NCBI GenBank assembly: GCA_020723385.1
Contig: DYIZ01000058.1
Coordinates: forward strand, 1 to 35,956
Length of the DNA stretch: 35,956 nt
Direction of reading: 5' to 3'
Source: Candidatus Aquidulcis sp.
GTDB taxonomy: Bacteria > Chloroflexota > Anaerolineae > Anaerolineales > UBA4823
Shown: piece after piece, positions 1 through 35,956 of the stretch
Layout: every line of letters begins with the position of its first letter
Numbering within the stretch: position 1 is the first letter of the stretch
Position numbers and translations under genes: made by a program
The notes under the pieces: generated by a model
Database searches by the model: none
Told to the model about the DNA's origin: nothing
The model's input: the letters and a program-made list of their open reading frames with translations, nothing else

Positions 1-1
1 A

Positions 2-619
2 AGCTCTCCCTGCCACCCAGTTCTCATAGTGACTTTTGCGGTATTGCAAATAAAAGGCAACCATGACCGGCAATTGGTCAATCAAAATCCTGAGGATCAT
101 GGGCTTTCTGACAAATACGCCTTTCCGCTTTTGAATGGTTCTGAGCTAAGCTGGTTGAGGATGTTGCCTGCCAGCGCAGAAGTACAGAATGAACTTCTGC
201 TGTTTCATGGTACCCCATCCAGTGACAAGACCTATCTTCTAGAATCGGTCGAGCATGGCAGGGCAAGGCTGGCCACGCAAGATGAAATCTCGAAACGACT
301 TGGCGAAACGAAACAGCGTGTACTCTTGTGTGGACACACGCATATTCCCAGGGTGGTGGAAATGCCCGAAAATATATTAATCGTTAACCCGGGGAGTGTT
401 GGACTCCCTGCGTATGATGATGAGTTTCCTGAATACCACGTCATGGAGACCGGATCGCCCCATGCTCGATACGCCATCCTGGAATACAAAGATGGCAATT
501 GGCTTCCCGAAATGATTGCGATACCCTACGATCATGAAAAGGCCGCTGAACAGGCGCGAAAGAATGGCCGCCCCGATTGGGACATTGGACTCCGAACAGG
601 GTTTATGCACCCCAGATAA
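2..619 (+). CDS. Metallophosphoesterase (YfcE/MJ0936-like), 5' end outside window
   Basis: A predicted metal-dependent phosphodiesterase or phosphatase of the calcineurin-like fold. The frame is open to the left edge; a GTG at 29 is possible but codons before it stay open, and the family's N-terminal metal motif (D-x-H) is missing, so the true start lies outside. What is visible is the GNHDR motif near residue 10 counted from the GTG and the C-terminal CGHTH motif followed by NPGSVG, the usual order of dinuclear metal-binding motifs. The family is soluble and cytoplasmic and its substrate cannot be told from sequence. Base composition is more balanced than that of the GC-rich genes to the right. 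It ends 140 bp before the convergent transporter gene. Confidence 0.85.
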   Translation, partial: SSPCHPVLIVTFAVLQIKGNHDRQLVNQNPEDHGLSDKYAFPLLNGSELSWLRMLPASAEVQNELLLFHGTPSSDKTYLLESVEHGRARLATQDEISKRLGETKQRVLLCGHTHIPRVVEMPENILIVNPGSVGLPAYDDEFPEYHVMETGSPHARYAILEYKDGNWLPEMIAIPYDHEKAAEQARKNGRPDWDIGLRTGFMHPR

Positions 620-646
620 ATGACCCTTGCTCGAGCCTGAAAGAGA

Positions 647-699
647 CCAGGTTTTGAGGCGCCCGAGCGGATATGCTGCTCATGCACTTCAAAACCTGG
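647..699. repeat. Inverted repeat between convergent genes
   Basis: CCAGGTTTTGA (647-657) is matched by its reverse complement at 689-699 with a 31-nt loop. It lies between the convergent metallophosphoesterase and transporter genes. There is no U-run, so a terminator role is only possible. The rest of 620-758 shows nothing recognisable. Confidence 0.5.
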
Positions 700-758
700 A
701 TATTCTCCACATCATACCTAAAAGCCAGTAAAGCCCCCTCACACGCATCCGAAATCCA

Positions 759-1565
759 TCATCCTCCCCCCAGCCCCTTCAGCAAAGCGCCGACAACATA
801 GGCCACCCCTGCCGCCAGCCCGCCGACGATGAGCATCTCCAGCCCGCCGCGCCAGGGATTGCGTTCCGTCACCAGCACTTTGGCAGCCCCCAGCCCGAAC
901 AAGGCCAGCCCTGATAGTCCAAGAGAAACCGGGAAGGCAACCCCCGCCGGGATTGGCACAACCAGCCCCAATAAATAGATCAACATCGGCACAGCGCCGG
1001 CGACGACGAACGCGACCAACGTCGCCAGGGCGTTGTACAGCGGATTCCGTTCATCGCGCAGCATCCCCAGCTCTTCGATCATCATCGCATTGACCCACAA
1101 CTCGGGGTCGCGGCTTTTGATCTCGACCAGCTTGTGCGCATCGTCTTCGCTGTATCCCTGACCCCGATACAACTCGAACAATTCGGCGCGCTCGCCATCC
1201 GGGAAATGCGCCACCTCCCAGGCTTCACGCTGCCGCTCACGCTGGTAATACTCTTTCTCGCTCCGGGCAGACAGGAATGCCCCGGTCGCCATTGAAAAAC
1301 CATCCGCGAACAGATTTGCCAGCCCCAGGATGAGGATGATATTGGCTCCCAATTCAGCGCCCGCCACGCCACTCACAACGGCGAACGTGGTGATAATTCC
1401 ATCCAGCCCGCCGTACACCATCTCCCCGAGATATTTACTGCTGGCCCCGCCGTGCCGTTCCATGCTTGCAGCGATGCGCTTCGGGTCGTGCGCCTGCGCC
1501 GAGGCAGATTGATCGCCCTTGGCATAGGCTTTACGGGCATCATCGAGACGTTTTGAAATAGACAT
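759..1565 (-). CDS. VIT1/CCC1 family iron/manganese transporter
   Basis: A membrane protein of the vacuolar iron transporter-like family, which in bacteria is thought to move Fe2+ or Mn2+ across the cytoplasmic membrane. The first membrane segment carries the family signature GEMVYGGLDGIITTFAVV, with the conserved Asp, followed by a helix ending in GAFLSARSEKEYYQRE, a charged cytoplasmic metal-binding region rich in Glu, and about three C-terminal hydrophobic helices. The start is ATG at 1565, because GGGAGG lies four to five bases upstream; a TTG twelve bases earlier is in frame but falls on this ribosome site. It follows the fumarase beta gene on the same strand by 76 bp, so it may be co-transcribed. 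Iron supply for the Fe-S fumarase would be a sensible link, but that is inference. Confidence 0.85.
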   Translation of the reverse strand: MSISKRLDDARKAYAKGDQSASAQAHDPKRIAASMERHGGASSKYLGEMVYGGLDGIITTFAVVSGVAGAELGANIILILGLANLFADGFSMATGAFLSARSEKEYYQRERQREAWEVAHFPDGERAELFELYRGQGYSEDDAHKLVEIKSRDPELWVNAMMIEELGMLRDERNPLYNALATLVAFVVAGAVPMLIYLLGLVVPIPAGVAFPVSLGLSGLALFGLGAAKVLVTERNPWRGGLEMLIVGGLAAGVAYVVGALLKGLGGG

Positions 1566-1576
1566 GCTGCCTCCCA

Positions 1577-1637
1577 ATGACCGTAGACCGTAGACGAAGA
1601 CTGGTTTCCCGTTTTCCGTCCACTGTCATCGGTCGTG
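1577..1637. repeat. Heptamer tract, GACCGTA family
   Basis: Tandem GACCGTA/GACCGTAGAC units followed by degenerate reverse-complement units ending in ATCGGTC fill the gap between the transporter and fumarase beta genes. The same family occurs at 3257-3299 and inside MutS2. Confidence 0.7.
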
Positions 1638-1641
1638 TTAA

Positions 1642-2265
1642 TCATCCTCTTGCCAGCAACTCATCCAGCACCGATTTGGATTTCTGCTCGACCTCGACGT
1701 GCAGGCTGCCCCCGTGGGAATCCATCGTCACCACCACCGGGAAATCCTTGACCTCGATGACCCACATCGCCTCGGGGACGCCGAAATCCAGCTTGTACAC
1801 ACCGATCACCCGCGTCACGGTTTGGGCAATCCATGAAGCCGCCCCCCCAATGGCGTGGAGATACATCCCAGGGACTTCCTGGCATGCCTGGAGCGTTTTG
1901 AGTCCCATCCCGCCCTTGCCAATCACACCTTTGACGTTCAGCAGCCGCATCACGTCGCCCTGGTAAGGTTCCTCGCGGATGCTGGTCGTCGGGCCTGCGG
2001 CGACGAACTTGTAATCCTTTGTATCCAGCCCGGAAACGACTGGCCCGCAGTGATAAATGACGCCCCCGGACAGGAAACCTTTGAGCGCATCGAAAGTGGG
2101 CAAATCATCGCCCTGGGGGGGGCGCGTTTTCTTGATGAAGGTGTCGGCCAGCCATTTGTGGGCCGTGTCGCGCCCGGTGACCATCACCCCCGAAAGCGCC
2201 ACCGAATCGCCGACTTTCAGGCTGCGCACAACCTCATCGCTGATCGGGATATTGACTTCACGCAT
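1642..2265 (-). CDS. Class I fumarate hydratase, beta subunit
   Basis: The C-terminal-domain subunit of the iron-sulfur (class I) fumarase/tartrate dehydratase family, which interconverts fumarate and L-malate. Visible family motifs in order are GRDTAHK near residue 50, IYHCGPVV, AAGPTTSIREE, GKGGMG and a late KDFPVVVTMDSHG. At 207 residues it matches beta subunits of the two-gene type rather than the fused FumA. The start is ATG at 2265 with GGAGG five bases before it; an in-frame TTG at 2277 overlaps that ribosome site. It lies 79 bp after the alpha gene with a hairpin repeat between. L(+)-tartrate dehydratase has the same architecture; the sdh genes in the window favour fumarase. Confidence 0.88.
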   Translation of the reverse strand: MREVNIPISDEVVRSLKVGDSVALSGVMVTGRDTAHKWLADTFIKKTRPPQGDDLPTFDALKGFLSGGVIYHCGPVVSGLDTKDYKFVAAGPTTSIREEPYQGDVMRLLNVKGVIGKGGMGLKTLQACQEVPGMYLHAIGGAASWIAQTVTRVIGVYKLDFGVPEAMWVIEVKDFPVVVTMDSHGGSLHVEVEQKSKSVLDELLARG

Positions 2266-2281
2266 ATTCGCCTCCAATTAC

Positions 2282-2342
2282 ATTTTACGTCGTTACGTTT
2301 TACGCAGATTCTCCCGGAAAACGTAAAGCGTAAAACGTAAAT
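2282..2342. repeat. ACGTAAA-type inverted repeat between fumarase genes
   Basis: Arms built from TTTACG/ACGTTTTACG units face CGTAAAGCG and CGTAAAACGTAAAT (2329-2342). The 14-mer at 2329-2342 is the exact reverse complement of 22110-22123 in the sdhD-sdhA gap. It could form a hairpin in the fumarase mRNA. Confidence 0.75.
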
Positions 2343-2344
2343 CT

Positions 2345-3217
2345 TCATTCATAGTTAACTTCATCACCTTTTACCGTCATCTTGCGCCGCCGGTACGCCC
2401 AGCACATATAAGATACCGTCACAAAATAGCTGGCTGGCAGGCGGTGCAGGCCGACGATCTTCGCGCCGACCACGGTTGTTTTGCCGCCAAAGCCCATCGG
2501 GCCGATGCCCATCTCGTTGGATTCTTTGGTCAGCCGGTTTTCCATCTCGGCCAGTTTGGGATCGGGATTGACATCGTCCAGCTTGCGGTAGAGAACCTCT
2601 TTCGAGGCAGTGTAGCCGGAGCCGCGGTCGCCGCCGATGGCGACGCCGAGAATCCCGGGGGCGCAGCCCTGCCCCTGGGCTTTGTAGACCGCATCCAGCA
2701 CCGCTTTGCGCACCCCGGCCAGGTCGCGCCCCGCGCCCAGTTCATTGTTGGGCAGCGAGTATTGCGCCCCCACGTTCTCGCAGCCGCCGCCTTTCAGCAT
2801 CAGTTCCATCATCAGCGTATCGCCTTCGATTTCGTCGAAATGAACCACCGGGAAGTGCTCATCGCCGATGTTAGTGCCGGTATTCTTTTCGGTGAGGGTA
2901 TTGACGGAGTTCGGGCGCAGATAGGAACGTTTGGTGGCGGCGATTACGGCGGCGACGATTTGCTCGCGCAGCCTGCGGGTGCTCCACCCCTCCGGGTGAT
3001 GGACGTAAAAGATGGGTGTGCCAGTATCCTGGCAGATGGGGGTGGATTTCGACCGGGAGAGTTCCACGTTCTTGAGGATCGTCTCCAGTGCGCCGCGGGC
3101 CGCCGAGCCGGGTTCCTCCTGCTCGACAGCCTTGCGCAAAGCCGCTTCGACATCCGGCGGAAGGTTCGTCGAAGCCAGGCGGATCAACTCGATGATATGT
3201 TCAGTCAGGTCTTGCAT
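2345..3217 (-). CDS. Class I fumarate hydratase, alpha subunit
   Basis: The N-terminal-domain subunit of oxygen-sensitive [4Fe-4S] fumarase; it holds the cluster and works with the beta subunit encoded just downstream. The three expected cluster cysteines are visible: C62 in ICQDTGTP, C146 in KGGGCENVG and C185 in GQGCAPGILG. The later IGGDRG and PMGFGGKTT segments are also typical. Its 290 residues match separate alpha subunits. ATG at 3217 has AAGGAG seven bases upstream. An extended -10 (3331-3339) lies upstream, giving a leader of roughly 100 nt with a strong hairpin. Tartrate dehydratase alpha is the alternative. Confidence 0.9.
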   Translation of the reverse strand: MQDLTEHIIELIRLASTNLPPDVEAALRKAVEQEEPGSAARGALETILKNVELSRSKSTPICQDTGTPIFYVHHPEGWSTRRLREQIVAAVIAATKRSYLRPNSVNTLTEKNTGTNIGDEHFPVVHFDEIEGDTLMMELMLKGGGCENVGAQYSLPNNELGAGRDLAGVRKAVLDAVYKAQGQGCAPGILGVAIGGDRGSGYTASKEVLYRKLDDVNPDPKLAEMENRLTKESNEMGIGPMGFGGKTTVVGAKIVGLHRLPASYFVTVSYMCWAYRRRKMTVKGDEVNYE

Positions 3218-3256
3218 TATGGGACTCCTTCGTAATGGCGCCAGCTACCGATAAAT

Positions 3257-3299
3257 GACCGAGGACGGTGGACGGATGACCAGTCTACCGTCCTCGGTC
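3257..3299. repeat. 17-bp-arm hairpin in the fumarase leader
   Basis: GACCGAGGACGGTGGAC (3257-3273) pairs with GTCTACCGTCCTCGGTC (3283-3299). The only mismatch would be a G-U pair in RNA, and the loop is 9 nt. It belongs to the GACCG heptamer family and lies about 25 bp upstream of the fumarase alpha ribosome site on the minus strand. Confidence 0.8.
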
Positions 3300-3330
3300 T
3301 TCTGTCGTTATCTATCTTGCGAACACTGGT

Positions 3331-3339
3331 ATTTTACCA
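3331..3339 (-). promoter_or_regulatory. Possible extended -10 for the fumarase operon
   Basis: Read on the minus strand this is TGGTAAAAT, a TGn plus -10-like TAAAAT. No convincing -35 is seen. Transcripts would start near 3324. Confidence 0.35.
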
Positions 3340-3384
3340 CTCTCACCCTCCGCCCCTTCCCGTCGAAATCGTCGCGGCATGTGG

Positions 3385-3390
3385 TAATAT
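3385..3390 (+). promoter_or_regulatory. -10-like TAATAT six bases before a GTG start
   Basis: TAATAT ends exactly 6 nt before the GTG at 3397, and no Shine-Dalgarno is present. This is the spacing expected if transcription begins at the start codon (leaderless). The same spacing recurs at 18865 and 29127. Confidence 0.45.
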
Positions 3391-3396
3391 TGCGCC

Positions 3397-3855
3397 GTGA
3401 AATTATCCCTGCCGCTGAATTACTCGCAGATCACCGATGATCTCTTTATCGGCACCACGCCCCGCCCGAAAGATTATCCGCTGCTGAGCGGCCTGGGCGT
3501 GACGCTGGTCATCAACCTGCGCGTCGAGCGCCCACCCATCCCCGACCCGCGCAATCCACCGCTGCGTACTCTCTGGCTGCCCACTTTGGACACGCCCTTT
3601 GTGCCGATCCCGGTGCGGGCGCTGAAATTGGGAGTGCGGGCGGCGTTGAAAGCGATGGATGGCGGAGGCAAGGTGTTCGTCCACTGTGCGGGCGGTGTGC
3701 ATCGCGCCCCGGCGCTGGGTGCGGCGATTCTCATCGCCCAGGGCCGCACCCCCGACGATGCCATGCGCCTGATCCGTGAGCGCCGCCCGCTGGCTGACCC
3801 GTACGCGTGGTACATTCGGAGGCAGATTATGCGGTTTGCGGAGTCGTTGAAGTAA
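3397..3855 (+). CDS. Dual-specificity/tyrosine-type protein phosphatase
   Basis: A small cysteine-based phosphatase of 152 residues. The P-loop HCAGGVHR supplies the CX5R signature, with nucleophile C97 and phosphate-binding R103; D65 in LPTLDTP sits where the general acid is expected. The N-terminal ITDDLFIGTTP and the loop GVTLVINLR are typical of dual-specificity phosphatases. It has no signal peptide or membrane helix and should be cytoplasmic. The GTG start is forced by a TAA four codons upstream in frame, and translation is probably leaderless. It diverges from the fumarase operon and stands alone. The substrate, protein or small molecule, is unknown. Confidence 0.85.
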   Translation: MKLSLPLNYSQITDDLFIGTTPRPKDYPLLSGLGVTLVINLRVERPPIPDPRNPPLRTLWLPTLDTPFVPIPVRALKLGVRAALKAMDGGGKVFVHCAGGVHRAPALGAAILIAQGRTPDDAMRLIRERRPLADPYAWYIRRQIMRFAESLK

Positions 3856-3856
3856 C

Positions 3857-3936
3857 CAGTCATCAGTCATCAGTTAACAGTAAACGGTGATCAGGAAACT
3901 GCCACTGATAACTGGTCACTGATTACTGATCACTGA
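3857..3936. repeat. CAGTNATCAGT-type inverted tract; supplies the stop of the WD40 gene
   Basis: CAGTCATCAGTCATCAGT units face ACTGATAACTGGTCACTGATTACTGATCACTGA between convergent genes. The last codons of the WD40 lipoprotein (VISNQ and its TGA, 3916-3933) are read from the repeat itself. Confidence 0.75.
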
Positions 3937-5136
3937 AACGAGACCATCCAGCCCGCCAGAAGCCAGCCAGCGCCCGTCAGGGGAGAAAGCCACGCTGGTC
4001 ACGGCGTCGGCGTGTGTGACCACCGCCGTCGCCTGCCAGGTCGCGACATCCCACAGGATCACTTTCCCATTACTGCTCCCGGCAGCCAAGCGGGTCCCAT
4101 CGGGGGAAAAGGCCACGCTCCAGGTGAAATCCTTCGGGCCGCCGGGCAGACTCAAGGTTGCCAATTCATCACCAGTTCCAGGGTTCCAAATTTGCACGGT
4201 GCTGCTGATCTCCCCCGAGGCCAGGAGCGTTCCATCCGGGCTGAAGGCCACGCTGAACACCGATCTGCCCGCATTGAGATTACGCGCCAGCCGCTGCGTC
4301 TCCGTCTCCCGCAGCCGGACGAGCAACCCATCCGCCAGAGCAATCAACGACCCATCCGGGCTGAAGGCTACCGACGGCACACCGTAAGCTGTGCCGATCA
4401 TCTGCGCCGGGTCGGGAAAATCGCACGATCCGGAATCCACCAGCGCCGAAATATCCCACAGGCGCACGATGGCGTCGTTCCCGGCGGAGACCAGCCAGCG
4501 CCCATCGGGAGAGAAGGCCAGGCTGTTCGCGCCGCGCTTGTGAGCGTCGAGCGAGCAAATCAGGCTTCCCGTTGCCACAGGCACGTTGAGCGCAGTCGAA
4601 GCGTTCCAAAATTGCACCGTGCCATCTTTGACTGCTAACCCTAGCAGGCTTCCAGTGGGGTGAAACGCCAGACTGCCGGCATACGCCCCGATTTGCAGCG
4701 TTTGCGTCTCGGCCAGCGTTTCGGCGTCGTACAGGTGAACGGCCTGCCCGGCAGCGACCGCCAGCGTGCGCCCGTCAGGAGAATAAGCCAGGGCAAGCAC
4801 CGGCGCGCCGGGGGGGAAGTGGAGTGTGTAGGGATAGACCTGTGTGTCTATCCGAGCGGCGGTAGCCGAGGGGCGAGGGGCGGTGGGCGTGGAGGGTGGA
4901 GTGTCGAGAGTGGAGGGAGTGGGCGTTTCGGGGTAGACGGTCGTGTTGGGATAGACCTGCGTGTCTATCCGTGTGGTGGTAGGCGTGTTGGGATAGACCT
5001 GCGTGTCTATCCGTGTAGCGGTGGGCGAATAGGGATAGACCGGTGTGTCTATTCGAGGGACGGTAGGCGCGGGGGCCGCGATGCCACAGGCAGCGAGGAT
5101 GAAAATTAGCAGTGCGGCGAGGGGGCGGAGGGGCAT
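3916..5136 (-). CDS. WD40-repeat lipoprotein with repeat-derived linker
   Basis: A predicted secreted lipoprotein of 406 residues. The N-terminus is a short signal peptide with lipobox LAAC (lipid-modified Cys at 17). Residues about 25-105 are a Pro/Thr linker containing four RIDT[PQ]VYP units, three of them spaced by 14 residues. From about 110 to the end there are about seven WD40 blades, most with the S-P-D-G turn (AYSPDGRTLA, AFSPDGRWLV, AFSPDGTRLA and others) and several with LWD or IWN strand ends. WD40 propellers usually serve as protein-binding scaffolds; no enzymatic domain is present. The linker DNA is made of a 22-bp palindrome, and the stop codon lies in another repeat. No clear ribosome site precedes the ATG. 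Confidence 0.85.
   Translation of the reverse strand: MPLRPLAALLIFILAACGIAAPAPTVPRIDTPVYPYSPTATRIDTQVYPNTPTTTRIDTQVYPNTTVYPETPTPSTLDTPPSTPTAPRPSATAARIDTQVYPYTLHFPPGAPVLALAYSPDGRTLAVAAGQAVHLYDAETLAETQTLQIGAYAGSLAFHPTGSLLGLAVKDGTVQFWNASTALNVPVATGSLICSLDAHKRGANSLAFSPDGRWLVSAGNDAIVRLWDISALVDSGSCDFPDPAQMIGTAYGVPSVAFSPDGSLIALADGLLVRLRETETQRLARNLNAGRSVFSVAFSPDGTLLASGEISSTVQIWNPGTGDELATLSLPGGPKDFTWSVAFSPDGTRLAAGSSNGKVILWDVATWQATAVVTHADAVTSVAFSPDGRWLASGGLDGLVSVISNQ
4584..4602. repeat. Short dispersed-repeat-like segment inside a WD40 blade
   Basis: On the coding strand this reads GCTTCGACTGCGCTCAACG, which resembles a widely dispersed bacterial intergenic repeat. It encodes ASTALN in a blade. This is recognition from memory and from one copy only. 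Confidence 0.3.
4832..5054. repeat. Four in-frame copies of a 22-bp palindrome
   Basis: Copies lie at 4832-4853, 4949-4970, 4991-5012 and 5033-5054, with arms GGATAGAC and GTCTATCC around a six-base loop CTGTGT, CTGCGT or CGGTGT. The last copy has one arm mismatch. The last three are 42 bp apart, giving a 14-residue protein period. A fifth, intergenic copy lies at 8735-8756. Confidence 0.88.
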
Positions 5137-5209
5137 AAGGACGAATAAAATGTGATGGTTGGAAACAAAAGCAGTCGGAATTGGCGGCTGGATTCTATCA
5201 TGCGTCAGG

Positions 5210-5215
5210 TATAAT
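5210..5215 (+). promoter_or_regulatory. -10 box for the toxin-antitoxin pair
   Basis: A perfect TATAAT lies 28 nt before the ATG of the first gene, preceded by CAGG. No clear -35 is seen. The gap 5137-5242 separates it from the divergent WD40 gene. Confidence 0.55.
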
Positions 5216-5242
5216 CTTCATAACAGGACAAGCGAGGTTGAC

Positions 5243-5497
5243 ATGAATACAGTACGAGTTGATTTATCTTTCGACCAGATCAAGCAAGCCTTACGCCGCC
5301 TGCCGGCGACGGAAAAAGCAGCTCTTTGGCGTTTTCTGGATGAAGATTTGGACCGGGCAGCCATCGCCCGGCGGTTTGCATCCACTGTCAACGCCATTCG
5401 CAAGGCCAACGCCAACCTGGGGGAGGATGAGGTTATGGCAGATGCCGTGAGGACTACCCGCGAAGTGCGCCGTGCAAAAAATCGTTCTGGACACTAA
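5243..5497 (+). CDS. Probable antitoxin partner of the PIN toxin
   Basis: An 84-residue, charged, mainly helical protein without signal or membrane segments. I do not recognise a named family with certainty. Position argues for the antitoxin role: it immediately precedes and overlaps a PIN-domain gene by 26 nt, the usual order of toxin-antitoxin pairs. The N-terminal MNTVRVDLSFDQIKQAL could be a short beta strand plus helix for DNA binding or dimerisation, and the basic tail REVRRAKNRSGH could contact the toxin. ATG at 5243 has GAGG five bases before it; an upstream in-frame ATG at 5159 lacks a ribosome site and precedes the TATAAT box. Confidence 0.7.
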   Translation: MNTVRVDLSFDQIKQALRRLPATEKAALWRFLDEDLDRAAIARRFASTVNAIRKANANLGEDEVMADAVRTTREVRRAKNRSGH

Positions 5498-5900
5498 TGT
5501 GCTGGTCAGCGGGGTGATCGCCTCAGGATATTCCGCTTCGATCCTGAATGCCATCCACCGCGAGGATATCAAGCTGGTTACTTCAGCGCATCTCCTCGAA
5601 GAATTCAGCGATGTGATCGCGCGTCGTCGTATCGCCCGTAAATATCCCCAGGCTGCCGAAAACGCCGAAATCTTGCTCGACTTTCTGCGCGCCTTTGCCA
5701 TCCTTGCGCCGGGCATCCCGGAGCCTTACGCCATCAGCCCCGATCGTGACGACGATTACGTTCTGGCCTGCGCGCTGGATGAAAATGCGGATTGCATCGT
5801 TTCGGGTGATCCGCATTTGTTGAACTTGAAATCCTACCGGGGTATCCCGATTATGACGCCGCGCGAGTTCGTCGAGGGAATGCTCAAAGCCTCCAAATAA
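5472..5900 (+). CDS. PIN-domain toxin (COG1569-like)
   Basis: A 142-residue PIN-fold protein, a predicted Mg2+-dependent RNase and likely toxin of a type II pair. The acidic active-site residues are visible: D7 in VLDTNVLVSG, E43/E44 in HLLEEFSDV, the D91-D95 cluster in PDRDDDYVLACA and D113 in VSGDPHLL. This is the order seen in the 'putative toxin-antitoxin, PIN family' group. The start is GTG at 5472, inside the end of the antitoxin gene, in keeping with translational coupling. The target RNA is unknown. Confidence 0.85.
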   Translation: MQKIVLDTNVLVSGVIASGYSASILNAIHREDIKLVTSAHLLEEFSDVIARRRIARKYPQAAENAEILLDFLRAFAILAPGIPEPYAISPDRDDDYVLACALDENADCIVSGDPHLLNLKSYRGIPIMTPREFVEGMLKASK

Positions 5901-5927
5901 CCTATCATCGCGCAGGTTATAGGTTAT
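5897..5927 (+). terminator. Weak stem-loop at the toxin stop
   Basis: ATAACCTAT (5897-5905), overlapping the stop codon, pairs with ATAGGTTAT (5919-5927) over a 13-nt loop. The units resemble the AACCTAT tandem repeats common in this genome type. There is no long U-run. Confidence 0.35.
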
Positions 5928-6066
5928 AACTGCTCTTTGTGTCCCCGCCTTCAAACAAAAATTTGAAAAATACCGATAGAGAGAGTGCATCGTACATTCT
6001 CATCCCTCCTCGCCTCTTATCTCAGGCTGGGGAATGGTCTGAGGATAACACCGCGCCAGAGTTTGA

Positions 6067-6143
6067 ACCACGAATCACACGAAATAACGCGAAAGGCGCG
6101 AAACCCTTTCGCGCCTTTCGTGATCTTTCGCGACCTTCGTGGT
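6067..6143. repeat. Large CACGAAA-type inverted repeat, possible bidirectional terminator
   Basis: ACCACGAA at 6067 and TTCGTGGT at 6136-6143 frame a perfect 14-bp stem (6090-6103 with 6107-6120, CGAAAGGCGCGAAA and reverse complement) with a 3-nt loop. It lies between the convergent PIN toxin and MutS2 genes. Confidence 0.75.
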
Positions 6144-6159
6144 CCAAACGCCCCTCGCC

Positions 6160-8673
6160 TCACCCGCTCACCAATTTCGCCACCGTCACCCCATCCCCCC
6201 CCTCCTTATCCCCTCCCCCCTCGAACGATTTCACATTCGGATGCTGGCTGAGCGCCTCGCGCACGGCCAGGCGCAGCTTGCCCGTGCCTTTGCCGTGAAT
6301 GATGCGCACCCACGGCAACCCGGCCAGGTAGGCGCGCTCCAAATAACGGTCGAGGTCCGAGAGGGCGTCTTCGGCCAGCTTGCCGCGCAGATCCAGCTCG
6401 AGACCGGGAGACTCGACCGTGGACGGCAGACCGCTTACCACCGCTGTTTTTTCCGCCGTCTGCTGTCCGCTGTCGGCGGTCTCTTCGACTTCGCCGACGG
6501 CCTGCAAATCCGTCCGCCGCGCCCGGATGCGCATCATCCCCACCTGCACCTCGGCCTCGTCTTCGCCGAGGGAGATGATGACGCCCTGCATGTTGAGCGT
6601 CTTTAACCGGACTTTGCTGCCTAAGGCGACCGTTGACCGTTGACTGTTGACCGTTGACCGCCGACCACCGTCCACGGTCTTCGGTCTGCGGTCTACGGTC
6701 GGCATTTGTTCTTGCAGCGTCTCCACCTTCTCCTCCACCGCCTGCACCACTTCCAACGGCTGGCGGGCGCGCTGAAGCTGGCGGCGCGCCTCTTTCAACT
6801 CTTCCTGCAATTCCTGGAGCTGCGCGTCGGCCTCGAGGCGCGCTTTTTCCAGGATGGCGCGGCGCTCGTCTTCGATCTTGTCCATCCGGGCGGATAACTC
6901 GGCGTGCAGCTTCTCGGCCTCGAACTTCGCCCGGTCGGCGGCGCCGCGCGCTTTGCGGGAGGCGTCGCGCTGTCGGTGGATTTCGTCGAGCATACTTTCG
7001 GCGCGCTGATCGTCCGGGCTGATCTCGGCGCGGGCGTCGGCGATGATCTCGTCAGGCATGCCCAGCCGCTTGGCAATCGCCAGCGCGTTCGAGCGGCCCG
7101 GCAGCCCAATGGTGAGATGGTACGTCGGGCGCAGAGTGTGAAGATCGAACTCGACCGAGGCGTTGACAACGCCGGGCGTGCCGTGGGCGTAGGCTTTCAG
7201 CTCCGGGTGATGGGTCGTCACCAGGGTGGTGATGCCCCTCTCTAACAGATGGGACAACAGCGCCCGTGCGAGGGCCGCGCCCTCCTGGGGGTCAGTCCCC
7301 GCCCCCAATTCGTCGAGGATCACCAGCGAATGGCGGTCGGCGCGCTTGAGGATGCGGATGATGTTGGTGATGTGCCCTGAAAACGTCGAAAGCGACTGCT
7401 CGATAGACTGCTCGTCGCCGATGTCGGCGTAAATGTCGTTGAACAGGCTGATCTGCGAGCCGGAGCGGGCCGGGATGTGCAGCCCCGACTGCGCCATCAA
7501 TGCCAGCAGGCCGACCGTCTTCAGCGCCACGGTTTTGCCGCCGGTGTTGGGGCCGGTGACGACCATCGAGAAGGTTTGATCGTCCAGCTCGACATCCACC
7601 GCCACCACCGTCGCCGGGTCGAGCAAGGGGTGGCGCGCCCCCGACAGGCGGATGACTGTCCCGGGGTGACGGATGACCGCTGTCGGTTGACGGTTGACGG
7701 TTGACGGTTGACCGTCGTCGGAGGCGCCGCTCTCATCGGTCTTCGGTCTACGGTCTACGGTCGCTTTCAACTCGCGCGGCTTCCCAATCGGCACAAGCAC
7801 CGCCGCGCTGGCTTTCAAATCGTCGGAAAATTTGGCGCGGGCGAAGATGAAATCTATCTCGGCGATGACGTTGACGGTGTGCAGGAGCAGCTCGGCGTTC
7901 ATCCCTACCTGCGACGACAGCTCGGCCAAAATGCGGCGTTCTTCGTCGCGTTCAGCCAGTTGCAGCTCGCGGTATTCGTTGTTCAATTCGACGATGACAA
8001 GCGGCTCGACGAACAGCGTGGCCCCCGAAGCGGACTGGTCGTGAACGACCGAGCGGATGCGGCCCTTGAACTCGGCGCGCAGCGGGATGACGTAGCGCCC
8101 GTCGCGCTGGGTGATGATGGCTTCTTGCAGCAGCGGGCCGTTCTTGGGATCGGCGACCATGCGCTGGAGCTTCGACATCAGCCGGTCGTAGGCGATGCGG
8201 ATGTCGTGGCGAATCTGGGCCAGCCTGGGGGAGGCGCTGTCGAGGATTTCGCCGCGGTCGTTGAGGGTACGCGTGATGGCTTCGACCAGCCCGAGAGGGG
8301 GCGGCATCTGCGCGGCGAGATCGCACAGCAGCGGAAACTGGCTGGTGAGCTTCTCGAACTGCCGCGCCAAACTGCGGGCGGCGACGAGGGTGGATTTCAC
8401 GTCGAGCAGATCCACCGGCATCAGCACGCCGCCGTGCCGCGCCAGGTCTACCGCGGCGCGTATATCGCGCGCGCCGCCGATGGTGGCGTCCGGGCGGGTG
8501 GTGAGGAACTGCACCGCCTCGGTGGTCTCGGCCTGGCGGCGATTCGCTTCGTCAATGTTGCGCGTGGGCCGCAGGGCGAGGGTTTTATCGCGTGAAGCGG
8601 CAAAAGCCGTGTACCCGGCGAGCCGTTCGAGGATTTTGTGGTATTCGAGGGTGTTGAGGGTTTTGTCGTCCAT
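6160..8673 (-). CDS. mutS2: MutS2 family ATPase/Smr endonuclease
   Basis: MutS2, an ATPase of the MutS superfamily that acts on branched DNA or on collided ribosomes in different bacteria. In the 837 residues are the N-terminal core starting KTLNTLEYHKILERLAGYTA, the Walker A GPNTGGKT near 373-380, Walker B VILDELGAGTDPQEGA, a coiled coil rich in E/R/A at about 580-650, and a C-terminal Smr domain with LDLRG (about 759) and HGKGTG. Three low-complexity stretches are unusual: residues about 304-340, 658-683 and 729-755, each encoded by a heptamer-repeat tract. All reading frames stay open through them, so the gene looks intact, but no ribosome site is obvious before the ATG at 8673. Confidence 0.92.
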   Translation of the reverse strand: MDDKTLNTLEYHKILERLAGYTAFAASRDKTLALRPTRNIDEANRRQAETTEAVQFLTTRPDATIGGARDIRAAVDLARHGGVLMPVDLLDVKSTLVAARSLARQFEKLTSQFPLLCDLAAQMPPPLGLVEAITRTLNDRGEILDSASPRLAQIRHDIRIAYDRLMSKLQRMVADPKNGPLLQEAIITQRDGRYVIPLRAEFKGRIRSVVHDQSASGATLFVEPLVIVELNNEYRELQLAERDEERRILAELSSQVGMNAELLLHTVNVIAEIDFIFARAKFSDDLKASAAVLVPIGKPRELKATVDRRPKTDESGASDDGQPSTVNRQPTAVIRHPGTVIRLSGARHPLLDPATVVAVDVELDDQTFSMVVTGPNTGGKTVALKTVGLLALMAQSGLHIPARSGSQISLFNDIYADIGDEQSIEQSLSTFSGHITNIIRILKRADRHSLVILDELGAGTDPQEGAALARALLSHLLERGITTLVTTHHPELKAYAHGTPGVVNASVEFDLHTLRPTYHLTIGLPGRSNALAIAKRLGMPDEIIADARAEISPDDQRAESMLDEIHRQRDASRKARGAADRAKFEAEKLHAELSARMDKIEDERRAILEKARLEADAQLQELQEELKEARRQLQRARQPLEVVQAVEEKVETLQEQMPTVDRRPKTVDGGRRSTVNSQRSTVALGSKVRLKTLNMQGVIISLGEDEAEVQVGMMRIRARRTDLQAVGEVEETADSGQQTAEKTAVVSGLPSTVESPGLELDLRGKLAEDALSDLDRYLERAYLAGLPWVRIIHGKGTGKLRLAVREALSQHPNVKSFEGGGDKEGGDGVTVAKLVSG
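6409..6488. repeat. Inverted heptamer tract in mutS2, before the Smr domain
   Basis: GACCGTGGACGGCAGACCGC units face CCGTCTGCTGTCCGCTGTCGGCGGTC units. It encodes about residues 729-755, a Ser/Thr/Ala-rich linker just before LDLRG. Confidence 0.65.
6628..6701. repeat. Inverted heptamer tract in mutS2, after the coiled coil
   Basis: Nearly five GACCGTT units (6628-6660, one base change in the third) are followed by four nCGGTCT units (6674-6701). It encodes residues about 658-683, with repeated STVN and PTVD. Confidence 0.85.
7655..7762. repeat. Inverted heptamer tract in mutS2, before the ATPase domain
   Basis: Four perfect CGGTTGA heptamers (7684-7711) are followed by CGGTCTT, CGGTCTA, CGGTCTA and CGGTC (7737-7762). 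It encodes residues about 304-340, ahead of the GARHPLL segment that precedes Walker A. Confidence 0.88.
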
Positions 8674-8705
8674 GAGTACAGGGGAGCAAGGGATAGGGGA
8701 TAAGG

Positions 8706-8757
8706 GCGTGGAGGGTGGAGGGTGGAGGGTGTCGGGGTAGACCTATGTGTCTACCCC
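8706..8757. repeat. GGTGGAG tandem plus intergenic copy of the 22-bp palindrome
   Basis: Tandem GTGGAGG units (about 8708-8730) lead into GGGTAGAC-CTATGT-GTCTACCC (8735-8756). The same two elements, GTGGAGG runs and the palindrome, also adjoin each other inside the WD40 gene linker (about 4884-4970). Confidence 0.75.
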
Positions 8758-8872
8758 CGCGGAGGCCGCGAGGTGAAGGGCGAGGGCCGTGGGCCGAGAG
8801 CCGACCGCTGAAAGCTGCTATGCGGGCGGAGTCTACCACACACGACGATGGAGGGGGAGGGCTGGTTAAGCA

Positions 8873-8905
8873 AGACTTCCGAAGTCTTCGAGACTTCGGA
8901 AGTCT
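8873..8905. repeat. Nested perfect palindrome
   Basis: AGACTTCCGAAGTCT (8873-8887) pairs perfectly with AGACTTCGGAAGTCT (8891-8905) over the loop TCG, and each arm is itself palindromic around its middle base. It lies in the gap between mutS2 and the gene remnant, just downstream of the latter's stop. Confidence 0.85.
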
Positions 8906-8922
8906 GTTGGTTTGCAGGGCCG

Positions 8923-9132
8923 TTATTCGCCCGCCGTCTTCGGCTTGCGACCGCTGGAGGCTTTATATTCGGATTTCTTCTTCAGGCCGAGGGACTGGAC
9001 TTCGTTCGAGTCGTCGCCGTATTGGGCGATGATCTGGTCTTTGGCGCCGAGCATGGCGTTGTGGAAGGCCCATTCGGCGGCGTTGGCGGTGTCGCGGGCG
9101 GCTTCACCCAGATACTGAACAATTCGTATCAC
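8923..9132 (-). pseudogene. Probable 3' remnant of a native gene
   Basis: A 69-residue frame opening with GTG at 9132, which overlaps the stop of the AT-rich lipoprotein gene (GTGA). The protein, with AAEWAFHNAMLGAKDQI and a basic KKKSEYK tail, begins abruptly as if in the middle of a helix. Its GC-rich codon use differs sharply from the gene upstream. The simplest reading is a C-terminal fragment of a native small helical protein whose 5' part was replaced when the accessory block arrived. It could instead be a real translationally coupled small gene. No named family is recognised. Confidence 0.5.
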
Positions 9133-10715
9133 TTAAAGGGGCATATATCTTCCAAAACATAATCTCGTTCTTTTTGCCAGCCATGATAGATTATATGTCC
9201 CTCTTGTGTACAGCCCGTTATCACACTCACAAAATCGAATACGGTACACTGGTTTTGTGCCGTGTATTCTATCGCTTTTGCACAAGCAGATCCTATATCC
9301 TGAGAGGATTGATATTCAAGCCAGAAAGCCGACGCGAGTTCAGCAAAGATATGCCCTTCCTGCCCTTCTGGGAATTTTTCCTGCAATGTCTCATACACTG
9401 TCTTGGCGTCAGGCATCCATCCGCGAACCACGTGCAATAACATAATCCGGTATCGAGCATAGCCCGCCAGATTGTAATATTCCATATTATCAACAGGCAA
9501 AGGCGTGGGGGTTGGATCATGGGCATATTCCGCTTGCCATACCTGCATTTCGTGCCATGCACGTTCATCTGACCACCAGTCCAATTGATCGCTAAAAATC
9601 ACCTGTTGATATAGGTCAATCGCCTCATCGAAGTTGCCATCAAAAAAAGCATAGTCCGCATCTTGAATGGCCTGGAAATGATATTTCGGCGCATCCGGCT
9701 CCACGCCGTAAAGCACAAATCCTGCGCCATTCCACATATAGGTATCTGTCTCTGCACGCCAAGGACCATGCATATAAGTGTCTGGATGGACTGGTATTCC
9801 TCCTCGCATGACAAATTCCTGTGTGCCATTATTATCTATATCCCGTATCTCCCAATTACTATTGCCATCTACCCAAATATCCCCACCTGTTACACCTCCA
9901 CCCCCATACCGGCTCACAAAATCAGGTTGAATGACAAGGTTTTTGAACTGAAACCCATCCCATCCAAATATTTGATAAGTTGGATTTTGGTAAAGATTGA
10001 TGGTTGCATCGGCTTTGACAACGACTAACTCGTCCAGACCGTCCAAATTCATATCAGCATTAGCGATTATGCCAGACCCAGAGATGATTCCACCAGGATC
10101 TACCTTAAGATAAGTGCGATACTGCCCCTCATCACAACCGAAGATGTGAAGATAAGGTTTCGGAATAACCAACTCGAGGACCCCGTCATCTGTAACATCC
10201 TGCTCGTAGAAAAAATCTGCACGGGTTTCAAAATGTTGGGCGAAAGCTTCTATTACTGCTTGTCGTGTTCCCCCCTGGTCTAGGAAATCGCGTATCGGAG
10301 TTTCAATCTCAGGCTTTTCTGCATCGAATTCATCTCCAAATTGAAATCTCAAACCTGGATTTTCGTCAGGACATACGGCTGGCGCGGAGGGCGTGTGTGT
10401 AACTGCCAATGATGCATCATACGAGCCAGGAGGAAAGATCGTAAGAGTAGCAGATGGAGCGAGGGTGACTGTATAAGTAGGTTGTTTTGTTATTGTGGGA
10501 TTGACCGTTGGCGTTGAGGTGGGGATGATGACAGTCAATGACTTTACTGGGCTAGCGGTGGACTTTGGCGTTGGGGTAGACGCACCTAACGTTATAGCCG
10601 AAGTCGCACTCTGATCTAAAGATGGACGAATGGCAGTATCAGTAGGTAATGCATCTTTGATACCACATCCGACAGACAAGAAAGCAAGAAAAATCAATGG
10701 CGGAAACTTTTTCAT
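9129..10715 (-). CDS. Accessory lipoprotein with FG-GAP-like and TPR-like parts
   Basis: A predicted secreted lipoprotein of 528 residues. MKKFPPLIFLAFLSVGCG is a signal peptide with a slightly atypical lipobox (SVGC). A Thr/Pro/Ser-rich stretch follows to about residue 120, then a mixed domain with calcium-loop-like turns DMNLDGLDELVVV and DIDNNGTQEFVM, typical of FG-GAP/VCBS repeats, then a TPR-like helical region (YAFFDGNFDEAIDLYQQVI). The chosen start is the ATG at 10715; a GTG at 10775 would place 20 extra residues before the signal. AT-rich codons set it apart from mutS2. It is the last gene of the accessory block and ends at the remnant below. Confidence 0.72.
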   Translation of the reverse strand: MKKFPPLIFLAFLSVGCGIKDALPTDTAIRPSLDQSATSAITLGASTPTPKSTASPVKSLTVIIPTSTPTVNPTITKQPTYTVTLAPSATLTIFPPGSYDASLAVTHTPSAPAVCPDENPGLRFQFGDEFDAEKPEIETPIRDFLDQGGTRQAVIEAFAQHFETRADFFYEQDVTDDGVLELVIPKPYLHIFGCDEGQYRTYLKVDPGGIISGSGIIANADMNLDGLDELVVVKADATINLYQNPTYQIFGWDGFQFKNLVIQPDFVSRYGGGGVTGGDIWVDGNSNWEIRDIDNNGTQEFVMRGGIPVHPDTYMHGPWRAETDTYMWNGAGFVLYGVEPDAPKYHFQAIQDADYAFFDGNFDEAIDLYQQVIFSDQLDWWSDERAWHEMQVWQAEYAHDPTPTPLPVDNMEYYNLAGYARYRIMLLHVVRGWMPDAKTVYETLQEKFPEGQEGHIFAELASAFWLEYQSSQDIGSACAKAIEYTAQNQCTVFDFVSVITGCTQEGHIIYHGWQKERDYVLEDICPFK

Positions 10716-10783
10716 AACAAAGCATGACGATCTGGATTTGCAGTTTCCCACCAACGTATAGATAAACTTTTTCACGAATCACA

Positions 10784-10877
10784 CACCTTGTTGATACGCC
10801 TAACCCAATAACTCATTACCCAATTCGCTGGGCTCATCCTCACACCAGGGCGGTTGTGTCGTCAAGCAGATGTAGCG
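10784..10877. repeat. Diverged copy 1 of the accessory-block repeat
   Basis: CACCTTGTTGAT (10784-10795) matches 12071-12082 exactly. Further right, AGGGCGGTTGTGTCGTCAAG aligns with GGGGCGGGACTATCGTCAAG of the other copies. Aside from this, 10716-10960 holds no gene that I can support. Confidence 0.55.
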
Positions 10878-10960
10878 TCAACGGGCTTTCAAACATAGAA
10901 ACGGACAGGAACGGAGGCGGGGTCGCTTTGTCGGACGAAGGCACTTCTCCCATACCCTTG

Positions 10961-11413
10961 TCAGAAATGTGACCAAATCAATCGCAACTTACAGCCCAAG
11001 ATTTGTTCGAGTTTGCTTATGGATTGCTCGCCTAACTCAGGAATTCCAGGATTTCTGACTGTCAAAACAAATCGAGCGAAGCCTTGCGGGGAAATGTAGT
11101 CCAATTGATTTAGCGTAGTCTCCCTTCTGCAACAGGGAGCAATAACTTGCAGATCGCCAAATTGAGATTTGTACGCCTCATCCATTGCTTTTGACCACCA
11201 TTCGCCAGAAATTTCCTTTCCACACAAGGGGCAGAAAATACTTTCAGAATTTGCTCCTGCATTCACGAACTTTATCTTTTCGGAAAGTTCCGATGATACT
11301 TCACCTGTTTTACCAATGTGCGACTTCAGAAACCATTCTGCCGCCAACTGGGCTTCATGAATTGGGATGTAGTCGAGTTGTTCTGGGATCAAGCATAATA
11401 AGTTTTCAGACAT
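10961..11413 (-). CDS. Hypothetical protein with zinc-ribbon-like cysteines
   Basis: A 150-residue soluble protein that I do not recognise. It has a CPLCGKEI pair near residue 61 and a CCRRET pair near 94, spaced as a possible four-Cys zinc site. The N-terminal half (PIHEAQLAAEWFLKSHIG) and the tail (SISKLEQILGCKL) look helical. ATG at 11413 has no clear ribosome site. It is AT-rich like its neighbours and lies between two copies of the accessory-block repeat, suggesting acquisition as a single-gene unit. No function is proposed. Confidence 0.65.
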   Translation of the reverse strand: MSENLLCLIPEQLDYIPIHEAQLAAEWFLKSHIGKTGEVSSELSEKIKFVNAGANSESIFCPLCGKEISGEWWSKAMDEAYKSQFGDLQVIAPCCRRETTLNQLDYISPQGFARFVLTVRNPGIPELGEQSISKLEQILGCKLRLIWSHF

Positions 11414-11476
11414 GGCCGTAGTTATTCGCCTTTTTTGATAGCATTACCCATCATAACCTGTTGCCCACTCCTGCGT

Positions 11477-11586
11477 GCTCATTATCGCGCCGGGGCGGGA
11501 CTATCGTCAAGCGCGATGGGGTCGGCAGCGGATTGGGGCACGGATCACTGGATGGCCGCGGATGGCGGTTGCGCCGGGGCGGAGCG
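11477..11586. repeat. Accessory-block repeat, copy 2
   Basis: About 110 bp, starting GCTCATTATCGCGCC and including GACTATCGTCAAGCG and GTCGGCAGCGGAT, align with 12114-12224 with only scattered changes. It is GC-rich amid AT-rich genes. It fills most of the 211-bp gap between two accessory genes. Confidence 0.85.
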
Positions 11587-11624
11587 ACCGATTTACGAAA
11601 ATACGAAGCTCATGCCTGGCTCAA

Positions 11625-11990
11625 TCAATTAGCCGTTGGTTTACGATTATAGAATGTAAATAAGGCCATTTTTACCGCTAAACCGCTCAAAAACGCACTT
11701 GCCATTTCATCCCAACCAAAAAATGAAAATGTTTGTGGGGCAAACAAATAGACTGCAAAGCCCATCAGACCAATTGCGGAAAAGAAATAAACCAAAATCC
11801 GCTGCCGTGGGATAGACACCAAACAGTAAACAGCAATCCCGAAGCTAAAGATCGAAGCACAAAGCACAACTATTCTCGCGAAACCTGTTATACAAAGGGC
11901 AACTATACTTGTCCCAATCGCAATACTCGAAAGATAAAATTTCCAGTCCCATTTTTTAGAGCCTGTGAAGTTTAGCGTCTCAGGTTTCAT
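11625..11990 (-). CDS. Small membrane protein with about four helices
   Basis: A 121-residue hydrophobic protein that I do not recognise. After a short polar N-terminus there are about four membrane segments: IGTSIVALCITGFARIVVL, CASIFSFGIAVYCLVSI, ILVYFFSAIGLMGFAVYL and a last one in FLSGLAVKMALFTF. The start is ATG at 11990; the frame stays open to 12119, but that extra sequence lies within the repeat-derived leader. The gene is AT-rich, on the minus strand, between repeat copies 2 and 3. Confidence 0.62.
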   Translation of the reverse strand: MKPETLNFTGSKKWDWKFYLSSIAIGTSIVALCITGFARIVVLCASIFSFGIAVYCLVSIPRQRILVYFFSAIGLMGFAVYLFAPQTFSFFGWDEMASAFLSGLAVKMALFTFYNRKPTAN

Positions 11991-12070
11991 ATCCACCAAC
12001 CAAACAATTTTTTTGCTTGTACTGGCAAAGTGCTGATTGACGATTCGGTTGACTTTTCCATGAATACATG

Positions 12071-12245
12071 CACCTTGTTGATGTAACTCACAACTTATAG
12101 CCCAATCCCATATGCTCATTATCGCGCCGGGGCGGGACTATCGTCAAGCGGGATGGGGGTCGGCAGCGGATTTGGACACGGATCAACGGATGACCACGGA
12201 TGTCGGCGGCGGCGGGGCGGGGCGTTGGTCAAGCGGGATGGGGCA
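12071..12245. repeat. Accessory-block repeat, copy 3, with a partial second unit
   Basis: CACCTTGTTGAT at 12071 begins the copy. 12114-12224 matches copy 2, and 12212-12245 repeats GGGGCGGGG...GGTCAAGCGGGATGGGG a second time. The 531-bp stretch 11991-12521 contains this copy, three palindromes, a possible -10 and a heptamer-like tract, but no gene that I can support. Confidence 0.8.
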
Positions 12246-12273
12246 AGAAATCAGGTCTTTTCAAATACCCCCC

Positions 12274-12359
12274 GGCATCGGATGAATCCGACGCCTAAAA
12301 TCCCAGAAAACCCGCTTAAGCGGGTTTGGCGCTTTTGCAGACGCCGATTTCAATCGGCG
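12274..12359. repeat. Three adjacent palindromes
   Basis: GGCATCGGAT/ATCCGACGCC (12274-12295, one mismatch), AAACCCGCTTAAGCGGGTTT (12308-12327, perfect) and CGCCGATT-TC-AATCGGCG (12342-12359, perfect). They lie just outside the accessory block, upstream of the large secreted protein. Confidence 0.85.
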
Positions 12360-12410
12360 GCCTTTACACCCTTTTTACATCCCCGCAACACCCCCGTCAA
12401 ACCCCTCGGC

Positions 12411-12416
12411 TAGAAT
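12411..12416 (+). promoter_or_regulatory. Possible -10 (TAGAAT) for the large secreted protein
   Basis: Five of six bases match the -10 consensus. No matching -35 is seen. It would give a leader of about 100 nt carrying the CAAATC-type tract. Confidence 0.3.
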
Positions 12417-12431
12417 TTGAGCATCGGGCAA

Positions 12432-12500
12432 AGGCAGCAAATCGGCAAATGAACAAATCAGCAAATCACCCTGTCACCTTGCCACCCCGTAACCCAATCC
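12432..12500. repeat. Degenerate GCAAATC / CACCCTGT tandem tract
   Basis: Units such as GCAAATCGGCAAATGAACAAATCAGCAAATC and CACCCTGTCACCTTGCCACC precede the AAGGAG ribosome site of the next gene. Confidence 0.5.
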
Positions 12501-12521
12501 CCCAACAAAGGAGAATGTTCC

Positions 12522-15500
12522 ATGAAACGACCCCCTCACCTCTTCAACATCTGCGCCATCATCATCCTGCTGGTAGTTGCGCTGGGCGTGAGCAGCCCGG
12601 CGGCGGCCTCCCCCGACAGCGGGATGGTTACCGGAAACGTCACCTCGCCCGGCGGATACCCGCTCCCGGCGGGCACGCTCGTCCGCCTGTTCGATCCCAC
12701 CGGCGAGATAGTGCGCGGCACAGCAATTCCAAATCTCGATACCGGCGCGTTCAGCCTTGGCCCGCTTCACAATGGGATGTACGTGCTCAAAGCCGTCCCG
12801 CCCGAGATCAGCGGCTACACCCAATCGCTGCCCGCCGCCGTCTCGGTGGTCAACACCAACGTGGATGTCGGCAGCGTGGCGCTGACCACGCCGCAGTTCA
12901 CCGGGACGGTGTTCGCCCCGGATGGCATCACCCCCTCCCCGGCGGAGGTTTTCGTCCACCTGGGGGATGGGCGCATCCTTCAGCACATTGACGCCCCCGC
13001 CGGCCTGTTCGCCGTGGGCGGGCTGCCCCTCGGCGGGTACTGGCTGCAAGCCTACCCGGCCAGCGACGATCCCTTCTGGAAATCCGAGCGCCTCGATGTG
13101 ACCATCGCCGACCCCGGCATCGTGCAGCCCATCACGCTCACCCTGCGCGCCGCCGACCTGTGGGGCACGGTGACCGACAGCGAGGGCGCGCCCGTCGCGT
13201 GGGCCACCGTCTTCGCCGTCAACGGCGGCAATTACAAGAGCGATTTCAGCAGCGCCAGCGGATTTTGGGCGATTGGCGGGCTGGAACCCGGCGATTATCT
13301 GCTCACGGCGCGCCCGCCCTGGCTGCAATCCGGCCTGCTCCCGCCCGATATTATCACCGTCACCATCCCCACCGCCTCCAGCCCCTTTGACCTGGTTTTC
13401 AACATCCCGCCGAAGATCGTCTCCGGCGCGGTAACGACCAACACCGGCCTGCCCGTCGAAAACGCCCAAATCCTGGCGCACCGCATGAACCGCATCGGCT
13501 TTGCCGAGACGCTCACCGCCGCCGATGGGACGTACACGCTGACCCTGACCTCCGGGCTGTGGGCGCTCACCGTCAAACCCATCACCGGCACGCTGCCCGC
13601 CGACTGGGTCTACCCGCAGCCGCCGCAGCTCGTCTACTTCCAGCCCAACAACCAGCCCGAAGCCCGCACGCAGGATTTCACCGTCGTTCTGGCCGACGCC
13701 ACGGTGAGCGGCGCGGTGCTGCTGCCCGATGGCGTCACTCCGCCCGCCTTCACCGTCACCGTCTCGCTGCACAGCGACGAGGGCGTGGGGCGCAGTGTGG
13801 ATATCGCCCCCGATGGCTCATTCGACCTGACCCTGCCCAACGGCGATTACAAAGTAACCGTCTTTCCTCACGATGAAGGCTACGTTGGCCCGGCGGTGGA
13901 ACCGATCAACCTGCCTGTGAACGGGATTGTGGACTTGGGGACGCTGACCCTGCTGGCGCGTGATGCTGCCATCACCGGAACCGTGACTGCCGAGGGCGGC
14001 GCGGGGCTGGAGGGGATTCCCCTTCTCGCCTGGCGGCCCGGCGTCCCGGGGGGCTTGCGCGCCCTCTCTGGACCGGAGGGGGCCTACGTTCTCGCAGTGT
14101 CCGCTGGCGAATGGCACATCCAGCCCGCCCCCGCCGCCGACCAGCCCTATCTCTACACCGGCGCGGGCGCAGATGTAACCCTGGCGGCGGGCGGCGTCAT
14201 CTCGGATGTCAACTTCAGCCTGCTGCCCGCCGACGCCGCCATCAACGGCGTGCTGGTCACCGAAGCTGGCCTGCCAGCCGCCGACGCTGAAGGCTGGGGC
14301 GCGGCGAGCAACGTGACCGATCCGGCCATTCACAACGGCGCGCCCATCCAAAACGGCGTGTTCTCCATCCTCGTCCCGGCCGGCGATTATCACGTGGCTG
14401 CCATCCTGCCCGCTGGCAGCCACTACACCTCTGCCGCCGAGCAATTGGTGAGCGTCGCTTCGGGTGAGACCGTCACCATCACCATGACCGTGCAGGTGAA
14501 AGACGCGGCCATCCGCGGCGCGCTGTGGGACCCGCGTAACGAAGATGTGGTGGAAGGCGTGGCGGGCCTGGTCACGGCGTGGACGCCCGGCAACTGGGTG
14601 GCTGCGCCCATCGAGACCGGCAACGGCACATACAGGCTGGATATCGCCGCCGGGCTGTGGCAGTTGAACTACCGCATTGACCCCGACGCCGGTTACGCCA
14701 AGCTGCTCGGGCCGCGCAACGTCCCCGTCGCTTCGGGTGACACGGCCTACCTCGCCCTGCCCATCGTCCCGAAAGATGCCGCTATCAGCGGGACGGTCTA
14801 CGCCCCCGATGGCAGCCCGCTGCCCGGCGCGACGGTGCTGGCGAAGGCCGTGGATGGCCCGGCGTTCAACCTGTGGCTGCAAACCCGCACGGATGAGAAC
14901 GGCGCATTCACGCTGGCCGTCCCCTACGGGCGTTTCCGTCTCGGCGCGGCCGGCGGCGACTCGGCGTGGGTCAACCCGGTCGAAAAGCTGGTCGAAGTCC
15001 TGCCCGGCCAGACTTCCTCCGGCCACGCGCTGCATTTCCAACTGCCCGACGCCACGTTGAGCGGCACGCTCACCGTGAGCAACACGGTTACGGCTGGCGA
15101 GGCGCTGGTGTGGGCCTGGTCGGATGAGGGCGGCTTCACCCGCGGGCGTTTCCCGGTCTCGCTGGATGGCGGCAATGCCAGCGGCCCGTACAGCCTGGAT
15201 GTGATCTCGAACACCACCTGGCACATGGGAGCAGCCTTCGAGACCGAGAGCGAGTATTGGCTGGGTCAGGCCGTAATCCCGATGGGGAGCAGCAGCGCCG
15301 TGCAGGACATCACCCTCGTCGGGCCGTTCCCTAAACCGGCCCCAGTGGTAGTCACCTTCGACGCCGCCGACCCGCAGACAATCACGCTGGCCGACGGGAC
15401 GAGTATCTACATCCCCGGGGGGGCTATGCCCGCTACCGGATTGGTCACGCTGCGTATCGTGCCCATCGCCGAGATGCCCCGCCAGGCGCACGCCAACGTG

Positions 15501-15803
15501 CTGCGTTACGGCTACGCCTTCCTGGCGACCGACGCCAGCGGCCAGCCCATCGAGGATCACTTCAACCAGGAAGTGGTCATCACCTTCGGTTACACCGACG
15601 CCGAGCTGCAGGCGCTGCACATCTACGAGCCGTGGCTGAAACCGGCCTATTACTCCACCACCACCGAGCGGTGGGAGATGCCCGAGAGCTTCGTGGTGGA
15701 CATGGCCGCCAACCAGGTCATCCTGCAAATTGACCACTTCACCGATTTCGCCCTGACCGGCAGCATTGGGTACGCGGTGTACCTGCCGGTGGCAGCGAAA
15801 TAG
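12522..15803 (+). CDS. Large secreted carboxypeptidase-regulatory-like repeat protein
   Basis: A 1093-residue exported protein. A signal peptide (basic start, hydrophobic IIILLVVALGV, likely cleavage after PAAA near 29) is followed by roughly nine to ten beta-sandwich modules of about 90 residues with the recurring pattern DAxIxGTV...DG.PL.GA and G.Y.L...G.Y, characteristic of CarboxypepD_reg/SpaA-like folds. The last about 150 residues, with IPGGAMPATG, resemble the ZU5-type domain often found near the end of such proteins. It ends GYAVYLPVAAK, a tail resembling that of the protein at 32815. No catalytic motif is seen, so a structural or adhesive surface role is likely. The ribosome site AAGGAG lies eight bases before ATG. 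Confidence 0.82.
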   Translation: MKRPPHLFNICAIIILLVVALGVSSPAAASPDSGMVTGNVTSPGGYPLPAGTLVRLFDPTGEIVRGTAIPNLDTGAFSLGPLHNGMYVLKAVPPEISGYTQSLPAAVSVVNTNVDVGSVALTTPQFTGTVFAPDGITPSPAEVFVHLGDGRILQHIDAPAGLFAVGGLPLGGYWLQAYPASDDPFWKSERLDVTIADPGIVQPITLTLRAADLWGTVTDSEGAPVAWATVFAVNGGNYKSDFSSASGFWAIGGLEPGDYLLTARPPWLQSGLLPPDIITVTIPTASSPFDLVFNIPPKIVSGAVTTNTGLPVENAQILAHRMNRIGFAETLTAADGTYTLTLTSGLWALTVKPITGTLPADWVYPQPPQLVYFQPNNQPEARTQDFTVVLADATVSGAVLLPDGVTPPAFTVTVSLHSDEGVGRSVDIAPDGSFDLTLPNGDYKVTVFPHDEGYVGPAVEPINLPVNGIVDLGTLTLLARDAAITGTVTAEGGAGLEGIPLLAWRPGVPGGLRALSGPEGAYVLAVSAGEWHIQPAPAADQPYLYTGAGADVTLAAGGVISDVNFSLLPADAAINGVLVTEAGLPAADAEGWGAASNVTDPAIHNGAPIQNGVFSILVPAGDYHVAAILPAGSHYTSAAEQLVSVASGETVTITMTVQVKDAAIRGALWDPRNEDVVEGVAGLVTAWTPGNWVAAPIETGNGTYRLDIAAGLWQLNYRIDPDAGYAKLLGPRNVPVASGDTAYLALPIVPKDAAISGTVYAPDGSPLPGATVLAKAVDGPAFNLWLQTRTDENGAFTLAVPYGRFRLGAAGGDSAWVNPVEKLVEVLPGQTSSGHALHFQLPDATLSGTLTVSNTVTAGEALVWAWSDEGGFTRGRFPVSLDGGNASGPYSLDVISNTTWHMGAAFETESEYWLGQAVIPMGSSSAVQDITLVGPFPKPAPVVVTFDAADPQTITLADGTSIYIPGGAMPATGLVTLRIVPIAEMPRQAHANVLRYGYAFLATDASGQPIEDHFNQEVVITFGYTDAELQALHIYEPWLKPAYYSTTTERWEMPESFVVDMAANQVILQIDHFTDFALTGSIGYAVYLPVAAK

Positions 15804-15833
15804 AGACTGCGGCTTGCCCTCATCCCCCAGCCC

Positions 15834-15894
15834 CTTCTCCCAATACTGGGAGAAGTGGAGCAAAAACCCCTCTCCCGGAATCGGGAGAGGGGTT
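15834..15894. terminator. Double hairpin between convergent genes (CCCCTCTCCC family)
   Basis: CTTCTCCCA/TGGGAGAAG (15834-15855) is followed by AACCCCTCTCCCG/CGGGAGAGGGGTT (15865-15894, 13-bp perfect stem, loop GAAT). It fills the gap between convergent genes and is a plausible two-way terminator. The sequence also belongs to a repeat type dispersed in many bacterial genomes. Confidence 0.6.
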
Positions 15895-15906
15895 GGGGTG
15901 AGGGAA

Positions 15907-17331
15907 TTACGGCATCACCAGCCAGCTCGACTCGTTTTTAGGAAGCCACTGATACAGCATCGCAAAAGATTGAGGGTCGAAAGCTGACAGCTCAGAAAAT
16001 GGATTTCCATTTCGGTATGCGGTGGACAGCAAAATCGGCCTCCCGTTCAGACGATGGGAAAGGATGAGATTGTACCCGGCGACGCGGGCTACCAGCTTCA
16101 GCTCAGCAGCCGAGACGATCTCGGTCTCGAAGGAGTCGTAGGAACCGCGGAGATAAAGCGTCGCGCCATCCGGGGAAATGCCAATCTCGACGGCCTGGGT
16201 ATCGTAGCGGGCCAGCTCGGTTCCGTCGAAAGTATCCAGCACGCTCAGGCCGAGCGGCGTTGTGACAGTGTCCCACTGGCCGTTGTTGGAATTCTCTGTC
16301 GAAACGACGTTCGTCCCCACCACGTAAAGCCTGCGCCCATCGGGAGAAATGACCGCGTTTCTGGTGGTTCCGTCCGGGGTCTTGGCCTGGGCTGCCTCTG
16401 CGCCGAGGGCCATCAACCGGTCGAGCCAGCTCATCGCCGGGTGAATATCAACCGTGCTTGCCGTCTGATTGGTGAAATCCACCGTCGTCAGCCGATCCTC
16501 GTCGGCGTGGACGATGTACAGGGTATCGCTCTCGGGGGCAAAGATCGCCGCCGGGCGCAGCCAGCGGCCCTCGCCCGGCCCTGGCACGGCGCTGGCATCT
16601 TCGTTGGGCATAAATCCTTCCCGGACGCCGGTCAAAATCTGCTGCCAGCTTGCCTGCAAACCGGGGATTGTAAGCAAAGCGACCTGGGATGGCGGTAGCG
16701 GCTCGTTGCTGAAATCCCCGGCAGGTGAGCCAAAGGTCATCAATGCCTGCCCGTCACGGGTGAAAGCGATCTGCGTGGGGAGAAAATCCAGCTCGACCCG
16801 GCCGATCTCGGCGCGTTGGGCAACATCCACCAAAACGACGAAACCCCGGCTATGGTTCTTCTGGTATTGTCCGGCGGTGATGGCGAGCAGGCTGCCATCG
16901 GCGCTGAAGGCCGTGCGGGTATTCCACTGCTCGATTGAAACAGTGGTCGTTACGGCCTGCCAGGCTCGCAGGTCAATCAATTGCAGCACGCCGCCCATCG
17001 GGGAGCTGCTGTGCGGGAAAATGATCGCGGCGAGCGTGTCCTGGTCAGGCGAGGCGTGGGAGAAGCCGAAAGCGTAATTACCGCCCAGGCTGATCGGCGG
17101 GGAACCGGGAATATCTGCGCCCGTCGAAGGATCAACCAGGTGCAGGGTTGACCCGCCTTTTTCCATCCACTCGGTGACAAGCGCGCCATCCTCGCGGGCA
17201 GCGGTCGAGACCCGAGGGGAGGCAGTGGCCGTAGGCAACACGGCAGCCTGCCCGGACGAGCCGCAAGCCGTCAAAACCAGGCTGGCGGCGGTGATGATGA
17301 GCCTAACGAATTTACTTTTCAGGGTAGACAT
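15907..17331 (-). CDS. Beta-propeller lipoprotein downstream of the sigma/anti-sigma pair
   Basis: A 474-residue predicted lipoprotein: MSTLKSKFVRLIITAASLVLTACG is a signal peptide with lipobox LTAC. The mature part has repeated propeller-like strands (AFSADGSLLAI, AFTRDGQALM, VISPDGRRLYVVG, GISPDGATLYLRG), as in YVTN/WD-like seven-blade proteins, with no enzyme motif. The start is ATG at 17331 with AGGAGAG six bases before it; a longer frame upstream has no signal peptide. It follows the anti-sigma gene by 129 bp with a strong hairpin between, so it may be transcribed separately or after read-through. A sensing or binding role at the envelope is inferred. Confidence 0.8.
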   Translation of the reverse strand: MSTLKSKFVRLIITAASLVLTACGSSGQAAVLPTATASPRVSTAAREDGALVTEWMEKGGSTLHLVDPSTGADIPGSPPISLGGNYAFGFSHASPDQDTLAAIIFPHSSSPMGGVLQLIDLRAWQAVTTTVSIEQWNTRTAFSADGSLLAITAGQYQKNHSRGFVVLVDVAQRAEIGRVELDFLPTQIAFTRDGQALMTFGSPAGDFSNEPLPPSQVALLTIPGLQASWQQILTGVREGFMPNEDASAVPGPGEGRWLRPAAIFAPESDTLYIVHADEDRLTTVDFTNQTASTVDIHPAMSWLDRLMALGAEAAQAKTPDGTTRNAVISPDGRRLYVVGTNVVSTENSNNGQWDTVTTPLGLSVLDTFDGTELARYDTQAVEIGISPDGATLYLRGSYDSFETEIVSAAELKLVARVAGYNLILSHRLNGRPILLSTAYRNGNPFSELSAFDPQSFAMLYQWLPKNESSWLVMP

Positions 17332-17400
17332 CGCGAACTCTCCTTTATGGATGTATTTTGTCATAATACACCGCTCACCTCCCGGAGGTTCCATGATGAG

Positions 17401-17453
17401 CCGAAAATTTGATGATGGCGTGCGCTTCGCACACGCCATCATCAAATTTTCGG
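17401..17453 (-). terminator. 22-bp perfect stem-loop downstream of the anti-sigma gene
   Basis: Arms 17401-17422 and 17432-17453 are perfect reverse complements (starting CCGAAAATTTGATGATGG), with a 9-nt loop CGCTTCGCA. It begins 7 bp past the anti-sigma stop. The T-run lies inside the stem rather than after it, so it is an unusual terminator, or an mRNA-stabilising or repeat element. Confidence 0.7.
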
Positions 17454-17460
17454 ATACAAA

Positions 17461-18231
17461 TTACTTTAAGGACTCGGCGATTTTTACCGCCTCGGCCAGC
17501 GGCAGATCGGACTCCAACCGGTAAGTCAGCTCACCGTCGAGCCAGATGAGCGTGTTGCCGCTCACCAACTGGCGGTCATCGTAATCCCCGCTGCGAAGCT
17601 TGATCAGATACGGCCCCTCGGCCCAAATGGCGGGCTGTCCATTGACGGTGGTCTCCTCGATCACTTTTGGCTCGAACTTTATGAGGGTGATCGAGCCGGG
17701 GGTGATGATGTGCAAACTGAGATACACCCGATCCGGCTGGCCGGGATCGAGCCAAACCAGCACCAGCATCTGCCCATCGCCGGTTTGCAGGAAAACATGA
17801 TCGGGCTGCCCCAGGCCAGCGGGATAATCCGGGAGACGAATGGGGAAGGATGCCCGGAGGCGGGCGTCTTCCAGTGTAGTCTCTCCAGCCAGATCGAGCA
17901 GCGAGGGCAGCAAGGTTGGCTGCGGTGATGGCTGCAGTGATGGCTGCAGTGATGGCTGCGTGGGCGCGATTTGGAAGATACGAACCACGCCAATTTGGAT
18001 AAATTCGACGATCTGCGCACGCACGCCGGGAATTGCCAGCGCGCCCGCCAGGATGAGAGTGAGGATCACAGCGGCCCATGCCAGCCGCAAAGGGCGGGTT
18101 ATCTTACGGGCTTGCCTTCCGACCAACCGCTGGCGGACGGCGAGACTCACATCCGGCGCTGGCGGATAGTCGAATGAGTGAGCCAGGGCGCGCAATTTAT
18201 CTTCCCAGGAATCAAAGTGTTGGGTATTCAT
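17461..18231 (-). CDS. Membrane anti-sigma factor-like protein
   Basis: A 256-residue single-pass membrane protein that probably holds the ECF sigma factor inactive. The cytoplasmic N-terminus (about 45 residues) has FDYPPAPDVSLAVRQRL, a Y-P-P-x-P-D motif I associate with proteins encoded next to ECF sigma factors; no Cys/His zinc motif is present. A membrane helix (AWAAVILTLILAGALAIP) is followed by a Pro/Gln linker made by a 12-bp tandem repeat and an extracytoplasmic domain of about 130 residues with ETTVNGQPAIWAEG, resembling DUF4367-type sensors. Its ATG overlaps the sigma stop (ATGA), so the two are translationally coupled. Confidence 0.75.
   Translation of the reverse strand: MNTQHFDSWEDKLRALAHSFDYPPAPDVSLAVRQRLVGRQARKITRPLRLAWAAVILTLILAGALAIPGVRAQIVEFIQIGVVRIFQIAPTQPSLQPSLQPSPQPTLLPSLLDLAGETTLEDARLRASFPIRLPDYPAGLGQPDHVFLQTGDGQMLVLVWLDPGQPDRVYLSLHIITPGSITLIKFEPKVIEETTVNGQPAIWAEGPYLIKLRSGDYDDRQLVSGNTLIWLDGELTYRLESDLPLAEAVKIAESLK
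17918..17961. repeat. 12-bp tandem repeat in the anti-sigma linker
   Basis: GGCTGCGGTGAT is followed by two GGCTGCAGTGAT copies and a partial one. It encodes the QPSL repeats just outside the membrane helix, so the linker length could vary by slippage. Confidence 0.85.
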
Positions 18232-18800
18232 ACGGTTTTATCTTCCCATAAAGATGGATAGCCATTGGCAATGACTGCCCGCAAGCGCTCCAAAGCGCGG
18301 TGCAGACGGGATTTCACCGTGCCGGGCGCCACTCCCAGGGCAGCAGCCATTTCTGCTTCCGGCATATCCAGGAAATAGCGCAGGTAAATGATCTCCTGAT
18401 CGGCCGGTTTCATTTGCCGGACGGCCTGCCACAGCATTTGGGCATCATCTCGATTCGGCCAATTGCCATTTCTGGCAGAAGCAGCGACCGCCTGGGGTTC
18501 AGCCAAAATGAGGCGTTTGAGCGAAGCGATGTACCGGCCAATGGCGCGGCGCTGATTGCGGGCGAGATTAGCAGCGATCCGCAGCAGCCAGGGGCGCAAA
18601 GGCCGCCCGGTATCGAAGCGCCCAAGGGCGTGATAGGCGCGGATAAAGGTTTCCTGGGCGACGTCTTCAGCGTCGTCGGGATCGCCCAGGAGCAGGTAAG
18701 CCAGGCTAAAGACAGCCTGTTGATGGGTGAGCACCAAGGTTTCCCAGGCGCCCACATCGCCCTGTTGGGCCAGTAAAATCTGTTCGGCTTCGATCACCAT
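18228..18800 (-). CDS. ECF RNA polymerase sigma factor
   Basis: A 190-residue extracytoplasmic-function sigma factor. Region 2 is clear (GDPDDAEDVAQETFIRAYHALGRFD, then RPWLLRIAANLARN), and region 4 ends with the helix-turn-helix YFLDMPEAEMAAALGVAPGTVKSRLHRALERLR. Region 3 is lacking, as expected for ECF factors. The start is ATG at 18800, where AAGGTG lies eight bases upstream; an earlier in-frame ATG at 18848 would add 16 residues without a ribosome site. It is the first gene of a coupled pair with the anti-sigma and diverges from a histidine kinase. Confidence 0.92.
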   Translation of the reverse strand: MVIEAEQILLAQQGDVGAWETLVLTHQQAVFSLAYLLLGDPDDAEDVAQETFIRAYHALGRFDTGRPLRPWLLRIAANLARNQRRAIGRYIASLKRLILAEPQAVAASARNGNWPNRDDAQMLWQAVRQMKPADQEIIYLRYFLDMPEAEMAAALGVAPGTVKSRLHRALERLRAVIANGYPSLWEDKTV

Positions 18801-18864
18801 AATAAATACACCTTTGGGGTGCTTTTGGTTGCATACAATGCTTTCCATCCGCCGCTTTTTTTGT

Positions 18865-18870
18865 TATGAT
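18865..18870 (+). promoter_or_regulatory. -10-like TATGAT six bases before the kinase ATG
   Basis: TATGAT ends 6 nt before ATG at 18877. The intervening AGGGGC could be a weak ribosome site, but the distance also fits a leaderless transcript. Confidence 0.45.
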
Positions 18871-18876
18871 AGGGGC

Positions 18877-20265
18877 ATGTTTGCGCCATACAGCGCCGAA
18901 ATCACAGACCCCCTTGTCCTGGCCGGGCTGGCTGCCCTGGCCGGGCTTTTGTTGGGCGCCGCTCTTGGGGCGCTCGTCTATCGCTCAATTGGAGCGCTCC
19001 GCCAGCGGCAGGCGCTCCAGGCGGCGCGGAGAGAAGCCGAACGCGCCAGTCACGCCGAGCGCGAGCGGCTGCGCTCTGTTTATAACCTGATCGCCGCGCT
19101 GACTGCCACGTTGAGTTATCAGCGTGTGCTCGACAACGCACTCGATCTCAGCGCCAACGCCCTCGGCACCTCCACCGAGCCGTCCGACCGGCTGGTGAGC
19201 GCAGTGCTGCTCTTCTCGAAAAGCGACGAGCAGCGCACAGAGTTGAGCGTCGGCTCGGCGAGACGCTTTACCCCCGCCGATATGCGCATCCTCCTGCCCG
19301 GCAACGACGGCGCGATCCGTCGGGTTATCGAGGAAGGCCAGGGGGTGCTCACCAAAACCGTGGCTCAAGACCCGGAGCTGGGCCGCATCGTCGCACTGAG
19401 AGCGTGCAATTCCGCCTACTGCGTCCCCCTGCGGGCCGGGTTGGATACCTACGGGATGCTGCTTTACGCCCATCCCAACGCCGAGTATTTTTCGCCGGCG
19501 CGCCGTGAAATCCTGGACATCATCGCCCACCAGGCCGTCATCGCCATCACCAACGCAAAACTGTACGATGACCTGGCGCAAGAAAAAGAACGCATGATGG
19601 AAATCCAGGAGGAAGCCCGAAAGAAATTGGCGCGCGACCTGCACGATGGCCCGACTCAATCGGTGGCGGCCATCGCCATGCGGGTAAATTTTGCCCGCCG
19701 GTTGATGGAGCGCGATGTAAAAGCCACCGCCGAAGAGCTTTTCAAGATCGAAGACCTGGCGCGCCGCACCACCAAAGAAATTCGTCACATGCTGTTCACG
19801 CTGCGCCCGCTGGTGTTGGAATCCCAGGGGCTGGTGGCCGCTCTCGAAGCGATGGCCGAAAAGATGCATGACACCTACAATCAAAACGTCATCATCACCG
19901 CCGACGACGACCTGGTTCCCAAGCTGGAAATGGGCAAACAGGCGATCATATTCTACATCGCCGAGGAAGCTGTCAATAATGCCCGCAAGCATGCCCAGGC
20001 CGCCCACATTTGGGTGCGGTTGAAATCGCTGGAAACAGATGTGGTTTTGGTGGAGGTCGAAGATGACGGTGTGGGCTTCAATGTAGGCAAAGTGGACGCT
20101 GGCTACGATCAGCGCGGCAGCCTGGGCATGGTCAATATGCGTGAGCGCGCCGAGCTGGTCAACGGGATTTTACACATCGACTCAGCAGAGGGGAAAGGAA
20201 CGCGCATCCAGGTGGTGATCCCCCTCTCCGAGGAAGCCTCCGACCGCCTCCGCCGGGGGATGTGA
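18877..20265 (+). CDS. NarL-type sensor histidine kinase with GAF domain
   Basis: A 462-residue sensor kinase. One N-terminal membrane helix (LVLAGLAALAGLLLGAALGALVY) leads to a coiled coil, a GAF-like domain (about 75-235) containing CNSAYCVPLRAG, then the HisKA_3 dimerisation motif ARDLHDGPTQS with phospho-accepting His near 255, and an HATPase_c domain with N-box EEAVNNARKHA, G1 DDGVGFN and G2 SLGMVNMRERAEL. Such kinases normally phosphorylate a LuxR-type response regulator; none is encoded nearby, so it is an orphan here. The start is ATG at 18877; the open frame reaches further upstream but across the divergent promoter region. It overlaps the next gene by four bases. Confidence 0.9.
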   Translation: MFAPYSAEITDPLVLAGLAALAGLLLGAALGALVYRSIGALRQRQALQAARREAERASHAERERLRSVYNLIAALTATLSYQRVLDNALDLSANALGTSTEPSDRLVSAVLLFSKSDEQRTELSVGSARRFTPADMRILLPGNDGAIRRVIEEGQGVLTKTVAQDPELGRIVALRACNSAYCVPLRAGLDTYGMLLYAHPNAEYFSPARREILDIIAHQAVIAITNAKLYDDLAQEKERMMEIQEEARKKLARDLHDGPTQSVAAIAMRVNFARRLMERDVKATAEELFKIEDLARRTTKEIRHMLFTLRPLVLESQGLVAALEAMAEKMHDTYNQNVIITADDDLVPKLEMGKQAIIFYIAEEAVNNARKHAQAAHIWVRLKSLETDVVLVEVEDDGVGFNVGKVDAGYDQRGSLGMVNMRERAELVNGILHIDSAEGKGTRIQVVIPLSEEASDRLRRGM

Positions 20266-21056
20266 AGCCCAAGATGCCCTGCGCCGCCGGAATTTACTAC
20301 TACGCCTTCGAAGGGGGAGTGATCGAAACTCCCCCGATTGTTTTAATTCACGGGGCTGGCGGCAATCATCTCTATTGGCCCCCTGAAATCCGCCGCTTAA
20401 CCGGTAACCGCGTCTATGCGGTGGACTTGCCAGGTCATGGTAAATCCGAGGGATACGGGCTGCAATCCATTGCCGGCTACGCCGGTAAACTGGCGGCGTG
20501 GCTGTCTGCCATGGGTTTGCACGCAGCCGTCTTCGTGGGTCATTCCATGGGCGGCGCGATTGCCCTGGCGCTGGCAAGCGATTATCCTGAGCACGTGGCT
20601 GGATTGGGGTTGGTGTCATCCAGCGCACGGCTAAACGTGGGGGCAGACATCCTCGAAAACGCCGCTCACGCTGCCACGCTGCACAAAGCCGTCGAAGCGC
20701 TGGCAGCTCATTCCTTCAGCCCGGCGACAGAATCCAGGCTCGTCGAGCTGGCTACGATGCGGATGGGAGAGATTCGCCCGAGTGTGCTGCACGGCGATCT
20801 CACCGCCTGCACACAGTTCGACGCGACCCAGCAACTGGCAGCGATCCGCGCCCCGGCATTGGTGGTGTGCGGCGCGGACGACCGAATGACTCCGGTGCGC
20901 TCTTCACAATTCCTCGCCGATTCTATTCGGTCTGCCCGGTTGGTTGTCGTCCCTCGAGCGGGGCACATGGTCATGCTGGAACAACCTCAAGCCGTGGCCG
21001 CCGAGTTGGGGAAATTTGTTTCCAGTCTTACCTATCACCCGGGGGAAAGCGGTTGA
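20262..21056 (+). CDS. Alpha/beta-fold hydrolase
   Basis: A 264-residue soluble alpha/beta hydrolase. The oxyanion motif HGAGGNH (H30), the nucleophile elbow GHSMGG (S95), an acid in GADDRMTP (D207) and H235 in RAGHMV form the expected triad, with a helical cap between about 120 and 190. The substrate is unknown; esterase, lactonase or C-C hydrolase are all possible. The GTG at 20262 overlaps the kinase stop (GTGA); an in-frame ATG at 20274 is an alternative. Coupling to a kinase gene suggests shared regulation. Confidence 0.85.
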   Translation: MKPKMPCAAGIYYYAFEGGVIETPPIVLIHGAGGNHLYWPPEIRRLTGNRVYAVDLPGHGKSEGYGLQSIAGYAGKLAAWLSAMGLHAAVFVGHSMGGAIALALASDYPEHVAGLGLVSSSARLNVGADILENAAHAATLHKAVEALAAHSFSPATESRLVELATMRMGEIRPSVLHGDLTACTQFDATQQLAAIRAPALVVCGADDRMTPVRSSQFLADSIRSARLVVVPRAGHMVMLEQPQAVAAELGKFVSSLTYHPGESG

Positions 21057-21135
21057 CCGTTTGTGGTTCTCAGCAGCTAATAACCTCACAATTCTTATAG
21101 TAATGGTAAAATTCAAACGGCCTTTCGGGCCATCA

Positions 21136-21170
21136 TTCGTGCGATTCGAAAATTCGTGACATTCGTGATA
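21136..21170. repeat. ATTCGTGNN tandem tract
   Basis: ATTCGTGCG, ATTCGAAA, ATTCGTGAC and ATTCGTGAT units lie upstream of sdhC. They resemble the CACGAA-type family at 6067-6143. The rest of 21057-21244 shows no clear promoter. Confidence 0.5.
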
Positions 21171-21244
21171 AAAAATTCCGCTTGCGACAAGGGAACCGTC
21201 AGGCAATATGGATTAGATCTTAATCGTCTGTGTCAGGAGGTGCT

Positions 21245-21667
21245 ATGTCTGCATTCAAAACGACCCTCACCGGCTACGCTCGCTATCGCGGCCGGGAAGG
21301 GCAAATCAGTTTCTTGCTCCATCGTATCACCGGTCTCGGCGTCTTGTTGTTCCTCACCATCCACATCCTCGACACAGCAACAGTCTATTTCTTCCCATCG
21401 CTCTATGCCCACGCGATTGATATTTACCGCACCACACTTTTCGGCGTGGGCGAGATGGGACTGATATTCTGCGTCATCTTCCACGGGGTCAACGGTCTGC
21501 GCATCGCCTTTGCCGATTGGTTCCCAAATATGAAGCTGTGGCGCATCACGACTGAACGGAAATCGGTGCTATTCACCCTGGCGATCAGTGTCGTCTTGTG
21601 GCTGCCGACGGTCGGGGTGATGGGTTTCAATATTCTCAAGCACAACTACGGTCTATTTGGAGGGTAA
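21245..21667 (+). CDS. sdhC: Succinate dehydrogenase cytochrome b subunit
   Basis: A 140-residue membrane anchor of succinate:quinone oxidoreductase. Three hydrophobic segments are visible. The first carries SFLLHRITGLGVLLFLTIHI, the H-R-x-T-G signature of SdhC with candidate haem ligands, and the second has VIFHGVNGLRI. AGGAGG lies four bases before ATG at 21245. It is followed after 5 bp by sdhD, whose ribosome site overlaps its stop codon, so the two are coupled. Confidence 0.9.
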   Translation: MSAFKTTLTGYARYRGREGQISFLLHRITGLGVLLFLTIHILDTATVYFFPSLYAHAIDIYRTTLFGVGEMGLIFCVIFHGVNGLRIAFADWFPNMKLWRITTERKSVLFTLAISVVLWLPTVGVMGFNILKHNYGLFGG

Positions 21668-21672
21668 TCAAC

Positions 21673-22062
21673 ATGACGACAGTCCCTGAACATGGATATA
21701 CCCGTCAGGTGAAAGTCAAGCCCAATTACGAGACGATTGCCTGGCAATGGATGCGCTACAGCGCCGTGCTGCTCATCCCGCTGGTATGGTTTCACGTGCT
21801 TTTGCAGGATGTAATCGTTGGCGTTCACCGGATTGATCTGGATTATGTGCAACTGCGCTGGGCGACTCTCGGCTGGCGCGTGTACGATGTGCTGCTGCTC
21901 GGATTTACCTTTGCCCACGGAATGAATGGGCTGCGGCAAGTACTCAACGATTACATTCACAACGAGAAACCGCGCCGCGTCGTCGCCTGGGTGCTGCTGC
22001 TGGGGTGGGCGGTGATTACTGCCATTGGCGGCATTGCCATCATCGCCGGGGTGAGAAAGTGA
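21673..22062 (+). CDS. sdhD: Succinate dehydrogenase membrane anchor subunit
   Basis: A 129-residue second membrane anchor of complex II. After a hydrophilic N-terminus come three helices: WMRYSAVLLIPLVWFHVLLQD, VYDVLLLGFTFAHGMNGLRQV and VAWVLLLGWAVITAIGGIAII. The AHGMNGLRQ motif on helix two is the counterpart of the haem/quinone site in SdhC (FHGVNGLRI), indicating related subunits. GGAGGG overlapping the sdhC stop serves as ribosome site. The gap to sdhA holds a hairpin repeat. Confidence 0.88.
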   Translation: MTTVPEHGYTRQVKVKPNYETIAWQWMRYSAVLLIPLVWFHVLLQDVIVGVHRIDLDYVQLRWATLGWRVYDVLLLGFTFAHGMNGLRQVLNDYIHNEKPRRVVAWVLLLGWAVITAIGGIAIIAGVRK

Positions 22063-22064
22063 CT

Positions 22065-22123
22065 CGTAAAACGTGAAACGTCATGCGTAACAAAATCCAC
22101 GCAATTACGATTTACGTTTTACG
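22065..22123. repeat. ACGTAAA-type inverted repeat between sdhD and sdhA
   Basis: CGTAAAACGT (22065-22074) pairs with ACGTTTTACG (22114-22123). 22110-22123 is the exact reverse complement of 2329-2342 in the fumarase gap. It lies upstream of the sdhA ribosome site AGGAGAGG. Confidence 0.8.
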
Positions 22124-22149
22124 TGACAGTTACAGGAGAGGAAGCATTT

Positions 22150-23943
22150 ATGACTAACATCCACCAGTTCGAAGTTGTCATTGTCGGCGCGGGCGGCGCA
22201 GGGTTGATGGCGGCTATGTTCGCTTCGCGCACCGCCAAGACCGCCGTGCTCAGCAAGCTCCACCCCACCCGCTCGCACACCGGCGCAGCCCAGGGGGGGA
22301 TTGGCGCAGCCCTGGGGAACCTCGAAGAAGACCATCCCGATTGGCATACCTATGACAGCGTCAAAGGCAGCGACTACCTCGGCGACCAGGATGCCATCGA
22401 ATTCATGTGCAACGAAGCGGTCGAAGCCATCTACGATCTGGAACACATGGGGCTGCCTTTCTCCCGCACACCGGAGGGGCGCATCGCCCAACGGCCCTTC
22501 GGCGGGCATACCAACAATGTCACCGGCAAACCGGTGATGCGCTCGTGCTACGCCGCCGACCGCACGGGTCACATGATCCTGCAAACGTTGTACCAACAGT
22601 GCCTGCGGAATCAGGTCAATTTCTTCGACGAATTTCAGGTGCTCGATCTGATCCTCGTCAAAGGGGCGGCGGCGGGCGTGGTAGCCGTCGAGCTGGCAAC
22701 CGGCGAGCTGCACATTTTTCACGCCAAAGCCGTGATTTTCGCCACTGGCGGTCACGGGCGGATTTGGGAGATCACTTCCAACGCCTACGCGTACACCGGC
22801 GACGGCGCGGCGATCGTGCTGCGGCGCGGCCTGCCGCTCGAAGATATGGAATTTTTCCAGTTTCATCCTACGGGTATTTATAAATTTGGCATTCTCATTA
22901 CCGAAGGCGTGCGCGGGGAAGGAGGCGTATTGATCAACGGCGAGGGCCAGCGATTTATGGAGCATTACGCCCCCCACGTCAAAGATCTGGCCTCCCGGGA
23001 CGTTATCAGCCGGGCGATGTACATCGAAATGCGCGAAGGGCGCGGCGTCAATGGCAAGCGCTATCTTTATCTCGATGTTCGCCCGGAAATCGTCAACAAA
23101 TATGCCGAAATTGACGGGCGTACGCGCCCCGATGGGACGCCGTACCGCACCACAGCCCAGGAAATCCTCACCAAGCTGCCCGACATCATCGAGTTTTGCC
23201 GGGTTTACCTGGGGGTGGACCCCGTCACCCAGCCCATCCCCGTCCAGCCGACGGCCCATTACACGATGGGCGGCATTCCCACCAATCAGTATGGCCAGGT
23301 AGTTTACGACGAGAAGAACTCACCCATGCCCGGCCTGTATGCTGCCGGCGAGGCGGCGTGCGTCTCGGTGCATGGCGCAAACCGGCTGGGCACCAATTCG
23401 CTGCTGGATTTGGTTGTCTTCGGCAAACACGCCGGCATCCACGCGGCGCGTTACGCCAGAGGCGTCGCTTTTCAGGATTTACCCGCCGACGCGGCCGACC
23501 CTGTGCGCCAGCGGCTTGACGAAATGCTCAACCGCACTGGCAAAGAAAAAACAGCCGCGATTGCCGATGCCATGAAAGCGGCTATGTTCCACCATGTGGG
23601 CGTTTTCCGCACCGAAGAGGGCATGAAGGAAGTCATAGAAGATATCCGGGCGCTGAAAGAACGCTACCGCCATGTACATTTGGACGACCGAGGCAAAATC
23701 TTCAACACCGACCTGCTCAACGCCTGGGAATTGGGCAATATGCTCGACCTGGCCGAAGTCATCGCTGCCTCGGCGGTAGCCCGCCAGGAGAGCAGGGGGG
23801 CGCACGCCCGGCAGGATTTCACCAAGCGAGACGATGTCAACTGGCTCAAGCACACCCTGGCCTGGCAGAAGGAAGGCGCTATCGAGCTGCGCTACAAGCC
23901 GGTGGTCATCACAAAATTCCAGCCGAAGGAGAGGGTGTATTGA
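22150..23943 (+). CDS. sdhA: Succinate dehydrogenase flavoprotein subunit
   Basis: The catalytic FAD subunit of complex II, oxidising succinate to fumarate (597 residues). [14 protein letters not shown] is the dinucleotide fold, and H43 in [13 protein letters not shown] is the usual covalent FAD-binding His. [30 protein letters not shown] and [17 protein letters not shown] carry the substrate-binding and catalytic His/Arg positions. The C-terminal Arg-rich segment [11 protein letters not shown] is typical. The start is ATG at 22150; an in-frame GTG further up precedes the ribosome site AGGAGAGG. It is peripheral on the cytoplasmic face, with SdhB. Confidence 0.96.
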
Positions 23944-23950
23944 GAAAGTA

Positions 23951-24013
23951 TCAGGTAAATAGGTAAACAAGGACCCGTTTACCTGTCTACCTGTTTACTT
24001 GTTTACCTGATTA
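23951..24013. repeat. AGGTAAACA-type inverted tract between sdhA and sdhB
   Basis: TCAGGTAAATAGGTAAACAAGG (written with its degenerate units) faces GTTTACCTGTCTACC and TGTTTACTTGTTTACCTGA. It would form a hairpin between the two coding regions. Confidence 0.75.
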
Positions 24014-24048
24014 CATTTGTACCCTCCCCTCCCCAAAGGAACGCGCCA

Positions 24049-24762
24049 ATGAAAATCACCCTCAAAATCTACCGTTACAATACCGAAGACGGCAAGCCGC
24101 CCCATTACGATACCTTCGTGGTACCCGACGCCGAAGAGAACGATCTGGTGCTCGATTTGCTCGAGTGCGTGCGCGGCTACCAGGATGGCACGCTGTCTTT
24201 CCGCCGCTCGTGCGCGCACGGCATCTGCGGCTCCGACGCCATGCGCATCAACGGGCGCAACTACCTGGCCTGCAAGGTGCTGGTGAAAGACCTGGGAACC
24301 GACCAGATCACCATCGAGCCGATCCTCGGCCTGCCGGTGCTCAAAGACCTTATCGTAGACATGAATCCGTTCTACGAACATTACCGCTCCGTGCTGCCAT
24401 TCTTCATGTGCCCGGACGATCCCGTGGCGGATGGCAAAGAGCGCATCCAGACCCCGGAGGAGCGCGAGCGCTACGACGATACGACGAAGTGCATCCTGTG
24501 CGCCTGCTGCACCACCTCTTGCCCGTCCTTCTGGGCCGATGGGCGCTACGTTGGCCCGGCGGCGATCGTCAACGCCCACCGCTTTATCTTCGACAACCGC
24601 GACTGCGGCGCCGAGGATCGGCTGAATATCCTCAACGAGCAGATGGGCGTGTGGCGCTGCCGCACTGCCTTCAACTGCACCGAGGCTTGCCCGCGCGACA
24701 TCAACATCACCAAAGCGATTGCCGACGTCAAAAAAGCCATTACTACTGGTAAAATCGAATAA
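24049..24762 (+). CDS. sdhB: Succinate dehydrogenase iron-sulfur subunit
   Basis: The electron-transfer subunit of complex II with three clusters (237 residues). The [2Fe-2S] site is C55/C60/D63/C75 in SCAHGICGSDAM...LAC; Asp in the third position is known in E. coli SdhB. The second motif is C148xxC151xxC154xxxC158P, and the third C204x5C210x3C214P, for the [4Fe-4S] and [3Fe-4S] clusters. AAGGAA lies seven bases before ATG at 24049. It is the last sdh gene, and a perfect palindrome lies between it and the next gene. Confidence 0.95.
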   Translation: MKITLKIYRYNTEDGKPPHYDTFVVPDAEENDLVLDLLECVRGYQDGTLSFRRSCAHGICGSDAMRINGRNYLACKVLVKDLGTDQITIEPILGLPVLKDLIVDMNPFYEHYRSVLPFFMCPDDPVADGKERIQTPEERERYDDTTKCILCACCTTSCPSFWADGRYVGPAAIVNAHRFIFDNRDCGAEDRLNILNEQMGVWRCRTAFNCTEACPRDINITKAIADVKKAITTGKIE

Positions 24763-24797
24763 TAGGTTTGCACCCCCATCCCATCGGCTAGCATTCG

Positions 24798-24822
24798 CAA
24801 GGGCGTGGTGACCACGCCCTTG
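24798..24822. repeat. Perfect palindrome after sdhB
   Basis: CAAGGGCGTGGT (24798-24809) and its reverse complement (24811-24822) surround a single G. It lies between sdhB and the AOR gene, 14 bp before the latter's ATG. With no U-run it is not a classical terminator. Confidence 0.8.
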
Positions 24823-24836
24823 CCCCCTTCTCACGC

Positions 24837-26810
24837 ATGAAACCCTACACCGGAAAAATCTTGTGGGTCAACCTGACTGACGGATCTTTTCACGAAGAGG
24901 CCCTTCCCGATTCGTTTTACGAACACTTTCTCGCTGGCATGGGGCTGGCTGCCGCCATCCTGTATCGGCGCATCCCCCCCGGCGCAGATCCCCTGGGACC
25001 CGACAACATCCTGGGGTTTGTCCCCGGCCTGTTGACCGGCACCCCCAGCCTGTTTACCGGACGCTGGACAGCGGTCGGTAAATCGCCCCTCACCGGAGCG
25101 TGGGGCGATGCCAACTGCGGCGGCACGTTTGCACCCGCCATCAAGCAGTGCGGCTACGACGGCATCTTCATCCGGGGGATCAGCCCAAAACCCGTTTACC
25201 TGTCTATCACCCATCACAGCGTCGAAATCTGCGACGCCGCCCACCTGTGGGGCCTTGACGCCATTGCCACCGAGCAGCGCTTGTGGGCCGAGGCCTCCCA
25301 GCCAAAGAAACCGTCGGTAGCCTGCATTGGCCCGGCGGGTGAGAACCGCTCGCTTATCGCCGGGATCTGCCACGACCAGGGACGGCTGGCGGCCCGCGCC
25401 GGGCTGGGAACTGTCATGGGGAGCAAGAATCTCAAAGCAGTTGCCCTGGCCGGCACGCGGCGCACCGGCTGCGCCCGTCCCGATGAGATGAAAGCTCTCA
25501 GCAGCCAGTGCAATCGCTACGCCCAGCTCGATATCCCGGCCATGCCTGCTTCCTTCCCCCGGCTGCTGGGCGCTGCCATGCGCAAGCTTCCGTTCGCGAT
25601 TCGCATGGATGGAATGCTGATCATGGCGCTATTCCGCAAATGGGGCACAGCCAGCTTGAATCAAGGCTCTGTCGAGTGGGGCGACTCGCCCATCAAAAAC
25701 TGGGCTGGCTCTGACCGAGATTTCCCCGCCCGGCAGTCAGACGCCATCAATCCCGACCGCGTCCTGGCGTACGAACAGCGTAAATACCACTGCTACGCCT
25801 GCCCGCTGGGCTGCGGCGGTATTTGCAGCTTCGAAGGGATGGAGACCCACAAGCCCGAATACGAAACGACCCTCGCCTTCAGCGGGATGATCCTCAGCAC
25901 CGATCTGAAAGCGGTCTTCGCCATCAACGAAAAGCTCAACCGGGCCGGGATGGACAGCATCTCGGCAGGCAACACCGTAGCCTTTGCGATCGAGGCCTAC
26001 GAGAAGGGTTTGCTCACCCCCGAAATGACCGGCGGGCTGGAATTGAAGTGGGGCGATGCGCAGGCAGTTGACGCGCTGCTCGACCGGATGATCGCCCGCG
26101 ACGGCATCGGCGATTTGCTGGCTGACGGCGTCAAACGCGCCGCGCAGCGTCTCGGCAATGGCGCCGAAAACCTGGCCGTTCACGCCGGCGGGCAGGAGAT
26201 CGCCTTTCACGACCCGCGGCAGGACCCCGGTTTCGGCCTGCACAGCAGCGTCGAACCCTCGCCCGGTAAACACACCACCGGCGCATTCGTTTATTACGAT
26301 ACATTCAAACTGTGGCGTAAAATCCCCGGCTTGCCCAAACCGCCGCTCATCTCCAGCAAGGACGGCCGCTACCACTCCGATCCACTCAAAACGGCTAAAG
26401 CGGTGGCGACAAGCAATTTTACGCAACTGTACAACGCCGCCGGGCTATGCCTGTTCGGCACATACCTGGGCGTTGAGCGCCTGCCGCTCTTCGAGTGGCT
26501 GAACGCCGCAACCGGCTGGAACAGAACCCCCGCCGAATATCTGGAGATCGGGCGGCGTATCCAAACCCTGCGGCAAATGTTCAACATCCGCCAGGGGGTG
26601 GACCCCCGCAAGATGAGACTCAGCCCGCGGGCGATTGGCCTGCCCCCCTTGCAGCGCGGCGCCAACCGCGGCCGCTCGGTCGAGCTGGATGGGATGATAC
26701 ACGATTACTGGGATGCCATCGGCTGGCATCCCGAAACCGGCATCCCCACCCCAGAGACGATCGCAGCCTTGGATTTGCACGATGAAGACATTGTTTCTCG
26801 ATATGGATAA
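24837..26810 (+). CDS. Tungsten-type aldehyde:ferredoxin oxidoreductase family enzyme
   Basis: A 657-residue AOR-family protein. Known members use a tungsto- or molybdo-bispterin and one [4Fe-4S] cluster to oxidise aldehydes to acids with ferredoxin. The N-terminal domain has GDANCGGTFAP and GYDGIFIRG; the cluster cysteines are C-x2-C-x3-C in HCYACPLGC (about 319-326) plus a later Cys in AGLCLFG (about 537), close to the positions in archaeal AOR. HTTGAF and DPRQDPGFGLH lie in the pterin-binding part. ATG at 24837 has no ribosome site. The next gene is a polyferredoxin, the likely electron acceptor. The substrate cannot be told; the family also includes enzymes acting on other carbonyl compounds. 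Confidence 0.9.
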   Translation: MKPYTGKILWVNLTDGSFHEEALPDSFYEHFLAGMGLAAAILYRRIPPGADPLGPDNILGFVPGLLTGTPSLFTGRWTAVGKSPLTGAWGDANCGGTFAPAIKQCGYDGIFIRGISPKPVYLSITHHSVEICDAAHLWGLDAIATEQRLWAEASQPKKPSVACIGPAGENRSLIAGICHDQGRLAARAGLGTVMGSKNLKAVALAGTRRTGCARPDEMKALSSQCNRYAQLDIPAMPASFPRLLGAAMRKLPFAIRMDGMLIMALFRKWGTASLNQGSVEWGDSPIKNWAGSDRDFPARQSDAINPDRVLAYEQRKYHCYACPLGCGGICSFEGMETHKPEYETTLAFSGMILSTDLKAVFAINEKLNRAGMDSISAGNTVAFAIEAYEKGLLTPEMTGGLELKWGDAQAVDALLDRMIARDGIGDLLADGVKRAAQRLGNGAENLAVHAGGQEIAFHDPRQDPGFGLHSSVEPSPGKHTTGAFVYYDTFKLWRKIPGLPKPPLISSKDGRYHSDPLKTAKAVATSNFTQLYNAAGLCLFGTYLGVERLPLFEWLNAATGWNRTPAEYLEIGRRIQTLRQMFNIRQGVDPRKMRLSPRAIGLPPLQRGANRGRSVELDGMIHDYWDAIGWHPETGIPTPETIAALDLHDEDIVSRYG

Positions 26811-26818
26811 AAACGAAT

Positions 26819-26888
26819 AAACAGGGATAAACAGGATTTACAGGATAATGATCAATTTCAAATCCTGGATATCCTGTCCATCCCTGTT
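26819..26888. repeat. AACAGGAT-type inverted tract
   Basis: AACAGGGATAAACAGGATTTACAGGAT units (26819-26845) face ATCCTGGATATCCTGTCCATCCCTGT units (26862-26888) in the gap between the AOR and ferredoxin genes. It can form a long imperfect hairpin. Confidence 0.8.
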
Positions 26889-26927
26889 CAAAAGATTGCA
26901 CTCACCAAATACACCCGACCACACATC

Positions 26928-27344
26928 ATGGCTTATCAGATCACCGAACTCTGCACCGGCTGCACCGCTTGCACTAAAATCTGCCCTACATCGGCCATCA
27001 CCGGCACGCGCAACCAGCGCCACATCATTGCCCAGGCGCGCTGCATAGACTGCGGTGTTTGCGGCAAAGTCTGCCCGCCTGGTGCGATTCGGGACGCCCG
27101 CGGCAACGCGGCCTCGCTGCTCAAAAAATCCCTGTGGCCCAAACCGGTTGTGAACATCACTGTATGCACTGCGTGCGGTATTTGCGTGCAATCCTGCCCC
27201 GTCACCTGCCTGGCGCTGTCTGAACCCGCCAACGGCGACCCCAACGCCTACCCCGCCCTTCACGAGCCTAAGCGATGCCTTGCCTGCGCCTTCTGCGCCG
27301 ACGACTGCCCGGTGGGGGCGATTATCATGCAAGTTCCGAATTAA
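26928..27344 (+). CDS. Polyferredoxin with four [4Fe-4S] motifs
   Basis: A 138-residue soluble ferredoxin. Four complete CxxCxxCxxxCP motifs begin at C9, C39, C80 and C117, so it could carry four [4Fe-4S] clusters as two ferredoxin modules joined by the stretch at 51-75. It follows the AOR gene on the same strand, as HycB-like polyferredoxins often do, and is the probable electron partner. Downstream is a DUF362 gene, a family also often found with ferredoxins. No clear ribosome site precedes ATG. Confidence 0.92.
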   Translation: MAYQITELCTGCTACTKICPTSAITGTRNQRHIIAQARCIDCGVCGKVCPPGAIRDARGNAASLLKKSLWPKPVVNITVCTACGICVQSCPVTCLALSEPANGDPNAYPALHEPKRCLACAFCADDCPVGAIIMQVPN

Positions 27345-27372
27345 CCAATCTAACTCAGCCAAGTCGAAAAGA

Positions 27373-27473
27373 AAAAACACAAAGGTCACAAAAGGCAATC
27401 ACAAAGGTAAACAAGGGAAAATCAGTCAAAACCTTCATGCCCTTCGTGAAAGCCTTCGCATCCTTTGTGTTTC
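27373..27473. repeat. CACAAAGG-type inverted tract
   Basis: AAACACAAAGGTCACAAAAGGCAATCACAAAGG units face CCTTCATGCCCTTCGTGAAAGCCTTCGCATCCTTTGTGTTT, filling most of the 156-bp gap between the ferredoxin and DUF362 genes. Confidence 0.75.
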
Positions 27474-27500
27474 AAAATCTCATCTACAGCAAACGCTCCA

Positions 27501-29129
27501 ATGGCTGACGCCCCCTCCTTCGTCGTCATCACCCGCGCCCCCGTTGGCGACTACCAGCAGAATTACGTCGCCCTGCCCGCAGATTACGGCTCACCGGCTT
27601 ACTTTTCGCGCCCCGACGTGCGCGCCATCCGCCAGGCCGTTTTCGACAACCTGTCAGCCCTCGACGCCCAGACCGGCTTCACCCGCCAGCTTGCCGGGCG
27701 CAAAGTCGTCATCAAGCCCAACCTGGTCACGGTCTACCACCACATGGGGTTGAGCCGCCCCGATTACCCCGAAACCACTGACCCGCGCGTCCTCGACGCG
27801 GTGGTCGCTTTCTTGAAAGAGCACACCCAAACAATCGTCATCGCCGAAGGCTCCGGACGGGGGGTTCCCACCCGGGGCGAGTTCAAAGTCGCCGGTTTGG
27901 ATCGTCTTGCCCGGCGCCACCGCATCCAGCTCATCCCGCTCGATGAGCAGCCGGTGGATCGCTACCACCTCCCCAAGGCCAAAATCCAGCGCGAAGTGCT
28001 CATCCCGCGCATCTTCAGCGAAGTGGCGCACGGCGAGGCGTTCTATCTCTCCCTGCCGAAGATGAAGACCAACCTGTACACCGGCGTCACGCTGGGCTTC
28101 AAGAACGCCATGGGCATCCTGCCCTATAACCTGCGCCAGCGCTGCCACCACTTCGCCCTCGAACAGAAGTTGGTTGATCTGCTCTTTCTCATCCGGCCAG
28201 ATCTGGTCGTAATTGATGGGATTGTCGGCGCGGAGGGCAACTGCCCAGCCCCGGTAACCCCGGTGGACAGCCGGGTGATCGTCAGCGGAAACCACCCGGT
28301 CGAGACTGACCGCGTCGCCACCCGGCTGATGGGCTTCGACCCGGCGGAGATTGGCCTGCTGCGAATCGCCGACGAGATGGGTTTCGGCGGCCCGCAGCCA
28401 ACCGTCATCGGCGATGAAACGCCGATCCCCTTCCGCCCCGCCGACCCCTCGCTGTTCAGCGCCGAGTTCCACGCCCAATTTCCCAACGTGCGCGCTCTCG
28501 TCGGGCACAGCGCGCCCACGGGGGCGACACCAGCGGGAATGGGGATGCACTGCCGCGGCGGCTGCCTGGCGGTGGCCCGCTTCGGCTTCGATATGCTCGT
28601 TCACGAAAACCAGCCCTGCGACCTGGCGCTCACCGTCATCATCGGCGAGGGAGCGCGACGCGGCGGCGAGACGGTTTACTTCGACCGGGATGGCAAAACC
28701 TACACCCTGCCCGACATCCGCGCCCTGCCCGGTAAAAAGTTAGCGATGGGGCATTGCACACAGGCGCTGGCCGGGATAGCCGACCGGTTCGTGGACGGCT
28801 GCATGCCTTTCCCCAACTCAGCGCATACCGCCGTTCATTTTCTGGGAGGCACATTTTGCCGGGTGCTCACCCCGCGCAACCGCTATCTGCTCCCGCTGCT
28901 GTGGGATACCCTGCAGGCGTCCGCCGCCCGCCGGCGGTTGATCCGCCGCGGCCAGCCGGTGGATTGCGACATCCCGCTCGAATCCGACCCGCTTATGCAA
29001 GACACGCCGCCCGCAGCCTCGAGCGACGCCGACTTCATCCCCTGGCCTTTTCCCCCGCTCACCCCAATCGAAGTCCGCCGTGCTTTACACACTGAAAACA
29101 GGGCTGTGCTGGCGACATTTTTCGGGTAA
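27501..29129 (+). CDS. DUF362 domain protein
   Basis: A 542-residue soluble protein of the uncharacterised DUF362 family. Typical segments are KVVIKPNLVTVYHHMG, IAEGSGRGVPTRGEF, SLPKMKTNLYTGVTLGFKNAMGILP, the metal- or substrate-like motif VVIDGIVGAEGNCP and GNHPVETDRVATRLMGFDP. A Cys pair in HCRGGCLAVAR and a C in GNCP might bind a metal or cluster, but no ferredoxin domain is fused here. Family function is unknown; the context with AOR and a polyferredoxin suggests redox chemistry. The start is ATG at 27501; the upstream extension lies in the repeat tract. It ends 9 bp before the next gene. Confidence 0.85.
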   Translation: MADAPSFVVITRAPVGDYQQNYVALPADYGSPAYFSRPDVRAIRQAVFDNLSALDAQTGFTRQLAGRKVVIKPNLVTVYHHMGLSRPDYPETTDPRVLDAVVAFLKEHTQTIVIAEGSGRGVPTRGEFKVAGLDRLARRHRIQLIPLDEQPVDRYHLPKAKIQREVLIPRIFSEVAHGEAFYLSLPKMKTNLYTGVTLGFKNAMGILPYNLRQRCHHFALEQKLVDLLFLIRPDLVVIDGIVGAEGNCPAPVTPVDSRVIVSGNHPVETDRVATRLMGFDPAEIGLLRIADEMGFGGPQPTVIGDETPIPFRPADPSLFSAEFHAQFPNVRALVGHSAPTGATPAGMGMHCRGGCLAVARFGFDMLVHENQPCDLALTVIIGEGARRGGETVYFDRDGKTYTLPDIRALPGKKLAMGHCTQALAGIADRFVDGCMPFPNSAHTAVHFLGGTFCRVLTPRNRYLLPLLWDTLQASAARRRLIRRGQPVDCDIPLESDPLMQDTPPAASSDADFIPWPFPPLTPIEVRRALHTENRAVLATFFG

Positions 29130-29132
29130 TAT
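29127..29132 (+). promoter_or_regulatory. -10-like TAATAT six bases before the GTG of the M20 gene
   Basis: TAATAT, overlapping the DUF362 stop codon, ends 6 nt before GTG at 29139, the same arrangement as at 3385. It could give an internal leaderless transcript. Confidence 0.4.
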
Positions 29133-29138
29133 TATAGG

Positions 29139-30392
29139 GTGGACAGCACCTTCTCGGCCCTGCGCATCAACCCCCACCGCCTGCAATCGAATTTCGCCGC
29201 GCTCTCAGCCATCGGCGCGACGCCCGAGGGCGGCGTTAACCGCCCAGCCTTGAACACCGCCCATCTCGAAGCCCGCCAATGGTTCCGCCAGAGGGCGATG
29301 GAGGCCGGGCTGGATTTTCGCGTCGACTCCGCCGGGAATCACTCGGCGCTGCTAACCTGCACTGATCCCGCCGCCCCCACCCTGCTGCTCGGTTCGCACC
29401 TCGACTCGGTTCCCAATGGCGGGCGCTTCGACGGGGCGCTCGGCGTGCTGGCTGCGCTGGAAGTGCTTTGCACGGTGAAGGATTTCGGTCTGACTCTGCC
29501 GGTTAACCTCGAAGCGATTGATTTCACCGACGAAGAGGGCACGCTGGTGGGATTGCTGGGGAGCGCTGCGTTAGCAGGCCATCTCACCCCCCAGGATTTA
29601 CAATCCCCGCGCGGTGGGCGCGATGCCCTTCTCGATGGGCTGGCCTGCGCCGGCCTGACCGAAACCGGGCTGCTCGCCGCCCGCCGCGACCCGGCGACGC
29701 TGGCCGGTTACCTGGAATTGCACATCGAGCAGGGGCCGCGGCTGATCCAGGTGGGCGCCGACATCGGCGTGGTGACAGCCATCGTCGGGATCGCCTCGCA
29801 CCGCCTGGCATTCACCGGCCGCGCCGACCACGCCGGGACCACTCCCATGCCCGACCGGCTGGACGCAGCCCAGGGCGCAGCCGCTTTCACACTAGCCGTG
29901 CGCCAAATGGTGATGGACGAGTTTCCCGAGTGCGTCGCCAACGTTGGCGCGCTGCACCTGGAGCCGGGGGCATTCAACATCGTCCCGGCGCGGGCTGTGC
30001 TGGCGCTGGAATGCCGCTCCGCTGACCCATCCATCTTCGACCCACTGGAAGCCGCACTGCTCGAGCGCGCCCGCCTCGAGGCGGAGCGCTTTGGGCTGGG
30101 GCTGGAAATCGAGTTCCTCGGCAAACACGCCCCCGCGCCGATGAGCGCTCTCGCCCAGCAAGCCATCACTGAAGCGGCTGAAGCCCTCGATCTGCGCCAC
30201 ATCCCGCTGGCTTCGGGGGCGGGCCACGACGCCCAATCACTCGCCCCGCTCTGCCCGGCGGGGATGATCTTCGTCCCGTCAGTGGGCGGGGCCAGCCACG
30301 CCCCGCGCGAATTCACCGAATGGCAGGACTGCATCAACGGCGCGAACGTGCTCCTTCACGCCGCGCTGCGAATTGGACTCCACATCTCCTGA
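29139..30392 (+). CDS. M20-type Zn-dependent amidohydrolase (carbamoylase/allantoate-like)
   Basis: A 417-residue metallo-amidohydrolase of the hydantoinase/carbamoylase group, which cleaves N-carbamoyl or ureido bonds. Metal and catalytic motifs are in the usual order: GSHLDSVPNGGRFDG (about 87-101), FTDEEG, ELHIEQGP, a dimerisation-domain GRADHAGTTPM and C-terminal GAGHDAQ and VGGASHAPREF. It has no signal peptide. Candidates are N-carbamoyl-amino-acid hydrolase, allantoate or ureidoglycolate amidohydrolase; neighbours do not decide. The start is GTG at 29139, without a ribosome site. The GH36 gene follows after 19 bp. Confidence 0.88.
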   Translation: MDSTFSALRINPHRLQSNFAALSAIGATPEGGVNRPALNTAHLEARQWFRQRAMEAGLDFRVDSAGNHSALLTCTDPAAPTLLLGSHLDSVPNGGRFDGALGVLAALEVLCTVKDFGLTLPVNLEAIDFTDEEGTLVGLLGSAALAGHLTPQDLQSPRGGRDALLDGLACAGLTETGLLAARRDPATLAGYLELHIEQGPRLIQVGADIGVVTAIVGIASHRLAFTGRADHAGTTPMPDRLDAAQGAAAFTLAVRQMVMDEFPECVANVGALHLEPGAFNIVPARAVLALECRSADPSIFDPLEAALLERARLEAERFGLGLEIEFLGKHAPAPMSALAQQAITEAAEALDLRHIPLASGAGHDAQSLAPLCPAGMIFVPSVGGASHAPREFTEWQDCINGANVLLHAALRIGLHIS

Positions 30393-30411
30393 TGTGGAAT
30401 GGAGGCCGCTT

Positions 30412-32799
30412 ATGTCCACCACCCTCGAATCCCCGTTCTTTCAATTGACCCTCGACCCCGCCGCATCCTGTTGGAGCGTGTCCCCTGCCGATGGTCGCCT
30501 GCCCCCGATTTCGGCTATACGAATGATTTTACGCTATCGAGCCGGTATGAGCCAGAGAACCACTGGGGCGTGGCTCTCCCCCGAGATCAGCGGCCCCCAA
30601 GTCGTCAGCTCCCCGCACGGCCCCCTGCGCCAGATCACCCTGCGCACCGCCGCCGACCCATCGGGGCTGCGCCTTGCCATCGTCTTTGCCCTGCCAGAAA
30701 ATTATCCGCTCGTGCTGTGGAAAGTGACGGTCGAGAACTCTAGCAGTAAACCGGTTTTACTGGATACCATCGAAATGTTGCAGGTCGAAGGTTGCAGGTT
30801 CTCCAACCAACCGTCAACCGCTACCTGTCAACCATCCTTTTTTTCCAACGGTTGGCAGTCGTGGAGCCATTCGAACGTTTACGGGCTGTCTGACCGGGCG
30901 TACCGCAACCGGCTCGGCCCGTTCCAGGCCCCGATGTGCGTCAACCCCGGCACGCCGCAGCCCAAAGATGCCGGCCATTTCACCAGCGATATGTTTGGCG
31001 TGCTGGCTGACCGCGTCACGCGCGCCGGCTGGCTGGCGGGCTTCCTCTCGCAGAAGCAGCACTTCGGCTCGCTGGAGGCCAGGCTCGACCCCCAGGGCAG
31101 TTCGCTGCGCCTGTGGGCCAACGGCGATGGGGCGCGCCTCGACCCTTCGGTAGGCTCAGGGCAGGCTCCCGGCGCATCTGTCGCCACCGATTGGGCCTGC
31201 CTGCACACGCTCGAGGCCGATTCTCCCGACCCGCTGGGACCATACCTCGACGCAGTCGCTCGCGAACATTTGCTCCACGCCCCTCGCCCCACGCCCGACG
31301 CGGTTCCCACCGGCTGGTGTAGCTGGTATCACTTTTTTCAAAAGGTCACCGCGGAAGATGTGCGCCGCAATTTGGCAACCGCGGCTGCGGCACGCGACAG
31401 CCTGCCGCTGGGCATGATCCAGCTCGACGACGGCTTCGAATATCAAATTGGCGATTGGTTCAAGTTCAACGGGAAATTCCCCGGGGGAGTCTCCCCGCTG
31501 GCGGCGGAGATCCGCCAGGAGGGGTTCACCCCTGGGCTGTGGCTGGCCCCATTCATCGTCCACCCCAAATCCATGCTTGCCAACACCCATCCCGATTGGC
31601 TGCTGCGCGGCCGGGCAGGGCGTCCGGTCAACGCCGGGTATGTGTGGGATGCCTTCAATTACGCCCTCGATCTCACCCATCCCGAGGCGCGGCAGTATGC
31701 CTGCGACGTGATCCACACGGCCAGTCACGAGTGGGGCTACGATTTTCTCAAGCTGGATTTTCTGTATGCCGCGTCTCTGCCGGGGCGTTACCGTAACCCC
31801 ACGATGACGCGTGCCCAGGCGCTGCGTCTCGGCCTGGATGCGCTGCGCCAGGCCGCCGGGGACGGCGTTCACCTGTTGGGCTGCGGCTGCCCGCTGGGAT
31901 CGGGCGTCGGCATTTTCGACTCGATGCGCATCAGTTGCGACGTGTCGCCGCGCTGGACACCGGTCTGGAACGGCATCGAGTTTTTCTTCCGCGACGAGCC
32001 GGATATGCCCTCAGCGCGCAACGCCATCCATAACACGCTCACCCGCCTGCCGCTGCACCGCCGCTGGTGGGTCAACGACCCCGACTGCCTGTTGCTGCGC
32101 CCGGAGAGCGATCTGACCTTGCCCGAAGTGCAAACCCTGGCAACCGCGATTGCGCTGTCGGGCGGCACACTGCTGCTCTCCGATGATCTGTCGAAACTGC
32201 CCGAGGAGCGGCTGCGCATCGCCCGGCAGTTATTGCCACTCATCGGGAAAGCGGCGCGCGCCCTCGACTGGCTCGACGCCGATCCGCCCAACCATTTGCG
32301 CCTCGATCTGGAAAACGTCACGGGGCGTTGGCACCTGCTGGCCGCCTTCAACTGGGACGATGCCCCGCGTGAATTGCCGTTGACTCCAGAAATGTTCGGT
32401 TTGCCGAAAGGCGAGTATTTTGCACGCGAGTTCTGGCCGTCATCAGCCCACCTGCCCCCTTCTCGAAAGTGGGAAATGGGGGAAGTTCCTGCACATGGCG
32501 TGCGCTTGCTCGCGGTGCGAGCCGTCACGCCCGGCGCGGCGCAGTATCTCGGCAGCGATCTGCACATCTCGCAGGGATTGGAAGTTGTCGAATGGCAGAC
32601 CGGGGTCTTGGAGGCCCCTGGAGTCTCGTTGCGGGTCGAGCGCCCCGGCCGCGCCGAAGGCAGCATCTACCTGGCGCTGCCGCATCCGCCGCAGTCCGTC
32701 ACGCTGAACGGGCAGCAGGCGGCGTGGGAGGCGGCGGGCGAGGGGTGCTACCGGCTGGGAATGATATTCGAGGGAATAGCTCAGATACAGATAAGGTAG
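30412..32799 (+). CDS. GH36 family alpha-galactosidase
   Basis: A 795-residue glycoside hydrolase, predicted to release alpha-galactose from raffinose-type sugars. The N-terminal beta-sandwich contains FSNGWQSWSHSNVYG; the TIM barrel begins TGWCSWYHFF, followed by GMIQLDDGFE and GLWLAPFIVHP. Asp449 in FLKLDFLY is the expected nucleophile and Asp510 in MRISCDVSP the acid/base. There is no signal peptide, so it is cytoplasmic. Three repeat-derived insertions sit outside the active site (residues about 125-141, 244-253 and 680-690). GGAGG lies six bases before ATG at 30412; an upstream in-frame ATG overlaps the M20 gene. Confidence 0.9.
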   Translation: MSTTLESPFFQLTLDPAASCWSVSPADGRLPPISAIRMILRYRAGMSQRTTGAWLSPEISGPQVVSSPHGPLRQITLRTAADPSGLRLAIVFALPENYPLVLWKVTVENSSSKPVLLDTIEMLQVEGCRFSNQPSTATCQPSFFSNGWQSWSHSNVYGLSDRAYRNRLGPFQAPMCVNPGTPQPKDAGHFTSDMFGVLADRVTRAGWLAGFLSQKQHFGSLEARLDPQGSSLRLWANGDGARLDPSVGSGQAPGASVATDWACLHTLEADSPDPLGPYLDAVAREHLLHAPRPTPDAVPTGWCSWYHFFQKVTAEDVRRNLATAAAARDSLPLGMIQLDDGFEYQIGDWFKFNGKFPGGVSPLAAEIRQEGFTPGLWLAPFIVHPKSMLANTHPDWLLRGRAGRPVNAGYVWDAFNYALDLTHPEARQYACDVIHTASHEWGYDFLKLDFLYAASLPGRYRNPTMTRAQALRLGLDALRQAAGDGVHLLGCGCPLGSGVGIFDSMRISCDVSPRWTPVWNGIEFFFRDEPDMPSARNAIHNTLTRLPLHRRWWVNDPDCLLLRPESDLTLPEVQTLATAIALSGGTLLLSDDLSKLPEERLRIARQLLPLIGKAARALDWLDADPPNHLRLDLENVTGRWHLLAAFNWDDAPRELPLTPEMFGLPKGEYFAREFWPSSAHLPPSRKWEMGEVPAHGVRLLAVRAVTPGAAQYLGSDLHISQGLEVVEWQTGVLEAPGVSLRVERPGRAEGSIYLALPHPPQSVTLNGQQAAWEAAGEGCYRLGMIFEGIAQIQIR
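30785..30836. repeat. GGTTGAC/AACCTGC heptamer-like tract in the GH36 gene
   Basis: GTCGAAGGTTGCAGGTT units face AACCAACCGTCAACC and CCTGTCAACC. The GGTTGAC unit is shared with the mutS2 tract at 7684-7711. It encodes VEGCRFSNQPSTATCQPS. Confidence 0.6.
31143..31167. repeat. Dispersed CCCTTCGG...GCTCAGGGCAGGC element in the GH36 gene
   Basis: The 25 bp match, from memory, an element dispersed in many bacterial genomes (CTTCGgcAGGCTCAGGgCAGGC). It is read in frame as PSVGSGQA. Confidence 0.6.
32451..32480. repeat. CCCCTTCTC...GGGAAATGGGGG element in the GH36 gene
   Basis: It resembles a decayed copy of the CCCCTTCTCCC/GGGAGAAGGGG hairpin family at 15834-15894. It encodes HLPPSRKWEMGE. Confidence 0.4.
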
Positions 32800-32814
32800 T
32801 ATAGGAAGTATGTT

Positions 32815-34062
32815 ATGTCACCTATCTCTCTGCTACCGAAGATTCCAATCTCCCTGCTCATTTTTGGAACAGTAATAAGTATAACAATTGTCATTGCTTT
32901 GTCTCCTCACCCAACAGCCAGCCAAGAAATGATACAAATGCCTTTAAGTTGGCAAATCCAAATAGTGGATAGTGGGAATGTAACTGGACCTACCTACTTG
33001 ATGCTTGATAGCAATGGGTATCCAAAAATTGCTTATATCGAGAGGACTACACCGGCTTATAATCTTAAATATGCAAGTTGGAATGGCCAATTTTGGGAAT
33101 TCACGACCGTGGACGATTGTACATGCATAGGAACAGGCAGTGTGTCTTTAGCTCTAGATAATGCCGATGAACCACATATCAGTTATCACAATTATACAAA
33201 CAACACCCTTAAATATGCCCAATTAGTAAACGGAAATTGGGTCATAGAAACTGTAGACAGTAGTTCGGCAGGAAGCGGGAATTTTATAATCCTCGATGCT
33301 AATAACAACCCTCATATCGTATATTTTGCACAAGAAGGCGATCTGAAATATGCTCATTATCAAGAATCTGCTTGGAGTTATCAACTTATCGAATCCCATG
33401 CAATGCCGACCCCCATCTCACATGAAATAAGTCTAGCGATAAATAGCTTAGGGTTACTCGGTGTTAGCTATCCATCTCAAGAATACAAACTAAAATATGC
33501 TCATCAGTTAGATAACGGTGAATGGGTAATTCAAGTCGTGAACGATGTTGATGGCTTATTGACTTCTCTGGTATTTGATAACCAAGATTACCCACATATC
33601 GTAATTGACGAAAATGAAATTAGGTATGTGAAATGGACAGGGAACAGTTGGGATATTCAAATTGTAGATTCGGGATTTCTTGGCTCTCTCGCTTTGGACA
33701 ATGCAGGTTATCCTGCGATCAGTTATTATCGTATTGGGTTGAGATTTGCTTACTGGGTCGGAAACGAGTGGGATATTCACACCGTAGATGGTTCTCAAGC
33801 GGTAGGCTATGACTCATCTCTGTTCATTGACAGCGAAAATCATCCTCACATCAGTTATATTGATAGCAATAATAGAGACTTAAAATACGCGGTAGGTGTT
33901 TTGCCACCCTCACCAACCGCTACGAGCACTCCCTTGCTTACTCAAACAGCCACTCCTACGGCCACAACGACATCATTTCCAACCATCACTACCACGCCAT
34001 CGCCCACCGCCATCCCCGAGTCGTCCCCATCTTTCTATTTCTTACCCATAATCCAAAATTAA
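32815..34062 (+). CDS. AT-rich secreted beta-propeller-like repeat protein
   Basis: A 415-residue exported protein that I do not assign to a named enzyme family. An N-terminal hydrophobic segment (LLIFGTVISITIVIALS) serves as signal peptide. Residues about 45-355 hold roughly seven repeats of about 45 residues, each with LKYA..., W...VD/V, S.ALD...., and PHISY, a propeller-like pattern. Then come a Thr/Pro linker and the tail SFYFLPIIQN. AGGAAG lies six bases before ATG. The codons are AT-rich while both neighbours are GC-rich, which points to acquisition from another source. A surface-binding role is likely. Confidence 0.78.
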   Translation: MSPISLLPKIPISLLIFGTVISITIVIALSPHPTASQEMIQMPLSWQIQIVDSGNVTGPTYLMLDSNGYPKIAYIERTTPAYNLKYASWNGQFWEFTTVDDCTCIGTGSVSLALDNADEPHISYHNYTNNTLKYAQLVNGNWVIETVDSSSAGSGNFIILDANNNPHIVYFAQEGDLKYAHYQESAWSYQLIESHAMPTPISHEISLAINSLGLLGVSYPSQEYKLKYAHQLDNGEWVIQVVNDVDGLLTSLVFDNQDYPHIVIDENEIRYVKWTGNSWDIQIVDSGFLGSLALDNAGYPAISYYRIGLRFAYWVGNEWDIHTVDGSQAVGYDSSLFIDSENHPHISYIDSNNRDLKYAVGVLPPSPTATSTPLLTQTATPTATTTSFPTITTTPSPTAIPESSPSFYFLPIIQN

Positions 34063-34082
34063 AACACCTTTGCTCTCTCGAT

Positions 34083-34116
34083 TTCACTAACAACTGCTAA
34101 CTGATCACTGACAACT
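34083..34116. repeat. ACTGNTAACTGATCACTGA tract
   Basis: CACTAACAACTGCTAACTGATCACTGACAAC between two same-strand genes belongs to the CAGT/ACTG family of 3857-3936. Confidence 0.6.
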
Positions 34117-34125
34117 TCCTCCCCC

Positions 34126-35956
34126 ATGCCCCCTATCCCTTCATCCCCCCTCACCTCCCTCCTCACCCCGCGCGGCGTCGCCATCATCGGCGCGTCGGCG
34201 GACCCGGCCAAGCTGGGCTACGCCCTGGCGCGCAATCTCGTCAACAGCGGCTACACCGGCGCAATCCATCTCGTCAACCCCAAGGGCGGCGAACTCTTCG
34301 ACCGCCCAATGGTCACAGCCATCGCCGAGATTCCCGACCCGGTGGATTTGGCTGTGATCCTCGTCCCCGCGCCCGCCGCGCCGCAGGCGCTGCGCGAGTG
34401 CGGTGTGCGCGGCATCCCGGCGGCCATCGTTCTCTCGGGCGGCTTCCGCGAGACCAGCCCCGAAGGCGCAGCGCTGGAGGCCGAATGCCTGCGCATCGCC
34501 GGCGAAAACGGGATGCGCTTCCTCGGCCCCAACTGTGTCGGGCTGCTCGACACCCACCAGCCGCTCGACGCCACCTTCCTGCCGCCTCCCGGCCCGCTGC
34601 CAGGCGACCTGGCTTTCCTCTCTCACTCGGGGGCGATGTGCCTGATCGTCACTGCCTGGGCGCGCGCCCAGGGATTCGGCTTCTCGCGGCTGGTCAGCCT
34701 GGGCAACCAGGCCGATGTGACCGAGACCGACCTGCTGGCCCCCATCGCCGCTGACCCCGCCACACGCGTGCTGACGATGTACCTGGAAGGCGTCAGCGAC
34801 GGGCGGCGCTTTATCGCCGAGGCCGGGCAAGTCTCCCGTCAAAAGCCGATGGTGGCTCTCAAAGTGGGTCGTTACGCCAGCGGGCGGCGCGCCGCCGCCT
34901 CGCATACCGGCGCGCTGGCCGGGCAGGACGCGGCTTACGACGCGGCATTTCGCCGCGCCGGGGTGATGCGCGCCAACGCCATGCAAGAGCTGTTCGACTG
35001 GGCGCGCGCCCTGGCGCGCAGCCCGCTGCCCAAAGGCCGCTCGGTGGCCGTGCTGACCAACGCCGGCGGCCCCGGCGTCACCGCCGCCGACGCGCTGGAA
35101 GCCAACGGCCTGCGCCTGGCCGATCTGTCCGACGAGACTCAATCCGCGCTGCGTTCGCTGCTGATTTCCGCGGCCAGCATCCACAACCCGGTGGATATGC
35201 TGGCTGCTGCCACGCCCGAACAATATGCCGCCTGCCTGAAACTGCTGCTCGCCGACCCCGGCGTGGACAGCGCGCTGGTCATCTTCCCCTCCTCGCCGGT
35301 GTATAACGACGTGAACGTGGCCGAAGCGCTGATCGCCGTCATCGAGACCGCCGAAAAGCCGGTGGTGACAGCGCTGATGGGCGCGGGGATGGTCAAGGGT
35401 GCGGTCGAGCGCTTCCGGGCGGCGCGCCTCCCGGATTTCGAGTTCCCCGAGTGGGCGGCGTCGGCGCTGGCGGCCCTCGCCCGGCGGGCGGAATTTCTCT
35501 CCCAGCCGGAACAATCTCCCGAGAGGCCGGTCGCACAACAACCGGTTTTCGATGGCAATGTCAACCAGCTTCTCGCCGCTTACGGGATCCCCACCGTTCC
35601 CATCGAGCTGGCTGCTTCCGCCGAGGAAGCCGTTTCGCTCTCGAACCGCATGGGATACCCGGTCGCCCTGAAAGTCGCCTCGCCCGATATCTCCCACAAA
35701 TCCGACGTAAACGGCGTGCTGCTCGGCCTCGACAGCCCCGAGGCGGTGAGGCGCGGCTTCGAGACGGTGGTCGCCAATGCCCGCGCCGCTCAGCCGAATG
35801 CGCGTATCGAGGGCGTCCACGTCCAGCGCATGATCCCGCCGGGGCAAGAGGTGATCATCGGGGTGACGCGCGACCCGCAGTTTGGCCCGCTGGTGATGTT
35901 CGGCTCGGGCGGCGTGGAAGTGGAGGGGCTGAAGGATGTGGCCTTTGCGCTGGCCC
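34126..35956 (+). CDS. NDP-forming acyl-CoA synthetase (acetate-CoA ligase type), 3' end outside window
   Basis: An alpha-beta fusion of the ADP-forming acyl-CoA synthetase superfamily, converting acyl-CoA, ADP and phosphate to acid, CoA and ATP, or the reverse. Visible are the CoA-binding domain (TPRGVAIIGASADPAKLGY), succinyl-CoA-synthetase-like domains with LVLSGGF-like loop IVLSGGFRETSP, FLGPNCVGLLD and FLSHSGAM, the ASHTGALAGQDAAYDAAF segment with the conserved His, NAGGPGV, and from about residue 475 the ATP-grasp part (GYPVALKVASPDISHKSDVNGV) that runs off the edge. 610 codons are present. ATG at 34126 is the first in frame with the family N-terminus; no ribosome site is clear. With an AOR nearby, ATP formation from acyl-CoA is plausible. 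Confidence 0.9.
   Translation, partial: MPPIPSSPLTSLLTPRGVAIIGASADPAKLGYALARNLVNSGYTGAIHLVNPKGGELFDRPMVTAIAEIPDPVDLAVILVPAPAAPQALRECGVRGIPAAIVLSGGFRETSPEGAALEAECLRIAGENGMRFLGPNCVGLLDTHQPLDATFLPPPGPLPGDLAFLSHSGAMCLIVTAWARAQGFGFSRLVSLGNQADVTETDLLAPIAADPATRVLTMYLEGVSDGRRFIAEAGQVSRQKPMVALKVGRYASGRRAAASHTGALAGQDAAYDAAFRRAGVMRANAMQELFDWARALARSPLPKGRSVAVLTNAGGPGVTAADALEANGLRLADLSDETQSALRSLLISAASIHNPVDMLAAATPEQYAACLKLLLADPGVDSALVIFPSSPVYNDVNVAEALIAVIETAEKPVVTALMGAGMVKGAVERFRAARLPDFEFPEWAASALAALARRAEFLSQPEQSPERPVAQQPVFDGNVNQLLAAYGIPTVPIELAASAEEAVSLSNRMGYPVALKVASPDISHKSDVNGVLLGLDSPEAVRRGFETVVANARAAQPNARIEGVHVQRMIPPGQEVIIGVTRDPQFGPLVMFGSGGVEVEGLKDVAFALA

Follow-up and report, generated by a model that had tools for sequence, protein, structure and literature searches.

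A GTAG-tagged REP element reads in frame in the linker of a WD40 lipoprotein and is associated with a RAYT gene in the same genome

The WD40 lipoprotein gene and the palindromes of the window

Here, we analyze a window of 35,956 nucleotides (contig DYIZ01000058.1 of Candidatus Aquidulcis sp., assembly GCA_020723385.1), in which the minus-strand gene at 3916..5136 encodes a lipoprotein with the lipobox ILAAC, a 99-aa linker, and a WD40 β-propeller. The product reads MPLRPLAALLIFILAACGIAAPAPTVP-RIDTPVYPYSPTAT-RIDTQVYPNTPTTT-RIDTQVYPNTTVYPE...RIDTQVYPY..., followed by the WD40 repeats. In the linker, a 22-bp palindrome is present in four in-frame copies; read as RIDTxVYP units behind the lipobox cysteine, they supply approximately one-third of this flexible segment. 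Three copies are exact (4832-4853, 4949-4970, and 4991-5012) and one has a single mismatch (5033-5054); with start-to-start distances of 117, 42, and 42 bp, three of the four stand in 42-bp register. A fifth copy, with two mismatches (GGGTAGAC/GTCTACCC), lies alone between genes at 8735-8756. The four in-frame copies, the 42-bp register, and the copy between genes are as the initial annotation had described them. Dinucleotide shuffles give an expectation of 0.08 copies and reached five copies in 0 of 100 trials, and the reversed control described below contained no units; thus, a chance palindrome is ruled out.

The repeat unit exceeds the palindrome by a 4-nt foot directly on its 5′ side; the whole is a 26-nt GTAG-tagged REP element, GTAG-GG(NNNN)AC-CTRYGT-GT(N'N'N'N')CC, with the palindrome as its hairpin. 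Unit 1 (4828..4853, plus strand, as are all units of the window) matches this pattern with 0 mismatches, codes for IDTQVYPY on the minus strand, and consists of the foot GTAG, the only intact foot in the linker, and the hairpin GGATAGAC-CTGTGT-GTCTATCC (−5.9 kcal/mol, z −4.3). Unit 2 (4945..4970) has the foot GTTG and 1 mismatch (−5.9 kcal/mol, z −5.5). Unit 3 (4987..5012), also with GTTG, is its tandem duplicate, with 38 of 42 nt identical and the REP part identical throughout (26/26). Unit 4 (5029..5054; foot ATAG, 3 mismatches) has decayed, in that the first two stem pairs are weak or lost and the predicted fold reaches only −2.6 kcal/mol. Units 2 to 4 form three 42-bp units in register (4945..5070), each composed of the 26-nt REP and a 16-nt spacer and amounting to 14 codons. 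The segment at 4930..4944 (GGGGTAGAC...), which codes for TVYPE, is by its sequence probably a REP left half; comparable half-units stand in tandem beside full REPs elsewhere in the genome (C137, C202, C133, and C233). The unit outside genes (8731..8756; foot GTCG, stem GGGTAGAC/GTCTACCC) lies 58 bp upstream of the start of MutS2 and in no open frame of at least 150 aa. Single-strand folding gives an 8-bp hairpin in the units at 4828, 4945, and 8731 (−5.9 to −6.9 kcal/mol). Rfam had no match anywhere in the window.

Orthologous WD40 proteins of the family have P/T/S-rich linkers of 69-97 aa, in which neither the palindromes nor the RIDTQVYP peptide was found. At 99 aa here against 69-97 aa there, the REPs made up or replaced the linker more than they extended it.

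Other features accompany these genes. Beside the WD40 gene, on the plus strand at 5225-5900, two genes form a unit that resembles a VapBC-type toxin–antitoxin pair and includes a PIN-type toxin-like ORF (MQKIVLDTNVLVSGV...). The MutS2 ORF contains two in-frame insertions (6632-6705 and 7665-7770) of another dispersed repeat of the GGTTGAC/GGTCTACGGTCTTCGGTC type, with the peptides TVDRRPKT...STVNRQPT and TVDRRPKTVDGG...STVNSQRST; in the 1.28 Mb of this genome that were sampled, GGTTGACGGTTGAC was found at 16 sites. A long palindrome, GACTTCCGAAGTC...GACTTCGGAAGTC, at 8872-8905 has its sole occurrence there in the sampled genome DNA.

The REP family and its genomic locations

Several findings identify the element as a family of hairpins in which the loop is CTRYGT and the 8-bp stem varies. 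When bacterial and archaeal genomes were scanned for the core, exact matches came from at least 119 stretches in many phyla, with hosts including Flammeovirga, relatives of Beggiatoa, Acidobacteria, Deltaproteobacteria, Cyanobacteria, Anaerolineae, and others. When aligned by their flanks, these matches gave one consensus, GTAG-GGGTAGAC-CTRYGT-GTCTACCC, often with an inverted partner next to it; the GTAG foot consensus was drawn from 134 core matches and 21 units of the genome under study. The latter 21 units were obtained with a generalized pattern (stem free, at most 1 mismatch) that found 0 units in the reversed control; their feet are mainly GTAG, GTTG, GTCG, and GTGG, with one ATAG. With other stems, the element was also detected in 45 of the 396 genomes sampled from the class, with a maximum of 63 units in one genome, while chance control matches across this class-wide scan amounted to only ∼5 overall. 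A site at C209:7874 (TTGGGATAGACC), considered as an extra copy, is a half site within ordinary coding sequence and not a REP.

Among 29 units, 99.1% of the stem cells are paired, and 35 double changes, a count reached in 0 of 500 shuffles, compare with a shuffled mean of 8.6; shifting the pairing by 1 to 3 columns abolishes the signal. Given such strong covariation, the element is copied and inherited as a hairpin and not as a peptide; together with the cross-phylum matches, the covariation rules out a repeat private to this protein. Thus, the proposal of a dispersed palindromic element that is not merely a protein repeat is confirmed by 21 units at 15 places with a covarying stem.

These features agree with the GTAG-tagged REP families of Di Nocera et al. 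(2013; PMC3733652). There, as here, the units have a GTAG foot, a covarying stem, and a short loop, and occur as singles, as head–head dimers, and in groups reiterated with flanking DNA. In our genome, the foot precedes the hairpin with degenerate positions 2 and 3, the stem is compensated, and dispersed singles are accompanied by inverted dimers at C133, C137, and C233. Small GTAG-REP families have also been described. The report counts intragenic units, including multiunit cases, among the established characters of GTAG families (its Table 1), names Chloroflexi among the phyla concerned, and proposes flexible linkers and loops as tolerant sites (PMC3733652). Rickettsia palindromic elements likewise lie in frame inside genes but, according to the same text, are CGTC-tagged (RPE-4 and RPE-6) or longer (RPE-1) (PMC3733652); CGTC repeats are without an associated transposase gene. 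Two differences stand out from the 24 GTAG-tagged families described there: most of their REPs are extragenic, whereas at least two-thirds of the places here are intragenic, and one stem variant, GGATAGAC, is here confined to linkers behind a lipobox (PMC3733652). What is new is this lipoprotein-restricted stem variant and the in-gene array; the element type, in-frame REPs, and REPs in RAYT genes have already been published.

The 15 places comprise 10 in frame in Pfam-confirmed genes, two in unconfirmed open frames (C61 and C218), and three outside genes (8731, C2, and C30), so that 10 to 12 of 15 are intragenic and the mainly extragenic location typical of, but not defining for, GTAG-tagged REPs is not seen. 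The hosts are a GNAT acetyltransferase, a RAYT, a radical SAM protein, an exonuclease/phosphatase domain protein, three lipoproteins (WD40, PGA_cap, and SBP_bac_5), and a 1600-aa flavoprotein with REPs at three separate places, two of them outside or at the edge of Pyr_redox_2 and the third close to where the NAD-binding Pyr_redox part begins; one flavoprotein REP lies between Fer4_20 and Pyr_redox_2. The initial annotation had envisaged an intergenic mobile palindrome colonizing a gene at one tolerant position. The mobile-element part of this idea largely stands, but the intergenic and single-position parts do not, with 10 of 15 places in confirmed genes of many kinds. Many further loops and linkers besides this one hold the same REPs. 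We infer that linkers and loops tolerate REP insertions, which would account for their persistence. Elsewhere in the order, in-frame REPs are likewise frequent. By contrast, of the 134 full units in the genomes reached by the cross-phylum scan, 12 lie in open frames of at least 150 aa. This comparison is rough, because that scan admitted only the GTAGAC stem, three of whose six frames contain stops, and the genomes are mostly AT-rich. At C202 and C233, full units are adjoined by tandem half-units, whose 18-bp steps keep the frame. The repeat surveys used a 1.28-Mb sample of genome stretches, some contigs of which were picked for holding REPs; therefore, REP density was not estimated from it. 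The REP on C30 (L241 248-273) lies in the leader upstream of a probable seryl-tRNA synthetase gene; this leader has a T-box-leader-like stretch that matched no Rfam family.

RAYT genes and their association with the REP family

The initial annotation had advised a search for a RAYT-type transposase, and such a gene is present in the same genome. An ORF on contig C133 has a Y1_Tnp domain (Pfam E 7.9e-6), and within its frame the loop that follows MPNHFHGII holds a head–head (inverted) REP pair of this family together with a tandem array. No further pattern-matching REPs were found on contig C133 outside this ORF. The genome thus combines a TnpA_REP gene and cognate REPs, as in a REPtron. In three relatives (G073, G229, and G245; ∼70% identity), the corresponding loop likewise contains REPs of this family; the majority of the remaining RAYTs in the order have different palindromes at that site. 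In a tree of 24 RAYTs, built with the REP-bearing loop removed, the carriers of CTRYGT REPs cluster with one label change, and 0 of 500 shuffles gave so low a number; support for the clade is moderate (85/78). This clustering links the RAYT to the CTRYGT family, on which it may act.

REPs inside RAYT genes are not a new discovery but a hallmark of subclass 2.4, or group 4, of TnpA_REP (Quentin et al. 2018; PMC6006769). Our case agrees with this subclass in the in-frame REPs between the HUH and Tyr motifs, in the variable loop, and, for members with a GGG stem, in the three G-C pairs at the stem base (PMC6006769). It differs in the stem base of the linker copies, which is GGA; we assigned the subclass from the insert position and not by profile.

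A second RAYT-like ORF of 280 aa (L241; C30:10709-10972, minus strand) contains VGATRRG-type repeats, three in tandem, at the corresponding loop, in which no palindrome of the tested kind was detected.

Origin of the linker array and its stem variant

We favor a reading, at a probability of about 0.88, in which the palindrome is a GTAG-tagged REP moved by a RAYT, which entered the WD40 linker and whose 42-bp unit was then duplicated. The REP would be a non-autonomous element spread by a RAYT (TnpA_REP, HUH/Y1), most likely the one encoded on C133. Single-strand transposition by this protein would have placed one or more REPs into the linker in the frame IDTQVYP[YN], and the 42-bp unit of REP and 16-nt spacer, being exactly 14 codons, would have been tandemly duplicated after insertion. 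Transposition is the most likely step by analogy with the published biochemistry of other RAYTs, for which binding and cleavage of the REP hairpin on single-stranded DNA were reported in vitro (PMC8266576). Efficient cleavage there needs GTAG, and a GTTG foot abolished it in one system (PMC8266576), so that units 2 to 4 may be duplication products and immobile.

The exact GGATAGAC stem bears on how the copies reached their present sites. In this genome, it occurs only in the linkers of the three lipoproteins, always in one frame and at a short distance behind the lipobox, and it was not found elsewhere in a phylum sample of 400 genomes (399 other genomes). The possibility raised earlier that the palindrome is confined to one gene family and the copy at 8735 thus neither clearly holds nor clearly fails: this stem is restricted to lipoprotein linkers here, but the three lipoproteins are unrelated. 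The WD40 and C137 linkers share a 48-nt stretch of REP plus spacer (87.5%) and, separately, a 24-nt stretch (23/24); these copies may therefore owe their spread to recombination of one linker with another and not to transposition. In its strong form, in which the variant now spreads between lipoprotein linkers by homologous recombination or gene conversion and not by transposition of each copy, this explanation is somewhat doubtful. The restriction of every exact unit to three lipoprotein linkers, the common spacer CGCCCACCGCTAC and 24-nt stretch, and the absence from the other 399 genomes fit it; however, the remainder of the genes is unrelated, C202 has only REP and half-REP sequence in common, and the shared spacers could be other dispersed repeats.

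Two further explanations fare considerably worse than transposition followed by duplication. Regulatory or terminator-like structures, in mRNA or DNA, in the 5′ part of genes would be in line with the stable folds and with positions near gene starts in the three lipoproteins, but other in-gene REPs are placed in the middle of genes or toward their 3′ ends, and the window copies have no U-tract and matched no Rfam family; we consider this highly improbable. Hardly credible at all is that selection acts on the peptide RIDTQVYP, with the palindrome arising incidentally from the codons used. The same Cys-free frame in three lipoproteins, compatible with P/T-rich linkers, would suit it; yet the compensated hairpin is also found outside genes, in frames other than this one, and across many phyla, orthologous linkers keep the P/T/S composition but neither peptide nor palindrome, and covariation and the copy at 8731 largely refute it.

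In the lipoprotein frame, the usual stem is read as ADTQVCP and the GGATAGAC variant as IDTQVYP, without Cys; this Cys-free reading fits peptide selection in an exported linker, although three places are few. It is conceivable, if rather speculative, that the variant was domesticated in this lineage as a lipoprotein-linker module through compensated changes from ADTQVCP to the Cys-free IDTQVYP and in-frame multiplication, in 42-bp or 18-bp steps, behind the lipobox cysteines of lipoproteins that are otherwise unrelated. If the variant is selected, a selfish DNA hairpin would be evolving under DNA-pairing and peptide constraints at once. With the family, the transposase gene, and the host genes in one genome, this is a well-resolved example of protein sequence contributed by a tiny transposable hairpin.

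Heptamer tandem arrays (GGGGATA, TCAGTGA, and ACGTTTT) are also dispersed in the genome (G000 sample, e.g., L248, L253, L259, and L271), and we take them to resemble cyanobacterial STRR repeats.

Follow-up and report, generated by a model that had tools for sequence, protein, structure and literature searches.

Copies of a putative promoter-leader module precede three AT-rich genes in Candidatus Aquidulcis

Promoter propagation, or the existence of mobile promoters, was reportedly described by Matus-Garcia, Nijveen and van Passel in 2012. PMC9208149 cites their work on this subject. Gene-less integron cassettes of Vibrio carry promoters (PMC11014356), integrons have already been reported in Chloroflexota (PMC9668308, PMC8618304), and Beggiatoaceae contain abundant intergenic direct repeats of the TAACTGA type (PMC4679880). 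Among the titles listed in literature searches, which covered few subscription papers, none describes a promoter-leader module such as the one proposed below.

The stretch of Candidatus Aquidulcis DNA analyzed here (35,956 nucleotides of contig DYIZ01000058.1; the window) contains three minus-strand, AT-rich open reading frames (40-46% GC) in head-to-tail order, with a related GC-rich repeat ahead of each. The ORF list of the window places them at 9129-10775, 10961-11413 and 11625-12119, with GC contents of 0.456, 0.431 and 0.402, respectively; that of mutS2, in the same window, is 0.649. Neither a recombinase nor a transposase was noted in this list, and the window holds no tRNA target. Gene A (11625-11990) encodes a hydrophobic protein of 121 residues that, judged by eye, looks like a membrane protein; its likely start is at 11990, as the start of the ORF called from 12119 would fall inside a -10 region. 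A possible 24-residue leader ORF (11987-12061, minus strand), started by the repeat, may be translated, and its stop overlaps the likely start of gene A (ATGA). Gene A gave only two weak partial matches among 100 relatives. Gene B (10961-11413) encodes a 150-residue member of a widespread hypothetical-protein family with CPLCG and CC motifs; it was matched by 15 plasmid records, the best-ranked at 34% over 99%, and among 101 genomes was found in its own genome only. Gene C (9129-10775) encodes a lipoprotein-like product with FG-GAP/TPR-like features, in which a signal peptide was recognized by eye from the ATG at 10715, the upstream GTG at 10775 being supplied by the repeat.

The three proteins did not match one another by tblastn. 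PHROGs and PADLOC searches of genes A, B and C returned weak matches only, and a phage origin was rejected, viral contigs containing no relative of any of them. Beyond gene C lies a GC-richer ORF of 69 residues on the minus strand (8923-9132; GC 0.594), the GTG of which overlaps the gene C stop. Lying at the edge of the block, it may be what is left of an older, truncated gene; none of 60 relatives contained a related ORF, and no reading frame matching its N-terminal half was recognized by eye upstream of the block.

Comparison of the repeats revealed three minus-strand copies, all directly 5' of a same-strand gene and regularly spaced at 637-645 nt, with nothing comparable after gene C, the last gene. 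Copy 3 (12071-12224; 98.3 bits) comprises an ATCCGTG-type repeat, a putative promoter and a leader with AAGGTG; the leader contains AAGGCG in copy 2 (11427-11586; 97.1 bits) and AAGGTG in the decayed copy 1 (10779-10915; 86.3 bits). Repeats between three AT-rich minus-strand genes are therefore present as originally predicted, but the 110-bp match proposed for copies 2 and 3 is in fact about 137 nt long (11451-11586 and 12088-12224; 84-86% identity). The predicted sharing of CACCTTGTTGAT by copies 1 and 3 (10784-10795 and 12071-12082), and of the bases leading to the next gene, was confirmed and extends past the start codon (TTCRTGRAAAAGT, minus strand). Copy 1 is strongly diverged from the other two. 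Local alignment scores of 162 (copy 3 versus 2), 56 (3 versus 1) and 39 (2 versus 1) exceeded all shuffle maxima (32, 29 and 23; 300 mononucleotide shuffles each), so that the likeness of the copies is not due to chance. A weak extra partial copy (ATCCCGCTTGACC...) lies on the minus strand just upstream of copy 3 (12209-12258, 12.6 bits; 12209-12256, 12.5 bits in a second search), and a comparable partial copy occurs upstream of a further copy on contig C63. No inverted repeats bound the copies. Rfam gave no match at the gathering score over 8800-12700, and all four sub-threshold matches begin at 12257 or beyond, outside the copies proper.

Each copy contains a promoter-like site with an 18-nt spacer on the minus strand, namely TTGACG (12147-12142) and GATAAT (12123-12118) in copy 3, TTGACG (11510-11505) and GATAAT (11486-11481) in copy 2, and TTGACG (10865-10860) and GAGGAT (10841-10836) in copy 1. 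The sites at 12147-12118 and 11510-11481 scored 10/12 on the strand of the genes in a scan for promoter-like sites, a class that shows no excess in the region (8 found; shuffle mean 5.3). Copies 2 and 3 are identical over a block of ~38 nt holding both hexamers, and GCTTGAC is invariant in an alignment of five copies (the three in the window, that before gyrA and that on C63). Spacers at the eight tabulated sites are 16, 17, 17, 17, 18, 18, 18 and 18 nt. TTGACG and GATAAT are good, if imperfect, hexamers, and the -10 element is GAGGAT in copy 1 and AAGATT in the gyrA copy. The leader common to the copies carries AAGGYG. Promoter activity and transcription start sites are thus predictions from these motifs.

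Elsewhere in the genome, a sequence-only model built from the same five full-length copies that it reports (57.6-98.3 bits) placed three in the window (contig C165), one before another AT-rich gene on C63 and one before gyrA on C32; 150 of 1072 candidates were scored, and this genome-wide count is a lower bound. The core alone precedes genes on C113 and C86. The pattern CTTGACN{10,16}GCGCGAYAAT occurs at five sites in the genome (C63, C86, C113 and two on C165) and in six of 60 relatives, with a single match each; the reversed pattern gave no match in this genome and two in all 61. All five sites are intergenic with the next ORF in the same direction, and these ORFs have GC contents of 0.40, 0.43, 0.42, 0.43 and 0.50, where none of 57 background ORFs is below 0.47 and three are below 0.505. 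Counted by locus, low GC follows the core in 3/4 cases versus 0/57 (Fisher p = 1.1e-4), the background being a small, non-random sample that does not include the AT-rich cassettes of this genome. The association with AT-rich genes has an exception, in that gyrA, which is GC-rich (0.614), also has a copy; the predicted tie to single AT-rich genes elsewhere thus holds on C63 and, for the core only, on C113. The ATCCGTG part was partially matched at about 20 places, mostly intergenic and often without the rest of the module, and lone parts within 300 nt of a gene face the gene head in seven cases and the tail in five, with no clear orientation. This part of the repeat is therefore not promoter-specific. 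By eye, no module was seen in the stretch just upstream of the gene C paralogue on C141. The assembly consists of 239 contigs with an estimated contamination of 4.5%, so some contig may belong to another organism.

These observations suggest that each repeat is probably a re-used promoter-leader module ahead of an acquired single gene and not an integron recombination site. Such a module would begin upstream with the dispersed ATCCGTG-type repeat, continue with a promoter of the sigma-70 type (TTGACG, 18 nt, GATAAT) and end in a leader that contains a ribosome-binding site. Its copies lie immediately 5' of three unrelated, AT-rich, acquired-looking genes and would give each a separate transcript. 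Transcription by the housekeeping RNA polymerase would be expected to begin ~7 nt past the -10 element, and AAGGYG, near the start codon of the module, would serve for ribosome loading. In copy 1 that codon would share the reading frame of gene C; in copy 3 it would open the short ORF that overlaps gene A, and in copy 2 it would lie shortly before gene B. Copying of the module, either together with the genes or onto them, probably took place through ordinary duplication or through recombination among its copies, and not through an integron integrase.

The original prediction likened the one-gene, one-repeat layout to integron cassettes. Single acquired-looking genes in one orientation are indeed present, but integron identity did not withstand analysis. 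Covariance models of attC were built from 19 sites of other genomes (R2) and from 9 sites of the same genome (R3); with filters off, the best scores in the window were 7.7 (R2) and 5.2 (R3) bits, compared with 27-100 bits for real sites used as positive controls and up to 10.7 bits (R3) for an unrelated control stretch. The suggested covariance check of the block accordingly found nothing, and attC sites were ruled out by both models and by the missing R''/R' pair. The GTTAGGC noted at the end of copy 1 is present at 10804 on the minus strand, without a partner, and the repeats show no attC-like hairpin fold. As to the tyrosine recombinase, also suggested as a check, a whole-genome IntI search listed no match on the contig of the window but did find an intact IntI on C105 (5778-6746, ORF to 6755; 451.5 bits, cut-off 265), with its closest relatives largely in Chloroflexi MAGs. 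Cassettes with attC sites occur on at least six other contigs (150 of 3995 candidates scored). Because the integrase and cassettes lie on other contigs, the integron idea suited the genome and not the block. No attC was found within the loci examined for the gene C paralogues on C141, C137 and C135. Separately, attC with an embedded promoter was not supported as a general feature of the lineage, sense [GT]ATAAT occurring in 2/10 own and 1/35 other sites and antisense in 1/10 and 1/35. That the block consists of former cassettes with decayed attC, or with a variant missed by the models, is largely refuted and highly improbable: the integron in the genome, the remote kinship of the gene C family with a C71 cassette protein (hhalign 97.7%, E 1.7e-12, 22% identity) and a likeness noticed post hoc between certain attC ends of this genome (TGAGC N7 plus TTGGGC) and the module ends (TGAGC N8 plus TTGGGY or GTGGGC) speak for it, but the low scores, the missing fold, the position of the repeats 5' of genes and the same module before gyrA speak against it.

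It is also unlikely that the repeats mainly represent the dispersed intergenic ATCCGTG-type family, inserted or conserved here three times with incidental promoters. The scattered matches to that part fit such an origin, yet conservation among the copies is highest in the -35/-10 core, together with the leader, and not in the ATCCGTG part, and C86 and C113 have the core without the ATCCGTG part. Even spacing and common start-codon surroundings would be expected if a single ancestral unit of promoter plus gene had been duplicated in tandem, the coding parts having later been replaced or diverged past recognition; this appears less probable still, as the genes are unlike in both length and kind. 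The gene B family is known elsewhere and gene C belongs to another, which makes common descent of the coding parts unlikely, although genes could still have been replaced.

The block is thus best read as an instance of a known phenomenon, promoter re-use. It illustrates how promoter re-use could give rise to an array that resembles integron cassettes, and it offers an attC-free contrast within an integron-bearing genome. If the module enables expression of AT-rich acquired genes in a GC-rich host, promoter acquisition by foreign genes would become testable by comparison of module-bearing, attC-bearing and bare acquired genes within one genome. A far more speculative proposal, given little credence here, is a second, integrase-free mode of gene uptake, in which AT-rich genes would be placed behind the module by recombination at module copies and expressed at once as their own units; the window would then be a growing row, with further captures on C63 and perhaps C113 and C86.

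Compared with an integron cassette array, the block shares single AT-rich genes in one orientation with one repeat per gene, in a genome with IntI and attC elsewhere, but it lacks attC, its repeat is 5' of the gene, its last gene is followed by no repeat, and its module is common to gyrA. As in the Vibrio arrays, promoters appear interspersed among acquired genes, although there they lie inside integron cassettes, and the window has no attC. The ATCCGTG part resembles the Beggiatoaceae TAACTGA repeats in being short and found throughout intergenic DNA, but differs in sequence, and those repeats are not known to contain a promoter core. In keeping with promoter re-use, similar upstream sequence precedes non-homologous genes in the window, and the hexamers lie 16-18 nt apart on the gene strand, with a weak -10 in copy 1 and gyrA. 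Promoter propagation reportedly likewise involves near-identical upstream regions ahead of unrelated genes in one genome. The window differs from it in that the ORF list gave no sign of an insertion sequence next to the copies. A further difference is that the copies, which are in tandem, comprise a leader with its ribosome site and, in most cases, stand before acquired-looking genes of low GC content.

The original prediction described a repeat-bounded block of single AT-rich genes, an observation confirmed by the gene order, the GC contrast, and the likeness of the repeats (here termed modules). Read along the minus strand from 12270 to 8923, the block comprises module 3, gene A (11625-11990, counted from its probable start), module 2, gene B (10961-11413), module 1, gene C (9129-10775), and a GC-richer 69-amino acid ORF whose GTG start overlaps the gene C stop, with one related repeat for each of the three low-GC genes. 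GC contents are 0.402, 0.431, and 0.456 for genes A, B, and C, respectively, versus 0.649 for the mutS2 gene of this window. Across ∼137 nucleotides, modules 2 and 3 share 84-86% identity, and module 1 is more diverged and clearly related (local alignment scores of 56 and 39 versus shuffle maxima of 29 and 23). A perfect 15-bp inverted repeat with a 3-nucleotide loop (AGACTTCCGAAGTCT) lies at 8873-8905, just past the 69-amino acid ORF. Another AT-rich gene in the window (32815-34062; GC content of 0.413) has no module and starts 16 nucleotides past the preceding ORF; its relative (∼37% identity) on contig C120 adjoins a GTCCGTT-type repeat, a variant of the dispersed ATCCG-type units described below that is also present on contigs C60 and C194.

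The block had also been likened to integron cassettes, and this was tested with attC covariance models. The best 80 relatives of the genome's own integron integrase (IntI; see below) were fetched, a box-and-arm detector revealed attC arrays in several, and model R2 was built on an alignment of 19 attC sites drawn from seven loci. The consensus fold of these sites contains 20 pairs, and for 11 of the pairs one or more sequences differ at both partners; R2 recovered attC in loci outside its training (L099, L083, L054, L052, L053, and L062). In the window, R2 found no attC at E ≤ 1, the best match with filters off scoring 7.7 bits. The second model, R3, built from 9 attC sites of the same genome, scored its own members at 70.7-100.4 bits and attC of Chloroflexi loci outside its training at up to 88 bits; on 8800-12700 it gave at most 5.2 bits, below the 10.7 bits obtained in an unrelated control stretch. 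No RYYYAAC...GTTRRRY pair spaced by 50-180 nucleotides was present on either strand of 9001-12500, an absence that is weak on its own because 200 shuffles average just 0.7. The attC of contig C180 folded into one clean hairpin, that of C214 largely so, and that of C177 in its inner part alone; folding the modules alongside these gave no single clean attC-like hairpin. With no attC by either model, no attC-like fold, and repeats that do not lie 3′ of the genes, the integron-cassette identity was rejected. The modules are not attC sites, a clean negative.

The original prediction saw no integrase in the window; unexpectedly, the genome does encode one, on another contig (C105:5778-6746; TIGR02249 at 451.5 bits, with the cut-off at 265), with an intact ORF of 325 amino acids (L045:5778-6755). 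This ORF adjoins a gene that by eye is pyruvate-kinase-like, a second IntI-like recombinase on C105 is cut by the contig end, and no attC was found on that contig. R2 detected at least seven attC sites in the genome at 27-52 bits, on C180, C214, C202, C177 (two), C71, and C192, with weaker further sites beside some. The sites on these six contigs lie at L174:946-2958, L177:5426-7302, L175:8643-8768, L176:8785-8906, L178:12493-12606 (C71), and L179:5932-6057. Their cassettes are mostly AT-rich, on three of the six contigs (C180, C214, and C71) they lie close to a contig end, and the set is a fragmented or scattered chromosomal integron. The C71 site carries CTGACT, 17 nucleotides, and TATAAT in sense, and the L″ box of this site might also act as a −35 box; this arrangement is not general among 45 attC sites checked. 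Because integrons are already known in Chloroflexota, according to passages of PMC9668308 and PMC8618304, the integrase and attC sites are not new as a kind; the side result of value is a fragmented integron in a genome carrying an attC-free block.

Every module runs up to the start of a gene and contains a σ70-like promoter sequence on the strand of the gene. Copies 2 and 3, identical over ∼38 nucleotides including both hexamers, have TTGACG, 18 nucleotides, and GATAAT; copy 1 has GAGGAT, and GCTTGAC is unchanged in five module copies. Because a promoter scan as a whole was not above chance (8 found versus a mean of 5.3 in shuffles), the promoter case rests on conservation and position. Downstream of the core come a leader of ∼40 nucleotides and then a probable ribosome-binding site, ATCAACAAGGTG, which reads ATCAAAAAAGGCG in copy 2. 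The alignment suggests that the module also brings its own start codon. The GTG of copy 1 shares its reading frame with gene C, the signal peptide of which seems to begin at the ATG at 10715; the ATG of copy 3 opens a 24-amino acid ORF that overlaps the probable start codon of gene A (11990).

A sequence-only model was built from five module copies. Among the best 150 of 1072 candidates scored in the genome, five matches were full-length, all of them building blocks of the model (the three window copies, C63 at 77.5 bits, and C32 before gyrA at 57.6 bits), and the remainder were nearly all partial and weak. The module has two separable parts, an ATCCGTG-type intergenic repeat, found at at least ∼20 places in the genome, and the promoter core. 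Dispersed intergenic ATCCG(T/C)(G/T) units (L131-L151, e.g. C234:14405-14616 and C28:6599-7336) often end in ATCCGYTGCCGAC, some with a TATAAT-like box shortly downstream. The core pattern matched five times in the genome, each time between genes and ahead of an ORF of the same direction, and six times in 60 relatives, where two of the matches fall inside ORFs. GC contents of the ORFs after the five sites are 0.40, 0.43, 0.42, 0.43, and 0.50. By locus, low-GC ORFs followed the core at 3/4 loci (Fisher p = 1.1e-4), or 3/5 with gyrA (p = 2.6e-4), versus 0/57 below 0.47 among ORFs sampled at 21 loci elsewhere in the genome, a small background that leaves out its AT-rich integron cassettes. The cores on C63 and C113 each lie directly behind a toxin-antitoxin-like pair (regions L001:4442-5111 and L164:859-1465), nucleotidyltransferase-like plus HepT-like and PIN protein plus small upstream ORF, respectively; the C63 ORF, with an in-frame stop, may be broken.

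Genes A, B, and C had no family match above a curated cut-off. Gene B is a member of a family of hypothetical proteins matched by 15 plasmid records at <60% identity (Streptomyces, Cupriavidus, Embleya, Streptantibioticus, Rhizobium, and Mycobacterium) and occurs in this genome alone among 101 (this one and 100 relatives). For gene A, 100 relatives yielded two matches, both partial and weak. Gene B, and probably gene A, thus look horizontally acquired. For gene C the evidence is mixed; paralogues occur on C141, C137, and C135 (GC content of 0.51-0.55), and it is a remote relative of the lipoprotein-like protein of the C71 attC cassette (hhalign probability 97.7%, E = 1.7e-12, 22% identity, a score that low-complexity linkers may raise).

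The simplest and most likely account is promoter re-use, in which a host-type promoter-leader module would have been duplicated before each acquired gene, an ordinary to mildly interesting case. Each gene would form its own transcription unit, with promoter activity and start sites predicted from sequence. The module was probably copied by ordinary duplication or recombination; units could be gained or lost through homologous recombination between module copies alone, and nothing in the window calls for a special recombinase. That the repeats belong chiefly to the dispersed ATCCGTG-type family is unlikely and would account for the ATCCGTG part only. Duplication of a promoter-gene unit followed by replacement of its coding parts seems less probable still, and the bolder reading of a module-based gene-capture route in the genome is equally doubtful.

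In comparison with known systems, the attC and the 3′ site position that define an integron cassette array are both absent from the block, whereas the block shares the sequence features of propagated promoters, a kind already described in the literature and cited in PMC9208149.
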